Shown here piece after piece: positions 1 through 64,000 of a stretch of 64,000 nt of DNA. The notes under the pieces were generated by a model that saw only the letters and a program-made list of their open reading frames with translations, was not told the origin of the DNA and ran no database searches. Positions within the stretch are counted from its first letter, which is position 1. Each line of letters opens with the position of its first letter. The stretch lies in NCBI RefSeq assembly GCF_000063445.1, contig NC_009464.1, positions 1,364,001 to 1,428,000 of the forward strand. The letters run 5' to 3'. Source of the DNA: Methanocella arvoryzae MRE50. GTDB taxonomy: Archaea > Halobacteriota > Methanocellia > Methanocellales > Methanocellaceae. Position numbers and translations under genes: made by a program.

Positions 1-13
1 GAGGGTGGGTCCA

Positions 14-835
14 GTGGAAGAGATTAAGCTTGAGCCGATCGGGATCGTGCATTCTTCGGTCCGGGAGCGGAAGGATATGCCTCTGCAGGGGGTCGAGGCG
101 GAGATCGAGGTCTTCAGGGAATACGAAGAAGGCCTGATGGGCATCGAGGAGAACTCTCACCTGTTCGTGGTGTGCTGGCTGGATAAGGCTGAGCGGGACA
201 CGCTGCAGGTGACGCCGAGGAAATATTCCGTCGATCTGCCGAAGAGGGGCGTGTTCGCTATCCGTACTCCCGTCCGGCCTAATCCTGTTTCGATCACTAC
301 TGCGAGACTGATTCAGGTCCGTGGCCGGCTGTTGACCGTCTCTCACTTAGATGCCATCAACGGCACCCCGGTCATCGATCTTAAACCGTATGAGCCCGGG
401 TGGGACTGCGTGTTCTCGGCGGCGAGGCGGGACCGGTACCAGTCGATCAAGAAGATGATGCCCGCGGAGTACCGGGACGACCTGATCCGGCAGGCGGTCA
501 ACTACCACGGCGAAGAGTGCCAGGGCCTGGCGATGGCGGTCAGGATGGCGGCGTTTGCCACGCTCACGCTGAAGAAAGACCTGAGGAACAGCAGCGTCTG
601 TATCCTGATCGGGAAGAATGCCTGCATATCCGACTCCTTGATCGGGATCACCGGGGCCAGGCTCGGGAACAAGAGGCTATACTACAACCTCAACCCGAAG
701 CTGCGGGAGAGCGACTCGTACTCCATCTACGACTCTGAGAAGACTATAGTGTTCAGGATCCGGAAGTTCATGAAGGACTATAAGGGTATTATGGAATGCG
801 ATATCAAGGATATCTTCGATATAGAGGTCATCTGA
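14..835 (+). CDS. TrmO-like (UPF0066) domain fused to an FmdE-like domain
   Basis: The first ~140 residues match the TsaA/TrmO family, which N6-methylates threonylcarbamoyl-adenosine in tRNA: PIGIVHSS near the start, RPNPVSITTARL, and NGTPVIDLKPY. The last ~115 residues look like FmdE, the formylmethanofuran-dehydrogenase accessory family, with HGEECQGLA aligning to the family's HGHxCPGLA, then NACISD and GARLGN. GTG at 14 is preferred because GGGTGG lies 5-6 bases upstream; GTG at 5 is also open, and an extension off the window edge cannot be excluded. Neither half has been shown to work with the other. A second, stand-alone TrmO-like gene lies at 19930. Confidence 0.75.
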   Translation: MEEIKLEPIGIVHSSVRERKDMPLQGVEAEIEVFREYEEGLMGIEENSHLFVVCWLDKAERDTLQVTPRKYSVDLPKRGVFAIRTPVRPNPVSITTARLIQVRGRLLTVSHLDAINGTPVIDLKPYEPGWDCVFSAARRDRYQSIKKMMPAEYRDDLIRQAVNYHGEECQGLAMAVRMAAFATLTLKKDLRNSSVCILIGKNACISDSLIGITGARLGNKRLYYNLNPKLRESDSYSIYDSEKTIVFRIRKFMKDYKGIMECDIKDIFDIEVI

Positions 836-875
836 TCCATTAGTATTGTTGCACTTGCGTGATGTGACAGCATGT

Positions 876-994
876 CGAACGCTGCACTGTGCGTTACCTA
901 TTACTTGGGTGCGGTGAGACAGCAAGACGAACGCTGCACTGTGCGTTACCTATTACTTGGGTGCGGTGAGACAGCAAGACGAACGCTGCGCTGT
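876..994. repeat. 52-bp tandem repeats, left arm of inverted repeat island
   Basis: Two full 52-bp units start at 876 and 928, and a third partial unit starts at 980. Each begins CGAACGCTGC(A/G)CTGTG. They are a diverged inverted copy of the 53-bp repeats at 1248-1425, so the whole 876-1425 spacer could fold into a large hairpin. No coding potential is evident. Confidence 0.85.
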
Positions 995-1247
995 GCAAAA
1001 CCACACAGATGCCACAGATTGAAACAGAATCCACAGATTTCTAATGGATAGCACAGATGACGCAGAATCTGATGATTCTGACCGATTCCACAGATAAACA
1101 AAAAATATTTTGATCGATTACTCTTATGATTGCTATAGGTGATCTAATAGTATTACGTATTCCTTCTGTGCCATCGTGTAGTAATCGGTGGATTCAGCAG
1201 AGGAATCTGTGGAATCAGTCGTAATCCGTGGAATCTGCGTGGATTAG
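995..1247. repeat. CACAGAT/ATCTGTGG core of inverted repeat island
   Basis: The left part holds scattered copies of CCACAGATT-like units (about 1001-1095) and the right part holds the complement, ATCTGTGGAATC-like (about 1180-1245). They are separated by an A+T-rich centre. The same short-unit class occurs at 39837-39950, also bracketed by CGAACGCTGC termini. I see no gene here. Confidence 0.7.
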
Positions 1248-1425
1248 CACAGCGCAGCGTTCGATTTGCTGTCTTGGGGAGCCTAAGCAATCAAGTAAGA
1301 CACAGCGCAGCGTTCGATTTGCTGTCTTGGGGAGCCTAAGCAATCAAGTAAGACACAGCGCAGCGTTCGATTTGCTGTCTTGGGGAGCCTAAGCAATCAA
1401 GTAAGACACAGCGCAGCGTTCGTGT
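1248..1425. repeat. 53-bp tandem repeats, right arm of inverted repeat island
   Basis: Full 53-bp units start at 1248, 1301 and 1354, and a partial fourth starts at 1407. Each begins CACAGCGCAGCGTTCG. The three full units are essentially identical, which suggests recent expansion. The sequence after the last copy (…GTTCACGGGC) resembles the flank of the related element ending at 39969. Confidence 0.9.
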
Positions 1426-1501
1426 ACGTTCACGGGCACACAGAGACAACTGTTTACGATTATCCCTGTTATAGGTTTAAAAATTTGTCAGTAGCACTGT
1501 T

Positions 1502-2704
1502 TTACAATAGATTAACGTCCACGCATTCCCCGGCATGCAGGTCGTTTCTGGCCAGGATGTAGCCCTGGGACAGCAGCGACTTCGATGCTGCCGATATGAG
1601 AGAAGTCATATACTCTGTGCCCTTGAACAGCCCGAGCGATGAGCCGTTGTAGCCCATCGGCCTGGCGCAGCCGTCTTTTAGCTCTACGAAGACCACGTAG
1701 TCGAAGCCTGTCGCGCCGAAGGACACGTCGCTGCTCAGGGGCATGCTCACGGTGGGGCTATCCCGGGCCTCATGTACTAGTCTCCTGACGAACATCTCCA
1801 TTCCTGCATAGCTTCCGGCGGGCTTTCCGGGTAGAGAGAGGAGCGGCTTTCCAGCGTAGTACCCGGCGGTGAAGGGCATGCCTGGCTTCATTCTCACGCC
1901 CCGGAACAAGATCTCGCCCTCTTCCGCGACCTTTCTTACGTAGTCTTTAGCCCCCGCGGAGACGCCGCCTACGGTGATGACCAGATCGTGGGAGGCGGCT
2001 GCCGCTTTGATTGTCTCCCGCACCAGATCCGGATCGTCCCGGACTGCGCCTGTGAGGCCGGGGATGCATCCCCATGAGCGCAGGAGCGCGCATATCATGG
2101 GGCCGTTGGTGTCCCGGATGTCGCCGCTGGCGATCTCGTCGCCCGTGGTGATCACCGCCACGGATACCGGGCGGTACACTCTGACCGAGGGTATGGCAGC
2201 AGCCTGCAGCACACCGACCATCGAAGGGGTGATGACAGTGCCTGCCGGGATCAGCACCTCTCCCTCTTTAAAATCGGCTCCCTGCCGGAGGACGAAAGTG
2301 CCCGGCTCGATGCGGGGCCCGTACAGGAGATGCCCTTCTATCCGGGCATCCTCCGCTTTCATGACTGCCTGTGCACCCGCGGGCAGCTTTGCCCCGGTCG
2401 TCACGTAGGCTGCCTCGCCCGGCTTAATGGACGCCTGCGCCTCGCCGGCATAGGCCGCCCTGACAATCCTGAGAGGATAGGAATCCAGAGAGGCGATAGC
2501 ATAGCCATCCATGGTACAGATGTCGCAGGGCGGAGAGGTCGCCCGGGCTATTGCGTCAGCGGCAAGGTGCCTGCCTGCCGACATAGTGGTGTCGACCGCC
2601 TCTGTCCCGAGTGCGCGATAAAGGCGGTCCCTCATTAGGCCTATCAATTCCAGCGCCCGTTGCAGCGGCACCATCCGCTCGAAGTCTCCAGTCATCACGA
2701 TCAT
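1502..2704 (-). CDS. moeA: MoeA-family molybdopterin molybdenumtransferase (copy 1)
   Basis: MoeA inserts molybdate (or tungstate) into adenylylated molybdopterin in the cytoplasm. The 400-residue protein has the family landmarks in order: CTMDGYAI, TGAKLPAGAQAVMKAED, the MoCF-like TTGDEI and TNGP, TVGGVSAG, and LPGKPAG. It is the last gene after fdhD: fdhD stops at 2705 and this gene starts at 2704, so translation is probably coupled. A second moeA lies at 15555. Two copies are common in archaea and are often proposed to divide Mo and W use; the sequence alone does not say which is which. Confidence 0.93.
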   Translation of the reverse strand: MIVMTGDFERMVPLQRALELIGLMRDRLYRALGTEAVDTTMSAGRHLAADAIARATSPPCDICTMDGYAIASLDSYPLRIVRAAYAGEAQASIKPGEAAYVTTGAKLPAGAQAVMKAEDARIEGHLLYGPRIEPGTFVLRQGADFKEGEVLIPAGTVITPSMVGVLQAAAIPSVRVYRPVSVAVITTGDEIASGDIRDTNGPMICALLRSWGCIPGLTGAVRDDPDLVRETIKAAAASHDLVITVGGVSAGAKDYVRKVAEEGEILFRGVRMKPGMPFTAGYYAGKPLLSLPGKPAGSYAGMEMFVRRLVHEARDSPTVSMPLSSDVSFGATGFDYVVFVELKDGCARPMGYNGSSLGLFKGTEYMTSLISAASKSLLSQGYILARNDLHAGECVDVNLL

Positions 2705-3556
2705 CTACTGCGAAGCTTCCTTAATTCGTTCCGGGCCGCTGTATACGTACATTCTGGGCGGCCGGGCGAAGCCGGCCAGCGTCATATTGAGCCGCCGCGC
2801 CAGCTCGACGCCTGTGCTCAGAGGCGCCGTGTTGCTGATCATGGCCGGCATGCCAGCCCTGTAGACCTTGGCTACCATTCCTGCCGGCGCCCTGCCAGTC
2901 GTGACCAGGAAACACTCAGAGAGATCGCGGCCGTCCAGCAGGGCCTTTCCGACTGCCTTGTCGATGGTGTTGTGCCGGCCGATGTCCTCCGCGTAAGATA
3001 CTAACCCGCCCAGCGGGTCGAAGATGGCGCTGCAGTGCGTGCCACCCGTCCGCCGCCACAGGCCTGCCAGCTCGTTGACGGTGCTCACGCTGGAAAAGAT
3101 CGTCTGCAGGTCAAGCTTCAGCTGTGACCTGACCGGCTCTTCGAGGTCGAGCCACGACGACCTGACCCCGACGCAGCCGGAACTGCGGATCTCCATCCAG
3201 AGATCCACGTCGTCGGGCTTGAAAGAGTCGACGATCACATTCACGTCAGTGCCCTCGATGGCCACGTCCCGCACCTCGGCGACTGACCTGACCAGCCCTT
3301 CGCAGACTAGATAGCCGTAAGCAAAAGGAACCAGCTCGTCGGGCGTCATGGTGAGGCTGGCCACACGTATCTCGTTCAGCAGCAGGTTGACGCTATCCTC
3401 CACGCAGACTTCGGCGCATGTCGGGACGATGCTGCCTCTCTCGATCGCCGTGACCTCAAAGCGCTCCGTCAGGCCTTGAGAGGCCTGTAAAGCCTGTAAC
3501 ACTCCTCCCGCAGTTGTCATGCTCTTCCTCCTGTAACTCGATATTATATCTGCCAC
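2705..3556 (-). CDS. fdhD: Formate dehydrogenase accessory sulfurtransferase FdhD
   Basis: FdhD passes sulfur from a cysteine desulfurase to the Mo/W-bis-MGD cofactor of formate dehydrogenase. The canonical core is present: RRTGGTHCSAIFD, EDIGRHNTIDKAVGKA, TTGRAPAGMV, and the C-terminal TLAGFARPPRMYVYSG. The loop usually written CxxC reads SSGCVGV here, so one cysteine remains. A good AGGAGGA site precedes the start. It is followed directly by moeA. Upstream, a palindrome ATAGTTAACTAT sits at 3569-3580. The likely client is FdhA at 13218. Confidence 0.93.
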   Translation of the reverse strand: MADIISSYRRKSMTTAGGVLQALQASQGLTERFEVTAIERGSIVPTCAEVCVEDSVNLLLNEIRVASLTMTPDELVPFAYGYLVCEGLVRSVAEVRDVAIEGTDVNVIVDSFKPDDVDLWMEIRSSGCVGVRSSWLDLEEPVRSQLKLDLQTIFSSVSTVNELAGLWRRTGGTHCSAIFDPLGGLVSYAEDIGRHNTIDKAVGKALLDGRDLSECFLVTTGRAPAGMVAKVYRAGMPAMISNTAPLSTGVELARRLNMTLAGFARPPRMYVYSGPERIKEASQ

Positions 3557-3568
3557 CGCGTCACATAA

Positions 3569-3580
3569 ATAGTTAACTAT
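3569..3580. promoter_or_regulatory. Perfect 12-bp palindrome upstream of fdhD
   Basis: ATAGTTAACTAT lies in the 120-bp gap between the fdhD-like gene (stop at 3677) and fdhD (start at 3556). This gap is A+T-rich, so a separate fdhD promoter with an operator is plausible. Short A+T palindromes can occur by chance, so this is only suggestive. Confidence 0.35.
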
Positions 3581-3676
3581 TATAGTTGCATGTACATACG
3601 ATAGTAATTGTTTTTGTTTACTATAACGGCGGCAGCCAGCGTGTAACGTCCGGCTACTATAAGCTGGCAGCCTGTG

Positions 3677-4435
3677 TCACTGAAAGCCGAAGGCTTGCGG
3701 CTCCGAGGGGTGTATCCACTCACTTTCCCGGATGCGCTCCTTGCCGCTGTAGATGATGACCTGGTGCGGCCCGGGGATGGCAAGAAGGCAGATGTCGTGG
3801 TCCAGGGCATGCCTGACGGCCCTCGACGATGGTGCTCCGCAGGCGGCGATCACCTTGATGCCGACAGCGCTGGCGTGGCTGACTATATCCTCTGTGGTGC
3901 GCCCCGTGGAAAGGAGGATGCAGTCTCCGAGGCTGTAGCCTGCCAGCGCGGCTTTCCCGATGGCTTTGTCCAGGCTCGCCAGGCGGTTCACGTCTTCCGC
4001 CGAGGAGACGATACCTCCGTATGCGGTCAGCAGTAGTGAACAGTGCGTTCCTCCGGTGGCCTGGCAGACCCTGGCGCAGTCTTCGAGAGCCAGGTATCCC
4101 CGGTAAATCACGGTGAGGTCGACCTGATCTGCGATGCTTTCCCGCGATGGAAGCCCGGCACTGGCATCGGCCTCGACTGCAATGGTGTCCTCCGAGATGG
4201 TGAGAGATTTGATATCTGTCGGCGTGACCAGCAGCTTTTCGGCCAGGAGGAGGCCCGTGGCAAATGCCCTGAGGTCTTTCGGGTATATCGTTTCGGCCGC
4301 TATCAGGCGGCCGTTAAAAAGTAGGCGGATATAGGCTTCGGGGCAGAGATGCAGATGCGCCGGCCTGCAGTCGTTAGCTGTTACTTCCAGCGTTACGCAC
4401 TCGACGTCTTCCTTCTGCAGGCTGCGCATAAACAT
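3677..4435 (-). CDS. Divergent FdhD paralogue linked to fmdBD
   Basis: The 252-residue protein is FdhD-like across its length: QATGGTHCS, SAEDVNRLASLDKAIGKA, STGRTTEDIV, and IIYSGKERIRE near the end. It differs from the neighbouring canonical FdhD: the EDIGRHN motif is degraded to EDVNRLA, and the region holding the sulfur-transfer cysteine loop has no SGC or CxxC. It starts 10 bases after the fmdD stop, so it is probably the third gene of fmdB-fmdD. I infer a role in maturing formylmethanofuran dehydrogenase, as sulfur carrier, cofactor chaperone or inactive partner of FdhD; none of these is demonstrated. Confidence 0.8.
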   Translation of the reverse strand: MFMRSLQKEDVECVTLEVTANDCRPAHLHLCPEAYIRLLFNGRLIAAETIYPKDLRAFATGLLLAEKLLVTPTDIKSLTISEDTIAVEADASAGLPSRESIADQVDLTVIYRGYLALEDCARVCQATGGTHCSLLLTAYGGIVSSAEDVNRLASLDKAIGKAALAGYSLGDCILLSTGRTTEDIVSHASAVGIKVIAACGAPSSRAVRHALDHDICLLAIPGPHQVIIYSGKERIRESEWIHPSEPQAFGFQ

Positions 4436-4445
4436 ACACTTCTGC

Positions 4446-4856
4446 CTATTTCCAGGCCTTCTCCTTGTTGCCTTTGAAGTATGCCTGCTGCATCAGGGTG
4501 ACCGGATCCAGGACCGGGCCGTCGCACTTCTCGATCTTGACCGGCAGGTTCTTGTACTTCGGGCTGCCTGTGCTCTCCGTTTCAGGGGTCACGACGATGT
4601 TCGCCCACACGCCGCGGACGACCCAGACCTCGCCCTTCTGCTGGGACGAAGCTTTCCTGGCCCGGAGCACGACGCTGTCCCCGAACTCGTTGGTGATCCT
4701 GACGAACCAGGGCCTGCCGAGGGCTTTGAAGTCCTCGGGGTTGATCTCGCAGTACGAGGCTTCTCTGGTGTACCCGTCGGTGAACTTGTTGCCGCCCTTG
4801 ATGATGGCTCCCTGGTAGACCGTGGAACCGGTGTTGAGTAAGACGTCCATTGCCAT
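4446..4856 (-). CDS. fmdD: Formylmethanofuran dehydrogenase subunit D
   Basis: This 136-residue protein is the small molybdopterin-dinucleotide-binding subunit, equivalent to the C-terminal domain of larger molybdopterin oxidoreductases. It starts MDVLLNTGSTVYQG and has the CEINPEDFKALG and GDSVVLRA segments expected of that fold. It lies 3 bases after fmdB. The complex reduces CO2 to formylmethanofuran in the first step of methanogenesis. Whether it is the Mo (fmd) or W (fwd) isozyme cannot be read from the protein; the Mo-rich neighbourhood favours fmd. Confidence 0.9.
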   Translation of the reverse strand: MAMDVLLNTGSTVYQGAIIKGGNKFTDGYTREASYCEINPEDFKALGRPWFVRITNEFGDSVVLRARKASSQQKGEVWVVRGVWANIVVTPETESTGSPKYKNLPVKIEKCDGPVLDPVTLMQQAYFKGNKEKAWK

Positions 4857-4859
4857 AAC

Positions 4860-6227
4860 TTACTGCCTCCTTGCTTCCTTCTTCTGCTTGACCCTCTCGA
4901 ACAGCTGCCTGAGCGTGTCCTCGTTGGACCTGGTGAAGTCGAACGGCGGAGTCGTAAAGCTGCGGGCGTAGATGGGCACGTTATCCATGCGGTAGAAGGT
5001 GCCTTCGCACTCCATGCCATCCAGCACTCCGGGCATTACGGCGTCGCTGACGAACTGCATCGGCCCGGGAGCGATCTCGATGGATGCCACGGGGATCTCA
5101 GCCAGGCGCTCGACTGCCTTCTTGGGCAGGTGGCCACCCAGGTCTGCGCACATGCAGAGCACTGCGTCGACCTCGCCCCTGTAAAGGGCGTCGACCGTCG
5201 AATACTCGCCGGGCTGGTACCGGGGGATGCCTCTCGAGAAGTCTACTGCGAACGGGAAGCCGTGCTGCCAGGACAGTACCTGGTTGAAGCCGGCGACGTT
5301 GCAGTGGCCTCTGTTAGCCGAGATGACGAACTTGGTGATCTTGTTGCACTCCTGGGTCACACGCATTGCGATTGAGGCATTGTAGTGCTTGCCGTGGCTG
5401 CTGGCGATGCCCAGTCCGACCCAGATCACGCCGAACTTGCAGGCCTTGATCATGTCGATGAACTGTACGAACTGCTCCCTCGGGATGCCAGTGGTCTCGT
5501 AGGTCGACTCGTGGGGTTCCTGGCCCCTCATCATGGTCAGGAGCGCGTCCATGAACTCGTAGTCGGTGCCGGGCCTGAGCTGAATGTGCAGGTCAGCCTG
5601 CGCAGCGGTCGGGCTCCTCCTCGGGTCCACGACGATCATCTTGCGGCCCTTGAAGCCCTGCTCCGTCCAGAAGCCTCTCTGGTAGTGGGAGTGGCGGCTC
5701 ATGTGCCTCGGGTGAGAGTCAGCAGGGTTACAGCCCCAGTAAATGTTGAGATCAGCCCTGTTCCTGCATTCGCCAAGGGTGGCGGAAACACAGCCTGCGT
5801 CCTGCAGGCCCATGACTGTCGGACCGTGGCAGATCGTGGCGTTGCCGTCTACGAGGGCGCCCAGGTACTCGGCCATCGCGATGCCCACGGACATGGCCTC
5901 GGTGGAGGTTTCGCTGCCCATGAATAACAGTGGCCTCTTCGCGTTGACCAGCATCTCTGCGGTGTAGTCAAGCACCGCGTCCCAGTCGGCCTCCTGGCCG
6001 TGCAGCAGAGGCTTGGTAATCCTGTGGTGGCTCCGCAGCTCCTGGAATTTGGCGTCACCCATCAGGCAGGCGTTCTTGGTTACTACCTTATCGTCGGTCA
6101 GCTCGATGACGATATCGTCGCACGACATGCCGCAGACAGGGCAGGTCACATCAGTACACGTGATCTTTTTCCCGTCAGTGACGCTCGTGTCTTTTTTTAC
6201 GATGTTTTCGGAGATCACTCCATACAC
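4860..6227 (-). CDS. fmdB: Formylmethanofuran dehydrogenase subunit B (catalytic)
   Basis: This is the catalytic subunit that binds bis-MGD and one [4Fe-4S] cluster. Cluster cysteines are visible near residues 29, 32, 36 and 54 (CPVCGMSC, then NACLMG). The metal ligand is Cys133 in TICHGPTV; it is cysteine, not an in-frame TGA selenocysteine. The 455-residue length fits the family. The listed start is the upstream GTG; a GTG at 6182 would trim 15 unconserved residues. fmdD follows. Subunits A and C are not in this window, so they must come from another locus. Confidence 0.93.
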   Translation of the reverse strand: MYGVISENIVKKDTSVTDGKKITCTDVTCPVCGMSCDDIVIELTDDKVVTKNACLMGDAKFQELRSHHRITKPLLHGQEADWDAVLDYTAEMLVNAKRPLLFMGSETSTEAMSVGIAMAEYLGALVDGNATICHGPTVMGLQDAGCVSATLGECRNRADLNIYWGCNPADSHPRHMSRHSHYQRGFWTEQGFKGRKMIVVDPRRSPTAAQADLHIQLRPGTDYEFMDALLTMMRGQEPHESTYETTGIPREQFVQFIDMIKACKFGVIWVGLGIASSHGKHYNASIAMRVTQECNKITKFVISANRGHCNVAGFNQVLSWQHGFPFAVDFSRGIPRYQPGEYSTVDALYRGEVDAVLCMCADLGGHLPKKAVERLAEIPVASIEIAPGPMQFVSDAVMPGVLDGMECEGTFYRMDNVPIYARSFTTPPFDFTRSNEDTLRQLFERVKQKKEARRQ

Positions 6228-6559
6228 ACTCCATACGTTAGCTGTTGATTAATGCGATCATGGCCCGGTTGTCGTATCCGCCGGCGGAGGTTGCGGCTCC
6301 ATCCAGGGCCTCCGGCAGCCGGGTCCATAATGTCGTTCTCGAAAACGAGCTTAAATAGTTATCTCAACAAATTACGTATGCTTAATATGTTAACATTATG
6401 TGATAACAAATAGGTGTACAAATATTATATAATTAGCATTATACACGTTCGTCAACGCAATTTATAGAACATTTAAATATTATAAAAATAAATTGTCCTG
6501 ACTGGAGAAGATTTATTATCTGCCGTCGCTTTAACAAAAGTGTTAAACAGGTGACCTGA
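6228..6559. promoter_or_regulatory. Divergent fmdB / tfx promoter region
   Basis: This 332-bp spacer has no gene. On the minus strand a TATA-like CTATTTAAGC lies at about 6347-6356, near an imperfect palindrome TCGTTCTCGAAAACGA (6333-6348), consistent with an fmdB promoter. On the plus strand A+T-rich TTTAAATATTATAAAA (about 6472-6487) suits tfx. TATGTTAACATTA lies near 6387. AGGTGA at 6549-6554 is the tfx ribosome site. Tfx of Methanothermobacter is known to bind next to the fmd promoter, so autoregulation from here is a reasonable inference. Confidence 0.6.
6531..6546 (+). promoter_or_regulatory. TTAACA-AAAG-TGTTAA inverted repeat before tfx
   Basis: A perfect 6-bp-arm inverted repeat lies between the predicted tfx TATA region and its ribosome site. 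Its TTAACAAAAG core also occurs upstream of modA (read on the minus strand at 19646-19659). It may be an operator for a Mo-responsive regulator or for Tfx itself. Confidence 0.4.
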
Positions 6560-6976
6560 ATGAGGGCGGATGAGAAGGATATGCTGCTTACCTCGAAGCA
6601 GATCGAAGTGCTGCGGATGAAGAAAAAGGGAATGACTCAGGCGGAGATCGCCCGGCAGCTGAAGACGACGAGAGGCAACATCTGCATCATCGAGAGCACC
6701 GCCCTGAAAAACGTGGAGAAGGCGCGCAATACGCTCAAGTTTTTCAAGGCTATGGAGGCCCCTGTCTGGATCACCGTGGCCCCTGGCACCGATCTGTACG
6801 ACGTGCCGCCTTTAGTCTACAAGGAGGCCGACCGGAAAAAGATCAAGATCGCCCTCGACTCGGCCATGATCGTCGTCAAGCTCAAGACCGAGGCGCAGGA
6901 CCGCATCCAGCACCGAGTCACAGTGGGCGAGATCGACGTCTCGGTGGACGAGCAGGGGAACGTCAACATCAGATAG
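6560..6976 (+). CDS. tfx: Tfx-family DNA-binding protein
   Basis: The 138-residue protein has an N-terminal helix-turn-helix (LTSKQIEVLRMKKKG, then MTQAEIARQLKTTRGNI, residues ~10-45) and the acidic C-terminal domain typical of Tfx. In Methanothermobacter, Tfx binds DNA by the fmdECB promoter and is thought to activate the Mo-formylmethanofuran dehydrogenase operon. Here the gene is divergent from fmdB, which fits that role. ATG at 6560 follows AGGTGA by 5 bases. Its 3' end overlaps the convergent FmdE-family gene by 8 bp. Confidence 0.92.
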   Translation: MRADEKDMLLTSKQIEVLRMKKKGMTQAEIARQLKTTRGNICIIESTALKNVEKARNTLKFFKAMEAPVWITVAPGTDLYDVPPLVYKEADRKKIKIALDSAMIVVKLKTEAQDRIQHRVTVGEIDVSVDEQGNVNIR

Positions 6977-7607
6977 CCGGGCTATCGGCTTTCTCGTAGT
7001 ACGCCTGACTGCCGCAGCCTCTGCACAGCCCGTTCTCCAGAGTCTGCTCCGGGACCATTTCCCCGCATTTCTGGCAGACGGCAGAGCTCCACTTTTCCCT
7101 GGGGGTGAACTTCACCTTCACATTTTCCCATGACAGGATGTCCCGGCCTGCGCAGAGGATCTCCTCCAGCAGGATACTATTGGAGACCCCTCCTTTATAC
7201 GATGGGTCGTTAGTGTACCACCTGTACAGAGTCGGGTACTTCCTGACCTTCTCCTTGTCTACGTAGACCCGGACGCCGGGCGCGGTCGTGCCCTCGGAAA
7301 ACCGGTTGACTGTGATAGCGTATCTGCCTGTGTTGATGATCCTGAGGCGGTGGTTGCCCATGGTGCAGCCGAGCAGTACCTGCAGCGGGTCCGGGGCGCA
7401 CTTGGGAGTCTCAGAAACAGCATACAGCTTCTCACCGGGCTTCGCGCCGAGCTTTTCCATGGCCAGGTCGACCATGAACGTCGCGATGAGCAGCCCGGCG
7501 GCGGGGAACGTGTGGAATGCCACGCAGCGACGCAGGTATCCCTGTACTCGTTCGTCTACCTTGCAGCGGCTCATGGCCTCATCCAGGCTTCCGTACATCT
7601 GAGTCAT
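6969..7607 (-). CDS. fmdE: FmdE-family protein with C-terminal zinc ribbon
   Basis: The FmdE domain spans residues ~20-130 (FHTFPAAGLLIA, SETPKCAPDP, GCTMGNHRL, TGRYAITVNR). The C-terminal CQKCG…CRGCG is a zinc-ribbon-like finger, as in many FmdE proteins. The first histidine motif reads FHTFPAAG rather than the common HGHxCPG, so the metal site may differ. FmdE is an accessory protein encoded with Mo-formylmethanofuran dehydrogenase; its exact role is not settled. A TATA-like run at about 7631-7643 leaves almost no leader, and no ribosome site is seen, so the mRNA may be leaderless. Confidence 0.85.
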   Translation of the reverse strand: MTQMYGSLDEAMSRCKVDERVQGYLRRCVAFHTFPAAGLLIATFMVDLAMEKLGAKPGEKLYAVSETPKCAPDPLQVLLGCTMGNHRLRIINTGRYAITVNRFSEGTTAPGVRVYVDKEKVRKYPTLYRWYTNDPSYKGGVSNSILLEEILCAGRDILSWENVKVKFTPREKWSSAVCQKCGEMVPEQTLENGLCRGCGSQAYYEKADSPAI

Positions 7608-7665
7608 CTTAACTGGTGTCGTACCGGCTGCTATAAAAAAATATCGATTTACTTACGCCAGATGT

Positions 7666-8787
7666 TTAACGTTTTTGCTTAAGCCATGGAGATTCCCATC
7701 CGTCAGGCCGGAATAGTTTTGACAGTCCGTACATTACAATACCCGCTGCCAGGCCGACGGTCGGGTCGACCAGCAGCATCACCACGCCCGCCGCCGCAGT
7801 GACGAGCATCCGGTCAGTCCTCACCGCGTTTCTCAGCATTTCCACTCCCGCGAAGAACAGCAGCGTGCCGAGGATCCCTGCCGGTATCAGGGCGAGCATC
7901 GGGGAAGTGGCCACGAAGGAGAGGGCGATGAACAGCACCCCGATCATGATGTCTGCCCCGCCGGTACGGGCCCCGAACTGGTAGTGAGCCGCCATCCCCC
8001 CGGCGCCGTGGCACATGGGAAAGCCGCCCAGCAGGGGCGCGACTACACAGGCGCCGCCGATGGTGGTCGAAAGCTTGCGGTTCGAAACCTTCTCCTTAAA
8101 CAGGTCCGAGGCCAGCAGGCTGGTGGCCAGGACAGCGTTGGTCAGCGTGAGCGGCAGCTGGGCGATGCCTGCCTTGTAGGCGCCGCTGACGAGGTCGCCA
8201 GCCGTGGGCACGAAGATGTCCAGGGGAATGCTGAGCTGCACTGGCGGAACTCCAAAGACGTAGAAACCGTAGGCGATGCCGATGATGAAGACGAGCAGCG
8301 CCCCGGGGAAGTTCAAATCGCTGTGGCGCTGGTTCACGAAGCGGGCGAAGACGAAGAGCCCGACTGCGAGCAATCCCAGGTACGGGTCGCCCAGGATGAA
8401 CTGGCCGCCCTTCACCAGCAGCACCAGCGCCAGCCCCAGCTGGACGCCCCGGATGAGGCTGATCGGGAACACTTTCGCGATCTTATCGATGAGGCCGGTA
8501 ACGCCAAGGAGCAGGAAGAACAGGCCTACGAAGATGCCGGCGCCCACGATCTCCCCCTGGGTGAGGCTCGAGGAGACTGCGATGGCCCCGACGGCCTTCA
8601 GCGGCTCTACAGCGACGGGCAGCCGGTAGATCAGCCCGGATACCACGTAGAACAGCCCGAAGGCCAGCAGGATCGGCCCCAGCTTCATGCCGGTCACGCT
8701 GACGGCGATGAGGATGAACGGGATAATAGTGCCGAGGTCGGCCAGCGAGCCGGTGAACTCGGGCAGCGTGAACTTGGGCGCGGGCAT
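7666..8787 (-). CDS. MOT1-type molybdate transporter
   Basis: This is a hydrophobic 373-residue protein with about ten membrane segments. It has both MOT1 signatures: TGSLADLGTIIPF near the N terminus and PMCHGAGGMAAHYQFGART near residue 260. MOT1 proteins are SulP-related molybdate permeases; prokaryotic homologues are often annotated as sulfate permeases. Its position between FmdE and Mop genes favours molybdate. A near-palindrome at 8811-8829 lies at its predicted transcription start. Confidence 0.88.
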   Translation of the reverse strand: MPAPKFTLPEFTGSLADLGTIIPFILIAVSVTGMKLGPILLAFGLFYVVSGLIYRLPVAVEPLKAVGAIAVSSSLTQGEIVGAGIFVGLFFLLLGVTGLIDKIAKVFPISLIRGVQLGLALVLLVKGGQFILGDPYLGLLAVGLFVFARFVNQRHSDLNFPGALLVFIIGIAYGFYVFGVPPVQLSIPLDIFVPTAGDLVSGAYKAGIAQLPLTLTNAVLATSLLASDLFKEKVSNRKLSTTIGGACVVAPLLGGFPMCHGAGGMAAHYQFGARTGGADIMIGVLFIALSFVATSPMLALIPAGILGTLLFFAGVEMLRNAVRTDRMLVTAAAGVVMLLVDPTVGLAAGIVMYGLSKLFRPDGWESPWLKQKR

Positions 8788-8810
8788 TCACTGGCACGTA
8801 CGCTTCAAAA

Positions 8811-8829
8811 ATAGATAACGTTTGTCTAT
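8811..8829 (-). promoter_or_regulatory. Near-palindromic operator at the MOT1 promoter
   Basis: ATAGATAACGTTTGTCTAT pairs 8 of 9 arm bases. It lies just downstream, on the minus strand, of a TATA-like sequence at 8836-8844, so it overlaps the expected start point as a repressor site would. ATAACG resembles bacterial ModE half-sites, but no ModE gene is in the window. Confidence 0.45.
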
Positions 8830-8858
8830 CGATGCTATATATTATCGTAACTTGCGGA

Positions 8859-9062
8859 CTACTTCATGATCATGACTGACGTCGACTTGATCATAGCCGT
8901 GACCTGATCGCCTGCTTTGAGTCCCAGGTCCTCGGCCGAGTCTTTAGTGATGGCAGCCTCAACTATATTGTCTCCGACCTGGACCTTGACGATCGCCATG
9001 ACCGCTCCCAGTCTAACTTCCTTGACAGTGCCTGCCAGCTTGTTTCGTGCGCTTACCTTCAT
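8859..9062 (-). CDS. mop: Mop-like molybdate-binding TOBE-domain protein
   Basis: The 67-residue single TOBE/Mop domain begins MKVSARNKLAGTVKEV and has GAVMAIVKVQVG, LGLKAGDQVTAMIKSTSVMI. Such molbindins form oligomers that buffer molybdate in the cytoplasm. It complements ModC at 17256, which lacks the C-terminal TOBE domain seen in many ModC proteins. It sits directly upstream of the MOT1 gene on the same strand, about 70 bases away. Confidence 0.92.
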   Translation of the reverse strand: MKVSARNKLAGTVKEVRLGAVMAIVKVQVGDNIVEAAITKDSAEDLGLKAGDQVTAMIKSTSVMIMK

Positions 9063-9162
9063 AGTTAGGTTCTCCCTTAAAAAACGTCGACAGGCGACTA
9101 TTAATCGTTAACTGCCATCATGAGCGAGGCATAGTATCCTCCTGTTCATAACTGTTCTCGGG

Positions 9163-9762
9163 CTATGACGCCGGAGCCTGCGCCTTTCCGGCGCCCTCAC
9201 TTTTCGGAGCGGCCGCGGCAGAAGCCTGAGCCTCCGCTGCCCTCGCTATGTTATACCCCTTGTACAGTCTCCACGAGTCGCCTGCCCCGAACCCCCCGAA
9301 GCCGAGGCCGCTGCCGAAGCTGGGCCCGGCCGGCCCATACATGCCGAAGGGGCCGTACATCCCGTACTGGCCGAACATGCCCAGAGGCCCAAAGGCGTTC
9401 CAGCTCTCCATGCCGAAGCCACAGGGGTAAGTGTTGTACTGCGGCCCGAAGTCGCCGATGAAGCCTCCGCCGAGGCCCGACCATCCGCCGGTGTAAAGGC
9501 TGCCCATGGTGCCCGTGACGGGCGCCGTTACCGGGCTGGAAGCCTTGCCGCTTACAGAGGTTTTACCAGCTGCCGCAGGGGCACCAGCGCTCTTGCTTTC
9601 TGCTTTTTTCGCCCCGGTGCCGGGAGAGGTATCTTTTGTCCCTGTTGTCCCAGTTTTTCCAGCCGAATCCCCGCCCTGGGCTACAGCCTGTCCTGCCAGG
9701 GCTACTATGACTATGCCAGTAACAAGTGCCAGTTTGAACCACGCGGCCACCCGAATCCCCAC
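9163..9762 (-). CDS. Secreted low-complexity Gly/Tyr/Phe-rich protein
   Basis: I do not recognise a family. A signal peptide is clear (residues ~7-30, ending AGQAVAQ). An A/T/S/G/K-rich linker follows, then a Gly-Tyr-Phe-Met-rich segment with MFGQYGMYGPFGMYGP. The only cysteine, in YPCGFGM, is isolated. Composition suggests an extracellular, possibly disordered or wall-associated protein. It faces the next secreted-protein gene at 9992 divergently. Confidence 0.6.
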   Translation of the reverse strand: MGIRVAAWFKLALVTGIVIVALAGQAVAQGGDSAGKTGTTGTKDTSPGTGAKKAESKSAGAPAAAGKTSVSGKASSPVTAPVTGTMGSLYTGGWSGLGGGFIGDFGPQYNTYPCGFGMESWNAFGPLGMFGQYGMYGPFGMYGPAGPSFGSGLGFGGFGAGDSWRLYKGYNIARAAEAQASAAAAPKSEGAGKAQAPAS

Positions 9763-9991
9763 TGGAAACTGGCCTTCGATCGGTAAAAACGATATTTCGG
9801 AGGAAGAGCGGAAAGCTGTCCACTATAGGAAATATTCGGCATGAGATCATTTACGCCTGTCGATAAGCGATGGCCTCAGGGAACATTTTGGCTCTCCGGC
9901 TGCCAGTATCTCCGCAGTAAACCGTGTGAACCTATAATACTCTGGCCTCTCAGTGATAGTTTGGGTAATGAAGGTGTTGAGGTAGCGTCAC

Positions 9992-11038
9992 ATGAAATGC
10001 CGGGAGAGCGATGCTTATGGCAGAATTCTTTCTAACGTCGTAAAAAGCGTAGCCCTGGCTCTCCTGCTCACCGTCTTGATCACTTCACTGGTACCTGTGC
10101 AGGTGCTAGCTTACACCGAAGACATGTTTGAGCTGTGGGTGGGGAGCAATCCTCCCCTCCTCGTGCAAAACCAGAGCTACTCCACCAGTACCCGGCAGAC
10201 TCTGTTTCACGCCGCCGACAACGTGGCTACGGATACGGAAGCCTTCGCGCTGGGCAGCACGCCGGAAGGCGGTATCACCCTGGCCCAGACTATGGCAGGC
10301 ACGGTAGCCGGCAGCCAGACGGGGTATTTCACTTCCACCGCTACTTCTGACCTGATCCTGCCCGCCCGGATCGGAACGGGCTTCATGGGCACCGTCATCG
10401 GGGACCCCTTCGTCACCGGGACTTTCTTCGGCTCCGGCATGATCTACCCCCAGATGATCCCCTTCGACACCTTGATGCTGGCCGCTTCCCCAGTAAGCGT
10501 GGGCGCTGTTCTGGACAGTCCCGCCGCCCCAAACGCCACTACGGAAAATAGTTCCCGGGGTGGTATCGACTTCAAGCCCGTGATCAACAACAGCCTGAAC
10601 GCCAGCATGGGGTACTTGAACAATAGCTATACTACGGGAAAGTCAAATGTTTCATCCGCCAGCGCGTCCAGGCAAAATGCCTCTTCTGCGAATGCAAGTG
10701 TCAGACCTGCGGCTACGCCGACGCCCGACATCATCAAGCCGGACGAGCCGCTGTACCACCAGCAGAACAAGCCCTTCTCTGCTGTGCTCTCCTGGCCTTC
10801 AGGCCCCGGCAAGGCCCAGCGGAGCAAGGTTCAGAACATGACGGCCTTCGAGCGGTTCCTGATGAATACGGTGGGCAGGAGCACGACTGACAGGGCTTTC
10901 ACCGGCGTGACTTCCTATCCGACCTATATCACGCCTCTCCGGGCGATGGTCCCCGTCACACAGTTCCAGTTCATCACAGAAGCCATGAGGATGACTCTGC
11001 CAGGCACCCAGCTAATGAACCGTGCGTGGCCGCTCTGA
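9992..11038 (+). CDS. Secreted protein of unknown function
   Basis: The 348-residue protein has a signal peptide (hydrophobic ALALLLTVLITSLV, residues ~22-36, cleavage near VLAYT). The exported part is rich in Ser, Thr, Asn and Ala and carries several N-x-S/T sequons (NQS, NATT, NSS, NAS, NNS, NVS), as in archaeal glycosylated surface proteins. I see no catalytic motif and no C-terminal anchor. It is divergent from the secreted gene at 9163; the 229-bp gap between them holds both promoters but no recognisable operator. Confidence 0.6.
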   Translation: MKCRESDAYGRILSNVVKSVALALLLTVLITSLVPVQVLAYTEDMFELWVGSNPPLLVQNQSYSTSTRQTLFHAADNVATDTEAFALGSTPEGGITLAQTMAGTVAGSQTGYFTSTATSDLILPARIGTGFMGTVIGDPFVTGTFFGSGMIYPQMIPFDTLMLAASPVSVGAVLDSPAAPNATTENSSRGGIDFKPVINNSLNASMGYLNNSYTTGKSNVSSASASRQNASSANASVRPAATPTPDIIKPDEPLYHQQNKPFSAVLSWPSGPGKAQRSKVQNMTAFERFLMNTVGRSTTDRAFTGVTSYPTYITPLRAMVPVTQFQFITEAMRMTLPGTQLMNRAWPL

Positions 11039-11057
11039 TCGGGCTGCTACACGGAGT

Positions 11058-11906
11058 TCAGCCCGGTACTTCCCAGTAGAGCGCCACCAGCGACTTCTTG
11101 TTCCAGCTGTCGCAGTAGCCCCCGGAGGATATCGACTCTATGTAAGCAGCAATCCGCTCTCTCTTCTCCTCGTCAATTTCCATGAAGTTCCCGAAGAACT
11201 TCGCGTAGTACTCGGTCAGTTGCCCGACGGTCATCCGCTCGCCCGACAGGTAGTCGAAGAACCGGACGTTGGGCTTGCGGCCCATGCTCACGAGCAAGTT
11301 GAAGGGATAAGTGATATTGAACTCCTTCCTGCCCTTCTCCACCCCTGCCAGGACCCTCCAGAGATCGTGCCTGGTTCGGGACTGCTCTTCCGTCCCGGTC
11401 GTGATGTAGCAGCAGCTGCGCGTGGAAAACTCCTCCATCTTGAGAAACTCGTCGGGGCCGGTGACTGCCGGGGAGAGGGCGGTGAAGACCAGATCGTATT
11501 TCTCCGGCTCGTGGTAGTCGCCCCAGGCTGCCTGGACGGGCCGAATGTTGCGCAGCCCTCTCGCGTCTGCCTCATTCCTCAGCCCGGCCAGCATCCCGCC
11601 CGAGATGTCCAGCGCAGTTACCATTTTGGCAAATGGTGCGAACTGCAGCGTGTAGGTGCCGGGCCCGCTGGCGATGTCCAGCACCGAGTCGTTTTCCCGG
11701 AACGCTCCCTCCCGCCGCAGGTAGTCCACGATGCCTGCGTACACGTTCTCTTCAGTTTTCACTCTCTCCAGGTAGGCCGGAGCTTCGGCATCCCAGAACG
11801 ACAGCCACTTTCCCTCGTCCGGCTGCGACTTATCCATCAGCGAGTTCTGCTGAGCTTGTTTCCAGAGCGCCTTCCAGTCCAGATTGGGCATGCCTGCATC
11901 CCTCAA
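11058..11906 (-). CDS. Class I SAM-dependent methyltransferase
   Basis: The 282-residue protein has motif I VLDIASGPGTYTLQFA (~residue 83) and the motif II-like TALDISGGML. The C-terminal half is family-specific. The substrate is unknown. It is separated from fdhB by a hairpin terminator at 12003-12021, so it is probably its own unit. Met6 (start at 11891) is an alternative start. Confidence 0.82.
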   Translation of the reverse strand: MRDAGMPNLDWKALWKQAQQNSLMDKSQPDEGKWLSFWDAEAPAYLERVKTEENVYAGIVDYLRREGAFRENDSVLDIASGPGTYTLQFAPFAKMVTALDISGGMLAGLRNEADARGLRNIRPVQAAWGDYHEPEKYDLVFTALSPAVTGPDEFLKMEEFSTRSCCYITTGTEEQSRTRHDLWRVLAGVEKGRKEFNITYPFNLLVSMGRKPNVRFFDYLSGERMTVGQLTEYYAKFFGNFMEIDEEKRERIAAYIESISSGGYCDSWNKKSLVALYWEVPG

Positions 11907-12002
11907 GTATTAAGATTCCTGCAATAGAGGCGTTTACCGTGATACTGATAAGGCTTCTCCCCGTTCTCGTGGGATCGCCTGCCCTTGCAGGCATTAAAAA
12001 AG

Positions 12003-12021
12003 TGGCGGGCAGAGCCCGCCA
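12003..12021 (-). terminator. Hairpin terminator after fdhAB
   Basis: TGGCGGGC-AGA-GCCCGCCA forms a perfect 8-bp stem with a 3-base loop. On the minus strand it is followed by a run of six T, the form of an intrinsic terminator. It lies 42 bases past the fdhB stop. Confidence 0.75.
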
Positions 12022-12062
12022 TATGTCTGAAGCTACTGGTGTACTATTGTTGCTTCATAGAG

Positions 12063-13217
12063 TTAATTGCTATACTCCGATTTCCCCAGCTTCGGCTCGA
12101 AGAAGCTGTCTTCCTCCGTGCGGATCGCGTGGGAGAAGAGCGCCAGTGGTATCTCCATCGGGCAGCACTCCTCGCACTGGCCGCAGTTGATGCAGGAGTC
12201 CGAGATGTGCGCGAGGCGGCGGAGGTGGAACATCTGGTCGACTGGCAGGGTGCCTCTGCGGACCATGATGGACGGCTTTTTGAGCCTGTCCGCGGCCGGG
12301 AAGCATACGGGGCACTTGTCTATGCAGGCATAGCATTTCGTGCACCGCGAGGTCTCCTTTTCCAGGTCTCTCCAGAGGTGGGGGGAGAGCATGCTGAAGT
12401 CCCTCATCCGCCACTTGTCCGCGAGCTTGTGCATTGAGCTCTCGACCTTGGCCCTGATTTCGACGCCCTTTGGGTTGGCCGGCTCTACCATTATCTTCTT
12501 CGCCGCGGCCGCCTTCGTCACCAGGTCTGCGCCTTTGTCGCTGCAGACCTCGATGAAGGTGGCCTTGCCCGCCTTGTCGCCGATGACGCCCCAGTTGCCG
12601 CAGGCGAGGTCTGCCTGCCGGGGGATCTTCACCTTGCACCGGCGGCAGTTGGTCCTGCGGCCGTAGCCGGAATCCTCCAGCTCGTCCATGAACACTCCCT
12701 TGTGGTTTCCATCGGCGGTCTGGATGATGAACTGGCCCTTGTCGATCTCTTCCTTCACCACGTCATCCGGGCTGACGCCGTACTTCTCGGCGATCATCTT
12801 CCGGGCCGGGACCGGGCTGACCGATCCGCCGCAGTTCACGCCGATCATGAGGACGTTGTCCAGGTTGACCTGGCCCCGCTTCGCGAGCTCGAGCAGGCCC
12901 ATCATGTCGCAGCCCTTGACGACGATGCCCACCTTCTTGCCCTTCAGAGCCGGCACGTAGTTGTTGATCAGCTTCGAGAGCAGGAGCGTTCCGCAGTGGA
13001 GCGATCCGGCCGTCTGGTCGATCTCCGCGGGGTCGGTGATCAGCGCCGGCACGGCGTCGTACAGGTCTACGCCCTTCTTTACGGCGAGGACCGCTTCGAC
13101 AGCCCTGCTCTCCAGCGCAAACTTGAGCAGCCCGGAGACTGCTCCGCCGCACTCCGCCTTCTTCGCGAGGCCGAGGTCTGTGGTCCACGCGTAGAGCAAA
13201 TCACCTTTCTGGACCAT
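12063..13217 (-). CDS. fdhB: F420-reducing formate dehydrogenase beta subunit
   Basis: The protein belongs to the FrhB/FdhB family that exchanges electrons with coenzyme F420 through FAD. Its 384 residues hold an F420/FAD-binding domain and two C-terminal ferredoxin-type clusters: CTKCYACIDKC and CINCGQCEECC. It starts one base after the fdhA stop. With FdhA it would oxidise formate and reduce F420, or feed electrons to heterodisulfide reductase. No formate transporter fdhC is in the window. Confidence 0.92.
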   Translation of the reverse strand: MVQKGDLLYAWTTDLGLAKKAECGGAVSGLLKFALESRAVEAVLAVKKGVDLYDAVPALITDPAEIDQTAGSLHCGTLLLSKLINNYVPALKGKKVGIVVKGCDMMGLLELAKRGQVNLDNVLMIGVNCGGSVSPVPARKMIAEKYGVSPDDVVKEEIDKGQFIIQTADGNHKGVFMDELEDSGYGRRTNCRRCKVKIPRQADLACGNWGVIGDKAGKATFIEVCSDKGADLVTKAAAAKKIMVEPANPKGVEIRAKVESSMHKLADKWRMRDFSMLSPHLWRDLEKETSRCTKCYACIDKCPVCFPAADRLKKPSIMVRRGTLPVDQMFHLRRLAHISDSCINCGQCEECCPMEIPLALFSHAIRTEEDSFFEPKLGKSEYSN

Positions 13218-15278
13218 TCAGTTCACCCCCGTGATCTTCTCGATCTTGACAGCACAGTGCTTCAGCTCCGGCATCTTGGACAGTGGGTCCAGCGCCGTGT
13301 TGGTGAGGTTGTTGACAGCGCCGTTGCCGAAGTGCATGGTCATGTACAGCACGCCCGGTGCGATGCCGTCTGTCAGGCGGGCCAGGCTCTCCACTTCGCC
13401 GCGGCGGCTCAGCAGCCTGATCTTCTCGCCATCCTTGATGTTCAGCCTCCTCGCGTCCTGAGTGTTGATCTGTACATATGCCTCAGGCACTTCGTAGTCC
13501 AGCACCGGGCTGCGCCCTGTCTGGGTCCTGCTGTGGTAGTGGAAGATGAGACGGCCGGTCATCAGGGTGAACGGATAGGCTCCGTCGGCCACCTCTGCGG
13601 GCGGGCGGTACTCGATGCCAAAGAAGGTGCCCAGTCCGTCTGGCGAGGCAAACTTCTCCTTGTGCAGGATCGGGGTGCCGGGGTGGTCGAGCGCCGGGCA
13701 GGGCCAGTGGACGGACTCGGGTTTCTCCATCCTCTCGTAGGTTGCGCCGAACATGTTGGGCGTGCAGGCCCGCATGTCGTCCCAGACATCCTTGGCAGAC
13801 TTGAAGTCGAAGCCCTTGAGGCCCATCTTCTTCGCCAGCATGACGAAGATCTCCCAGTCTGCCTTCGCCTCTCCGGGGGGCTCTACGGCCTTGCGGACGC
13901 GGTTGATGCGCCGCTCGCCGCTGGTGAAGGTGCCGTCCTTTTCCGCGAAGCAAGCGCCGGGCAGCACGACGTCGGCGTACTTGCAGCTCTCGGTCCAGAA
14001 GATGTCCTGGATGACGAGGAAGTCCAGCTTCTCAAGCTGCTTCATGACGAGGTTGGAGTCCGGATACGTAACGACAGGGTTCAGGCCGAGGATGTACATG
14101 GCCTTGATCTGGTCGCCGCACTGCTTGATCTGCTCGATCAGGGTCGCGCCGTACCAGTCCGGCAGCCCGGTGACGCCCCAGGCCTTCTCCATCTTTGCCC
14201 TGTTTTCGGCGACCTCACACTTCTGGTAGCCGGAGTAGACGTTCGGGTACGCGCCCATGTCGCAGGCGCCCTGGACGTTGTTCTGGCCCCTGAGCGGGTT
14301 GACACCGACGCCCGGCCTGCCGATGTTGCCGCAGAGCATGGACAGGTTGCCCAGCGAGCGGACGTTGTCCGTGCCAGTGGTCAGCTCGGTGATGCCGAGG
14401 CAGTAGATGATGACGGCGTTCTTAGCCGCCGCATACCTGAGCGCCAGCTCTCTGACCTTCTCGGTGGGCACGCCCGTGATGTGCTCGACATTGGCATAGT
14501 TCTCGACCGTCTTCTTCAGGTCCTCGAAGCCCTTGGTCCGCTTTGCGATGAACTCCTTGTTGTGCTTGTCTTCCTTGATGATCCAGTACATCATGGAGTT
14601 GATCAGAGCGATATGTGTGGACGGGTTGAACTGGACCCATTCGTCCGCCAGCCTCGCCGTGGGCGAATACCGGGGGTCGAATACGATGACGGGGATCCCC
14701 TTCTTCTTCGCCTGGACTACCCGCCTTGCCGCCAGCGGGTGTGCCTCGACGGCGTTCGAGCCCCACATGATGATCAGGTCGGAGTTCAGGACGTCCTCGA
14801 ACGGGTTCGTGGCCGCTCCCGATCCGAAGGACAGCGACAGTCCCGCTACGGACGGGCCGTGACAGATACGGGCACAATTGTCGATGTTGTTAGTCTTGAA
14901 AGCCACCCTCGCCCACTTCTGCATGATGTAGCAGTCCTCGTTCGGGGTGCGGCAGGAAACCTGGAAGCCCATGCCTTTCGGGCCATACTTCTCAGAGGTT
15001 TCCCTGAACTTCTTCACGATGAGGTCGAGGGCTTCGTCCCACGAGGCTTCCTCGAACTTCCCATTCCTCTTGATCAGCGGTTTGGTCAGCCGGTCGGGGC
15101 TGTGGACGAACTCCCAGCAGGTAGCGCCCTTGGGGCAGAGCTTGCCCTCATTCACCGGGCTGCGCTTATAGGGCTCGACACCTACGAGCTTACCGTCGCT
15201 GACGACGAGGTTCAGGCCGCAGCCCACGCCACAATAGGGGCATGTCGTCGGCACATACTTTAACTCTGGTTTACTCAA
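13218..15278 (-). CDS. fdhA: Formate dehydrogenase alpha subunit (Mo/W-bis-MGD)
   Basis: This is the 686-residue catalytic subunit. Cys13, 16, 20 and 48 (CPYCGVGC … LCPKG) ligate the [4Fe-4S] cluster. The active-site metal ligand is Cys139 in ARICHGPSVAG; there is no in-frame UGA, so this is the cysteine form. The C-terminal molydopterin-binding domain includes LMTGRLIFHYHSRTQTGRSP. The start is TTG, supported by AGGAGG about 8 bases upstream. fdhB follows directly. The unusual promoter is described at 15411-15469. Confidence 0.95.
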   Translation of the reverse strand: MSKPELKYVPTTCPYCGVGCGLNLVVSDGKLVGVEPYKRSPVNEGKLCPKGATCWEFVHSPDRLTKPLIKRNGKFEEASWDEALDLIVKKFRETSEKYGPKGMGFQVSCRTPNEDCYIMQKWARVAFKTNNIDNCARICHGPSVAGLSLSFGSGAATNPFEDVLNSDLIIMWGSNAVEAHPLAARRVVQAKKKGIPVIVFDPRYSPTARLADEWVQFNPSTHIALINSMMYWIIKEDKHNKEFIAKRTKGFEDLKKTVENYANVEHITGVPTEKVRELALRYAAAKNAVIIYCLGITELTTGTDNVRSLGNLSMLCGNIGRPGVGVNPLRGQNNVQGACDMGAYPNVYSGYQKCEVAENRAKMEKAWGVTGLPDWYGATLIEQIKQCGDQIKAMYILGLNPVVTYPDSNLVMKQLEKLDFLVIQDIFWTESCKYADVVLPGACFAEKDGTFTSGERRINRVRKAVEPPGEAKADWEIFVMLAKKMGLKGFDFKSAKDVWDDMRACTPNMFGATYERMEKPESVHWPCPALDHPGTPILHKEKFASPDGLGTFFGIEYRPPAEVADGAYPFTLMTGRLIFHYHSRTQTGRSPVLDYEVPEAYVQINTQDARRLNIKDGEKIRLLSRRGEVESLARLTDGIAPGVLYMTMHFGNGAVNNLTNTALDPLSKMPELKHCAVKIEKITGVN

Positions 15279-15410
15279 TCTGTTGTCCTCCTAATCTTTT
15301 GACTTCGGCAAACCGCATACCGCCGATTAATGATACCGCCTATCACTGTTCGACTTCCATCCGCATTGATCTGCCGAAAAGCGGAGGTTAAGTAACGGGT
15401 TATTTGAGGG

Positions 15411-15469
15411 CTATATATAAATGTTACTTATAACTGTTACTTTTTCATGACTAGTAACTGATAACAGTT
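15411..15469 (-). promoter_or_regulatory. fdhA promoter with repeated GTAAC elements
   Basis: Read on the minus strand, a strong TATA box (CATTTATATATAG, 15411-15423) is preceded by two blocks: GTAACAGTTATAAGTAAC (15423-15440) and AACTGTTATCAGTTAC (15454-15469). The blocks are imperfect inverted copies built from GTAAC/GTTAC and AACTGTTA. Elements just upstream of TATA suggest an activator site. Another GTAAC lies at about 15392, near the expected start. The rest of 15279-15554 is an untranslated leader and spacer with no gene. Confidence 0.6.
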
Positions 15470-15554
15470 GCAAAAATCGTACTATAATCTGAAAAAATGT
15501 AATAAAATTAAGGGCAGTTACATGCCCTCCGTGCTCTTGCTATGGTAAGGTCCC

Positions 15555-16751
15555 TCATTCGAAGTACTTCAGCTCGACCTTCTCGCCCTCGCCATGTTCT
15601 CCGTTCTCGGGGGTGATCACGTATGTGTACTCACCTTCCAGTGGTGTGGGGCCGACCGTCGGCACGGGCATCGCCCTACCGTCCTGCACCCGCACTTTAG
15701 TGATCGACCTGCTCCGGTGGCCGATGTGGCTGGCGCCCGCCACGATCGCTGCGCCTGTCGGATACCGCATCGGGGGATACCGGCCCAGTTTTCTGACGGC
15801 CGGGCAGACGAAGAACATGGCGCTCACCGCGCAGGCGTCCGGAAAGCCGGGGAGGAAGACGATGGGCGTCCGGCGATCGCCCTCTTCCACATACCCCATG
15901 CCGACCGGCCGTCCCGGCCTCATGCCGACACCGTGGACGACGATCTTACCCATAGACGCCACAATTCCGGGCATGAGGTCCCGCTTTCCTACCGAAGTAC
16001 CCCCCGTGGTGACGATCAGGTCGTACCGCAGTCCTGCCCTCACCGCTTCTGTCAGCTTTTCCAGGTTATCGGGCACGATATTCCACAACGCGGGCTTGCC
16101 ACCGTAGCGCTTCACCAGCAGCTGACACATGAGGCCGTTGCTCTCGTTGATCTTCCCCGGTCCGGCCTCTTTGCCTCTTTCGACGAGCTCGTCGCCAGTC
16201 GGGATGATGAGGACCCTGGGCCTGTCGTAAACCTCTACTTCGGTGAGGCCGAGCGACGCCAGCAGCGCGATGTTCGTAGGCTTCAGCTGCATGCCGGCCT
16301 TGAAAACGATCTCTCCCCGCCTGATCGACTTTCCCCGGGGAGTGAAGTTATCGCCTGAAGCCGCCTCACGGTAGATTCGGATGCCTCCTGCGACCACTTC
16401 CGTGTCCTCCACCTTGACGACCGCGTCCGCTCCCGGGGGCAGGGCGCTGCCTGTGTGTACCTGCACGCACTCGCCCTGCCCGACTTCCTCATCCTCCGTG
16501 CAGCGGAGCGCTATGCCTGAGCCCGGCCTGGCGCCTGCCGTATCTTTCGCCCTGACCGCAAACCCGTCCATGAAGCACAGGTCGTAGTGCGGATAATCTT
16601 TCGGAGCCACCAGGTCCGCGGATAGAACCCTGTTGTCCGCATACTCCAGATCTACCGCCGAAGCCCTGGCTACCGGTATCACCGTGTCGAGAAACGCCTC
16701 CAGGGCGGCTTCCGGGCTATGCAGGTTAGCGGATTTAGTCACAGCAGGCAT
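15555..16751 (-). CDS. moeA: MoeA-family molybdopterin molybdenumtransferase (copy 2)
   Basis: The 398-residue MoeA has DLCFMDGFAVRA, HTGSALPPGADAVVKVEDTEV, IPTGDELVERG, TTGGTSVGKRDLMPG and FLPGFPDACAVS. It differs widely from copy 1 at 1502, so the two are old paralogues. It sits between fdhA and the TPR/mod genes on the same strand, with its own short promoter. The last residues after the MoeA C-terminal domain (GEYTYVITPENG…) are extended compared with copy 1. Confidence 0.93.
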   Translation of the reverse strand: MPAVTKSANLHSPEAALEAFLDTVIPVARASAVDLEYADNRVLSADLVAPKDYPHYDLCFMDGFAVRAKDTAGARPGSGIALRCTEDEEVGQGECVQVHTGSALPPGADAVVKVEDTEVVAGGIRIYREAASGDNFTPRGKSIRRGEIVFKAGMQLKPTNIALLASLGLTEVEVYDRPRVLIIPTGDELVERGKEAGPGKINESNGLMCQLLVKRYGGKPALWNIVPDNLEKLTEAVRAGLRYDLIVTTGGTSVGKRDLMPGIVASMGKIVVHGVGMRPGRPVGMGYVEEGDRRTPIVFLPGFPDACAVSAMFFVCPAVRKLGRYPPMRYPTGAAIVAGASHIGHRSRSITKVRVQDGRAMPVPTVGPTPLEGEYTYVITPENGEHGEGEKVELKYFE

Positions 16752-16817
16752 ATAAAGAAATCATGACCGGCAACAATAAAGCTTGCTGTCTCGGATATCC
16801 TGGCCAGTGCAGTAGCC

Positions 16818-17252
16818 TTACCGCCGGCTCCGGCCCTGTTTACCGGTCAGCCGCTCCAGACTGTCGGCCGGGTCCCCGAAGTCCGGCTTCAGCTCCAGTG
16901 CCATAGTGTACTGGGTTATTGCCCCGTCAAGGTCTCCGGCCGCCTCGAGAAGCTTACCCATGCGGTTATGGTAATAGGGCCACCCGGGCCTGAGGCTGAT
17001 GGCCTCCAGGGTCTCTGCGATGGCCTCTTTTACCATGCCTTTCTTATAGTAAGCGTCTCCCAGGCCGAAGTGTGCGCAGGGATCGTCGGGAGTAAGACAG
17101 ATCAACGATCTGTACTCCTCTATCGCCTCATCTAGCCGGTCCTCGTCCGATAGCCTGTCCGCAAGTTCTTTCTTCACTTCGGCGTTATCTGGGTCGGTCT
17201 CCAGAATTTTCCGGTAGTCCTCTACAGTCATCTCGCTATCTTCCATGTACAT
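16818..17252 (-). CDS. Tetratricopeptide-repeat protein
   Basis: The 144-residue protein consists almost wholly of TPR-like helices: about four repeats with A-x-LG-x-A and W-x-Y-HN-x-MG-x-L patterns (HFGLGDAYYKKGMVKEAI; YYHNRMGKLLEAAGDLDGAI). It probably acts as a protein-binding scaffold in the cytoplasm. It starts 3 bases after the modC stop, so it belongs to the modABC transcript. A link to Mo uptake is inferred only from that position. Confidence 0.85.
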   Translation of the reverse strand: MYMEDSEMTVEDYRKILETDPDNAEVKKELADRLSDEDRLDEAIEEYRSLICLTPDDPCAHFGLGDAYYKKGMVKEAIAETLEAISLRPGWPYYHNRMGKLLEAAGDLDGAITQYTMALELKPDFGDPADSLERLTGKQGRSRR

Positions 17253-17255
17253 CCC

Positions 17256-17966
17256 TCATCCAAACAGGTTATCTACAAACTGGCCTTGCCCCTGCTTTAA
17301 AATGTCCCCCGGTTTACCCGAGAGCACGACCTGCCCCCGGTCCATCACGCAGGCCTTATCCCCGAGCGCCAGCGCGTCCCTCAGGCTATGTAATACCATA
17401 ATAGTCGTGATCTTATCTTTTCTTAGCCTTTGCTGCAGGCTGTCCCTGATCGAGGTATGCGCCCCGGCGTCGAGCGCGCTCAGCGGCTCGTCCATGAGCA
17501 GCAGCGCGGGCTCGATGACGAGGCTCCTGGCCAGCGCCACCTTCTGCTTCTGCCCGCCGGAGAGCTTCGCTGCCTTCACGCCTTTCAGCTCCCACATGCC
17601 GACCGGCTCCAGCTCTTCCCTGACTCTGCGCTGTATTTCGTCACGCTGAAGGTGCCGCATGCGAAGCCCGAAGGCCACGTTATCGAACACGGTCATGTGG
17701 GGGAACAGTGCGTAGTTCTGGAACACGTAGCCGACGTCGCGCCGCTCGGGAGGCACGTCTATGCCTTCATCCGACGAGAACAGCTTCTTCTCATCGGCTT
17801 CTATGCTTCCGCTGTCAGGAGTCAGGAGTCCCGCCACAAGATTGAGCACTGTGGTCTTGCCCGAGCCGTTGCTGCCCATGAGCACCAGCGTCTCTCCGCT
17901 TTCGGCGGCAAGATTCACGTCCAGGGTGAAGTCTCGCAGCTTCCGGGTCACCCTAATCCTGAGCAT
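17256..17966 (-). CDS. modC: Molybdate ABC transporter ATPase
   Basis: Walker A is GSNGSGKTT (~residue 34), the Q-loop is YVFQNYALFPHM, the signature is KLSGGQKQKVALAR, and Walker B is LLLMDEPLSALD. At 236 residues it ends after the ATPase core and lacks the C-terminal TOBE domain of many ModC proteins; the separate Mop at 8859 may fill that role. Its start overlaps the modB end by 14 bp. Confidence 0.93.
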   Translation of the reverse strand: MLRIRVTRKLRDFTLDVNLAAESGETLVLMGSNGSGKTTVLNLVAGLLTPDSGSIEADEKKLFSSDEGIDVPPERRDVGYVFQNYALFPHMTVFDNVAFGLRMRHLQRDEIQRRVREELEPVGMWELKGVKAAKLSGGQKQKVALARSLVIEPALLLMDEPLSALDAGAHTSIRDSLQQRLRKDKITTIMVLHSLRDALALGDKACVMDRGQVVLSGKPGDILKQGQGQFVDNLFG

Positions 17967-18765
17967 GAATCAGCCTCCTTCTCATGAGTATCTTTACGGC
18001 AGCTATCACGGCGAAGGAGATGATCACCAGGATGATCGACAGGACCAGCGATGCTTCCAGGTCGCCCTGCATGGCCGTATAGATAGCAAGGGGCATCGTC
18101 TGGGTGACCCCCTGGAAGTTGCCGGCGAACATGATAGTGGCGCCGAACTCGCCCAGCGCCCGGGCCCAGGTCATGATCGCCCCGGAGATCAGGCCGTTCA
18201 GGGCGATCGGCACAGTGACCAGAAAGAACGTGCGGAGCGGCGTTGCGCCGAGCGTCCTCGCCGCGTGCTCATACGACCGGTCCACGTCCTCGAAGCTGGT
18301 CTTCGCCTGCCTGATGTAGAAGGGAGAGGCTACGAAGACCTGGGCCATGATCACGGCAACGGTAGTGAAAGCGATGGTAATGTCAAACAGGTTCAGGTAC
18401 TGCCCCAGGACGCCTCTCCGGCCGAACGCCATGAGCAGGGCGATGCCCGCCACTGCCGGTGGTATCACTACAGGGAGGTCGATGATCGTGTCGATCAGCT
18501 CCTTGCCCGGATACTTATACCTGGCGTTGACGAAGGCCACGGGGGTGCCGAAGATGATGACGATCAGCATCGTAACTACCGAGGTAACGATGCTCAGCCT
18601 GAGCGCGTCCATGACGAACGGTGCGTCCAGCGACCGCAGGAACGAGTCCGGAGAAGTCTTGACGAACAAGGAGAGGATCGGCAGGGAGACGAATAGCACG
18701 ATAAGGCAGAAAAATAGCAGGACGAGAAGTGCCGGCAGACTGTACAGCTTCGTTCCTCTTCTCAT
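17953..18765 (-). CDS. modB: Molybdate ABC transporter permease
   Basis: The 270-residue protein has about six membrane segments and the binding-protein-dependent permease loop that contacts the ATPase: EHAARTLGATPLRTFFLVTVPIA holds the EAA-type signature. It is encoded between modA and modC and overlaps modC. It forms the membrane channel of the ModABC importer. Confidence 0.93.
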   Translation of the reverse strand: MRRGTKLYSLPALLVLLFFCLIVLFVSLPILSLFVKTSPDSFLRSLDAPFVMDALRLSIVTSVVTMLIVIIFGTPVAFVNARYKYPGKELIDTIIDLPVVIPPAVAGIALLMAFGRRGVLGQYLNLFDITIAFTTVAVIMAQVFVASPFYIRQAKTSFEDVDRSYEHAARTLGATPLRTFFLVTVPIALNGLISGAIMTWARALGEFGATIMFAGNFQGVTQTMPLAIYTAMQGDLEASLVLSIILVIISFAVIAAVKILMRRRLIHAQD

Positions 18766-18788
18766 CCCGTCACCTCACTAATATTTGT

Positions 18789-19610
18789 TTATACTGGCGT
18801 GAACCCGTAAGCCTGGAGGATGGCCTTGCCTTCGTCCGACCTGACGAAGTCGATATATGCCTGCGCCATGGCCTGGTTCTTTGAATCGCCGATCACGCCT
18901 ATCGGGTAGACTGCAATCACGTTCAGGCTGTCCGGGATTGCGATGACGCTTACTTTATCCTTGTACTCCGCCGGCACGTCCGATATGTATACGAAGCCGG
19001 CATCCGCCTCTCCCAGCGCTACCTTGGACACGACATAGTTGACAGTGGTCTCCTCGGATACTACGTTAGCCTTCACTTTGGTCCTGAAGTCAGGGCCGTA
19101 CGTGGAGTTGTTGGCTGCACTGTCCAGGATCTGGAGGGTGTAGCCGCCCACCGGCACGTCCTTGTTGCCGATCACGATCTTCACGCCGGGCTTCGCCAGA
19201 TCAGCCAGAGTGCTGATACCTGCCGGATTTTCCCGGGGCACGATGACTGCCAGCTTGTTATTGGCGAAGTTAACCACTGTCGAGTTATTCATCAGGCCCT
19301 GGTTTTTTAAGGCGTTCATGTGCGAGGTGCTGGCAGAGGCGAACACGTCTGCGGTAGCGCCCTGCTCGATCTGGGTCCGCAGCGCCTGGCTGCCGTCGAA
19401 GTTATAGACGACGTTAGTATCCGGGTAGGCGGTCTCGAACTTCGCCTCAGCCTCCGTGAAAGCGTCCTTGAGCGACGCTGCCGCGAAGACGGTCAGATCG
19501 GTCTTCTGGACCGCCGTGGGCGTCGGCGACGTGCACCCCGCCGCCAGTACGGCTAACAAGGCTGCGATCAGTAACATCGATAACAGATATTTGCGTTTCC
19601 TCTGAATCAT
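18789..19610 (-). CDS. modA: Molybdate-binding lipoprotein
   Basis: The signal sequence ends in a lipobox (LAVLAAGC, Cys near residue 26), so the protein should be tethered outside the membrane. The mature part has the ModA fold signature LTVFAAASLKDAF, YNFDGSQALRTQIEQGA, ADVFASAS, and later SEETTVNYVVSKVALGEADAG. This is the ModA class rather than WtpA. It is the first gene of modABC. TTAACAAAAGTTAA lies just upstream. Confidence 0.94.
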   Translation of the reverse strand: MIQRKRKYLLSMLLIAALLAVLAAGCTSPTPTAVQKTDLTVFAAASLKDAFTEAEAKFETAYPDTNVVYNFDGSQALRTQIEQGATADVFASASTSHMNALKNQGLMNNSTVVNFANNKLAVIVPRENPAGISTLADLAKPGVKIVIGNKDVPVGGYTLQILDSAANNSTYGPDFRTKVKANVVSEETTVNYVVSKVALGEADAGFVYISDVPAEYKDKVSVIAIPDSLNVIAVYPIGVIGDSKNQAMAQAYIDFVRSDEGKAILQAYGFTPV

Positions 19611-19645
19611 AGAGTCACCGATACCACAATGAAGGCTTTTTGTAT

Positions 19646-19659
19646 TTAACTTTTGTTAA
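19646..19659 (-). promoter_or_regulatory. TTAAC-N4-GTTAA operator-like site before modA
   Basis: The minus strand reads TTAACAAAAGTTAA, 36 bases upstream of the modA start. It shares TTAACAAAAG with the site before tfx (6531) and has the same TTAAC-N4-GTTAA form as the palindrome before 60216. It lies in an A+T-rich stretch that should hold the modA promoter. Confidence 0.4.
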
Positions 19660-19826
19660 TCAAACTCAATATGTTTAATATTTTTACTCAACAACCACAT
19701 ATGCCGGCGGCTACGCTGTGTCGGATCGTGAGCGGCGGATGCAGGACAAGTTCGCCTTACCATGCAACTAATCTTAGGCCTATGATCAGTTGAATTGTTC
19801 AACCGAACGCTTAAACCTGCTCCGTA

Positions 19827-19862
19827 TGTTCGCGAAAAGTATAAATCTCGACTGTTCGCGAA
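19827..19862 (+). promoter_or_regulatory. Promoter with TTCGCGAA sites flanking the TATA box
   Basis: Two identical TGTTCGCGAA copies (19827-19836 and 19853-19862) flank the TATA-like AAGTATAAATC (19836-19846). Each holds the perfect palindrome TTCGCGAA, and the spacing is 26 bp. Binding at both would block TBP/TFB access. The promoter faces the TrmO-like gene at 19930. The rest of 19611-19826 holds only the modA promoter. Confidence 0.5.
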
Positions 19863-19929
19863 TACTTTATCGTCAACAGTCCGGCAGTGGTACAGGATCG
19901 CCATGACCGGGCCCGGCGGAGGAATGTAC

Positions 19930-20427
19930 GTGGAATTTACCTATAAAGCAATAGGCGTCGTCCATTCGGAGTTTACCCGGAAGGACGCTACACCGATCCA
20001 GAGCATCTTTAGCAACGCGATAGGGACCGTAGAGCTGTTCCCGGAGTACGCGGACGGGCTGAAGGACATCGAGGGCTTCTCTCACCTTTACCTCCTGTAC
20101 CATTTCAACCAGGCCGACAGCCGCTCGATTGTGCACAAGCCTTTCCTGGACGGCAAGAAAGAGCGAGGCATCTTCGCCATCCGGCACTTCAACCGCCCGA
20201 ATCCCATCGGCCTCTCGATCGTCGAGCTCCGGAGAGTCGACGGGAACGTGCTGGAGGTCGGCGGCGTCGACATCCTGGACGGCACGCCGGTGATCGATAT
20301 CAAGCCCTACGTGCGACAGTTCGACGCACGGGAACACGTGCGGAGCGGGTGGGTGGACGAGCAGCACGTGGAGACGATCAAAGTGAAGAGCTTCACTCCC
20401 GCAGACCTGGCCGATCGAAGGGACTGA
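19930..20427 (+). CDS. TrmO-like tRNA methyltransferase (UPF0066)
   Basis: The 165-residue single-domain TsaA/TrmO protein has YKAIGVVHSEF, RHFNRPNPIGLSIVEL and DILDGTPVIDIKPYV. The family methylates t6A37 in tRNA using SAM. GTG at 19930 is chosen because GGAGGA ends 6 bases before it and homologues begin within a few residues of PIGxIHS. ATGs at 19924 and 19903 are less well placed. It differs from the gene at 14 in lacking the FmdE-like half. It lies tail-to-tail with the nif cluster. Confidence 0.85.
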   Translation: MEFTYKAIGVVHSEFTRKDATPIQSIFSNAIGTVELFPEYADGLKDIEGFSHLYLLYHFNQADSRSIVHKPFLDGKKERGIFAIRHFNRPNPIGLSIVELRRVDGNVLEVGGVDILDGTPVIDIKPYVRQFDAREHVRSGWVDEQHVETIKVKSFTPADLADRRD

Positions 20428-20492
20428 GCGCCCGATACCGCCGGTTCTTTTATCCGGCAGGGCCCTTCGTGCTGTCCGGCAAGTGATCGTAT

Positions 20493-21122
20493 CTACCTCC
20501 TCCCTTCAGGCCCTCTGGCGATCCTTACCATGAACTCACTTCTGCCCAGCCGCTCCGTCTCGAATGTAAGCCCGTTTGCTGTGGTTTCCGCCTCCATCCA
20601 TGGGGGCACGTGGCTGCAGACGACTACCAGCGAGCTGTAGCACCCATGCCTGACGAACTGCTGCAGCACCTGCTTGCTGCTGATGTCAGCGTTCTTCTCC
20701 TGGATCTCCTTGATGGAGATGTAGTAATTGCCCGGGGAGATCTCCGCGGGCACGGGAATGGCGAAAGTGGCCTCGGGCGGGGTGGATCTCTCACTCTCTT
20801 CGTTCTCCCATACCTGGTCCAGGAACTCCTCCGGTCTGCCTGCGATTTCCCAGACGCTGCAGCCTGCCTTTTCCAGCTCAAAGTACGGGACTCCCGCGGC
20901 AGACCGGGCGACGAAGATCTTACAGCCGGCCAGGAACTGCAGCATATCACTCATACCCAGGCGAAGCTCGCGAATTCCCTTAACAGTACCGATGGAAAAT
21001 TCCTTTTCACGGCCGACGTCCCAGGAGCCGCCGGCTCGCCGGTAGACGGCGACTTTTCCCCGCTCGCCGAGCGATGCGCTGACGCCTTCCGCATTCTGAA
21101 ATACTGCTATCTCCCTTGCCAT
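20493..21122 (-). CDS. AnfO-like nitrogenase accessory protein
   Basis: The 209-residue protein resembles the AnfO family, first named from Fe-only nitrogenase operons. It begins MAREIAVFQNAEGVSASLGERG and contains FLAGCKIFVARSAAGVPYFELEKAGCSVWEI, a NifX/NafY-like cofactor-binding stretch, and a C-terminal region with SSLVVVCSHVPPWME. It is the last gene of the nif cluster. The structural genes here are Mo-type and no anfG/vnfG is present, so the AnfO label may understate a wider role in cofactor handling. Confidence 0.72.
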   Translation of the reverse strand: MAREIAVFQNAEGVSASLGERGKVAVYRRAGGSWDVGREKEFSIGTVKGIRELRLGMSDMLQFLAGCKIFVARSAAGVPYFELEKAGCSVWEIAGRPEEFLDQVWENEESERSTPPEATFAIPVPAEISPGNYYISIKEIQEKNADISSKQVLQQFVRHGCYSSLVVVCSHVPPWMEAETTANGLTFETERLGRSEFMVRIARGPEGRR

Positions 21123-21137
21123 TTTCTCTCCGCTTAT

Positions 21138-21446
21138 CTAAAATGCCAGACGATCGACTACTTTGCCGCCTTCGATGTGCGATTCTATGATCTCTGTCAC
21201 GTCATCGGACGTGACCGACTTATACCAGACGTTATCCGGGTACACGACCACTATCGGCCCTTTCTCGCAGATGCCGAAGCAGCCTGTGTTGTTGACGAAC
21301 ACTTCGCCGCCCAGTTCCCGCATCTCGATCTCTTCCATGAACTTCTGCAAGACTTCTACACCGGCTTTCGAGTGGCAGAAGCCTTTCTGCTGGCCTGTGT
21401 GTCTGGAACTTGTACATATGAATATGTGTCTGGATGGTTTCTGCAT
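21138..21446 (-). CDS. Thioredoxin-like [2Fe-2S] ferredoxin
   Basis: The ~102-residue protein has the four-cysteine pattern of thioredoxin-fold ferredoxins: IFICTSSRHTGQQKGFC early, then NNTGCFGICEKGP. ATG at 21446 is chosen over the ATG at 21464 because AAGGAGACC lies 9 bases upstream and the nifN stop ends at 21448. Such ferredoxins occur in many nif clusters and may donate electrons or act in cofactor assembly; the role here is inferred from position. Confidence 0.88.
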   Translation of the reverse strand: MQKPSRHIFICTSSRHTGQQKGFCHSKAGVEVLQKFMEEIEMRELGGEVFVNNTGCFGICEKGPIVVVYPDNVWYKSVTSDDVTEIIESHIEGGKVVDRLAF

Positions 21447-21447
21447 G

Positions 21448-22860
21448 TTACTGGTCTCCTTCAATTGAAATAGGATCCAGGAGCTGTTCTCTTTTCAGCT
21501 GCCTGTACGAGGCGTATTTCTGCTCTAGCAGCGCGTTCGTGAACCTGTCGAGGAACGCCAGCGTGCCGGCGTAGCCTGCCGAGAGTATCCGTTGTCCACC
21601 GATCCGGTCGTGGATGGGGAATCCCATCCTCACCACCGGGATGCCCCGCCGCTCGGTCAGGAACTTCCCGCCGGAGTGGCCGACGGCGATGTTAGCGGCA
21701 GTCGATACTGCCGCAGATTCTATGGCCGTGAAGTCGGTCTCTTCCAGAAGCACACATTGTCTGTCTGCTTCTGCCAGCAGCAGCTTTAGCCGGGCGGTTA
21801 GCCGGCTGCTGCGGGTGCCGGTGGCGACGACTGCGGGGTAAGCCCCGTTTTCGGCGCATACGCTGGCAAAGGCGTAGACCAGCTCGGGCTCGCCGTAGAT
21901 GACCGGCCTGCCTTCGGCGTTGTATTTGTGGGTGTCGGCCATGGCGTCGAGCAGCCAGCCCCTCTCTACGACCAGTGTTTCGGGCAGAGGCATGCCGGTG
22001 AGCTGACTGAGCGTTTCGACGAACCGGTCGGTGTTTTCGAGGCCGATCGGCAGCGGTAAATTGATCAATGGTACACCGTACTCCTGCTGCAAGTACCGTC
22101 CGGGCGACAGCTCCTCCGGGCAGGTCAGCCCGAACTGGATGGTGGCCCTGGCGCCGGCCATCCGGGCGATGTCCGCAGTGCGAGTCCCTCCCGGGGCGAT
22201 CCTGGTGTACTGCCCCCCGTACGGGCGGTCCAGCGTCATGGAGTAGTCGGGCAGCAGCGTGTACTCGATGCCCGCCAGGTCCAGGATACGCTTGATCTCC
22301 CGGATGTCGGCGGGGCTGATGTGCGGTACTATTACGTTAATACCGCCGTGCTTTTCAGCTGGCCTGGCAAAGTACTCGACGATCGCCCTGACGGCCGCCC
22401 AGAACCCTTCCGACTGGCTGCCGGCGTAGCTGGGAGTGTTCACCGGTATGATGTCCACGCCTTTCAGGCCTCGCTCGACAACCGACCTCTGGTCGACAAT
22501 CGACCTTTGGTCGACATACCCTTTGATCATCCGCTGTATGTCCTCCCCGATCGTCTCCGTGAGGCAGGTGGTGACTACTCCGAGGACCGCGGGCTGGTAT
22601 ATCCTCAGAACGTTATCCAGGGCTTTCCGCAGGTTTCCCTCGCCGCCGTGGATCGTCTGCTTCTCGTTCAGCGAGGAAGAGGCGATGTCGATCGGCTCGT
22701 TGTAGTGCTCCACGCTGGCCAGCCGCATGTAGGTGCTGCAGCCCTGTGAACCGTGGACCAGCGCCATGGCGCCCTCCACGCCTTTGAAGGCTATCACCCC
22801 GCCCAGCGGCATGCACGTCTGGCACTGGTTCTCGTTGACCATTCTCACTTTGTCGGTCAC
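21448..22860 (-). CDS. nifN: Nitrogenase cofactor scaffold NifN
   Basis: NifN pairs with NifE as the scaffold on which FeMo-cofactor is finished. The 470-residue NifK-like protein has NQCQTCMPLGGVIAFKG, HGSQGCSTYMR and VVTTCLTETIGED. It follows nifE with a 4-bp overlap. An in-frame 18-bp tandem duplication at 22478-22513 gives a repeated VDQRS, probably in a surface loop. Confidence 0.92.
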   Translation of the reverse strand: MTDKVRMVNENQCQTCMPLGGVIAFKGVEGAMALVHGSQGCSTYMRLASVEHYNEPIDIASSSLNEKQTIHGGEGNLRKALDNVLRIYQPAVLGVVTTCLTETIGEDIQRMIKGYVDQRSIVDQRSVVERGLKGVDIIPVNTPSYAGSQSEGFWAAVRAIVEYFARPAEKHGGINVIVPHISPADIREIKRILDLAGIEYTLLPDYSMTLDRPYGGQYTRIAPGGTRTADIARMAGARATIQFGLTCPEELSPGRYLQQEYGVPLINLPLPIGLENTDRFVETLSQLTGMPLPETLVVERGWLLDAMADTHKYNAEGRPVIYGEPELVYAFASVCAENGAYPAVVATGTRSSRLTARLKLLLAEADRQCVLLEETDFTAIESAAVSTAANIAVGHSGGKFLTERRGIPVVRMGFPIHDRIGGQRILSAGYAGTLAFLDRFTNALLEQKYASYRQLKREQLLDPISIEGDQ

Positions 22861-24242
22861 AGGGACACCTCCCGGGGCGTCTTAAGGTGTTTCCAGACCG
22901 GGGAGCAGGCCGTCGTATAGACTTCTCTGGCGAAGTTGACGGCCCCCTCGAACCCGGCCAGGCACTCTTTCCGGTCGTGGTTGTGGTCGATGAACCCGAC
23001 GCCGAGCTTGTAGGCGAGCACTCTCTCTTTGACTCCGCCCGCCATGACGTCGACCTTCATCTCCCGGAGGAACTTCTCGATCTCCGCGGGGTTGGCATCG
23101 TCGACGAGGATGGCGCCATTCGAGAGGAGGCTGCTGAGGTTCTCGTACTCCTCTTTCTTTCCTGTCTGCGTCCCGGTGACGACTATCTCCACGCCGAGCT
23201 CCTTCAGCTGGCGGATGAGGGCTGCGGCCTTGTAAGCGCCGCCCACGTAGATCGCCGCCCTTTTTCCGGCCAGTTTTTTACGATAACGCTCTATGTCAGG
23301 CCTGATTCTCGACAGCTCGCGCTCGACGAGCGCTTCGGTCCGGCGCATGATCTCTTCATCGCCATAAAAGGCGGCGATCTTACGCAGCGAATCAGCGGTG
23401 TTCTCCGCTCCGAAGAAGTTCACGTCCATGTACGGGATGCCGTACACCTTCTCCATCTGGCTTGCCACGTAGTGCATGGAACCGGTGCATTGCACCAGGT
23501 TCAGGCAGGCGCCCGGGGCCTGTTTAAGAGCGGCGACAGTCGAGTCGCCGGTGAAGGCGACGTTGAGCTCGATGCCCATCTCCCGCAGGTACTTTTTCAC
23601 CACCCACATCTCCCCGCCCAGGTTGTACTCGCCAAGGAAGTTCAGTTTCTTTGTCGGCTCTATAACATGGCCTTCGGCGGGCTTGATCAGCTTCATCAGG
23701 GCTTCGGCAGCAGCCCGGTAACCTACGACCTTGTTACCCGACTTGAAGCCGCTCGACTCCACAGGTATGACGTCTATGCCGTGGCGCAGAGTGGCTTCTT
23801 TACACACGGAGATGAGGTCGTCGCCTATGACGCCGACGACGCACGTGGAATATACGAATACTGCCGGAGGATTGTGCTTTGCCACGATCTCATCGATGCA
23901 GGCCGCCAGCTTCTGCTCGCCCCCGAAGATGATGTCTCGCTCCTTCATGTCAGTCGAGAAGCTGTTCCTGTACATCTCCGGGCCGCTGGACAGGCTTCCC
24001 CTGATGTCCCACGTATACGTGGCACAGCCGATGGGGCCGTGCACGAGGTGGACCGCGTCCGTCACGGGGTTCAGGACTACCCTCGCTCCGCAGTAGACGC
24101 AGGCCCGCTGGCTGACTGCTCCGGCGAGGCTGTCGCTGGTGCAGCTGATGTGGCCCTTGCTCTTGCCTTTTGTCTGGATAGAGCCCTGGCGTTCCTCGAT
24201 CAGCGCTTCGGGGGCCGGCGACACCGTACAGTCCATGTTCAC
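22857..24242 (-). CDS. nifE: Nitrogenase cofactor scaffold NifE
   Basis: The NifD-like 461-residue protein has RACVYCGARVVLNPV, HLVHGPIGCATYTWD, VFVYSTCVVGVIGDD and VQCTGSMHYVASQMEKVYGIPY. With NifN it holds the FeMo-cofactor precursor made by NifB. nifB itself is not in this window. The N-terminal ~35 residues are unconserved. It lies between nifK and nifN on one transcript. Confidence 0.93.
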   Translation of the reverse strand: MNMDCTVSPAPEALIEERQGSIQTKGKSKGHISCTSDSLAGAVSQRACVYCGARVVLNPVTDAVHLVHGPIGCATYTWDIRGSLSSGPEMYRNSFSTDMKERDIIFGGEQKLAACIDEIVAKHNPPAVFVYSTCVVGVIGDDLISVCKEATLRHGIDVIPVESSGFKSGNKVVGYRAAAEALMKLIKPAEGHVIEPTKKLNFLGEYNLGGEMWVVKKYLREMGIELNVAFTGDSTVAALKQAPGACLNLVQCTGSMHYVASQMEKVYGIPYMDVNFFGAENTADSLRKIAAFYGDEEIMRRTEALVERELSRIRPDIERYRKKLAGKRAAIYVGGAYKAAALIRQLKELGVEIVVTGTQTGKKEEYENLSSLLSNGAILVDDANPAEIEKFLREMKVDVMAGGVKERVLAYKLGVGFIDHNHDRKECLAGFEGAVNFAREVYTTACSPVWKHLKTPREVSL

Positions 24243-24274
24243 TTTTCATCTCCTCCTTTGCAAAGAGCTGATCA

Positions 24275-25654
24275 TCAGAGGATCAGCTCGTAATCTTCGT
24301 CTTTAGCGTCTCTGTCCCTTCTCTCCAGCAGAGCGTTGCTGATCAGCTCGATCAGGCGCAGGCAGCCCCTGTAGCCCACGATGGGCATCAGGTAGTGCAC
24401 CGCTCTGTCGAAGATCGGGAACCCGACTCTCACCATGGGCACGTCCTCCGCCCTGGCAATGTACTTGCAGTGGGTGTTGCCGATCAGCAGATCGACGGGG
24501 TTATCCTTGATCCACTTGTGCAGCTCGAACAGATCACCCTCTGCCTTGACGACGACTTTGTCGTCACTGTCCTTGATGCCCGCCTGTTCCAGCATCGCCC
24601 TGATTTCGGTCTCGAACCTCGAGCCGGGGGTGCCAGTCATGACGTATACCGGGATCATGCCCATGGTCAGCAGGAATTCGGTCAGCGGGATCACCATGTC
24701 CGGGTCGCCGACGACTGCCACCTTCTTCCCCTGGTAGTGGAAGTGAGTGTCGATCAGGGTATCGACGACCTGGCCCCGTTCGACGGTGAGCGAGTGCGGT
24801 ACGGCGATGCCGAACTCTTTCTTCAGGGCCATGATGAAATCGTCAGTCGCCTTCAGGCCAATCGGAATGTGCAGCGGCACGCAGGGGACGCCGCATTTTT
24901 CCTGCAGCTCCGCACCGGCGGCTTCGGATGACCAGGCGCCCAGTGCCAGTGTCAGCCTCGAGTTACCCGAGTCCCTGATCTGGGCCACAGTGGCGCCGCC
25001 TTCGGGGTACATCTCGTACTTCCCGGTCAGGGGCGTGTCGACTACGTCAGACGTATCGGGGAACATGATCATCTCTACCCCGAGGTCTGCTACCAGGCGC
25101 TTGATTTCTCGCATGTCGCCGGGGTTGACCCAGCCTGGCAGGATGTTGACTCTATTCTTCTTCGGCTGGCCGTCTGCCTCGGCGAGGTAGGTGACCATCG
25201 CCTTTGTCATGTTCGAGAACCCGGTGATGTGGGATCCGGCATAGCTGGGGGTGTTGGCGTGGATGACGATCTTCCCTTCGGGTATTTCTGCCTGCCTGAT
25301 GATGGTCGGGATGTCGTCGCCGATCGTCTCGCTGAGGCAGGTGGTGTGGACCGCCATGATTTCCGGGTTGTAGATCTTGAACACGTTCCTGATCGAGGTC
25401 TTGAGGTTAGCGCCGCCGCCGAAGACCGAAGCCCCTTCAGTGAAGGAGCTCGAGCTCGCCAGGATCGGATCGCGGAAGTGCCTGGTCAGGCCCATCCGGT
25501 GGTACGCGCAGCAGCCCTGTGAGCCGTGGCTGTGGGGCAGGCATCCGTGTATGCCGAGCGCGGCGTACATGGCGCCTATGGGCTGGCAGGTTTTGGCCGG
25601 ATTAATCTTGCCGGCGGTATGTTCGACTTTTCTGGTGGGGATACACTCAAGCAT
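24275..25654 (-). CDS. nifK: Nitrogenase MoFe protein beta subunit
   Basis: The 459-residue protein has P-cluster cysteines in KTCQPIGAMYAALG, HGSQGCCAYHRM and VHTTCLSETIGDD. It lacks the ~50-residue N-terminal extension of proteobacterial NifK, as in clostridial and archaeal forms. It starts 6 bases after nifD. With NifD it forms the catalytic MoFe protein. Confidence 0.96.
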   Translation of the reverse strand: MLECIPTRKVEHTAGKINPAKTCQPIGAMYAALGIHGCLPHSHGSQGCCAYHRMGLTRHFRDPILASSSSFTEGASVFGGGANLKTSIRNVFKIYNPEIMAVHTTCLSETIGDDIPTIIRQAEIPEGKIVIHANTPSYAGSHITGFSNMTKAMVTYLAEADGQPKKNRVNILPGWVNPGDMREIKRLVADLGVEMIMFPDTSDVVDTPLTGKYEMYPEGGATVAQIRDSGNSRLTLALGAWSSEAAGAELQEKCGVPCVPLHIPIGLKATDDFIMALKKEFGIAVPHSLTVERGQVVDTLIDTHFHYQGKKVAVVGDPDMVIPLTEFLLTMGMIPVYVMTGTPGSRFETEIRAMLEQAGIKDSDDKVVVKAEGDLFELHKWIKDNPVDLLIGNTHCKYIARAEDVPMVRVGFPIFDRAVHYLMPIVGYRGCLRLIELISNALLERRDRDAKDEDYELIL

Positions 25655-25660
25655 CCTTGA

Positions 25661-27268
25661 TCACTCCTTTATCTCTTCTTGTTCCCACGGGGCCGTCACC
25701 AGCTTCCACGCCGGCGTCGACACCGCGTTCGCTACCTCTTTCGCGAAGGTCATCGCACCGTTGAAGCCTGCGTATGGGCCGGTGTAGTCGTACGAGTGCA
25801 GCTGTCTCGACGGGACGCCGAGCTTGTGGGCGATGTACTTGTCTCTGACACCCGTAAGTATTAAGTCCGGCTTCAGCTCCCGGACGAGACGTTCGAACTC
25901 GTGGTGGTTGATGTCGTCGATGATGACCTCTCCGTCCTTCATGGACGTGTTCATGCCCTCGTAGTAGCTGAGAGGGACCTTTTTCTTCAGCTCCTCGAAC
26001 TGCTCCTTCGACATGTTCAGGTAGACGTTCGCCTCCTGGTAACGCTCCTTGTCCGGCTCTAAATGCAGTTCCGGGATGTTTTTGGAGTCCGCGTCGCTCT
26101 TGATCGTGGGGATGACCTGCCGGCCTTCATAGTCGTCCCGGTGGGCGAACTCGTACCCCGCCACGATCATCTCCATGCCTAAATCGCGGAGCAGGTACTG
26201 GTAGTGGTGGCTCCTCGAGCCTCCGACGAACCCGAAGGCAGTCTTGCCCTGGAGCAGCTTGCGGTAGTGCTCCATTACGGGCTTCACTATGGCCATCTCT
26301 CTGGCGATGACTTCCTCGGTCTTCTGTACAAGCGCCTCGTCCCCGAAGCACTGGGCTATCTCTCTGAGGGATTTTGCGGTCGCATCCACCCCGATGAAGT
26401 TGACCTTCAGCCACGGCATGCCGTACTTAGTCTCCATCATCTCCGCGATGTAGTTTATAGAGCGGTGGCACTGGACCAGGTTCAGGTCCGCTAAATGGAG
26501 ACCCCTGATATCCACGTAGCTGCTGTCGCCGGTCAGCACGCAGTTCACGGTGTAGCCGATCTCTTGCAGTATGCGCTCCAGCTCCCAGCCGTCGCCTCCG
26601 ATGTTGTACTCTCCGAGCAGGTTGATGACGTAGCTCCCGGGCTTTCGCTGGGCGCCTTTGCCGATCACGTGCTCCATGAGGTTGTTGTTGGCTATATGGT
26701 GGCCGGCAGACTGGCTGACACCCTTGTAGCCTTCGCAGTTGAAGGCCACCACCTGGATGCCGTGCCGCTCCTGTGCGGCCTTTGCCACGGCGCCGATATC
26801 GTCGCCTATCAATCCTATCGGGCAGGTGGCGCTGATGGAGATGGCCCTCGGGTGGAACATCTCGACCACTTCGTCGATCATCTTCGCCAGCTTCTTCTCC
26901 CCGCCGAACACGATGTCCGGCTCCTGCATGTCAGTGGTGAAGCAGAGGGTGGAGTAGATGTTCTCCCTGGGCGTAGTGTCGTCCGCCTTCGCCTTGTTCC
27001 TCCGGGTGCCCCACGAGTAGTACGCGCAGCCTACCGGGCCGTGGACGATGTGGACCATGTCCTTGATCGGCCCGACCACCACGCCTTTACAGCCTGCAAA
27101 ACAGCAGCCTCGCTGGGAGATGATACCGGGTATGGTTCTGGTGTTGGCCTCGATCTGCTGGCAGGCTTCGCCAGAGTTCTTGATCAGGATATGCTTCTTC
27201 CGGTTCTTCCTGACGATATCGGGGTAAGTCGCCAGCAGGTCCTCGAGTTTCTTGTCTGTGATAGCCAT
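25661..27268 (-). CDS. nifD: Nitrogenase MoFe protein alpha subunit
   Basis: The 535-residue subunit keeps P-cluster cysteines (RGCCFAGCKG, GPVGCAYYSW, SATCPIGLIGDD), the catalytic Gln-His stretch EGYKGVSQSAGHHIAN, and the cofactor histidine in HSYDYTGPYAGFNG. CHRSINYIAEMMETKYGMPW is Mo-type. An insertion around residues 390-440 (NIPELHLEPDKERYQ…) is typical of clostridial/archaeal NifD and explains the length. No delta-subunit gene follows, consistent with a Mo enzyme. Confidence 0.96.
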   Translation of the reverse strand: MAITDKKLEDLLATYPDIVRKNRKKHILIKNSGEACQQIEANTRTIPGIISQRGCCFAGCKGVVVGPIKDMVHIVHGPVGCAYYSWGTRRNKAKADDTTPRENIYSTLCFTTDMQEPDIVFGGEKKLAKMIDEVVEMFHPRAISISATCPIGLIGDDIGAVAKAAQERHGIQVVAFNCEGYKGVSQSAGHHIANNNLMEHVIGKGAQRKPGSYVINLLGEYNIGGDGWELERILQEIGYTVNCVLTGDSSYVDIRGLHLADLNLVQCHRSINYIAEMMETKYGMPWLKVNFIGVDATAKSLREIAQCFGDEALVQKTEEVIAREMAIVKPVMEHYRKLLQGKTAFGFVGGSRSHHYQYLLRDLGMEMIVAGYEFAHRDDYEGRQVIPTIKSDADSKNIPELHLEPDKERYQEANVYLNMSKEQFEELKKKVPLSYYEGMNTSMKDGEVIIDDINHHEFERLVRELKPDLILTGVRDKYIAHKLGVPSRQLHSYDYTGPYAGFNGAMTFAKEVANAVSTPAWKLVTAPWEQEEIKE

Positions 27269-27281
27269 TGCGCTTCCCTCA

Positions 27282-27701
27282 CTACCATATGGCTGCTTCG
27301 CCTGCCTCGCCGGTGCGGACTCTTACCGCATCGTGCATGGGCATGACGAAGATCTTGCCGTCTCCTACTTTGCAGTCGGTCCTGTTCGCTCTCATGATGG
27401 CTTCCACGATCCTGGGCACGTCCTCGTCGTGCGCCAGCACGGTGAACAGCCGCCTGGGGAACAGCCTGGTCCCGTCCAGGAAGTCGGTCACCAGCTTTTC
27501 GGTGGCCCCGGCCTCCGTGACGTCGTCGAAGCTCATGGACATGAGCTGGGCCTTCCGCTTCTCGATGAGCGCCGGGTCAGCCACCAGCTTGCCTCTGCCC
27601 TCTACCTTCACCGCCATGAAGCCGGCCACGCCCGCCTCGATCAGCGCTTTCTTGGTCGCGCCCGTCCTGTTCATCCGCACGATCGCTATGATCTCTTTCA
27701 T
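27282..27701 (-). CDS. nifI2: PII-like nitrogenase regulator NifI2
   Basis: The 139-residue GlnB-family protein has KEIIAIVRMNRTGATKKALIEAG, a long T-loop and VGDGKIFVMPMHDAVRVRTGE. NifI2 with NifI1 binds the MoFe protein and switches nitrogenase off after ammonium addition, sensing 2-oxoglutarate and ATP in methanogens. Its place between nifI1 and nifD is the typical archaeal order. Confidence 0.94.
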   Translation of the reverse strand: MKEIIAIVRMNRTGATKKALIEAGVAGFMAVKVEGRGKLVADPALIEKRKAQLMSMSFDDVTEAGATEKLVTDFLDGTRLFPRRLFTVLAHDEDVPRIVEAIMRANRTDCKVGDGKIFVMPMHDAVRVRTGEAGEAAIW

Positions 27702-27716
27702 CGTAGCGTCTCCAGA

Positions 27717-28043
27717 TTACAGGCCTTTCAGGCCGCTCGAGATGGTGTAGGCATCGTCGACCTGGCTCACGAAGATCTTGCCGTCGCCGAAGGCTCCGTT
27801 GTCCCCGGTTCTGGCGCTCTTCAGGATTGTGCCGATCACGGCGTCCTTGTCCTTGTCCTCGATGGCGATCATGATGAGGGTCTTGGGGATCTCGTCGTAG
27901 ACCATGCTACCCATCTTGATGCCCTTCTGTTTGCCTCTGCCTACCACGTCTACCACGGTTGCGGCGTGGAAGCCGGCTTTCGACAGCTCTGCCAGGACGA
28001 CGCCTTTCTTGTCCGGCCGGACGATTGATCTGATCAGTAACAT
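27717..28043 (-). CDS. nifI1: PII-like nitrogenase regulator NifI1
   Basis: The ~108-residue GlnB-family protein begins MLLIRSIVRPDKKGVV and has GRGKQKGIKMGSM (T-loop) and NGAFGDGKIFVSQVDDA. ATG at 28043 is preferred over GTG 28061 because GAGGAGG lies just upstream of it; the GTG would overlap the nifH stop. It acts with NifI2 in ammonium switch-off. Confidence 0.93.
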   Translation of the reverse strand: MLLIRSIVRPDKKGVVLAELSKAGFHAATVVDVVGRGKQKGIKMGSMVYDEIPKTLIMIAIEDKDKDAVIGTILKSARTGDNGAFGDGKIFVSQVDDAYTISSGLKGL

Positions 28044-28057
28044 TGTCCGATACCTCC

Positions 28058-28885
<828 letters not shown>

Positions 28886-29123
28886 TTAGTTCTCCTGGAT
28901 TATCTGTTGTAGCTGCAGTTGCAGCTGCCTTTCGCCATCTCAAGCGTAGCCGCAGGTTTCCGGCGCAGCCTCTCTCAACAGGCACACGTCCCGGCGAGTT
29001 TGTTCATAGATGGGCCCGATAATACTGGGCCCAACATCGGCGGTATAATTCCCGGCTTAAGCCGGCCTGCCGGTGCCGCATTGACCGTAGAGTTCGTGCT
29101 GTCGCATGTAACCTTGGACTTAC

Positions 29124-29137
29124 GGAAACTAACTTCC
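29124..29137 (-). promoter_or_regulatory. NrpR operator of the nif operon
   Basis: The sequence GGAA-ACTAAC-TTCC is an exact match to the GGAA-N6-TTCC operator of NrpR, the methanogen nitrogen repressor. Its centre lies ~20 bp downstream of the nifH TATA box, so it covers the expected start point. NrpR itself is not in the window. Confidence 0.85.
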
Positions 29138-29146
29138 CTGTACTAC

Positions 29147-29156
29147 TATTTAAATG
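29147..29156 (-). promoter_or_regulatory. nifH TATA box
   Basis: The minus strand reads CATTTAAATAG, a good archaeal TATA box. With the usual 25-bp spacing the transcript would start near 29124, inside the NrpR site, leaving a long leader to 28882. Confidence 0.75.
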
Positions 29157-29483
29157 TTTGTTATGAAATATCAGGTATTATCGGCATAAATTTTTCTTAA
29201 ACAATCATATTCAATACGATAAAATCGGAGAATGTAGGCAATGTAATCTAAGTATATATGAAATGTTCATATGCTACATGACCGGTGATTTCGGTAAAAA
29301 TTGTTGCAATAATATTTATAGATACAGTTTATTTTCAAATACAAGAATATTAGACTTATGTTATGTGATTTTACTACACGTAATACTATATGACTCGAAG
29401 ACAGTTTATTTATATAAAAATGCCTGATTATGCTGGTCACCTAGTTAGCCCTGTCTTCCCATATGAAAATTCTTAAAGGGGTT
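29157..29483. other. A+T-rich gap, no gene seen
   Basis: About 330 bp of A+T-rich sequence lies between the nif promoter and the small open frame ending at 29484. I find no tRNA, no repeat family shared with other gaps, and no supported reading frame. Confidence 0.5.
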
Positions 29484-29666
29484 TCACATTGACTGCACTA
29501 ACCGGGTGAAACTCGCCGCATCGCCGGGAATCTGCTTCGTTGCCGCTCTTCTCGGGTCGATACCCATCAGCCTGGCCGATGAGGTCGCCTGGGAGGACAC
29601 GCTTGATAAGTCGTTTTTCGCCTCTTCCATTTCCAGATCGCAAGCTTGAAGTACCTCCTGCCACAT
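29484..29666 (-). CDS. Possible 60-residue small protein, unrecognised
   Basis: The open frame begins MWQEVLQACDLEMEEAKND and ends SFTRLVQSM. It starts 9 bases from the palindrome at 29675-29701, which it would share with the divergent methyltransferase gene. There is no clear ribosome site and I recognise no family, so it may be spurious or a remnant. Confidence 0.3.
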   Translation of the reverse strand: MWQEVLQACDLEMEEAKNDLSSVSSQATSSARLMGIDPRRAATKQIPGDAASFTRLVQSM

Positions 29667-29674
29667 AATGACTC

Positions 29675-29701
29675 TATGACCAAATTAGTCATTTGGTCAT
29701 A
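29675..29701. promoter_or_regulatory. Long palindromic operator TATGACCAAA-N7-TTTGGTCATA
   Basis: Perfect 10-bp arms with a 7-bp spacer end 8 bases before the ATG at 29710. The size suits a TetR/MarR-type dimer. The TetR-family gene at 30705 is the nearest candidate regulator, but it is not adjacent. Binding would block initiation or the start of the transcript. Confidence 0.65.
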
Positions 29702-29709
29702 GTGATATA

Positions 29710-30273
29710 ATGGATGAAATACCGTCGATAGGGCTCACCGAGAGCCAGATGAGGGCACTGGACAGTTCCTGGAGGGGCTGGTTCCTGAAAAACCAGGAAA
29801 TAAGAATCATGCGCAAGATGCTGCGGAATGCCGGCATCAGCCTGGAAGGCAAAGTGATCATGGATGCCGGATGCGGGTCCGGCCTCGGCACGAAATACCT
29901 GCTGGAAGCACTCGCCCCTTCGAAAATGATCGCTTTTGACTACATGCCCGAGCAGATCGCGCTGGCGAAAACCAAAGGCCTGCCAGTGGACTTCTACGTG
30001 GGCGATATGCGCCGGCTCGATCTACCGGATAATTGCCTTGATGCCTGCTTTGCAATCACTGTCCTACATCACATCCCGGACTGGCCGAAAGCGGTGAAAG
30101 AGGCTGCGCGTTTGCTCCGCAAGGGTGGGATCTTCGTGGTCGAGGAGCCTCAGGAAGATACCTTCGGGTGGGCGAAGTTTGAGGCTGCGGTGAAGGCTAA
30201 TGGATTTGAGATACTGGATATGCGGTATAGTGTGCCCTTCGTGATGCGCAGCTACCTCTGCCGGAAGCTATAA
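29710..30273 (+). CDS. SAM-dependent methyltransferase, small
   Basis: The 187-residue class I methyltransferase has motif I VIMDAGCGSGLGTKYL (~residue 51), motif II IAFDYMPEQIALA, and LDACFAITVLHHIPDW. It resembles UbiE/Methyltransf_11 proteins; the substrate is unknown. GTGAT lies a few bases before the ATG. A strong palindromic operator precedes it. Confidence 0.85.
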   Translation: MDEIPSIGLTESQMRALDSSWRGWFLKNQEIRIMRKMLRNAGISLEGKVIMDAGCGSGLGTKYLLEALAPSKMIAFDYMPEQIALAKTKGLPVDFYVGDMRRLDLPDNCLDACFAITVLHHIPDWPKAVKEAARLLRKGGIFVVEEPQEDTFGWAKFEAAVKANGFEILDMRYSVPFVMRSYLCRKL

Positions 30274-30497
30274 TCCAAATGTCGATTATTAGCGTGTGAC
30301 AGAAAAAATGTGTATCATGCCTGAATCGCAGAATGATTCGATCGCGATTGCGAATATTTCCGTATACGGACTATGAACGATAAGCGGTAACCTAGCATCT
30401 GGTTGAAATACCGCCAAGCACTCGCCTCATGATAAATGGGGTATTCAGGTAGAGGCTATGAAAAATTAGAAGTTGGCCCTGCATATGTCGAAAATAC
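30274..30497. other. Spacer without a gene
   Basis: This holds no supported gene. AAATACCGCCAAG occurs near 30405 and again at the edge of the hairpin element at 30492, so it may carry a decayed repeat copy. GAATCGCAGAATGATTCG near 30333 is a short inverted repeat. Confidence 0.4.
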
Positions 30498-30622
30498 CGC
30501 CAAGAACGCCAAGAGGCCAAGAGCGCCAAGTTATACATTTTCATGTAACGCCAGGGAGCCAGGCACGCCAAGAAAGATATAGGTACCCTTGGCGTGCCTG
30601 GCTCCTTGGCGTGCTTGGCGGC
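30498..30622. repeat. CGCCAAG short-tandem-repeat hairpin
   Basis: The left side has tandem CGCCAAG-NN units (30498-30530). A 24-bp arm at 30549-30572 is then answered by its complement at 30588-30611 with one mismatch, around a 15-base loop, and one further inverted unit follows. The element lies upstream of the TetR gene start at 30705. Confidence 0.85.
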
Positions 30623-30704
30623 TTGCAAACGCCAGATCAGAACAACTGCAGATCGCTTTTCCATTGAATATCGATGGTGCATATACTCGAAAAAAGGTGT
30701 AAAG

Positions 30705-31301
30705 ATGGCCAGAAAATTTTCGGATGAAGATCGTGCGGAAGTCCGCCGGAAGATCATGCATGAGGGCAGGACGCTCTTCGCCCGGTACGGGGTGAAGAAG
30801 ACCACCATCGATGACATAGCCCGGGCGGCGGAGATCGGCAAGGGGACCGTCTATCTTTTCTTTCCTTCGAAAGAGGAACTGGTCTTCGAGCTGATCCGGG
30901 AGGAATACCAGGCCTACGGTGTTTTGGTCGACAGGCTGGCGCAGCTGCCCGAGGTGACACCGGCAGATGTCCGGGAGGCGCTGCGCGAGCTGTTCATGAT
31001 GCTCGGCCGGAGCCCGCTGCTGCAGACTTTGTACGACTCCGGGGAGAGCGACGAAATCAGCCGCATCCTCTCGAAGGAGAAGCAGAGTGAGCACAAGCAG
31101 GATGAGGAGTGCTTTTTCAACGAGCTGTTCGAAGTTTTGAGGATTAAGGGATACTCTCCCAAACATGGGCCGGAAGTAATCCGCGGGCTGTTCAACGTGG
31201 TCTGGCTGGCGGTCATGAACAAGGAGCGGATATACGCTGATACTCCGGTTGTTGAAGAGCTGCTATTAGACATGCTGTGCAGGGAGATAACTGGCCGGTG
31301 A
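30705..31301 (+). CDS. TetR-family transcriptional regulator
   Basis: The ~198-residue protein has an N-terminal TetR helix-turn-helix, GRTLFARYGVKKTTIDDIARAA then EIGKGTVYLFFPSKEELV (residues ~18-58), and a helical ligand-binding half. ATG at 30705 follows AGGTG by 5 bases; the frame is open further upstream but runs into the repeat element. The ligand is unknown. It could bind the palindrome at 29675 or the next genes; nothing here proves it. Confidence 0.9.
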   Translation: MARKFSDEDRAEVRRKIMHEGRTLFARYGVKKTTIDDIARAAEIGKGTVYLFFPSKEELVFELIREEYQAYGVLVDRLAQLPEVTPADVREALRELFMMLGRSPLLQTLYDSGESDEISRILSKEKQSEHKQDEECFFNELFEVLRIKGYSPKHGPEVIRGLFNVVWLAVMNKERIYADTPVVEELLLDMLCREITGR

Positions 31302-31327
31302 GACTGGCTTCTCGGCGCAGGCCGCCT

Positions 31328-31483
31328 ATGCCAGCAGCTTCACCGCCGACCGCTCAGACGGCAACTCTGACATAGGCAGCCACGGCTCAGGCTACACCCG
31401 GTTTCGCTATGGGTATCACTGCAATAGCGCTGATCGGACTGGGTACGGTGCTCGCGGTTGCCGGCAGAGCAGGTAAAAAATAA
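31328..31483 (+). pseudogene. Remnant of a surface-protein C-terminal anchor
   Basis: One frame reads MPAASPPTAQTATLT, an in-frame TAG, then AATAQATPGFAMG and a hydrophobic stretch ending AGRAGKK-stop. A Pro/Thr-rich linker, TPGF, one membrane segment and a basic tail is the usual end of an archaeal surface protein. No N-terminal part is present, so I read this as a relic left by deletion. Confidence 0.45.
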
Positions 31484-31521
31484 AAACGGGTTTTCCTTTC
31501 TTTTTCCTTCAGCCGTTCTCT

Positions 31522-31869
31522 TCAATAGCCATAGCCCTGCGCCGTCATGTATGGCACGCACTGCTGCCTGAACCGGTCGTAGAAGTAGCCGGAGGGGCAC
31601 GGCCCGCCGGGGGGATAGGGCTGCTGGGCAGGCACGCACTGCCGGGAGTACGAGTCGTAATAATAGCCCGGTGGACAACTGCTTTGCGGAAGCAGGCCGG
31701 GCTGCTGAGTGTACGGGTACTGCTGCTGTCCGTATATGCCGGAGCCAAACTGCGAGAACTGGCTTTGGTAGAGCTGCGCTTCAGTCGAGGTCGCCAGCGC
31801 GGGAACGACCAGCATCGAAACTAGTATCAGTGCAATAAGCGCTTTTCTGGTCAGGCTTGCTTGTTCCAT
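31522..31869 (-). CDS. Small secreted Tyr/Gln/Pro-rich protein with two Cys repeats
   Basis: The ~115-residue protein has a signal peptide (LIALILVSMLVVPALA) and two similar repeats: CPPGYYYDSYSRQCVP and CPSGYFYDRFRQQCVP, each with a cysteine pair that could form a disulfide. ATG at 31869 follows GGTGGTG. A T-rich run past the stop could end transcription. I do not recognise a family; the repeat resembles short cell-surface CPPGY motifs. Confidence 0.7.
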   Translation of the reverse strand: MEQASLTRKALIALILVSMLVVPALATSTEAQLYQSQFSQFGSGIYGQQQYPYTQQPGLLPQSSCPPGYYYDSYSRQCVPAQQPYPPGGPCPSGYFYDRFRQQCVPYMTAQGYGY

Positions 31870-32040
31870 TTCAACACCACCATCTTTGACGTGGTAGTCT
31901 GTAACCGGGGAATAAAAGTGTTGAGACGCAGATGAGCGCAGAAATGCCGGGGCTGTCTGGCAGAGACTGGCTCTTGCCGTCTTTTCAAGCAGCAATTATA
32001 ATGTTACAGCCTCTAAATATTCGGTTGGAGCCTGACTGAA

Positions 32041-32883
32041 ATGCCTGATACCATCGACTGGGAAGCTGCTATTAATACCCGCAGGTCTGTCCGGAGCTAC
32101 GAGCCGCGTCCGGTGGAAGCGAAGACGATGTCCGACCTCCGGGAATTTGCTCAGTCAGGCATGCAGATCCCCTTCGAGCACAGTGTCAAAGTACGCTTTT
32201 TCAAAGCTCCGCCGGGCAGCCGGCTCTACGCCCTGAAAATGGCGCCTCCCGACAACGTGGCGTTTATGGCGAAGACTGATGTAAAGTCAATATCTGCGGC
32301 CGGTTTCGTCGGGGAAATGGTGATCCTCTACGCTACTGCTCTCGGGCTGGCCACCTGCTGGTACGGCCACTACTCGATGGCTGAGCTGGAGCGGCTGCTG
32401 CCCCACCTCGGAGAAGCCGCGGCGCAGCCTCAGCCTAAATGGGGCTACGGCAGTGGCGTGGTGCCTGGCGAGCGAGCCATCTGCATTTCGCCGGTAGGGT
32501 ACTGGGAGAAGGGGGGCATCAGGCTGGCGGACCGGTTGACCGGGGCATTCATCAGCTACAAGCGCAAGCCTGTCGGAGAACTGCTGGAGGGAGGCGTTAA
32601 AGAAGAAGACCTGCCCCGGGAAATTGCTTACGCGATCGACCTCGCCCGGAAAGCCCCTTCGGCCGCCAACAGCCAGCACTGGCGCTTTACTGTTTCGCCG
32701 GACTTCAAGACCGTGACCATCGCCATGCCTGCAGGCTACAGGCACCTCAAGTGGGAGCACCCCGACGTAGACATCGGCATATGTGCCTGCCACTTCTGGC
32801 TGGGGCTGGGGCTGCAGAACGTGGGCTGCAGGGTCTCGCCCGGCGAAGAAGAGGGCCGGGCAGTGTGGCGGTTCGAGCTATAG
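32041..32883 (+). CDS. Nitroreductase-fold protein
   Basis: The 280-residue protein starts with the nitroreductase signature NTRRSVRSYEPRPVE and continues with GEMVILYATALGLATCWYGHYS. A second segment, KAPSAANSQHWRFT, repeats the FMN-binding SxxNxQxW motif, so it looks like the tandem TM1586-type putative nitroreductase. It should bind FMN; the substrate is unknown. Confidence 0.82.
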   Translation: MPDTIDWEAAINTRRSVRSYEPRPVEAKTMSDLREFAQSGMQIPFEHSVKVRFFKAPPGSRLYALKMAPPDNVAFMAKTDVKSISAAGFVGEMVILYATALGLATCWYGHYSMAELERLLPHLGEAAAQPQPKWGYGSGVVPGERAICISPVGYWEKGGIRLADRLTGAFISYKRKPVGELLEGGVKEEDLPREIAYAIDLARKAPSAANSQHWRFTVSPDFKTVTIAMPAGYRHLKWEHPDVDIGICACHFWLGLGLQNVGCRVSPGEEEGRAVWRFEL

Positions 32884-32940
32884 GGGCGTCATACTCCCGG
32901 CCTGAAGGCTCTTTTTTAGTTGTCCTCGCCTGGCCTGCCC

Positions 32941-33654
32941 TTATACTCTGGCCGTGTAGTACAGCCAGAACAGCATCAGCGCCAGCGGGACGGTCTCGAT
33001 CATATAGGCGCCGGTCCCGGAGCTCATGTGCTGGATTACTACCAGCATGATCAGGGGGAACAGCCACGCGAGGGTGATGAGCGTGGCGATGAAGCTTGCC
33101 TTCTGCCGGCCGATATCGGCCTTGTCGAGCATGGGTAGCAGGTAGCCTGGCCCGGCGATCATCAGCGCGATGGAGAAGTGGATGCCGAGGCCGAGCAGGG
33201 CGGCTACCTGTAGCCAGTCCGGGCTGGCCGGATTGAAGCCGTGTACGCTGCCTCCGGCGATCGAATATGCGGTCGGGGCAAGCAGTTCTGCGACCAGTGG
33301 GACCAGGATAGCGACGGGGTACCAGTGGAGGTTCTTTTTCCAGTTTCCGAGGACCGCAAACATCGGCCTGAGCTCTGCCAGCGCCAGCCCTTTGCCGGGC
33401 TCCCGGAGGAAGACAGCGGCAAGCCACATGCCCGTCATCGCGCCGGCATATAGCAGGAAACCCGGGACATTGCCGGTAACGTCGAACTGGAAGGGTATCA
33501 CGCCTTTCGCCGATGCAAGCAGCAGCATCCAGCAGGACCACGAGATGATGATGCTCAGAAAAAAGAATGTCTGCACTTTTTCGAACACGCTTTCGGTGAT
33601 TTTTTGCGGGGAAAGTTTTTCGATCTTTTCCAGCAGAACTGGCTCTTCATACAT
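32941..33654 (-). CDS. Multi-pass membrane protein, CPBP-like
   Basis: The 237-residue protein has about six membrane segments. Its general pattern recalls CPBP intramembrane protease-family proteins, but I do not see the full EExxxR and HxxxN/H motifs (only VAELLAPTAYS and GIHFSIALM), so catalysis is doubtful. It has no obvious operon partner. Confidence 0.55.
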   Translation of the reverse strand: MYEEPVLLEKIEKLSPQKITESVFEKVQTFFFLSIIISWSCWMLLLASAKGVIPFQFDVTGNVPGFLLYAGAMTGMWLAAVFLREPGKGLALAELRPMFAVLGNWKKNLHWYPVAILVPLVAELLAPTAYSIAGGSVHGFNPASPDWLQVAALLGLGIHFSIALMIAGPGYLLPMLDKADIGRQKASFIATLITLAWLFPLIMLVVIQHMSSGTGAYMIETVPLALMLFWLYYTARV

Positions 33655-33831
33655 AGTAGCTTATACTCCGGTATGTCATACCTGATGGTCTCCCCTCAAT
33701 GCTGCATTTACTATTTAAGGATTACCTTGCCGCGATAAGTGCCTGGCTGCCATGCCGTCGTCTTTATATCCCACGGTGTCCAAACGGTTGCACAGCCGGT
33801 CTTCCGCAGACCGCAACCTGAGGTATTGCCA

Positions 33832-34512
33832 GTGAACGCCGTTAAAATACTCCTCGCCGCCACCATAATCGCCGCCATGACACTATGCTCTGGCTGCATC
33901 TTCTGCTGCGGCCTCGACAGCCAGCTGAGCAAGTACAAAAAGTCCGTCACCGAGATCACGCTCCCCGACAGCCCGTCGATCGGCGGCAAGCAGTACCACC
34001 TCGGGGAAACCGACACGCAGCTCAGCCGCGCCGAAGTCAAGGCCGGCATCATCGATGTCCTCGGCGAGCTCGCGTATCCCCGCTCAGACATCGAAACTGC
34101 CACAGATCAGGCCATAGACACGGCGGGCATCTACGAGTACAAATACTTCAACTACACCGGGAGCTCAAAGGCAGAGACCTTCGGCGTCTACGTGGCGAAG
34201 GCAGGCAGCCCCTTCACAGTCATGACGGGCTTCGAGTCCCTGCGGCAGCTGCTGGACTCGTCGCTCTGGTTCATCAACAACCCCTCATATAACTGGGGCG
34301 GGGTCAACAACATCACCTATGCCGGCAGCTCCACAGTCGGCGACGGCAGCGAGAAGTACCGGGCCGACGTCTTCGGCCAGGGCAGCTATACCGTCGTGGC
34401 CAGGTATAGCAACCTGTACGTGCTCGCCTATTCCTTCGAGTCCTTCGAGGTCGCCGAGGAGGCGGCCCGGATGGCCATAAAAGAGATCGACACAGTAACA
34501 GCCGGGCCTTAG
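33832..34512 (+). CDS. Predicted lipoprotein, unknown function
   Basis: The GTG start at 33832 follows AGGT. The product begins MNAVKILLAATIIAAM and has a lipobox-like TLCSGC, followed by CC. The mature ~200 residues include WFINNPSYNWGGVNN and end in two helices with VAEEAARMAIKEID. I recognise no family. CGGTC…GACCG just upstream can form a short hairpin. Confidence 0.65.
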   Translation: MNAVKILLAATIIAAMTLCSGCIFCCGLDSQLSKYKKSVTEITLPDSPSIGGKQYHLGETDTQLSRAEVKAGIIDVLGELAYPRSDIETATDQAIDTAGIYEYKYFNYTGSSKAETFGVYVAKAGSPFTVMTGFESLRQLLDSSLWFINNPSYNWGGVNNITYAGSSTVGDGSEKYRADVFGQGSYTVVARYSNLYVLAYSFESFEVAEEAARMAIKEIDTVTAGP

Positions 34513-34583
34513 AGCCCGCTGCTAATTCTTGTAAGCCTTTTTATATCCAGCCTTCCATACGTTTACTCTTAGGAGGCTTTACT

Positions 34584-35534
34584 ATTATACCGGTTGATGA
34601 GGAACTGCTCGTGCAGATCATCGAGAAATCCAGCCCCTGCGTGGTGAACATCAATACTGTGATGCTGATGCAGGACGCCTATATGAACGTCACCCCCCAG
34701 CAGGGCATGGGCTCGGGTATAGTGATCGATCCGAAGGGCTACATCCTGACTAATAACCACATAGTAGAGAACACCCACAGTATGGTGGTGAGCACCTTCG
34801 ACGGCACGAGATTCGAGGGCAAGCTGGTCGGCACCGACCCGATGTCGGACGTGGCGGTTGTCAAGGTGGACCCGGGCAAGAAGAAGCTCAAGGCGGCGAA
34901 GCTGGGCGACTCGGACAAGATCCGTGTCGGCCAGATCTCCATCGCCATCGGCAACCCGTTCGGCTTCATGCTCCGGGGGCCGACCGTGACGGTGGGAGTG
35001 ATCAGCGCGCTCAACCGCACCATCCAGGCCGACAGGGGCGTCTTCGAGAATCTCATACAGACCGACGCCCACATCAACCCGGGCAACAGCGGCGGGCCGC
35101 TATTTAATAAGGCGGGGGAAGTCATCGGCATGAACTCCGCGAACATTCCGTTCGCCCAGGGCATCGGCTTCTCCATCCCCATCAATACGGCGATGCACAT
35201 CGCCAGAGAATTGATCGAGCACGGCAAGGTCGTCCGACCCTGGCTGGGCATCCTGGGTTTGGGGATTACGAAAGAGCTGGCCGACTATTATAACCTGAGC
35301 GCCAGCGAAGGTATCCTCGTCACCCGGGCGTTCGCCAACAGCCCGGCAGGGCAGCAGCGCATCACTGCCAACGACATCATCCTGAGCGTCGACGGCCAGA
35401 AGGTGACTGACATGTCCCAGCTGGCCTCCTACGTGAGGAAAAAGAAGATCGGCGACGTGATCACCCTGATCATCAGGCGTGGCAACCTTGAAGGCCCCGT
35501 CAGCGTGAGACTGGCCGAGACGCCCACAATGTAA
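34584..35534 (+). CDS. HtrA-like trypsin/PDZ serine protease
   Basis: The catalytic triad is visible: His in LTNNHIVEN, Asp in MSDVAVVKV, and Ser in NPGNSGGPLF. A C-terminal PDZ domain has ANSPAGQQRITANDIILSVDG. There is no signal peptide or membrane anchor, so it is probably cytoplasmic. The first usual start is GTG 34611 (preceded by GAGGA). A perfect AGGAGG at 34571-34576 points instead to ATT at 34584, giving MIPVDEELLVQIIEKSSP, which would be a rare start codon. Confidence 0.85.
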   Translation: MIPVDEELLVQIIEKSSPCVVNINTVMLMQDAYMNVTPQQGMGSGIVIDPKGYILTNNHIVENTHSMVVSTFDGTRFEGKLVGTDPMSDVAVVKVDPGKKKLKAAKLGDSDKIRVGQISIAIGNPFGFMLRGPTVTVGVISALNRTIQADRGVFENLIQTDAHINPGNSGGPLFNKAGEVIGMNSANIPFAQGIGFSIPINTAMHIARELIEHGKVVRPWLGILGLGITKELADYYNLSASEGILVTRAFANSPAGQQRITANDIILSVDGQKVTDMSQLASYVRKKKIGDVITLIIRRGNLEGPVSVRLAETPTM

Positions 35535-35623
35535 GCCGGAGCGCCATAGTGGCGAGCGATAAACTAGCAAGTATTTCTACGATTCCTGCATATAACTAAG
35601 CTATATTAACCGAGGCGCTTACT

Positions 35624-36208
35624 ATGAAGAAGACAATCGAGAACCTGACCAAAGCCTTCATAGGCGAAAGCCAGGCCAGAAACAGATACACGTTCTACGC
35701 GAGCACTGCCAAAAAGGAGGGCTACGAGCAGATCGCCGAGATCTTTACCATCACCGCCGATAACGAGCACGAGCACGCAGAGTGGTTTTTCAAGATGCTC
35801 AAGCAGGTCCTGACCCAGACCGGGGAAAAGCTGGACCCCGTGATCGTCGAGGCAGATATGCCGACCACGTGGGGCAGGACGGCCGACAACCTGAAGGCGG
35901 CCATCGCAGGCGAGCGGATGGAGCACTCCTCGCTGTACCCCGAGTTCGCCAGAGTGGCGGAGATGGAAGGCTACCCGGACATCGCCCGGCGCATCAGGTC
36001 TATCTCCCAGTCGGAGAAGCACCACGAGGACAGGTACGCGAAGCTCTTGAAGGAGATCGAAGCCGGGACGCTGTTCAAGAAGCCGGAGCCCGTCTACTGG
36101 GTATGCAGAAAGTGCGGTTACCTGCACCACGGCATGGCTCCCCCGGAGAAGTGCCCGTCCTGCGACCACGACAAGTCCTACTACCAGAGACAGTGCGAGA
36201 CTTACTGA
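35624..36208 (+). CDS. rbr: Rubrerythrin
   Basis: The 194-residue protein has the ferritin-like diiron domain (FIGESQARNRYTFYA, ADNEHEHAEWFF, SQSEKHHEDRY) and a C-terminal rubredoxin-like domain (WVCRKCGYLHHG, CPSCDHDK). It reduces hydrogen peroxide in anaerobes. It is followed 9 bases later by superoxide reductase, giving an oxygen-defence operon. Confidence 0.95.
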   Translation: MKKTIENLTKAFIGESQARNRYTFYASTAKKEGYEQIAEIFTITADNEHEHAEWFFKMLKQVLTQTGEKLDPVIVEADMPTTWGRTADNLKAAIAGERMEHSSLYPEFARVAEMEGYPDIARRIRSISQSEKHHEDRYAKLLKEIEAGTLFKKPEPVYWVCRKCGYLHHGMAPPEKCPSCDHDKSYYQRQCETY

Positions 36209-36217
36209 GGCGACACA

Positions 36218-36592
36218 ATGACAGAACTTAACCAGGTTTACAAATGCGCGGTCTGCGGCAACATCGTTGAGGTCATCCACGCAGGCGGCGGCGCGCTGGT
36301 CTGCTGCGGCCAGCCCATGGTACTGCAGAACGAAAACACAGTAGATGCCAGCAAAGAGAAGCACGTGCCCGTGATCGAGAAGACGGCTGCCGGCTTCAAG
36401 GTGACCGTAGGCTCCGTAGCCCACCCGATGGAGGAGAAGCACTACATTGAGATGATAGAAGTCATCGCCGACGGCAAGACCTATAAAAAGTTTTTGAAGC
36501 CCGGGGACAAGCCGGAGGCTGAGTTCTGCATCCCTGCAGAGAAGGTTACTGCCCGGGAGTACTGCAACCTCCACGGACTGTGGAAGGCCTGA
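36218..36592 (+). CDS. dfx: Desulfoferrodoxin (superoxide reductase)
   Basis: The 124-residue 2Fe form has an N-terminal desulforedoxin domain (YKCAVCGN … VCCGQPM) and the catalytic domain with the His ligands in EKHVPVI and [12 protein letters not shown] and the Cys-His ligands in EYCNLHGLW. It reduces superoxide to peroxide, which the upstream rubrerythrin can remove. Confidence 0.95.
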
Positions 36593-36615
36593 AAGGGCGC
36601 TTTTGCGCCAGAGTG

Positions 36616-36643
36616 GCCCGGGGACGCGAGTCCCGGGGCTTTT
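36616..36643 (+). terminator. Hairpin terminator after superoxide reductase
   Basis: GCCCGGGGAC-GCGA-GTCCCGGGGC forms a 10-bp stem with one mismatch, followed by TTTT. A smaller GGCGC-TTTT-GCGCC hairpin at 36596-36609 precedes it. The remaining gap to 36862 holds a TATA box (GTTTAAATATTC, ~36829) for the next gene. Confidence 0.7.
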
Positions 36644-36862
36644 ACTCGTTTTCTATTAGTATTAAAGATAAATTAAAGATAATTGTGTTCTCCCCGGTTT
36701 AGGCTTGACTTCATACTCTTTGTTTCAGCCCGTTTTATGAAGCTTATGCCGCAGTCCGCTTCCCGTTATTTCGGCATACTTTGCCACAATGATCTTTTAC
36801 TCTCTTGCGGCCGAAGGCCGCCAAAAAGTTTAAATATTCAACCACTGTAATGAGGCACTTCA

Positions 36863-37303
36863 ATGAACTGTAGATATTCTCCCACGGGTCAGGCATGGGG
36901 GCTGCTCGTCAGCCTCGACTTATTCGGGTGCAACGATAAGATCAAAGACGGTAAGGCACTTAACGACTACGTAGTAGAGCTTTGCGACGATGTCATCCAC
37001 ATGAAGCGCTACGGTCCCTGCTACACAGAGCTCTTCGGCGAGAAGGGAACTCCCCTGGCAGGCTACTCGATGTTCCAGTTCATCGAGACCAGCTGCATCA
37101 GCGGCCACTTCTCCGAGTCGGACAACTCTGCATACATCGACGTGTTCTCCTGCGCAGACTTCGAGCCTGAGGCAGTCAAGAAGTTCACCATGGAATACTT
37201 CGGGGCAAAGGGCTGCAACATGACTGTCACGCCCAGGATGTACGACGAAAGCGTACGCCCTGCCGAAATCAAGCCTGTAATGAAGAAGGTTAAGGCTGAA
37301 TAA
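36863..37303 (+). CDS. S-adenosylmethionine-decarboxylase-like protein with altered active site
   Basis: The 146-residue protein aligns with prokaryotic SpeD over SCISGHF and AYIDVFSC. In SpeD the pyruvoyl group forms at ESH; here a gap-free alignment reads T-S77-C, so the serine is kept but the Glu and His are replaced. H82 and C97 are kept. It may be a self-processing decarboxylase with another substrate or a non-enzymatic homologue. No polyamine gene is adjacent. Confidence 0.7.
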   Translation: MNCRYSPTGQAWGLLVSLDLFGCNDKIKDGKALNDYVVELCDDVIHMKRYGPCYTELFGEKGTPLAGYSMFQFIETSCISGHFSESDNSAYIDVFSCADFEPEAVKKFTMEYFGAKGCNMTVTPRMYDESVRPAEIKPVMKKVKAE

Positions 37304-37469
37304 ATACTAAGGCCTGACCTATATCACCTTTTTTCTTCTCTTCCCGCATAGCTGTAAGCATAGCTATCGCTTTTTACCCAGAGGCAGAGGGACCCCGCCA
37401 TTTCCCGCCTTAACCGGTAGCAAGAATTTAAACGTACCGCTGCGACATGGATAATGGAGCTATCGACTG

Positions 37470-38441
37470 ATGGTGAGGCTTTTATCCAGTTCTGACATCG
37501 AGGCGGCGGTTGCGATGGATGACGTCATACCTGCCGTAGAGAGAATTTTCGGGGAGTATTCAGAGGGCAAAGTGATCATGCCCCCGAAGATGTACCTCGA
37601 CATCCCGGGCAGCGGCGACTTCAGGGCTATGCCTGCCTACGTGCCTTCGTTAAACACGGCAGGCCTCAAGTGGGTGAACGTCCACCCCGGCAACCGGGAG
37701 CACCGGCTCCCCACAGTCATGGCCACCGTCCTGATCAACGACCCGCAGACCGGCCGGATAATCTCAATTATGGACGGCACGTACCTCACCGACTTGCGCA
37801 CCGGAGCCGCCGGCGGCATTGCCGCAAAACACCTGGCCAGAGACGTTTCCACAGTCGGGCTGATCGGCAGCGGCCGCCAGGCGTGGGCCCAGATACTCGC
37901 CTATCGTAGCATATTCAAGGACCGGATCAGACATGTAAAAATTTACAGCCGGCGCATCGAGCACTCGGAGGCACTGGCCGCCCGCATTCAAAAATACATG
38001 GGATACGATGCCACAGCCTGCCAGACGCCGGAGGAGGCGGTCGATGCCAGACTGGTAGCCACCACCACGCCGGCCAGATCCCCGATAATCAGGGATGAGT
38101 GGATCATGCCGGGCACTCACATCAACGCCATCGGCGCCGATGCCCCGGGCAAGCAGGAACTACATACTGAACTCACCCTCAAAGCAAGAGTCTTCGTCGA
38201 CTCAGTAGAGCAAGCGTCCCACTCAGGGGAGATCAACGTGCCCTGGAGCCAGGGCCTGATAAACGAGGAAAAGCTGGCCGGCACCATCGGCGAGGTCATC
38301 ACCGGCCGCAAGCCCGGCCGCACGGTCGACGAGATCACTGTGTTCGACTCCACTGGCCTGAGCATCCAGGACATGGCCGTAGCCCACATGGTCTACGAAC
38401 GCGCTCTGAAAGCAGGCAGAGGCCTGGAATTTGAGTTCTGA
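37470..38441 (+). CDS. Ornithine cyclodeaminase / alanine dehydrogenase family
   Basis: The 323-residue protein has the family's GRDF-like segment GSGDFRAMPAYV, KWVNVHPGN, LTDLRTGAAGGIAAKHLAR, the Rossmann motif VGLIGSGRQAWAQ, and TTTPARSPII. Archaeal members include an NAD-dependent alanine dehydrogenase, which is as likely here as ornithine cyclodeaminase. A TATA box GAATTTAAACG lies near 37424. Confidence 0.85.
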   Translation: MVRLLSSSDIEAAVAMDDVIPAVERIFGEYSEGKVIMPPKMYLDIPGSGDFRAMPAYVPSLNTAGLKWVNVHPGNREHRLPTVMATVLINDPQTGRIISIMDGTYLTDLRTGAAGGIAAKHLARDVSTVGLIGSGRQAWAQILAYRSIFKDRIRHVKIYSRRIEHSEALAARIQKYMGYDATACQTPEEAVDARLVATTTPARSPIIRDEWIMPGTHINAIGADAPGKQELHTELTLKARVFVDSVEQASHSGEINVPWSQGLINEEKLAGTIGEVITGRKPGRTVDEITVFDSTGLSIQDMAVAHMVYERALKAGRGLEFEF

Positions 38442-38506
38442 CACCGGCAGGCACCGCAATGTATTTCGTTTTCCAGCAGAAACTCCGGTAGCACTTTTGA
38501 TGGCTT

Positions 38507-39364
38507 ATGATGATCGACACCCACGTCCACACCTGCCTGAGCGACGGCCTGGAAACCCCTGAAACCGTGGTCAGCCTTGCCGCCGAATCCGGGATCAGAC
38601 TGCTCAGCATCACCGACCACGACCGGGTGAAGGCTTATCCCTCCGTTATAAGCCTGGGCGAAGCCCGCGGCGTGAAGGTGATTCCGGGGGTGGAGATGAC
38701 TACCATGGACGAGCCAGGGTTCACCTGCATGCACATCGTAGGCCTGGGCATCGACATCTGCCCCGAAGCTGTTTCTGTCCTGGACAGGGTAGTCAAAGCG
38801 CAGGACGCCGCAAACATGGGCTTCCTGGATAACGTGAACGACTTTCTGGCCCGCAGGTATCCCGGCTGGGAGCCGGTTACCAGCATATACCCAAGCGTCT
38901 TCATGAACGCCCTGCAGAACGCTAAATCCATGGGCCTGCAGGTGTCAGAAAAGGAGATGCTGGACGTCATCCTGAACAAGGATCTATGGACTCCGGTAGA
39001 ACTGGAGCTGACGGTAGACGAAGCAGTCGGGTACATCAAAAAATGGGGCGGGGTGCCAGTGCTGGCTCATCCCTTCGACTTCAGCAACGACGCCGGCCTC
39101 GTGCTCAAGCGGTTTCTGGCCGCAGGCGGGGAAGCCGTGGAAGTCTGCAAATACCGCTACAAAGTCCGTTCCGATGCGCTCTCAGGGCTCAGCCACGACG
39201 AGTTGATGAAGCGAGAGCGGGACATGAACCTCTGGACCATCAGCCAGGCCCGCAAGCACGGCCTCAAGCTCACCATGGCCTCCGACCACCACGACGAAAG
39301 CCGCACGATGGGCATGGACCCGGCAGAGTACGGGATCGACGTGCAGTGGCTGTACCAGCTCTAA
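38507..39364 (+). CDS. PHP-domain phosphoesterase
   Basis: The 285-residue protein has the four PHP metal motifs: DTHVHTCLSDG at the N terminus, ITDHDRV, LAHPFDFS, and MASDHHDES. Family members include histidinol phosphatases and RNase AM-type nucleases; the substrate cannot be told here. It lies 65 bases after the cyclodeaminase gene on the same strand. Confidence 0.85.
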   Translation: MMIDTHVHTCLSDGLETPETVVSLAAESGIRLLSITDHDRVKAYPSVISLGEARGVKVIPGVEMTTMDEPGFTCMHIVGLGIDICPEAVSVLDRVVKAQDAANMGFLDNVNDFLARRYPGWEPVTSIYPSVFMNALQNAKSMGLQVSEKEMLDVILNKDLWTPVELELTVDEAVGYIKKWGGVPVLAHPFDFSNDAGLVLKRFLAAGGEAVEVCKYRYKVRSDALSGLSHDELMKRERDMNLWTISQARKHGLKLTMASDHHDESRTMGMDPAEYGIDVQWLYQL

Positions 39365-39427
39365 GATAATTTACTTTGAGCATGGCGGCACGGCTCCTGT
39401 ACCAACAACTGGAAATTAATATTTTTT

Positions 39428-39748
39428 ACCACGGCGGCACGGCGACACAGAGACAATGCGGGAAGCCGTGGCAGGATGGTTATTCATACCACGGCGGCAC
39501 GGCGGCACGGAGACAACCCGCACAAGAATAGCAAGGCATTCTTTTTTAGATCCACGGTGGCACGGCGGGCTGGTGTCACAGCGACAAATAGGTTTCGCTT
39601 CATGCAGGTTATTGATAAAAAATCCGGCTGAACTGATTGGTCAGTAAGCTTATGGTTAATACTCTGTCGCCGTGCCGCTGTGGTTTCAGTTACCACCCGA
39701 GTACTATAAGATCGCGTTGCTGCCGTGTCGCTGCTGTGTTGAATAATT
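39428..39748. repeat. CACGGCGG tandem/inverted repeats
   Basis: Three direct copies of a ~29-bp unit ACCACGGCGGCACGGCG… (39428, 39488, ~39552) are followed by complementary copies at 39661-39684 and 39715-39740, with another at 40046-40068. The element forms a large imperfect hairpin. The short open frames across it are not genes. Confidence 0.8.
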
Positions 39749-40052
39749 CTGCTTGATCGTGGTATATGCCTTTTGAACACCTGCTTTAGCAAGTGTTCTG
39801 GAAGGCGATCCGCTGGACGAACGCTGCGCTGTGCCGGGACACAGATTATACAGATTATACAGATTGTACAGATACTTTAAAATCGGATAGCGTTGAATCA
39901 TTTTCCGGTATTCATCTGTGCAATCTGTACAATCTGTCAAATCTGTGTCCGAGCACAGCGCAGCGTTCGTAGTCCTTCACGGGCTCAGGTGCAAGGGCAA
40001 TGGTTCGGACACCGATACAAAACTCGAGGAAAATCTAATTATTCAACACAGC
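39733..40052. repeat. 16-bp perfect inverted repeat bracketing a second element
   Basis: GCTGTGTTGAATAATT (39733-39748) and its exact complement (40037-40052) flank the ACAGATTAT hairpin at 39818-39969. One repeat element thus appears to sit in the loop of another. Confidence 0.8.
39818..39969. repeat. ACAGATTAT hairpin with CGAACGCTGCGCTGTGC ends
   Basis: Perfect 17-bp terminal inverted repeats (39818-39834 / 39953-39969) enclose GGACACAGATT / AATCTGTGTCC and 9-bp tandem units ACAGATTAT on the left and ATCTGTACA on the right. The termini match the 876-1425 island, as does the downstream flank (…CTTCACGGGC). Confidence 0.9.
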
Positions 40053-40165
40053 ACCGTGTCGCCGTGGTGAATAATTGGAGAGTTACGCAGATATTTCTCT
40101 TCTCACCCGTGAGGGCCGCGGGTGGTAGTTTTCATCCTGCGCAGCCAACGATCATTGGTGGTATT

Positions 40166-40699
40166 ATGGCTGACAAGCCTTTCACGCTGGTTATTTTCAC
40201 ATCCATGTCGGGACACACGGAGGCGCTGGCCCGGGCGATAGCGGAGGGCGCCGGGTCGCTGAGGAATACGACCGCTGAGGTGAAGCGGGCGAGGGACGTC
40301 ACTCCGGACGACATCGGGCGGGCCTCGGCGCTGGCCTTCGGGTCGCCGACGTACTTCAGCTACATGAGCGGGGAGCTGAAGATGCTGTTCGACGAGTTCC
40401 TGCCGTATAAAGAAAGGTTCCAGGGCAAGCCAGTGATCGCCTTCGCTACGGGCGAAGGCGGGCAGTCGAAGTGTATCGAGAGCATCGAGGGCATACTGGA
40501 GTCGTTCGGGGTCGACATGGTGCACAGGTCGGACATTCTGACTGCAGGGCTTGCGGTGCAAGGCATGCTGGACCAGAAAGCGAAGAACGAGGCTGTGAAT
40601 GCAGGTAAAAAGCTGGCTGATGCCGGGGTTTGCTTCGCATGCCGGAAGGCGACCGAGGAGCAGGGTGTCACGATCGGAGGGGAGAAGCCGACTATGTGA
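40166..40699 (+). CDS. Flavodoxin / NADPH-dependent FMN reductase-like protein
   Basis: The ~177-residue protein has the FMN phosphate loop TSMSGHTEALARA, FGSPTYFSYMSGELKMLFDEF and FATGEGGQSK. It resembles flavodoxin/WrbA-like electron carriers. ATG at 40166 follows GGTGG by 4 bases; the frame is open upstream through repeat DNA, which should not be translated. Confidence 0.85.
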   Translation: MADKPFTLVIFTSMSGHTEALARAIAEGAGSLRNTTAEVKRARDVTPDDIGRASALAFGSPTYFSYMSGELKMLFDEFLPYKERFQGKPVIAFATGEGGQSKCIESIEGILESFGVDMVHRSDILTAGLAVQGMLDQKAKNEAVNAGKKLADAGVCFACRKATEEQGVTIGGEKPTM

Positions 40700-40720
40700 C
40701 CTTGGTGGTTTCTGTCCGCC

Positions 40721-42064
40721 CTATTTTCTGATCGCCAGGTACACGATGAAGCCCATAGCGACAACCGTGATTAATAAAACTCCGATCGTCAGGACCGAGT
40801 TTCCGCCGGGCAGAGTACTGCTGACAGGCGTACTAGTAGCCTGTTCCGAAGGAGCAAGCTCAACCGGCACGGTTGCCGCCGGCTGTTCAGACGCAACAGG
40901 TTTCAGTTCAGTATTGTTAATAGCTTGCTGAGACTGCTCCTGGCCAGTGTTGAATTTGAAATCAAGCTTCGATACTCCCTGTTTCGTACATTTATAGATG
41001 TTTCCATCACGGTCGACCATCGAGGAGCCACTGATCAGCACGATATCTTTAACCGGCACACGCCACGGCCTATTAACATCCTCAAGCGAACCATCGCCTA
41101 TCTGCCCCCCATAATTAGCCCCCCAGGACCACACACTGCCATCACCGCAAAGAGCGACAGAATGGCCGTTACTTACGTCAATAGCTACCACGTCAGCTAA
41201 TCCGGGAACCTGAACCGGAGTACGGGTATTATAGCAATCAGGAGTATCATAGGCTGAAGAGTTAATGCCCAGCGCCCCACGCCAGTCACTACCCCACGCC
41301 CACACAGACCCATCGTTCTTTAACAGGAGCGCATGGCTCCCCCCGATGGAAAGGGACTTGACATCAGTAAAGCCCGGGACTAAAACAGGCGTCCTCGCGA
41401 CACCGACTTTATACCCATGTTGGGATGACAACACCGAACTTCCAGCGCCCCACGCCCACACGGTCCCGTCGTTCTTCACCGCAAACCCATTTTGGCATCC
41501 TGTAGCGATAGCCTTTACATCACTCAAGCCTTCGACCTGTACAGGAGATGAAGCATAGCTAAAATCCCCCATGGGAATTGCTTCGGTCCCCAGTTGTCCA
41601 CGATCGTTCATGCCCCACGCCCATACTGTCCCATCATCTTTTAATGCCAGAGCGGTCTGTGGCGAGGCTGCAATAGCAATGACATTTGTTAAGCCCGGAA
41701 CCGGCTCAGGTTTCCAGAAGTCGTCGGAAGCGTCATACGCAGTGGGTATCCCCCTGCCAAGCCCGCCTCCTGTATTACTGCCCCAGGCCCAGACTGTGCC
41801 GTCGGACTTCAGTGCCAATGACGTTGAACATAACCTGGCAGATACTGCCGTGATATCCGACAGGCCGGCAACCATCACAGGACAATTAGCATCGATGTTA
41901 TTTTCATGGATGTCAGGGCTGCACTGACCGTAAGAGTTACTTCCCCACGCCCACACCGTCCCATTGGAGAGAACTACCAGTTCATGGATATCGCTTGTAC
42001 TAATATCCACGATATCGTCGGACGGGGCTGCTGTACAGCAAGATACAGAACTTAACGTGAACAC
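40721..42064 (-). CDS. Secreted RCC1-repeat beta-propeller protein with C-terminal anchor
   Basis: At least six RCC1 blades are recognisable by the recurring ALKSDGTVWAWGSN / GQ motif between residues ~25 and 330. A Pro/Thr/Ser/Glu-rich linker and one C-terminal membrane segment (VLTIGVLLITVVAMGFIVYLAI) follow, so the propeller should be outside the cell. GTG at 42064 is the first usual start, but the frame stays open upstream and encodes a good lipoprotein signal (CSLLLLIVFTLSSVSC) that would need a start near ATA 42124, behind AGGGGGAT. Confidence 0.8.
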   Translation of the reverse strand: MFTLSSVSCCTAAPSDDIVDISTSDIHELVVLSNGTVWAWGSNSYGQCSPDIHENNIDANCPVMVAGLSDITAVSARLCSTSLALKSDGTVWAWGSNTGGGLGRGIPTAYDASDDFWKPEPVPGLTNVIAIAASPQTALALKDDGTVWAWGMNDRGQLGTEAIPMGDFSYASSPVQVEGLSDVKAIATGCQNGFAVKNDGTVWAWGAGSSVLSSQHGYKVGVARTPVLVPGFTDVKSLSIGGSHALLLKNDGSVWAWGSDWRGALGINSSAYDTPDCYNTRTPVQVPGLADVVAIDVSNGHSVALCGDGSVWSWGANYGGQIGDGSLEDVNRPWRVPVKDIVLISGSSMVDRDGNIYKCTKQGVSKLDFKFNTGQEQSQQAINNTELKPVASEQPAATVPVELAPSEQATSTPVSSTLPGGNSVLTIGVLLITVVAMGFIVYLAIRK

Positions 42065-42147
42065 GATTAATAGCAGTAGGGAACACCCGATTCTCGTCCT
42101 GTTGTAGTTACAATCGATCTTTATAAGTCAATCCCCCTAAATCACTT

Positions 42148-42954
42148 TCAAATATCATCCCTACTGAACAACCAGCTAGATATCAACACTAAAAGTAGTA
42201 TCTCTACGATCATTAAAATTATCAGAGGAAGCGAGCCGTGTAGCCAGGACTCGAATGAACATACTGTCTCAAATATAAATGCTTTCCCATCTGCTTCGAG
42301 TACCGTAATGTATAATTGTTTTGGTACGACGTACCGTACGATCCCTCGCAATGACTCGGGGGGTACAAAATACCATTCCAAACATAAAAATGCCCCAGAG
42401 TATATTAGTACTGAAAGCAAATTTTTAAACAATACGCCGATCAGCATCGAAATACCCAAAGTCATCTCACAGGAAAGAAATAGTACAAATATGTATGAGG
42501 ATACCCGGAGAATCAGATCCTCGGTGGAGAACGGGGCCCGGTACAGTATGATTTGCGTCGATACGCATAGTAATATTAAAGTAATAATGATAAATAACAG
42601 CAGTAAAGATAAGCCCAAATATTTTCCCATAAAGATATCTCTTCTGTAAAGTGGCTTAGGTATCAATATCCTCAAAGACCCGTTCGTCCGCTCTTCCGTG
42701 ATAGTCAGCAATCCGATAAACAAGGAGAGAATGGACATTAAAATTGATGTTTCGAAAAGCGGATTACTCATTCCTACAGAGAAAAAATGATCATTGCCAT
42801 CATCTACATGCAGATCAATCCCCGGGATAATAATGGCATTGGCGGCGGCGTTGAGTAGTATTATAAACATAATTAAACCGGTAATGCAGAGCACTAGCGG
42901 TTCCCTCAGCGTATCCTGCATCTGGTGACATGCGACCATCAGCATTTCTTTCAT
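42148..42954 (-). CDS. ABC-2-type permease (second of pair)
   Basis: The ~268-residue protein starts MKEMLMVACHQMQDTLREPL and has six membrane segments with the ABC-2 pattern (ITEERTNGSLRILIPKPLYRRDIFMGKYLG after TM2). ATG at 42954 is chosen because it gives a 4-bp ATGA overlap with the upstream permease; the longer frame would overlap by 90 bp. No ABC ATPase is adjacent. Base composition is more A+T-rich than in flanking genes. Confidence 0.8.
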   Translation of the reverse strand: MKEMLMVACHQMQDTLREPLVLCITGLIMFIILLNAAANAIIIPGIDLHVDDGNDHFFSVGMSNPLFETSILMSILSLFIGLLTITEERTNGSLRILIPKPLYRRDIFMGKYLGLSLLLLFIIITLILLCVSTQIILYRAPFSTEDLILRVSSYIFVLFLSCEMTLGISMLIGVLFKNLLSVLIYSGAFLCLEWYFVPPESLRGIVRYVVPKQLYITVLEADGKAFIFETVCSFESWLHGSLPLIILMIVEILLLVLISSWLFSRDDI

Positions 42955-43778
42955 GAGATATCCCTCCGGATGAACATGGTATAACATAAAAACATGAGAA
43001 TAACTACGAAAAGTAAAAGTCTGGTCATGTCCCCCCAGCAAGAGCTTAAAACACTATCTATATCGACAGAAGCATCAAATAGCCCACTGGAGACCAAGCT
43101 TGAGAGTGATGTTGACGGAGAAAAGTTACGGATGTGATCATATAAGCCATTGTCGCCAAGAATAGTTACAATATTACAGGCAAAACTGACCGATGGCTCG
43201 ATCACATCGAGGAATATAAACATAACCATCGTAGATAGCAGTGCAACTCCTGGCCTCCTTATCAGAATTGAAAGTAAAATGGAGAGAGCCATGTAAAACA
43301 TGGCATCCAGAACTACCACAATTAAAACAATTGGCAGCCGTAAAACATAATCATACAAAGCACTGCCCACGGCATCGCCCCCTAAGATGAGCAATACCGC
43401 AGTATAAATGGCGATTACAAGGCAAAACACCATCATGAGAAAAATCATACATGCAAGCATTTTCCCATTGATAATAGTATCCCGGAACACAGGCTTGGTA
43501 ACTAACGTATTAAGGGCCTTACCAGTTTTTTCGACCGACATCGAGAAAAACCCAATCACTATAGCAAAAATGCTACCATATGACATTATATCATAGGATA
43601 GCTGATTTAGCATGACACCTGAAACTTCTACTTTTTCTGTAGACGGCCGTATTTGATCCAGGGTATACATGGACGACAAAACAATCACGCACATAAATGC
43701 TAAAATTATAGTAATGACACTACCGTTACCTATCAACTCATAAAAATCTTTCATTGCAATAGTAAATATGTTGGACAT
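42951..43778 (-). CDS. ABC-2-type permease (first of pair)
   Basis: The 275-residue protein has six membrane segments and FSMSVEKTGKALNTLVTKPVFRD, the ABC-2/NosY-like cytoplasmic motif. It overlaps the next permease by 4 bp, so the two probably form a heterodimer. The usual partner ATPase is missing from 40-48 kb. The cargo may be the small secreted protein encoded just upstream, but that is inference from position. Confidence 0.8.
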   Translation of the reverse strand: MSNIFTIAMKDFYELIGNGSVITIILAFMCVIVLSSMYTLDQIRPSTEKVEVSGVMLNQLSYDIMSYGSIFAIVIGFFSMSVEKTGKALNTLVTKPVFRDTIINGKMLACMIFLMMVFCLVIAIYTAVLLILGGDAVGSALYDYVLRLPIVLIVVVLDAMFYMALSILLSILIRRPGVALLSTMVMFIFLDVIEPSVSFACNIVTILGDNGLYDHIRNFSPSTSLSSLVSSGLFDASVDIDSVLSSCWGDMTRLLLFVVILMFLCYTMFIRRDIS

Positions 43779-43808
43779 AACAATACCGAAAAATAATAAA
43801 AGAAAAGT

Positions 43809-44228
43809 TTAGTTTAACCTAGTAGTCATTGGATCTGTTTCAGTATTACTCGACATGTATTTATGAGTCCTCACGACATTAAGATTATCTCCCCACAGCT
43901 GCCATGATACTTCCGTACCATAACTATCCCGGTAACCAAGTGTATACTCCGTGGCCGTGTAGGTGTTCCCACTATATTTTATATAGGACTTAACATTTTG
44001 ACTTGGCGCATATGAACAATAGTGGTGTTTAAAATCGTACCAGTTGAGATGATCTCCGCTGTTAAAATTAACTTCCTGATAACTCGAATTTGAAGTCCAT
44101 TTAGCAATATTATCCGTGTCAAGACGAGATTGGGCACTCAATATACCAACATCGCTCGCATATGCGGGTGCTACCATTGCGATCATAAGACCGCACAGTA
44201 CCAAAGGTATAAGGTATTTGTATTTCAT
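43809..44228 (-). CDS. Small secreted Trp/Tyr-rich protein, bacteriocin-sized
   Basis: The 139-residue protein has a clean signal peptide (LIPLVLCGLMIAMVAPAYA). The ~115-residue mature part is rich in Tyr, Ser, Asn and Trp (NWYDFKHHYCSY, SYIKYSGNTYTATEY, EVSWQLWGDN) and has one cysteine. The size and beta-rich look recall lactococcin-972-type proteins, but the match is weak and I do not claim membership. It is the first gene before two ABC-2 permeases. Its leader carries an 11-bp-arm hairpin. Confidence 0.6.
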   Translation of the reverse strand: MKYKYLIPLVLCGLMIAMVAPAYASDVGILSAQSRLDTDNIAKWTSNSSYQEVNFNSGDHLNWYDFKHHYCSYAPSQNVKSYIKYSGNTYTATEYTLGYRDSYGTEVSWQLWGDNLNVVRTHKYMSSNTETDPMTTRLN

Positions 44229-44252
44229 AGGTTCTATCCTACTATTTGGAGT

Positions 44253-44294
44253 TCATGGGCATGTTGATTTATCGGAATGACTGCATGCCCATGA
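44253..44294 (-). promoter_or_regulatory. Leader hairpin before the small secreted protein
   Basis: TCATGGGCATG (44253-44263) and its exact complement (44284-44294) flank a 20-base loop. On the minus strand they lie between a TATA box (GTTTATATATTAG, ~44320-44332) and the gene start at 44228, so the stem-loop would be in the 5' end of the mRNA or at the start point. Confidence 0.6.
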
Positions 44295-44388
44295 TAAATA
44301 AAAGACATTCTAATATATAAACCCTCGAAACCTACATTGTAGGCGTAGTTGTAAAAAAGCCAAAACAATACTAGTGCTATCGATTTTT

Positions 44389-44400
44389 GACTTATATAAA
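44389..44400 (+). promoter_or_regulatory. TATA box for the winged-helix genes
   Basis: ACTTATATAAAA lies about 90 bases before the start at 44482 in an A+T-rich gap. It is divergent from the promoter of the secreted protein. Confidence 0.5.
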
Positions 44401-44481
44401 AATATGCCGAAGAACTATAATTAACGGATTGTGACAGAGCGCTTATATAATAATACCTCGTGACCCCGTATGGTGGTATAC

Positions 44482-44871
44482 ATGGAGAAAAAGCTAAAAA
44501 TGGACCATGTTATGTCAGCGATTATAAAGAGCATGGTCCGCTTCAAAGTCCTAGTTTTTCTGGCCAGCCACCCGCGCGAGGAATTCGACGCCCCCAATAT
44601 GGCGCACAGGATACGATCAGCTAGCGAGAACGTAACCGGCGCTCTGGAAGGGTACGAGAAAAGGTATAGCAAGGCTCTTTCCCTTGTCAGCCTGGGACTC
44701 GTCACTTACAGAGAAAAAGAACCGGGAACAAGAGTGTACAAGATCACGCCTGAGGGTATCGCGTTTGCTGAGAAGGTAAGGCGGGACAACCGCGACGCGA
44801 CGGTAAAATTATCGTTCGTCTGCATAGAGGAAAACGGCAGCAGCGTTATTCGATCAAGGATAGAATGGTAA
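44482..44871 (+). CDS. Winged-helix protein (paralogue 1)
   Basis: The ~129-residue protein looks like a winged-helix DNA-binding protein: FKVLVFLASHPREEFDAPNMAHRI, VTGALEGYEKRYSKALSLVSLGLV, then RVYKITPEGIAFAEKV as the wing and last helix. ATG 44482 follows GGTGGT by 4 bases and is preferred to ATG 44470. It is related to the next gene (shared GALEG…SLVSxGxV…YxITPxGIA). It is divergent from the secreted-protein/ABC-2 genes and is a candidate regulator of them. Confidence 0.7.
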   Translation: MEKKLKMDHVMSAIIKSMVRFKVLVFLASHPREEFDAPNMAHRIRSASENVTGALEGYEKRYSKALSLVSLGLVTYREKEPGTRVYKITPEGIAFAEKVRRDNRDATVKLSFVCIEENGSSVIRSRIEW

Positions 44872-44875
44872 GGAT

Positions 44876-45301
44876 ATGGACGATGAATCCAGGCTCTGGC
44901 GCAAAATCAGGTCGGTCCACGAGTGTAAAAGCCGTGACATAGTCCTTGATTTTCTCCACGCGAACATGGAAAACGCTTACCATCCTATAGCTATTATAAA
45001 GTCGACAGCCTTAAAACGCCCCCATGTGATAGGAGCCCTGGAAGGTGGGGCGGGAGGCATGGAAAGTAGATGTAGTCTGGTCAGCCAGGGCATGGTAAGC
45101 CGGGAACTCTCCTCGCAAGGCCCGGCGCGATACAGGATCACTCCCCCTGGTATCGCCATTGTCGAATTTTTAACAGGATATTACGAATATCGGGAAAATG
45201 CATTTTTAGGGAGCAGTCTATGGCACTACTGGCTGAGGTTGAAAGTAAAGAAAGAACTGGGAGATTTGACCATGTTGGTTAAAGAATTTGGTGCTCTATG
45301 A
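44876..45301 (+). CDS. Winged-helix protein (paralogue 2)
   Basis: The 141-residue protein has the same core as its upstream neighbour: VIGALEGGAGGMESRCSLVSQGMV then RYRITPPGIAIVEFL, with an extra C-terminal segment (LWHYWLRLKVKKELGDLTML). It starts 4 bases after the previous stop. The pair probably arose by tandem duplication and may act as a heterodimer. Confidence 0.68.
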   Translation: MDDESRLWRKIRSVHECKSRDIVLDFLHANMENAYHPIAIIKSTALKRPHVIGALEGGAGGMESRCSLVSQGMVSRELSSQGPARYRITPPGIAIVEFLTGYYEYRENAFLGSSLWHYWLRLKVKKELGDLTMLVKEFGAL

Positions 45302-45308
45302 AGATAAG

Positions 45309-45815
45309 TTATCTCAGTTCCCGTAAGTCGACGTAAGTCAGATCATACCGCCCGGCGAGCACCGAAGCAAGTATTGATCGGTGACAGCCTTTCGGATCGG
45401 CCTCGTAGCACATGAGCGCAGTTTTGCTTTGAGTGATCAGGCCATGCAACGCCTCAAGCTCTGCCCCTTTAGAAACAATATGCCGGCGGTAGCTTTCATT
45501 AATATCCTTATCCGGCAGGTCATTCTTCCTGAACACGTTGCCGACCGACGGCATCGATACATACTGGATCTCGTACCCGTAAAAACGGCTGAGCTCCGGC
45601 AGCCTTTCCCCCAGCACGGCCTTGCGATAATCCGGCACCTGCGACCACGGCGCCTCCCGGACGTCCACCAGGCAGTGCACGCCGTTATCTTTTAACAGCA
45701 GAAATAGGTCTTCCAGGCTCAGGCGCTCATATCCTACGGTATAGAAGTCCGGCTCGCTGCCGAGGGCTCCCAGCTTTGATTGTACCTGCCTCTTCTTCTC
45801 TGTCGTGAGTACCAC
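45309..45815 (-). CDS. DUF488-family protein
   Basis: The 168-residue protein has the DUF488 signatures FYTVGYERLSLEDLFLLL, CLVDVREAPWSQ, and CYEADPKGCHRSILA with its conserved Cys and His. The function of the family is not established. The start is GTG with no clear ribosome site; a TATA box (CTCTATATATATTCC) near 45850-45864 suggests a short leader. Confidence 0.85.
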   Translation of the reverse strand: MVLTTEKKRQVQSKLGALGSEPDFYTVGYERLSLEDLFLLLKDNGVHCLVDVREAPWSQVPDYRKAVLGERLPELSRFYGYEIQYVSMPSVGNVFRKNDLPDKDINESYRRHIVSKGAELEALHGLITQSKTALMCYEADPKGCHRSILASVLAGRYDLTYVDLRELR

Positions 45816-46011
45816 AGCCGTAGATGTCTACTGAGGTAAAATCGTCCTGGAATATATATAGAGTACTGGTAGCCGTTTGCTCGAAAGCGTTCAATTCTCT
45901 GAATTCGCTGCCAGAGTAAAGTCGAAGGCTGCGGTGCGACTGATCATAGATTCCCAGTGTTCCCATGCCGGGAGTGTAATCAGTGGTACCAGGGAAAATG
46001 GGAGGTTGGGG

Positions 46012-46096
46012 AGTGCCCGGAGATCAGGGAGACTTTTTCAAACTGGGAGGTCAGGGAGGTCAGGAGGTCTGAGAGGAGGAAGGTGAGTGCCCGGAG
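46012..46096. repeat. Degenerate GGGAGGTCA repeats
   Basis: Two exact 9-bp units GGGAGGTCA (46045-46062) are followed by looser copies in a purine-rich tract, bracketed by direct repeats AGTGCCCGGAG at 46012-46022 and 46086-46096. No complementary arm is present, so this may be one arm of a decayed hairpin element. Confidence 0.5.
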
Positions 46097-46127
46097 GATT
46101 AGAGAGGATAAACCGGCTGTCAGGAAT

Positions 46128-46167
46128 CGCCTTGAGAACGCCTGCCATGGCAGGCGTTCAAAAGGCG
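46128..46167. repeat. 40-bp near-perfect palindrome
   Basis: The central 24 bp, GAACGCCTGCC-AT-GGCAGGCGTTC, is perfectly palindromic, and CGCCTT/AAGGCG extends it to 40 bp with only a two-base internal mismatch on each side. In DNA it could extrude as a cruciform. It lies ~50 bp before the TACACGAAG hairpin. Confidence 0.8.
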
Positions 46168-46217
46168 AATATCAATGCAAAGGAACTGTTTAAAAATTTT
46201 TAGGATAGTCAGGTACC

Positions 46218-46336
46218 TTTTACACGAAGTACACAAGGTACACAAAGTACACGAAGTTTTACGATAAGATCATATTACAGCATGCCATTTTTACCGTACT
46301 TCGTGTACTTCGTGTACTTCGTGTACTTCGTGTAAA
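46218..46336. repeat. TACACGAAG short-tandem-repeat hairpin
   Basis: Four 9-bp TACACGAAG-like units (46218-46256) are matched by four complementary units (46298-46336). The 39-nt arms pair at about 36 positions around a 41-base loop. The right arm is more uniform than the left. It lies upstream of guaAb, whose start is at 46517. Confidence 0.9.
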
Positions 46337-46516
46337 TCGTACGGGCACTCATACAAAACATTTCAGTAACGACTCATTATCGAGCCGTCGATGGTCCTGC
46401 TATGAGGTGCCATGCCATGTTTTCAAAGCCCGTCGCAGGCCTTAGGGCCTCTGAGCGCACGCAGATACTTTTAAATACTGAACGTCCTAATTTCAGCAAT
46501 CAAACGGAGTATAATC

Positions 46517-47434
46517 ATGGTGGACGCGAACGCATTTATCGATGAGGCCATCGCGGATATTAAGCTAAAAGTTGGAAACGGCAAGGCGCTGATAGCGCTG
46601 TCCGGAGGAGTAGACAGCTCCGTGTGCGCCATCCTCGCGCACCGGGCGCTGGGCGACCGCCTCATTCCGGTGTACGTGGACACCGGGCTGATGAGGAAGG
46701 GAGAGACCGACCGCATCAGGGAGATCTTCAAGTTCATGAACCCGCACGTCGTGGACGCCAGCGACAGGTTCTTTAATGCATTAAAGGGCGTCACCGACCC
46801 CGAGGCCAAGAGAAAGATTGTGGGCGAGATGTTTATCAGGGTCTTTGAAGACGTCGTCAAGGGCCTCGAGGTGGACTTCCTCATCCAGGGCACCATCTAC
46901 CCCGACCGGATCGAGTCGGAGGGAGGCATCAAGTCCCACCACAACGTAGGCGGGCTGCCCTCGGTCACCGAGTTCAAGGGCATCATCGAGCCGCTGCAGG
47001 ATTTATACAAGGACGAAGTCAGGGAAGTCGCCAGGGCGCTGCCGCTGCCCGAGGAGATATCGGAGCGCATGCCTTTCCCCGGCCCCGGCCTGAGCGTAAG
47101 GGTCATAGGCGAGGTGACCAGGGAGAAGATCGCCGTCGTCAGGGAAGCGAACGCGATCGTAGAGCAGGAACTCGTCCACCAGTTCAAGCCCTGGCAGTGC
47201 CTGGCCGCCTTACTGGAGAAGGGCACCGGCGTCAAGGGCGACAACCGCTGCCACGGCTGGATCATCGCCGTAAGAGCGGTGGAATCCAGAGATGCCATGA
47301 CAGCTAATCACATGGAATTACCATGGGAGACGCTCAATAAGATATCATCGAGGATCACGTCCGAGATCCCCTCGGTGGCCCGGGTAGTATATGATATTAC
47401 GCCCAAGCCTCCCGCGACCATAGAGTTCGAGTAA
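46517..47434 (+). CDS. guaAb: GMP synthase, ATP-pyrophosphatase subunit
   Basis: The 305-residue protein has the PP-loop [13 protein letters not shown] and the GMP synthase C-terminal dimerisation domain ending in [13 protein letters not shown]. Archaea encode the glutaminase separately; it is not in this window. The enzyme aminates XMP to GMP. Confidence 0.95.
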
Positions 47435-47497
47435 AAATCCACGGAGAGTGTTCCACCTCAGTATTATCAATTCACATAGTAAAAGAGTGAACCGGAA

Positions 47498-48685
47498 ATG
47501 AAGAATTCAGTACTTGGCAGAGCCTTCGGGGAGGAGGCTGTCTCGAAAGACGCAAAGTACGTCTTTCAGACCTATGGGCGCCAGCCCATTGTGATCACCA
47601 GGGGCCAGGGTGCCCTTGTGTGGGACGCGGACGGCCGCGAATACATCGACTGTGTCGCAGGCATCGCGGTCAACAATCTGGGCCACTGCCACCCGCGCGT
47701 CGTCGCCGCCATCAAGGAGCAGGTGGAGCGGCTGATCCATACATCTAACCTGTATTATAACGACCTCCAGCCGGTGCTCGCCGAAAAACTGGCGAAGCTG
47801 TCGGGCATGGACAAGGTCTTCTTCGCCAATTCGGGCACCGAGTCCATCGAGGCAGCCCTGAAGCTCGCCCGGAAGGAGACGGGTAACAAGGGCTTCATCG
47901 CCGCAGAGCACTGCTTCCACGGCAGGACGATGGGCGCTTTAAGCATCACGCACAAGGAGAAGTACAGAAAGCCTTTCGAGCCCCTGGTCCCCGGAGCCAG
48001 GTTCGTCCCCTACGGGGATGCCGAGGCGATCAGGAATACGATGGATGCAGACACGGCAGCCGTCATCCTCGAGCCCGTGCAGGGCGAGGGCGGAGTCAAC
48101 ATCCCCGATAAGGACTATCTCAAGGAAGTCAAGAAGATCTGTGACAAAGCCGGCGTCGTCCTCATCTTCGACGAGGTCCAGACTGGCATGGGCCGGACCG
48201 GCAAGTGGTTTGGTAAGGACCACTTCGGCGTCCAGCCCGACATCATGTGCGTGGCCAAGGGCATCGCGGGCGGCTTCCCCATGGGCGTCATGATGGCGAC
48301 TGACGAGATGGCGAAGGCATTCGGCAAGGGCGACCACGCGTCCACCTTCGGCGGCAGCCCGCTGGCCTGCGCCGCGGCGCTGGGCACCATCCAGGCAATG
48401 GAAGAAGAAAAGCTGGTCGAGCGCTCCGCGGAGATGGGCGAGTACATGCGCAAGCAGCTGGAGAAGTGCTGCAAGCAGGACTTCGTCGACCACGTCAGGG
48501 GCCTCGGCCTCATGATCGGCGTCCAGCTCAAGAAGGACGGCAACTCCTTAGTAGCCCCGGCCCGGGAGAAGGGCGTGCTCATCAACGTGGCATCCGACAC
48601 CGTTATCAGAATGGTGCCGCCGTTCGTGATCACGAAGGAACAGGTCGACCGGGTCGCAAAGGTCGTCGGCGAGCTTACCCTATAA
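47498..48685 (+). CDS. argD: Acetylornithine aminotransferase
   Basis: This is a class III PLP aminotransferase of 395 residues. FANSGTESIEAALKLAR, HGRTMGALSIT, LIFDEVQTGMGRTG and the PLP lysine in VAKGIAGGFPMG are present. Closest in form to ArgD of arginine synthesis, though related 4-aminobutyrate or LysW-type aminotransferases cannot be fully excluded. It begins ~60 bases after guaAb on the same strand. A T-rich run after the stop (48707-48718) may end transcription. Confidence 0.88.
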   Translation: MKNSVLGRAFGEEAVSKDAKYVFQTYGRQPIVITRGQGALVWDADGREYIDCVAGIAVNNLGHCHPRVVAAIKEQVERLIHTSNLYYNDLQPVLAEKLAKLSGMDKVFFANSGTESIEAALKLARKETGNKGFIAAEHCFHGRTMGALSITHKEKYRKPFEPLVPGARFVPYGDAEAIRNTMDADTAAVILEPVQGEGGVNIPDKDYLKEVKKICDKAGVVLIFDEVQTGMGRTGKWFGKDHFGVQPDIMCVAKGIAGGFPMGVMMATDEMAKAFGKGDHASTFGGSPLACAAALGTIQAMEEEKLVERSAEMGEYMRKQLEKCCKQDFVDHVRGLGLMIGVQLKKDGNSLVAPAREKGVLINVASDTVIRMVPPFVITKEQVDRVAKVVGELTL

Positions 48686-48901
48686 AGGTAAGTTCCTGGC
48701 ACCACCCTTTTTATTTTTAGGTTCTTCTCCGAATCTCGGATAATAATTCATGGCGGTAAGCGAAAGGTATAAACAATCGTTAACTTTTTTGCGGCCTCGC
48801 CCATCGCATCCGGCCATCGGACGGCCATCGGACACGGAAAGTTTTAAAGGAAAACAGCCAGTATTCCTTATCAAAACTTGTATTTTATGGACGGGACCCT
48901 A

Positions 48902-49654
48902 ATGCTCAGTATTGAAAACTTAACCGTCGAGGTGGATGACAAGCGCATCCTCAACGGCGTCAACATGTCCATCCGCGAGGGCGAGACCCACGCCCTGTTC
49001 GGGCCCAACGGGACAGGCAAGAGCTCGCTTCTCTTCACCATCGCAGGAATTCCGAAGTACAAGGTTACTGATGGAAAGATCTACTACAAGCGAAAGGATA
49101 TCACCGACGCGCCCATGGACGAGAGGGCGAAGCTCGGGATCGGCATCCTGTTCCAGCACCCGCCAGTCATCCGGGGCGTCAAGCTCAGGGACATGGTCAG
49201 GATTAGCATGGAGTCGAGAAACCCTGGCAAGAAGATCACGGACGAGGAGATCGCCGGCCTCGCCAGAAAGCTGAACCTCGAGTCCTTCCTGGACCGGGAC
49301 GTCAACTCAGGATTCTCGGGCGGCGAAATCAAGCGCTCGGAACTTTTGCAATTGCTGGCTCAGCGCCCGGAGTTTGTCATGCTGGACGAGCCGGACAGCG
49401 GCGTCGACCTGGTCAACATCGGCCTCGTCGGCAACACGATCAACGAGTTGCTGGAGAAAGAGAAGAAGACTATGGAACGGACCAAATCAGGGTTGATCAT
49501 CACCCACTTCGGCAACATCCTGGACTTCGTCAAGGCTGACAAGGCCTACGTGATGATGAAGGGTAAGATGCTCTGCCAGGGCAACCCGGTCGAGCTGCTC
49601 GACGACATCAGGAAGAACGGTTACGGAGAGTGCATGTCATGCATGAGGAGATAA
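48902..49654 (+). CDS. sufC: SufC-like Fe-S assembly ATPase (SmsC type)
   Basis: The ABC ATPase has Walker A GPNGTGKSS, GILFQHPPVIRGV (Q-loop), the SufC-specific signature GFSGGEIKRSELLQ, Walker B EFVMLDEPDSGVD, and ITHFGNILD. The ATG at 48902 gives MLSIENLTVEVDDKRI; ATG 48887 and TTG 48878 are possible. It overlaps the SufB-like gene. The two-gene form corresponds to the minimal SMS system described in archaea. Confidence 0.93.
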   Translation: MLSIENLTVEVDDKRILNGVNMSIREGETHALFGPNGTGKSSLLFTIAGIPKYKVTDGKIYYKRKDITDAPMDERAKLGIGILFQHPPVIRGVKLRDMVRISMESRNPGKKITDEEIAGLARKLNLESFLDRDVNSGFSGGEIKRSELLQLLAQRPEFVMLDEPDSGVDLVNIGLVGNTINELLEKEKKTMERTKSGLIITHFGNILDFVKADKAYVMMKGKMLCQGNPVELLDDIRKNGYGECMSCMRR

Positions 49655-50859
49655 TCAGGCGCGCCCAGGCGGCCATCAACAAGAAGCCGGCCTACGGCAA
49701 CGACATCGACCTGGAGGCGTACCTGGAGCAGGTCCCGCCCAGGGAGAAGATCACCTCGCTGGGAGAGCTCGCGAAAGGGGTCCAGGAGAGGGCTATCCAT
49801 GCCGGCGTGGACGCATCGATGAAAGACAGGTCCGGCTCGTTCTTCATGCACGACCAGACCGTCATCCACACGACCACCATGCAGGAAGGGCTGGAGATCA
49901 TGGACATCAACGACGCCCTGAAAAAGTACGACTGGCTCCAGGACTACTATTTCAAACTGGTACAGCCCGACCAGGATAAATTTACTGCATACAGCGCCAC
50001 CCACCCGGTCGCCGGGTACTTCCTCAGAGCCCTGCCGGGAGCTAAGATCGTGTTCCCGCTGCAGGCGTGCCTGTACATGGGCCGGGAAGGCATGATCCAG
50101 AACGTGCACAACATCATCATCGCCGAGGAGGGCAGCGAATTCCACATTATCTCAGGCTGTACTTCTGATACGCACGTCACCAGCGGCCTGCACGTCGGCA
50201 TCTCCGAGTTCTACGTCAAGGACAACGCCAAGCTGACCTTCACCATGGTCCACAACTGGGCGGAGAAAGTCGTCGTCCGCCCCCGGTCTGCGACTAAGAT
50301 GGGCAAGAATGCGGTGTTTATGAGCAACTACGTCTGCATGACGCCCGTAAAGGACATCCAGATGTACCCGGGCACAGTCATGGAAGGCGAGAACAGCATC
50401 GCCCGGTACAACACCATCGTTTACGCGTCACCCGGCTCCCACTTTGACCTCGGCTCAAAAGCCATTCTCAAGGCTAAGGGCTGCAGAGCAGAACTCGTCG
50501 CGAGGACCATCGCCAAGGACGGCGGCTATGTCGCCTCCCGCGGCCTCATCCAGGGCGACGTGCCCGACACGAAAGCGCATCTGGAGTGCCACGGCCTCCT
50601 TCTCGGCAGCGGCGGCGTCATCTACGCAGTGCCAGAACTGCTCGGCCACGTCCCGGGCGTCGACCTCAGCCACGAGGCGGCAGTGGGCAAGATCGCCGAA
50701 GAGGAGATCCAGTACCTCATGTCCCGCGGCGTCGACGCCGACACTGCGACGGCGCTGATCGTCAGAGGCTTCCTCGACGTGGACGTCAAGGGCTTACCGC
50801 CACAGCTCCAGGCCGAGATGAAGAGGACGATTGAGTTAGGCGAAAAGTCGATGATGTAA
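49639..50859 (+). CDS. sufB: SufB/SufD-like Fe-S scaffold (SmsB type)
   Basis: The ~406-residue SufBD core protein has a beta-helix region (GMIQNVHNIIIAEEGSEFHIISGC, RYNTIVYASPGSHFDLGSKAIL) and the C-terminal EIQYLMSRGVDADTATALIVRGFL typical of SufB/D. It starts inside the sufC end (ATG at 49639 behind GGAG). With SufC it assembles Fe-S clusters. A terminator follows at 50863. Confidence 0.93.
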   Translation: MHEEIIRRAQAAINKKPAYGNDIDLEAYLEQVPPREKITSLGELAKGVQERAIHAGVDASMKDRSGSFFMHDQTVIHTTTMQEGLEIMDINDALKKYDWLQDYYFKLVQPDQDKFTAYSATHPVAGYFLRALPGAKIVFPLQACLYMGREGMIQNVHNIIIAEEGSEFHIISGCTSDTHVTSGLHVGISEFYVKDNAKLTFTMVHNWAEKVVVRPRSATKMGKNAVFMSNYVCMTPVKDIQMYPGTVMEGENSIARYNTIVYASPGSHFDLGSKAILKAKGCRAELVARTIAKDGGYVASRGLIQGDVPDTKAHLECHGLLLGSGGVIYAVPELLGHVPGVDLSHEAAVGKIAEEEIQYLMSRGVDADTATALIVRGFLDVDVKGLPPQLQAEMKRTIELGEKSMM

Positions 50860-50862
50860 TCG

Positions 50863-50885
50863 TACAGGGGAGCTAATCCCCTGTA
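50863..50885 (+). terminator. Hairpin terminator after sufCB
   Basis: TACAGGGGA-GCTAA-TCCCCTGTA is a perfect 9-bp stem with a 5-base loop, followed by the T-rich AACTCTTTTAACTTT. It starts a few bases past the sufB stop. Confidence 0.75.
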
Positions 50886-50933
50886 AACTCTTTTAACTTT
50901 AATACTCGGCCCCGGGAGGCCTCGATTTTAAAT

Positions 50934-51020
50934 CGCAAAGTCGCAAGGACGCAAGGACGCAAAGTCTGCTACAATTAGTATCTGTTATCTTAGCGCCCTT
51001 GCGCCTTTGCGCCTTTGCGA
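50934..51020. repeat. CGCAAGGA short-tandem-repeat hairpin
   Basis: Tandem 8-bp units CGCAAAGT/CGCAAGGA (50934-50965) face complementary GCGCCTTT units (50993-51020) around a ~27-base loop. It sits between the convergent ends of sufB and the AN1-finger gene. Confidence 0.85.
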
Positions 51021-51081
51021 ACTAAGAACAAGGCGGCCTGTCGCCGAGCAATCCCGGACTTTTCAGGCCCGACGGACGAAC

Positions 51082-52134
51082 TTACCAGTACACATTAATC
51101 TTCTTCACTGTCCCAGAGGGATAGTAGAAGGGCCCGATCTCGGCCTTCTTTGCATTTAGTACATCGCTTCGGGACTTGAGGACTAAGGCCATCTGATTGA
51201 GCTCCATTCCGGGCTCGGCGATGCCCTGGTTGTAGTTCTTCGCCAGCCGGTTGTACTCTTTCAGTTCATGAATGTAGTCGAGGTACTTTTGCCGGTATCC
51301 TGAATAGAAGGAGTAGTCAGTACCCGCTGCATAGTCGAGATCGATCTCGTTGAACTCCCTGCCTTCGACCACGTAGGCGATCCGGTCTCCCGTGGAGCCC
51401 TCGTAGATAGAGGATGCATCGACATATACCAGGCCTTTGTCTACCGTGTTGAAGATGTTCAGGCCGTGGCCCATGTCAGGCGCTCCAGGCGGAGAGAGAA
51501 GGTTGCCCGAGCCGTCGTCGTAGATGCTGTAGTCGATGCTGTCGCCGTAGAACTCGACACCGACGAAACCGGCCTTGATCCCTTGTGCTTCGGCGTTGTC
51601 GTGCAGCCTCCTGGCGAAGTCGGCGCAGGTCCACCCTGGGCTCACGTACTTCATCGAGCTGGTGTCGTCGGCTTTCAGGAACCGGACGAGCTCGTCGTAT
51701 GTCGGATCCACCGCAGAGCGGTTGTTGGCCAGGACGACCTGGACACCGGTGGTGTTCTGGACAGGCAGCGTCACGTACGTAATGGTCGTCCGGGCGTCGA
51801 TGTAGCCGATGAGGAGGATGAGGGCGGCCAGAAGGGACATTGCGATGATGGCCAGAGCTAGAACTTTGATGCCCAGGAAAGACCAGCGGATGATCGCCGG
51901 ACGACTGGTGCTCTGGTTATCCGGCACCTCTGCCTGAGAGCTCGCGGCCGCCATACCCGGCTTCTCGACGGTGCCTGCCTCGACCTGCTGTTTGTAGCTC
52001 GACAGGCCAGGGCATTTGTGATCCTGCGGACGGCGGTGCCTCTCGCAGAAGACCATGCCGCAGTACTTGCACTTATACAGCAGCAGGTCACTGCCGCATT
52101 CGTGGCAGGAATCGCTCCCCTTACTTGACCCCAT
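51082..52134 (-). CDS. AN1-type zinc finger, membrane anchor and transglutaminase-like domain
   Basis: Residues 10-41 match the AN1 zinc finger spacing (C10, C13, C22, C25, C30, H33, H39, C41). One membrane segment follows at ~85-112. The C-terminal part has the Cys-His-Asp arrangement of transglutaminase-like proteases: C170 in GWTCADFA, H223 in MGHGLNIF, D239 in YVDAS. The finger should be cytoplasmic and the catalytic-like domain outside. A TATA box at 52161-52169 leaves almost no leader, so the mRNA is probably leaderless. The function is unknown. Confidence 0.75.
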   Translation of the reverse strand: MGSSKGSDSCHECGSDLLLYKCKYCGMVFCERHRRPQDHKCPGLSSYKQQVEAGTVEKPGMAAASSQAEVPDNQSTSRPAIIRWSFLGIKVLALAIIAMSLLAALILLIGYIDARTTITYVTLPVQNTTGVQVVLANNRSAVDPTYDELVRFLKADDTSSMKYVSPGWTCADFARRLHDNAEAQGIKAGFVGVEFYGDSIDYSIYDDGSGNLLSPPGAPDMGHGLNIFNTVDKGLVYVDASSIYEGSTGDRIAYVVEGREFNEIDLDYAAGTDYSFYSGYRQKYLDYIHELKEYNRLAKNYNQGIAEPGMELNQMALVLKSRSDVLNAKKAEIGPFYYPSGTVKKINVYW

Positions 52135-52234
52135 AAATAATAGATGATAGCTGTCCGATGGTATAAAACGGTTTGGTTCCGGCTTCGTTCAGAGATATCC
52201 GGCCATATGGAAGAGTGAAGGGGAGGCTGCAGTT

Positions 52235-52275
52235 ATTTTATTTTCCGGGAGTCACCCCGGATAGAAAAATAAAAT
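52235..52275 (-). terminator. Hairpin terminator after the Fe-S protein gene
   Basis: ATTTTATTTTCCGGG (52235-52249) pairs with CCCGG…AAAATAAAAT (52256-52275), giving a G+C core and A/T arms that could end transcription in either direction. It lies just past the stop at 52282. Confidence 0.7.
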
Positions 52276-52281
52276 GGCGGC

Positions 52282-52950
52282 TTAGCCGATCATTATGCCC
52301 TCAATTCTGACCCGCACGCCCTCTTTGGTGCGGCTCATGAAGATCACCATGCCGCTGTGCCGCCACTGGAGCATGCACCGCCGGGGCAGGTACCAGTAGC
52401 GCATGCCGATCTGGAGCTCTATGCCAGGATCTTTGACGATGCCCTCGTAGGCCTGTGCTGAGTAGTACCCGAGGTTTTTCACGGGCTTACCCCGGCTGGC
52501 CAGCGGACCGGTGACACACCACACTATGACGCCGGTCCGGGGATCAACGTCCATGACCACTCCGCTGTGTGTGACCGGGCAGCCGCACGACATGCCCAGC
52601 GGCCTGCCGATCAGTATGTCGCCTTTCTTAATCACCAGTTCCCGGGTAAGTATCGGGTTGTGGGGTATGATCGTTTCCCTCGGCCCGGGGTCTTCGGGAA
52701 AGGCGTCTAAGACAAAGTCGTACTCCCTGCCCAGCGAATCCTTGCCTGCGGCCACGAGGTTTGACGAGGGACACTCTCCGCACTGGCCCGAAGATCCTCT
52801 CGCTGTGGGTGCTCTGGTGATCTGGACGCAGCGTTTACGCTCACCCGGCTTCTGCTCGAGGATATGTGCGAACTCCTCGCAGGTCTTTGCCCCGCACAGG
52901 CCACAGTCGAGGCCTGGCAGTTCCATCTTTTCGACTATGTTGTCACTCAT
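52282..52950 (-). CDS. [4Fe-4S] protein of unknown function, end of ABC/GTPase/NifS operon
   Basis: The N terminus has C16-x2-C19-x4-C24-x16-C41 (GLDCGLCGAKTCEEFA), the [4Fe-4S] domain found in corrinoid Fe-S proteins and RnfB. Further cysteines occur in QCGECPSS and MSCGCPVTH. The C-terminal ~140 residues include KKGDILIGRPLGMSCGCP, which I cannot assign. ATG 52950 follows GAGGTGGAT; the upstream GTG 52962 is less likely. It starts 13 bases after the cysteine desulfurase stop. Confidence 0.75.
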   Translation of the reverse strand: MSDNIVEKMELPGLDCGLCGAKTCEEFAHILEQKPGERKRCVQITRAPTARGSSGQCGECPSSNLVAAGKDSLGREYDFVLDAFPEDPGPRETIIPHNPILTRELVIKKGDILIGRPLGMSCGCPVTHSGVVMDVDPRTGVIVWCVTGPLASRGKPVKNLGYYSAQAYEGIVKDPGIELQIGMRYWYLPRRCMLQWRHSGMVIFMSRTKEGVRVRIEGIMIG

Positions 52951-52963
52951 GTAATAATCCACC

Positions 52964-54127
52964 TCAGATTAGCGATGATATGGACTTCAGCGATCTTGCG
53001 GCCTTCGGCAGCACTTCCAGCAGGTAGTCGATCTCCTGGTCGGTGTTAAACCGCCCGGGTGTGATTCGCAGGGCCCCTCTAGCCTCCAGTGGGTTCAGGC
53101 CGATGGCGGCGAGCACGTGGGAGTGGGTGCCCGTGCCGGACGAGCAGGCCGAGCCGGTGGAGACGGCGATGCCTTTCTCGTCCAGCCCCAGCAGCAGCTT
53201 GATCGCTTCGCCCTCGTAGCCGTGGAAGCCCAGGTTCACGTTGTTGGGGAGCCGGAGCGACCTGTGGCCGTTCAGGTAGGCGGCCTCAATCTCTCCCAGC
53301 ACCGTATCGATGATCCTGTCTCGCATGCGGGCGAGCCTGCTGCTCTCGCCCTCCATCGACCCGACGACCAGCTCTGCGGCGGTAGCGAAGCCGACGATGG
53401 CAGGCACGTTCTCGGTGCTGCTGCGCAGGCCGTGCTCGTGGCCGCCGCCGTGCTGCCATGCCTCGATGCTGACTCCGTCCCCGACGACCAGCGCTCCGAC
53501 GCCCTTGGGGCCGTAAATTTTGTGGGCGTTGAGGGTGATCAGGTCGAAGGCTCCTGCGTCCACCGGGATTTTACCGAAAGACTGGCAGGCATCTGTATGG
53601 AACGGCACACCCTTCTCCCGGCAGATGGCGCTGATCTCCTCGACAGGCTGGACGGTGCCGATCTCGTTGTTGGCATGCATCACTGAAACAAGGATGGTGT
53701 CGGGCCGGACAGCCCCGGCCACGTCATCCGGGTTTACCAGCCCCGCCCGATCCACCGGGAGATACGTGACCTCGAAGCCCTGCCGTTCCAGCCACTGGCA
53801 GGAGTGGAGGATGCAGTCGTGCTCTATGGCGGTAGTAATGATATGCCTGCCTCTGCGGCGGCTGGCGTATGCCACGCCTTTGAGCGCCAGGTTGTTCGAT
53901 TCTGTGCCTCCCGAGGTGAAGACGACGGACTCCGGCCTGGCGCCTATAGTTCCTGCCAGCCTCTCCCGGGCTTCCTCGACAGCATCCCGGGCTGCTCCCC
54001 CGAAGGAGTGCAGGCTGGACGGGTTGCCGTAAGCCTCCATAAAGTAGGGAGCCATAGCTTCGAAAACCCGGGGGTCCAGCCGGGTGGTCGCAGAGTTGTC
54101 GAGGTAGATCTTCCCCGTCTCACTCAC
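52964..54127 (-). CDS. nifS: Cysteine desulfurase (NifS/IscS type), second copy
   Basis: This PLP enzyme takes sulfur from cysteine. The 387-residue protein has [29 protein letters not shown], the PLP lysine in [13 protein letters not shown], and the active cysteine in [11 protein letters not shown]. It overlaps the GTPase gene by 8 bp and precedes the [4Fe-4S] protein. The other copy at 58446 pairs with IscU; this one has no IscU neighbour and probably serves the ABC/GTPase operon. Confidence 0.93.
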
Positions 54128-54821
54128 CCCGGTAGAACATGTCGCCCTCCAGGGGGCGGAGGACGCCGAAGTGCTGTCTCCAGCCGATCTCCTTCTTGCC
54201 CACGCAGATGGTGCAGGTCCCCACGGGCGGATTACCTTTCAGGTACATGGGGTGCTTGAGCTCGGGAGATGCCTTGATGCTCTTGAGGATGCGGTCGACG
54301 CCGATGCCGTAGAGCGCGTTGGTTTCCACCACGTTCATGCCCGGGGAGGTCTCGAGGATTCGGGCCCGGAAAACTTCTCGCTCCGCCTGCGATACCAGGT
54401 CGATCTTGGTCACCACGGCCAGATCGGCAAGGGATAACATCGGGCCTATCTTCCTGGGCAGGTTCATGCCGCTGGTCGCCTCCAGCACGACTATGCCCAG
54501 TGCTCCCTCTATGTAGGGTGAGCACCGGAAGCACAGGCCGGCGGTCTCCACGATGAGGAAATCGGCTTGCTCTTCCTCGGCCCATTCCACTGCATCGCCG
54601 AGCACCATGACGTTGCAGTGGTCGGGGCACAGTTCGCCGGAGTAGACCTTTTTCACCGGTATGCCGAACTCGGCCTTGAACAGCCCGTCCTCGTCCGCGT
54701 ACTGGACGTCTACCTTGAGGTACGCCAGTTTGAAGCCTTCCTTAAGCAGCTTCCTGATCACGTGCTTCAGCACTGTAGTCTTGCCGCTTGTAGGCGGCCC
54801 GGCACAGATCACGCCCCTCAT
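54120..54821 (-). CDS. HypB/UreG-like SIMIBI GTPase with extra CxxC motifs
   Basis: The 233-residue protein has P-loop [43 protein letters not shown], and the base-recognition TKIDL, as in HypB and UreG GTPases that deliver nickel. CxxC pairs at LCFRC and GTCTIC and the CPDHC could bind metal or a cluster. It overlaps the ABC ATPase by 4 bp and NifS by 8 bp. I infer a metallocluster-insertion role; its target is unknown. Confidence 0.8.
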
Positions 54822-55627
54822 GCTCCCTCCACGTACCCGATTGCCCGCATCCGCCGGGCCATCTCACCGGTTGTGAGCCTCCCGCCTGCGCGGACGATGC
54901 TGCGGAAATCGAGCAGCAGGTCATCGATCTTCTTGATCTCCCCTACGACAGCCTTCTCCTCCTCGTCAGTGACGATAAGCTCTCGCATGGCACCGTTGCC
55001 TATGACGATGCGGTAGTCTGACATCAGAGCGATGCGGGGGTCATGGGTGACGAAGACGAAGATTTTACGGTATTTTCGCAGCAGCTCGAGCGCTTTCGTC
55101 CGGTGGATGCCGGCGTTCTCGATCTCGTCCAGCAGGATGATCGGAGCGTTGCCGATGATCACGGCGTCCGCGATGAGAAGCGACCGAGTTTGCCCTCCCG
55201 AGAGCTCGGTCATCGCGCTCTGCAGGTTAAGCGGCTCGCCGGTCAACTGGTTGGCGAACTCCAGTGTTTCCTTCACCAGCTGTTCAGGGTTCCCGCTCTG
55301 GCGCACCCCGGCGTGGATACGCAGGAACTCGCCTACGGGCAGGTCCGATAAAAAGTTGGTGTGCTGTGAGATGAGCGCAATCGGATTTCGGGAAGGGTCC
55401 GACAGGAATTCCTCCGGCCGGGCCTGCCCGTTGATCAGTATCTTTCGCCCCGACGGCGTATCTCCGTCGGCAAACAGCTCGAGGTCGTTGATCAGCGTCG
55501 TCTTGCCGCAGCCGGTCGGCCCGACGATGCTCACGACGTCTCCCATGCGGAACTCAACGGCCGACAACGGCTCGGGCTTTCCATCTTTTCCCGTGCCGCC
55601 GCGAATTGTAATTGTATCTATGTCCAT
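54818..55627 (-). CDS. Soluble ABC ATPase without permease partner
   Basis: Walker A is GPTGCGKTTLI, the Q-loop is ALISQHTNFL, the signature is ELSGGQTRSLLIA, Walker B is IILLDEIENAG, and the switch is VTHDP. The 269-residue protein has no membrane segment and no permease gene is nearby, so it is more like SufC or AtwA-type soluble ATPases than a transporter. It is the first gene of a four-gene overlapping operon. GGAGGAT precedes the start; a TATA-like GTTAATATACAAA lies near 55725-55737. Confidence 0.82.
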   Translation of the reverse strand: MDIDTITIRGGTGKDGKPEPLSAVEFRMGDVVSIVGPTGCGKTTLINDLELFADGDTPSGRKILINGQARPEEFLSDPSRNPIALISQHTNFLSDLPVGEFLRIHAGVRQSGNPEQLVKETLEFANQLTGEPLNLQSAMTELSGGQTRSLLIADAVIIGNAPIILLDEIENAGIHRTKALELLRKYRKIFVFVTHDPRIALMSDYRIVIGNGAMRELIVTDEEEKAVVGEIKKIDDLLLDFRSIVRAGGRLTTGEMARRMRAIGYVEGA

Positions 55628-55941
55628 GTCACATCCTCCGGTCAGGTATAACGATCGTGAATCGAGGCATCTATCGATTGTTATCCTGGTTGGAGATAAA
55701 AGTTACCATAGTTTGTCCAATAAAATTTGTATATTAACACAATAGGGATATTATTATGTACATGTAGGACGATGAAAAGGGCGGAAAGCTGCCAATGGGG
55801 ATGGCTGGCAAAAAACGGACCTTTGCGACCGGTGAAGAAGGTAAAAATAGAGAACGTAACCAGGACAGGAGCCCGCGGCACCTGCCTGGTTCAAAAGAAT
55901 TTATCCCTGATCGGGCATATCCAGCCCGGAATACCCTTCGC
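55628..55941. other. Spacer between moaD-like gene and ABC operon, no gene seen
   Basis: About 314 bp separate the MoaD-like stop from the ABC ATPase start. The right half near 55790-55940 is G+C-rich with open frames on the plus strand, but these run antisense into the MoaD-like gene and match nothing I know. The left half holds the probable ABC promoter. Confidence 0.45.
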
Positions 55942-56217
55942 TCAGCCACCAGATACAGGCGGAAAGAGAGCTATCTCATCGCCGTCTTTGATCTTTGCGG
56001 TGAGGCCTTCCTCGCCTTTAACTGTCTGGCCGTTGTGCAGCACGTTCACGTACGGTTTCAACGCTCCATCCTGAAACAGCAGTGGCTCAATATTGGGGTA
56101 CTTTGTCACCAGGCCTTTGATCACGGCCTTTACACTATCGCCCTCAGGCGAGATCTCGACTTCTTTCTGTTTCGTAGCTTCCCGGAAGTTGGCGAACAGC
56201 TTGACTTTGATCTTCAT
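55942..56217 (-). CDS. MoaD/ThiS-like sulfur carrier protein
   Basis: The ~91-residue ubiquitin-fold protein starts MKIKVKLFANFREATKQ and ends in DGDEIALFPPVSGG; the terminal Gly-Gly is adenylated and thiocarboxylated by E1-like enzymes. It may supply sulfur for molybdopterin or tRNA thiolation, or act as a SAMP-type modifier. ATG 56217 follows GGAGAA. It lies 22 bases after the ThiF-like gene. Confidence 0.9.
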   Translation of the reverse strand: MKIKVKLFANFREATKQKEVEISPEGDSVKAVIKGLVTKYPNIEPLLFQDGALKPYVNVLHNGQTVKGEEGLTAKIKDGDEIALFPPVSGG

Positions 56218-56239
56218 GACAGATTCTCCGTGACAGTGA

Positions 56240-56983
56240 TTATTTGCCTCCGCATGCGGGGCACTTCGGGTTCTTGCATACTTTAATCTCGTGGAAGTCC
56301 ATATATTCTCCGTCGTACACCAGCAGGCGCCCCTCCAGCGGGGATCCGAAGCCTGCTGCAACTTTTACAGCTTCAGTGGCCTGCAGCGTGGCCAGTACGC
56401 CGGGCGTGGCGCCGAGCACCGGGAACACTTCTTTAGGAGGCGCATGGGGGAAGATGCATTCCAGACACGGCGTTTTGCCGGGCACTATGGTGGTGATACG
56501 GCCTTCCAGTCCCCAGATAGACGCGTGTATGAACGGTATGTTATATTTCAGGGCGGCCCGGTTCAGCAGGAACCTGGTCGGGAAATTGTCCATCGCGTCA
56601 AGGATGAGATCGTGACCTTTCGTCAGGTCGTATACGTTGTTCTCGCTGATCGTTCCCTCGAACCCTTCCACCTCGATCTGCGGGTTGATCTGCCGCAGCT
56701 TTTCCAGGGCGCTCCTGATCTTGGGATCGCCCACGTTCTTATCCCAGTGCAGTATCTGCCGGTTCAGGTTGGAAAGGTCGACGACGTCCATGTCGGCGAT
56801 GGTGATATGGCCGAAGCCCGCCACAGCCAGGTAAGTGGCCAGCGGGCTGCCCAGGCCTCCGGCCCCCGCTACGAAGACTCTGGTGTTTTTCAGCTTCTTC
56901 TGTCCGGCTTCGCCGAAACCGCGTATGAGCATCTGGCGGTGATAGCGCTTACGATCGTAGTCAGTTAGCTCCTTGTCAGTCAT
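56240..56983 (-). CDS. E1-like adenylyltransferase (ThiF/MoeB/UbaA)
   Basis: The 247-residue protein has the nucleotide loop VFVAGAGGLGSPLATYLA, DVVDLSNLNRQILH, and two zinc CxxC pairs (CLEC, CPAC). It lacks a C-terminal rhodanese domain. It should activate the Gly-Gly end of the adjacent MoaD-like protein. Archaea often use one such enzyme for several carriers. Confidence 0.92.
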   Translation of the reverse strand: MTDKELTDYDRKRYHRQMLIRGFGEAGQKKLKNTRVFVAGAGGLGSPLATYLAVAGFGHITIADMDVVDLSNLNRQILHWDKNVGDPKIRSALEKLRQINPQIEVEGFEGTISENNVYDLTKGHDLILDAMDNFPTRFLLNRAALKYNIPFIHASIWGLEGRITTIVPGKTPCLECIFPHAPPKEVFPVLGATPGVLATLQATEAVKVAAGFGSPLEGRLLVYDGEYMDFHEIKVCKNPKCPACGGK

Positions 56984-57058
56984 AGTTCTCCTCGCTGATT
57001 GCGATTAGAATGGTAATTAGTATCAAGTATATCAGGCCCGTGATCGAGGCAAAGGATG

Positions 57059-57988
57059 TCATAACCGGAGGCCGCCCAGGTAATGGGCCGGCCCCGGGTG
57101 GACCTGATCGATGAAACGGGTATCGAACACCTCAGGCAGCTCTGGCAGCCGGGAGATATACCCGAGCCGGTGGAGGGTGCCGGCAAAGCGCATGGCCGAG
57201 TCTATGTAGGGGCCGGGCAACGAGGCACAGTACTTCGGAGAGATCCCGTAGCATTCGAGCACGTAGGCCTCATCTACTATGCCGGTCACCCTGGCTACAA
57301 TACGGGCGGCCGACCGGGGGTCGTTCCGGATCAGCTCACAGGCGTCCTCGTGGGACCTGAGAAATGCGGCCAGGGTCGGCCCCCTGTCCCGCAGGCTGCC
57401 TGTCGCGACAATGCCGTAGCTGGGGTTCCAGGGCCAGAGCAGGTGCGAGGGCAGGATGATCTTTCCCCCTGCGAAGCGACGGGCCCCTGCGGCGAGCGCC
57501 GGCGTGCCTGCAGCCGCCTCAATCTCCCCGTCCTGCAGCGCCGCGAGCACAAAATCGGCCCAGCCGTAGTTGCGGACTTCGATGTCGAAGCCGGCCCTGG
57601 CGACGAGGTCCCGGATGATGATGTCGTGGATGGAGCCTCTTGCAGGGCAGCCGATCACGCCGCCGTCAAACTGCGCAAGCGCTTCATTTTCACTGCCCAG
57701 TTCCGCCGCTGATCGGTATTTCCCGGTGGCCACGAGCACCGTGCCTTCAATATGGCCGCCGGCGACACACCGGATGTCAAGGCCTTTGCTGATGCCGATC
57801 ATAGCCGGTGGCAAGCCTATGTAAGCGAGGTCGATCTCGCCCCCTGAAAGGGCTTTGACCAGATCGGGCCCGGTGGGAAAAAGCGTCCAGGATGCTTCTA
57901 TGCCGGCCTTTGTAAGGCTATCCCTGCCCATCAGGATAAATGCGGTATGATAAAAAGTGGAGAGGTGGCCTATCCGCAGGTGTTCCAT
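57059..57988 (-). CDS. NMT1/SsuA-like substrate-binding-fold protein without signal peptide
   Basis: The 309-residue protein resembles nitrate/sulfonate/taurine-type binding proteins: RIGHLSTFYHTAFILMGRD, LVKALSGGEIDLAYIGLPPAM, VIGCPARGSIHDIIIRD. It starts directly with MEHLRIGH, so no signal peptide or lipobox is present, and no permease lies nearby. A cytoplasmic role, like that of THI5/NMT1-fold enzymes or a sulfur-compound binder, is more likely than transport. It lies between iscU and the ThiF-like gene. Confidence 0.78.
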   Translation of the reverse strand: MEHLRIGHLSTFYHTAFILMGRDSLTKAGIEASWTLFPTGPDLVKALSGGEIDLAYIGLPPAMIGISKGLDIRCVAGGHIEGTVLVATGKYRSAAELGSENEALAQFDGGVIGCPARGSIHDIIIRDLVARAGFDIEVRNYGWADFVLAALQDGEIEAAAGTPALAAGARRFAGGKIILPSHLLWPWNPSYGIVATGSLRDRGPTLAAFLRSHEDACELIRNDPRSAARIVARVTGIVDEAYVLECYGISPKYCASLPGPYIDSAMRFAGTLHRLGYISRLPELPEVFDTRFIDQVHPGPAHYLGGLRL

Positions 57989-58049
57989 AATATTTCAGGG
58001 CCGTCAGACCCCTCCGAGGCCGTCAGGCCTTCTATGTCTTATGACCTCG

Positions 58050-58427
58050 CTATTTCTTCGCCGCCTGCTTCTTGCGGTAGTCTTCGATTGCCGCAGTCAG
58101 CGCCTCGGCTGCCAGGTTCGAGCAGTGCATCTTCTGGGGCGGCAGGCCGTCCAGTTCCCTGGCCACGTCGTCCCGGGTGATCTTCAGGGCCTCGTCCAGC
58201 GTCTTGCCCTTGGCCATGACGGTGACCATGCTGCTGGTCGCGATGGCCGCTCCGCAGCCGAACGTCTTGAACTTGATGTCCTCGATGCGGTCGTCCTTGA
58301 TCTTGAGGTAGATGGTCATCATGTCCCCGCAGACTGGGTTGCCGACGGTCCCGACGCCGTCGGCGTCGGGGATCTCCCCCACGTTCTGGGGGTTGGAAAA
58401 GTGGGTCATTACCTTGGGCGAATACAT
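58050..58427 (-). CDS. iscU: IscU-like Fe-S scaffold (MisU type)
   Basis: The 125-residue protein has the three cluster cysteines in NPVCGDMM, FGCGAAIATSSM and MHCSNLAAEAL. It builds [Fe-S] clusters with the adjacent cysteine desulfurase, 18 bases upstream. The two-gene form fits the minimal MIS system. Confidence 0.95.
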   Translation of the reverse strand: MYSPKVMTHFSNPQNVGEIPDADGVGTVGNPVCGDMMTIYLKIKDDRIEDIKFKTFGCGAAIATSSMVTVMAKGKTLDEALKITRDDVARELDGLPPQKMHCSNLAAEALTAAIEDYRKKQAAKK

Positions 58428-58445
58428 AACAGTAACCTCGCTATC

Positions 58446-59612
58446 TTATTTTTTATACAGGGGCGACATCTCCCGCAGCCGGGATACGATGCCCGGCAGA
58501 GTCTCGATCACGTAGTCGATCTCTTCCTCGGTGGTGTACTTCGAGTTGGTCATCCTGAGAGAGCCGTGAGCGGTCTCCGGGTCCAGCCCGCAGGACAGCA
58601 ACACATGGGACGCCTCCAGCTTTTTCGACGAGCACGCGGAGCCCGTGGAGACTTCAATGCCCTTCATGTCGAGAAGTAGTACCATGGACTCCCCTTCCAC
58701 GAAGCTGTAGCTGATGTTAACGTTATTGGGTGATCTTTTTGTCCTGGAGCCGTTGAGCCGGCTGTGGTCGATCTTGAGCAGCCCGTCCATGAGCCTGTCC
58801 CGCAACCGTGTCATCTGCTCGACGTTCCGGTCGAAGTCCCTTACAGCCAGTTCGCAGGCTTTGCCCATGCCGACGATGCCCGCCACATTCTCGGTGCCGC
58901 TGCGGATGCCCTTCTCGTGTCCGCCGCCGTAGACCAGCGACCTCACCGGAGTGCCCCTGCGCAGGTACAGGACGCCGACACCTTTGGGGCCGTGTACCTT
59001 GTGGCTGGACAGGGAGAGCATGTCGACGCCCAGATCGTCCACGTTCACCGGCACTTTGCCGAAAGCCTGGACTGCGTCGGTGTGGAAGTATATGTCCTTC
59101 TCTTTCGCGATTTTGCCGATCTCCCTGATGGGCTGGATGGTCCCGATCTCGTTGTTGACATGCATGACGGTGATCAGAGTCGTCTCGGGAGTGATCGCCT
59201 CTTCGAGCTCGTCCAGCCTGAGAATGCCTTCCTGGTCGACCGGCACGTAGGTGACCTTGAACCCGTTTTTTTCGAGGTGCCTGCATGTCTCGATCACTGC
59301 CGGGTGCTCGATGGCGGAGGTGATGATGTGGTTGCCCTTCTTTTTGTTAGCCAGGGCTCCGCCTATGATCGCGATATTATCCGATTCGGTGCCGCCGGAG
59401 GTAAAGATGATCTCCGCAGGAGAAGCGCCTATGGCGTCTGCCACCCGGGCACGGGCAGCCTCAACCGCCTCCCGGGCTTCCCTGCCGGCTGAATGGAGGC
59501 TCGACGGGTTGCCGTACTTTTCCGTGAAATACGGAAGCATGGCGCTGACCACTTCGTCGCTGACCTTTGTGGTCGCGCTGTTGTCTAAATATACCCTCTT
59601 CATAGTCATCAT
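58446..59612 (-). CDS. iscS: Cysteine desulfurase paired with IscU (MisS type)
   Basis: The 388-residue protein has [28 protein letters not shown], the PLP lysine in LSSHKVHGPKGVG, and the active cysteine in [14 protein letters not shown] 59603 (MKRVYLD) is an equally likely start. A TATA box CTTTAAATAATC near 59646-59657 leaves a short leader. It is about 50% like the copy at 52964 by eye. Confidence 0.94.
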   Translation of the reverse strand: MMTMKRVYLDNSATTKVSDEVVSAMLPYFTEKYGNPSSLHSAGREAREAVEAARARVADAIGASPAEIIFTSGGTESDNIAIIGGALANKKKGNHIITSAIEHPAVIETCRHLEKNGFKVTYVPVDQEGILRLDELEEAITPETTLITVMHVNNEIGTIQPIREIGKIAKEKDIYFHTDAVQAFGKVPVNVDDLGVDMLSLSSHKVHGPKGVGVLYLRRGTPVRSLVYGGGHEKGIRSGTENVAGIVGMGKACELAVRDFDRNVEQMTRLRDRLMDGLLKIDHSRLNGSRTKRSPNNVNISYSFVEGESMVLLLDMKGIEVSTGSACSSKKLEASHVLLSCGLDPETAHGSLRMTNSKYTTEEEIDYVIETLPGIVSRLREMSPLYKK

Positions 59613-59670
59613 CGCGTTCAGGTCGTTATTATAATTAATTTGCAGATTATTTAAAGCCTTGGTGAGGAAC

Positions 59671-60216
59671 TTATGGAGACACCCTGGCGGGATTGCCAGC
59701 CTCCGCCGTTGCGGAGCGTTCGGCCTCTATGTCACTCATGTCCCGGAGCTTGATCGGGTTTTCGCAGTACGGGCAGAGGAAATCACAGCTATGGCCCTCG
59801 TACGGGCAGATGGTCATGGACAGTTCTGCCATTGGATGGCCCTTGCTTTTGATGTTGTACTCCTTATACCACCCGAACGGCGCCCGCTTCACCTCTACGC
59901 CTGCATCTTGCAGGCCTGCCTGCATGCCGTTCAATATCTGTAGCGCCACTGCAGGGCTGCTCAGTGTGGAGGTGAGGTGAGCGAACGGGAAGATCATGAC
60001 CCGCATGGCCTTGAGCTTTTCGAGGCGCTGCAACACTTCTTTCACCGAGGCCTCGATCACCTTAGGAGGGTTGACCTCGTCCAGCTTTTCCACCGACGAG
60101 AGGAGAACTACACAGTCCTCCATAGAGCCCTCCCTGAACTCGATCTCCTCGGCGATCTTCGTCTTGCGGTTCGCTTTATAGCTCATGCTGTCCGCGTGTA
60201 TCGCGAGAATCCTCAT
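59671..60216 (-). CDS. Free-standing archaeal ThrRS editing-domain protein with Cys cluster
   Basis: Residues 1-135 match the archaeal threonyl-tRNA synthetase N-terminal editing domain: MRILAIHADSMSYKA, MIFPFAHLTSTLSSP, and FGWYKEYNIKSKGHPMAELS. This domain removes serine from mischarged tRNA-Thr. The catalytic synthetase domain is absent. A tail holds C137-x6-C144-x3-C148-x2-C151, a zinc-site-like cluster not usual in ThrRS. It could edit in trans or have another substrate. A palindromic operator lies just upstream. Confidence 0.82.
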   Translation of the reverse strand: MRILAIHADSMSYKANRKTKIAEEIEFREGSMEDCVVLLSSVEKLDEVNPPKVIEASVKEVLQRLEKLKAMRVMIFPFAHLTSTLSSPAVALQILNGMQAGLQDAGVEVKRAPFGWYKEYNIKSKGHPMAELSMTICPYEGHSCDFLCPYCENPIKLRDMSDIEAERSATAEAGNPARVSP

Positions 60217-60231
60217 GCCAGTTCCCCTGAG

Positions 60232-60245
60232 TTAACAATTGTTAA
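60232..60245. promoter_or_regulatory. Perfect palindrome TTAACAATTGTTAA at the promoter of the editing-domain gene
   Basis: The 14-bp palindrome lies between a TATA box (minus strand CTTTATATCAC, ~60263-60273) and the start at 60216, at the expected transcription start. It has the TTAAC-N4-GTTAA form seen before modA. Confidence 0.55.
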
Positions 60246-60328
60246 TTATCAGGTGAAGTGATATAAAGGTTTTGGAGGCGTAAGAAAAAGAATACCTCCT
60301 GCACCGTGCCTCTAAAAAAATGGAAATA

Positions 60329-60784
60329 TCACCGCACGATCCGGATACTCTTCTCCACCCTGCCGATCTCTGTTCCCCCGATAGTGAGCCGCCCGGTAAA
60401 GTGGTACTTACCCCTGGCGAGGGAGGTGGCAGGTACGGTGAAAGGCGGCTGGCCTGCCGGTGGAAAGTGGAAGATTACAGTCTCTCCCGGCGGTATATTG
60501 AAATCCGGGATGAAGTCGGATGCCCGGTAGGTTTTCCTGTGGACTTCGATGCCCCCGACCAGCGTCTCTTTCACCACCCTCACCTCGATGTCGATGTTCC
60601 GGATCGGGGCGCTTCCCTCGTTCCGGATCCGGATGAACCCCGAGACTGCGTCCCCTGCCCGGTACTCGTCCTTATTCGTCCCCCACCCGTCGATCCGGGC
60701 GGCAGGAGATGCTCCCGCAGATGCCGGTAATGCGCAGAATATCAGCATTTTTACACCCCGAGCCTTACGTCTTATACGTTTCAT
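60329..60784 (-). CDS. Small secreted protein with an Ig/CARDB-like domain
   Basis: The 151-residue protein has a short basic N terminus and a hydrophobic stretch (MLIFCALPASAGASPA) that looks like a signal peptide. The rest reads as one beta-sandwich: GWGTNKDEYRAGDAVSGFIRIRNEG, PPGETVIFHFPPAG, GKYHFTGRLTIGG. This is like CARDB domains that pack on the cell surface. No partner is obvious. Confidence 0.65.
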   Translation of the reverse strand: MKRIRRKARGVKMLIFCALPASAGASPAARIDGWGTNKDEYRAGDAVSGFIRIRNEGSAPIRNIDIEVRVVKETLVGGIEVHRKTYRASDFIPDFNIPPGETVIFHFPPAGQPPFTVPATSLARGKYHFTGRLTIGGTEIGRVEKSIRIVR

Positions 60785-60856
60785 GAAGCCGCAGAGTGAA
60801 ACCTGTTACTGCCGTTTTTGTCAGGCCGGGACGATCGACAGGGGCGGCGGGTTCAG

Positions 60857-62374
60857 CTATATGCTGCTGCAGCCCTGCTTGCGCTGCCCTATGAGCTTGC
60901 TGATACTGTCGCTGGTCACGATCCCCAGCACATTTTTGTCCTTGTCGACCACAGGGAGCGCCGATATGTCGTATTTTTCCAGCTTGCGGGCCGCCGCCTC
61001 CAGCGTCGCGTCGGCCTCGATAGTCACGACCCGGGAGGTCATGATCTGGTCGAGAGTCTCGCACCGCTCGACCACGGCCCTCGCCACGTCCCAGGCGGTG
61101 ACAATGCCGGTCAGCTTCCCGGACCCCGAAACCACGGGCAGGTGGGTGACCTTGCGGTCGACAAGGATGCGGGCCGCCAGATCTATGCTGGCCACCTCCC
61201 GGATGGTCGCGGCCGGCGCCATGACATCCCTGACCAGCCTCGGCGACAGGAAGTTAGAGATCAGGTAGTTCATCTGCCCCGCTTCGAGGAGGAACGCGTC
61301 GTGGCCGTACATCGATTTGATTTCGCAGTAGCTGACCTCTGCGTTGTTAGCGGTCAGCGCCATGACGATCTCCTTCGACTGGTAGGGAGGGTACAGCCAG
61401 TCCGAGCTGACCGAGATGACGAGGAAGCGGCTCTTCACGTTTTTGAAGCCCTCGTCCAGCGATCCGTCCTTCGTCAGGTCGAAGTAGTCGATAGCCTTGG
61501 TGATGTAGATGTACGAGTTAGCGTCGAACCGTTTTACGAAGGAGTCTCCCTGGTGCTGCAGGTAGCTCTCCACCTGGAAATCCGTGGAAAAGTCAAAGCC
61601 ATAGTTCTCCTTATCCTTGAGCTGGCGGCCGAACTTCTGCTTCATGGACTCGTCGCTCAGGTAGGTGATATGTGCCACCATGCGGGCGAGAGCGAGGCCG
61701 GTCATCGGCGGTTCCCTGCCGTAGAAGTCGCCGTTGTTCCAGTTGGGGTCTGAGATGATGGCTCTCCGGCCGACTTCGCTGAAGGCGATCTGCTGCGGCG
61801 TAGATATCGCGCAGGTCGCTATGGCGATGGCGTTGCGGACCATCTTCGGGTAGGAGACGGCCCACTGGAGCACCTGCATCCCGCCCATGGAGCCGCCCGC
61901 CACGGCGAACAGCTGCCTGATTCCGAATGAGTCTATCAACTTTTTCTGGGCGTTCACCATGTCCGCGATCGTGATCACCGGGAAGCTGAGGCCGTACGGC
62001 CTGCCGGTGTCGGGATTGATCGACGACGGCCCGGTAGAGCCCTTACAGCCGCCGAGGATGTTCGAGCAGATGACGAAGTACTTGTCAGTATCGAAAGCTT
62101 TCCCGGGGCCGATGACGGTATCCCACCAGCCGGGCTTCCTGTCGCCCTCGTGCCAGCCGGCGGCATGGGCGTCGCCGGAGAAAGCGTGCTCTATCAGGAT
62201 GGCGTTGCTCTTATCCTTGTTGAGCTTACCGTAAGTCTCGTAGGCTATGGTGACGTTCTTCAGCCGCCGGCCCGATTCCAGCACAAGGTCTTCGGGCAGG
62301 TGGAAAAACTGGGTTTCCACCGCCCCCAGGTCTTTACCCAACTTCCGCACCTCCGACAGGTACCATTCGTTCAC
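60857..62374 (-). CDS. metX: Homoserine O-acetyltransferase fused to a CBS pair
   Basis: The first ~375 residues are MetX, an alpha/beta hydrolase: [13 protein letters not shown] (oxyanion region), catalytic Ser in [15 protein letters not shown], and His in YGHDAFLLE. The last ~125 residues hold two CBS domains ([34 protein letters not shown]), which probably bind an adenosyl ligand such as SAM or AMP and control the enzyme. MetY follows upstream on the same strand with only 2 bases between. Together they make homocysteine from homoserine and sulfide. Confidence 0.94.
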
Positions 62375-62376
62375 TC

Positions 62377-64000
<1,624 letters not shown>

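Follow-up and report, generated by a model that had tools for sequence, protein, structure and literature searches.

Which task a soluble ABC ATPase, a GTPase, a cysteine desulfurase and an iron-sulfur protein perform together is the question raised by an operon of the archaeon Methanocella arvoryzae MRE50. The operon lies in a window of 64,000 nucleotides (positions 1,364,001 to 1,428,000 of NC_009464.1, the single contig of 3,179,916 bases of this genome), and all coordinates below are those of the window. A first-pass annotation had read the four products as one functional unit, distinct from the described Fe-S assembly systems, which may build a mixed metal-sulfur cofactor. Here, it is tentatively proposed, with somewhat less than even confidence, that the four products form an NTP-driven accessory module for the incorporation of sulfur, and perhaps of metal too, which would serve thiol-forming enzymes.

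The operon and its products

Four genes on the minus strand between 52282 and 55627 were confirmed by their reading frames:

54818..55627, minus strand: soluble ABC ATPase, 269 aa (Pfam ABC_tran, 6e-15)
54120..54821, minus strand: SIMIBI GTPase of the HypB/UreG class, 233 aa (Pfam cobW/HypB/UreG, 6e-15)
52964..54127, minus strand: NifS/IscS-type cysteine desulfurase (NifS), 387 aa (Pfam Aminotran_5, 8e-76)
52282..52962, minus strand: Fe-S protein, 226 aa (Pfam FeS PF04060, 3e-07)

The overlaps of 4 bp between the ABC and GTPase genes and of 8 bp between the GTPase and NifS genes agree with the earlier description of overlapping or nearly touching genes. The Fe-S gene may start with a GTG at 52962, 1 bp past NifS, or with an ATG at 52950; the gap of 13 bases that had been given holds for the latter.

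The ABC ATPase has conserved Walker A, LSGGQ signature, Walker B and H-loop elements and is by sequence nearest to the transport ATPases of the MacB/BceA/MJ0796 type. This would fit a part of a transporter to which the Fe-S and GTPase genes are merely adjacent, as would the SsuA-like and other solute-binding proteins encoded near some of the related loci. However, the ATPase had been described as lacking a permease, and indeed none recurs beside it in 79 loci. Furthermore, the gene order is kept in about ten phyla and the pair of ABC ATPase and GTPase is retained in a third type of locus described below. By this conservation a transporter is already largely refuted, and we regard it as hardly credible.

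The GTPase is a P-loop protein of the SIMIBI class like HypB and UreG, which are its closest solved relatives (E-values of 1e-7 to 6e-6). It scores well below both equivalogs, with 55.9 bits against a cut-off of 121.2 for HypB (TIGR00073) and 31.3 bits against 204.2 for ureG. Its motifs are C65-P-D-H68, C97-x2-C100 and C203-x2-C206, and C65, H68, C97, C100, C203 and C206 are invariant in an alignment of 39 relatives, including a 37%-identical protein of Fusobacterium. This bears out the view of a HypB-like GTPase with added CxxC motifs. Aligned with HypB, C65 appears to fall in the region of the HypB metal cysteine, with C97/C100 beside the second metal region. In contrast to HypB and UreG, the operon GTPase carries the extra C203-x2-C206 pair and is accompanied by ABC and Fe-S partners instead of hydrogenase or urease genes.

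NifS combines the PLP fold type I with a loop bearing the catalytic cysteine, as expected of a NifS/IscS desulfurase. It reaches 485 bits to the FeS_nifS model, below the equivalog cut-off of 530.75, and Cys328 is invariant in 44 operon homologues. The desulfurase already recognized in the operon looks active.

The Fe-S protein begins with a [4Fe-4S] domain of the CdhE/RnfB type, in which the pattern C-x2-C-x4-C-x16-C corresponds to C20/C23/C28/C45; the N-terminal 45 residues or so match the large subunit of CFeSP (8e-6) and RnfB (0.02). CdhE/AcsC and RnfB carry a like domain, whereas the operon protein lacks the corrinoid domain and has a beta domain of its own. This C-terminal domain contains C128-x3-H132 and C196-x5-H202. 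C20/C23/C28/C45, C128, H132, C196 and H202 are invariant, gaps aside, in 120 Fe-S protein sequences of both branches described below. We infer that C128, H132, C196 and H202 form a putative second, Cys2His2-type site for metal or sulfur. In the predicted structure 158 of the 226 residues have a pLDDT of 90 or more and the beta domain is of high confidence, and Foldseek returned no PDB match for its fold (best E 0.11).

HypB and UreG insert metal, and metal insertion is the main rival to a sulfur-delivery module. Here, the GTPase would insert Ni or Zn, the Fe-S protein would be the insertion platform for one specific enzyme and NifS would provide sulfide for a metal-sulfur site. The kinship of the GTPase to HypB and UreG, the probable position of C65 and C97/C100 at HypB metal regions and the invariant Cys2His2 pattern of the Fe-S protein all point this way. 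Such a maturation of a metallocentre is judged a doubtful but serious possibility, and the search for its target is given below.

Distribution of the gene set

A survey of one genome per species, searched with the GTPase alone, revealed 80 related loci in about ten phyla, many of them in metagenome bins, with GTPases 67-85% identical to that of M. arvoryzae. Carriers belong to Planctomycetota, Omnitrophota, Acidobacteriota, Bacteroidota (including Bacteroidales), Gallionellaceae (Gallionella), Chloroflexota, Thermodesulfobacteriota, Myxococcota, Thermoplasmata, Micrarchaeota, Freyarchaeota and others. The Fe-S gene is also held by 74 of the about 80 GTPase relatives, and the ABC gene lies directly upstream in nearly all, a gene set far beyond chance. 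The spread is patchy: one Bacteroidota carrier stands alone in having the GTPase gene among 247 genomes of its class.

NifS was found between the GTPase and Fe-S genes in 38 of the 74 bacterial-type loci having both, and in none of the methanogen-type loci. The other Methanocella (L004) has no NifS in the operon, even though the AN1 and SufBC genes come next as they do in M. arvoryzae. Since the ABC and Fe-S genes are nearly universal and NifS is present in about half of the loci, the core consists of three genes and NifS is optional. Thus, the co-occurrence postulated for four genes holds for the ABC-GTPase-Fe-S trio and fails for NifS, and the trio kept together across its relatives supports the idea of one functional unit.

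Two branches of the trio can be distinguished. With 67-85% identity to the bacterial-type and about 50-58% to the methanogen-type GTPases, M. arvoryzae belongs by sequence identity with the bacterial-type branch. In the GTPase tree the only firmly supported node around it is the pairing with the other Methanocella.

A third type, found in Fusobacterium and several methanogens, has a GTPase (about 37-42% identical) and an ABC ATPase following a DUF1858/SBP_bac_6 protein, not the Fe-S protein. This suggests that GTPase and ABC ATPase are an engine which takes exchangeable substrate proteins. Some copies lie close to a hybrid cluster protein (L123), to a zinc-type ABC transporter (Fusobacterium) or to hgcAB (L133), which again speaks for metallocentre maturation. 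As to cargo of plasmids or phages, one distant Fusobacterium record and no phage was found, and this explanation was dropped.

Comparison with Fe-S assembly systems

With SUF the operon shares a soluble ABC ATPase without permease and a desulfurase, whereas a SufB/D homologue is absent, and sufC is missing from the 25 NCBIfam models that score best with the ABC protein. With ISC and NIF it has the desulfurase in common, without the NifU_N scaffold, and IscU/IscS are encoded separately. The earlier statement that the set differs from ISC, NIF and SUF is therefore upheld, since the operon encodes neither a SUFBD_core nor a NifU_N protein.

A further general Fe-S assembly machine, working in parallel to ISC and SUF, would nevertheless be suggested by the resemblance of ABC ATPase, desulfurase and Fe-S protein to SufBCD/SufS and by IscR-like Rrf2 regulators at many loci. 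Against it stand the systems which already flank the operon, a genuine SufCB pair at 48878-50859 (48878-49654 scores at the sufC cut-off) and IscSU at 58050-59612, as well as a spread too patchy for a housekeeping function and the lack of NifS in about half of the loci. This makes such a machine very unlikely.

Search for a common target enzyme

CODH/acetyl-CoA synthase or another methanogen enzyme had been named as the possible recipient of the cofactor. However, of 50 carrier genomes just 13 have the ACS subunit CdhC, and close relatives of the operon occur in Gallionella, Bacteroidales, Planctomycetota, Omnitrophota, Acidobacteriota and Micrarchaeota. As the relatives span about ten phyla and many of them have no CODH/ACS, both ideas are left unsupported for the M. 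arvoryzae version.

Homocysteine synthase (COG1900/HcyBio) was rejected as common bacterial target, being found in 6 of 50 bacterial-type carriers; this low count, and the failure to find one common acceptor enzyme, also weigh against the sulfur module. Mercury methylation was considered for the similarly patchy spread of hgcA and rejected as well, with hgcA over the cut-off in 5 of 50 carriers. The genome of M. arvoryzae itself has hgcA. Broad-family matches to [NiFe]-hydrogenases were seen in 41 of 50 carriers, many of them weak, and none in 9, mostly Bacteroidales.

Taken together, these counts do not single out one target. For metallocentre maturation the hydrogenase-family matches are favorable, but the 9 carriers without any, the weakness of many others and the low numbers for ACS, HgcA and HcyBio are not. 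Furthermore, the conserved neighbours include no known metal enzyme except methanogenesis marker 16 (MMP16), a putative Fe-S protein. Judged by the PADLOC matches of the ABC ATPase and the desulfurase, anti-phage defence was also discarded; these matches resemble the generic similarity of ABC proteins (mad3) and of desulfurases (DndA, SspA).

Link of the methanogen-type trio to coenzyme M

The methanogen-type trio clusters with the genes for cysteate synthase (TIGR03844) and sulfopyruvate decarboxylase (ComDE). Among 295 genomes of the phylum of M. arvoryzae, a related GTPase is present in 81 and the methanogen type (type A) in 76, and 73 of these 76 also have cysteate synthase, which overall occurs in 124 of the 295 (Fisher p 2.7e-31, without correction for kinship). 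In 65 of the 73 genomes cysteate synthase lies within 1.3-3.1 kb of the type A GTPase. Genomes with both genes are spread over many genera and several families.

Of 28 short archaeal loci, 27 have MMP16 beside the trio, which it typically follows; one copy of MMP16 that was tested matches TIGR03287 with 517 bits. At L142, L147 and L149 the trio and MMP16 stand without a nearby cysteate synthase gene. Conversely, 51 genomes have cysteate synthase and no trio, so the trio is not required for the synthesis of coenzyme M, a point against the sulfur module.

In Methanosarcina acetivorans, coenzyme M has been shown to be formed mainly by MMP16 (Chadwick et al., 2025; PMC12068725). In a figure legend of that study an ATPase, a Ni2+-binding GTPase and a COG2000 Fe-S protein are described as often colocalised with coenzyme M biosynthesis, with their role unknown. 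By gene kinds and placement this set would be the methanogen-type trio, and the three-gene core is therefore no new sighting in methanogens. Neither biochemistry nor a described function for this core was found in the literature. Like the operon of M. arvoryzae, the published set contains contiguous genes of the ABC, GTPase and Fe-S kinds, into which M. arvoryzae inserts NifS. In contrast to this set, the M. arvoryzae operon is of the bacterial type, has a dedicated NifS and is shared with bacteria showing no link to coenzyme M. New here are the desulfurase-bearing branch outside methanogens and its cysteine-synthase neighbours described below, the third type of GTPase and ABC ATPase with a solute-binding-like protein, and the conserved second Cys2His2 site in the beta domain.

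The operon of M. arvoryzae lies outside its coenzyme M gene cluster, 1.4 Mb from cysteate synthase (in the genome, MMP16 maps to 0.36 Mb, the operon to 1.42 Mb and cysteate synthase to 2.85 Mb). This distance of both genes from the operon counts against the sulfur module.

The adjacency to MMP16 also allows the trio to be read as an ATP- and GTP-driven electron donor, in which the Fe-S protein would deliver low-potential electrons for the conversion of RCHO to RCH2SH or for sulfite chemistry and ATP hydrolysis would lower the potential. The [4Fe-4S] domain is of the electron-transferring CdhE/RnfB type. For the coenzyme M synthase reaction, the sulfur species and the electron number are unclear; 2 to 4 electrons are needed and their source is not known, but MMP16 carries a ferredoxin domain of its own (PMC12068725). 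Both the desulfurase and the HypB-like GTPase would be superfluous for a donor of this kind. Apart from the MCR activation complex, we know of no case in which a soluble ABC ATPase drives electron transfer, which also counts against this reading. An electron donor of this kind, including the lowering of the potential by ATP, is thus considered unlikely.

Sulfur context of the bacterial-type branch

The sulfur theme of the first-pass annotation gains support from the neighbours of the bacterial-type loci. Cysteine-synthase-like genes, some of the cystathionine beta-synthase type, flank six of them (L017, L035, L057, L064, L072, L076), against 0.27 expected from the density of such genes in the carrier genomes, 97 over 176 Mb (P about 4e-7, or about 2e-4 if counted as four independent cases). 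CysE-like genes are found near the trio at L035, L064 and L072, and APS kinase (CysC) and CysD directly downstream of it at L045. MetQ and MetN-like genes lie upstream at L013, and L041 has a TauE-family gene. It has to be noted that the adjacency of NifS and cysteine synthase could equally mean shared regulation instead of sulfur donation, which speaks against the sulfur module. Rrf2-family regulators accompany the operon at 32 loci, and the one tested has CymR and IscR as best specific matches, both below cut-off; a divergent Crp-type gene is present at 21, mostly in Bacteroidota.

In M. arvoryzae further sulfur genes are encoded upstream of the operon, between 55942 and 59612:

55942..56983, minus strand: MoaD/SAMP1-like sulfur carrier and MoeB/ThiF-like activating enzyme (neighbourhood only)
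57059..57988, minus strand: SsuA-like protein of solute-binding fold, no evident signal peptide (neighbourhood, outside the operon)
58050..58427 (IscU) and 58446..59612 (IscS/NifS), minus strand: desulfurase/scaffold pair, separate from the operon

Several of these recur beside the trio elsewhere, namely the SsuA-like protein at L120, L146 and L148 (47-53% identity), ThiF-like genes at L119, L120, L146 and L148 and IscU/IscS at L131; near the trio at L146 lie LarE sulfur transferase, ThiF and IscS. The Sao selenoprotein system was rejected as an explanation, since only the SsuA-like protein gave a weak match and a review of the system gives no link to the trio.

Proposed mechanism

From operon structure, conservation, motifs and genomic associations we infer the following course for the sulfur module. 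The desulfurase would supply the sulfur, here as a dedicated NifS and elsewhere probably as a general desulfurase, or sulfide would be used. As carrier or scaffold, the Fe-S protein, which has the [4Fe-4S] domain and the putative second Cys2His2 site, would hand sulfur, and probably electrons, to the acceptor. The HypB-like GTPase may load Ni or Zn at the second site or gate the hand-over there, while the soluble ABC ATPase would power a conformational step, by analogy to SufC acting on SufB. In methanogens the acceptor would most likely be MMP16/ComF, which forms coenzyme M from sulfoacetaldehyde; in the bacterial-type branch, M. arvoryzae included, it would be a different enzyme of cysteine or thiol metabolism.

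The desulfurase-bearing relative in bacteria without a link to coenzyme M suggests a more general job, probably the supply of sulfur or metal. To our knowledge, no described Fe-S or sulfur-transfer system covers this job. In its boldest form, the proposal is an undescribed class of ATP- and GTP-driven sulfur-insertion machine which also carries metal and is spread over archaea and bacteria, one branch serving coenzyme M synthase and the other, with its own desulfurase, a thiol-forming step in bacteria; this is put forward as a speculation that we hold to be improbable. If true, the machine would be the missing donor of sulfur and electrons for the reaction that completes coenzyme M. The transferable ABC-GTPase-Fe-S module beside coenzyme M synthase represents a concrete candidate for it, accessible to genetic tests.

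Genes in the Vicinity of the Trio

Between the operon and SufCB lies a gene for an AN1-type zinc-finger protein with a subsequent hydrophobic segment (window 51082-52134), and the gene order around it is identical in the other Methanocella (locus L004). The window further encodes an SsuA-like (aliphatic sulfonate) binding-fold protein (57059-57988), for which a signal peptide is not evident and which is possibly a cytosolic sulfonate-handling protein. Here, MoeB/ThiF and MoaD-like genes adjoin, and the pair of SsuA-like and ThiF-like genes was found again near the trio in other archaea.

A radical SAM protein of ~270-335 aa is repeatedly present near the archaeal trio, at five loci:
L147:3957-4946, radical SAM protein (BioB/LipS2-like model matches, below cut-off)
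L146:10933-11940, radical SAM protein
L148:9195-10202, radical SAM protein
L142:15127-15930, radical SAM protein
L119:6748-7551, radical SAM protein

SBP6-Type GTPase-ABC Operons

In Fusobacterium and several methanogens, a GTPase-ABC pair is found that is related to that of the trio but distinct. It is preceded by a cytosolic-looking DUF1858 and SBP_bac_6 protein, which takes the place of the Fe-S protein:
L084:4823-7807, SBP6-GTPase-ABC set (also at L121, L123, L125 and L133)
L126, GTPase-ABC pair of SBP6 type, SBP6 match absent

Immediately upstream of this operon, on the opposite strand, L123 carries a hybrid cluster protein (4645-6264; 809 bits). The mercury-methylation genes HgcA (453 bits) and HgcB are located ~1-2 kb from the operon in L133 (4803-6247), and a cluster-mate of this HgcA is comparably placed in L121 (11305-12432). 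HgcA is also present above cut-off (450 bits) in the window's own genome (G000:C1:805314-806255).
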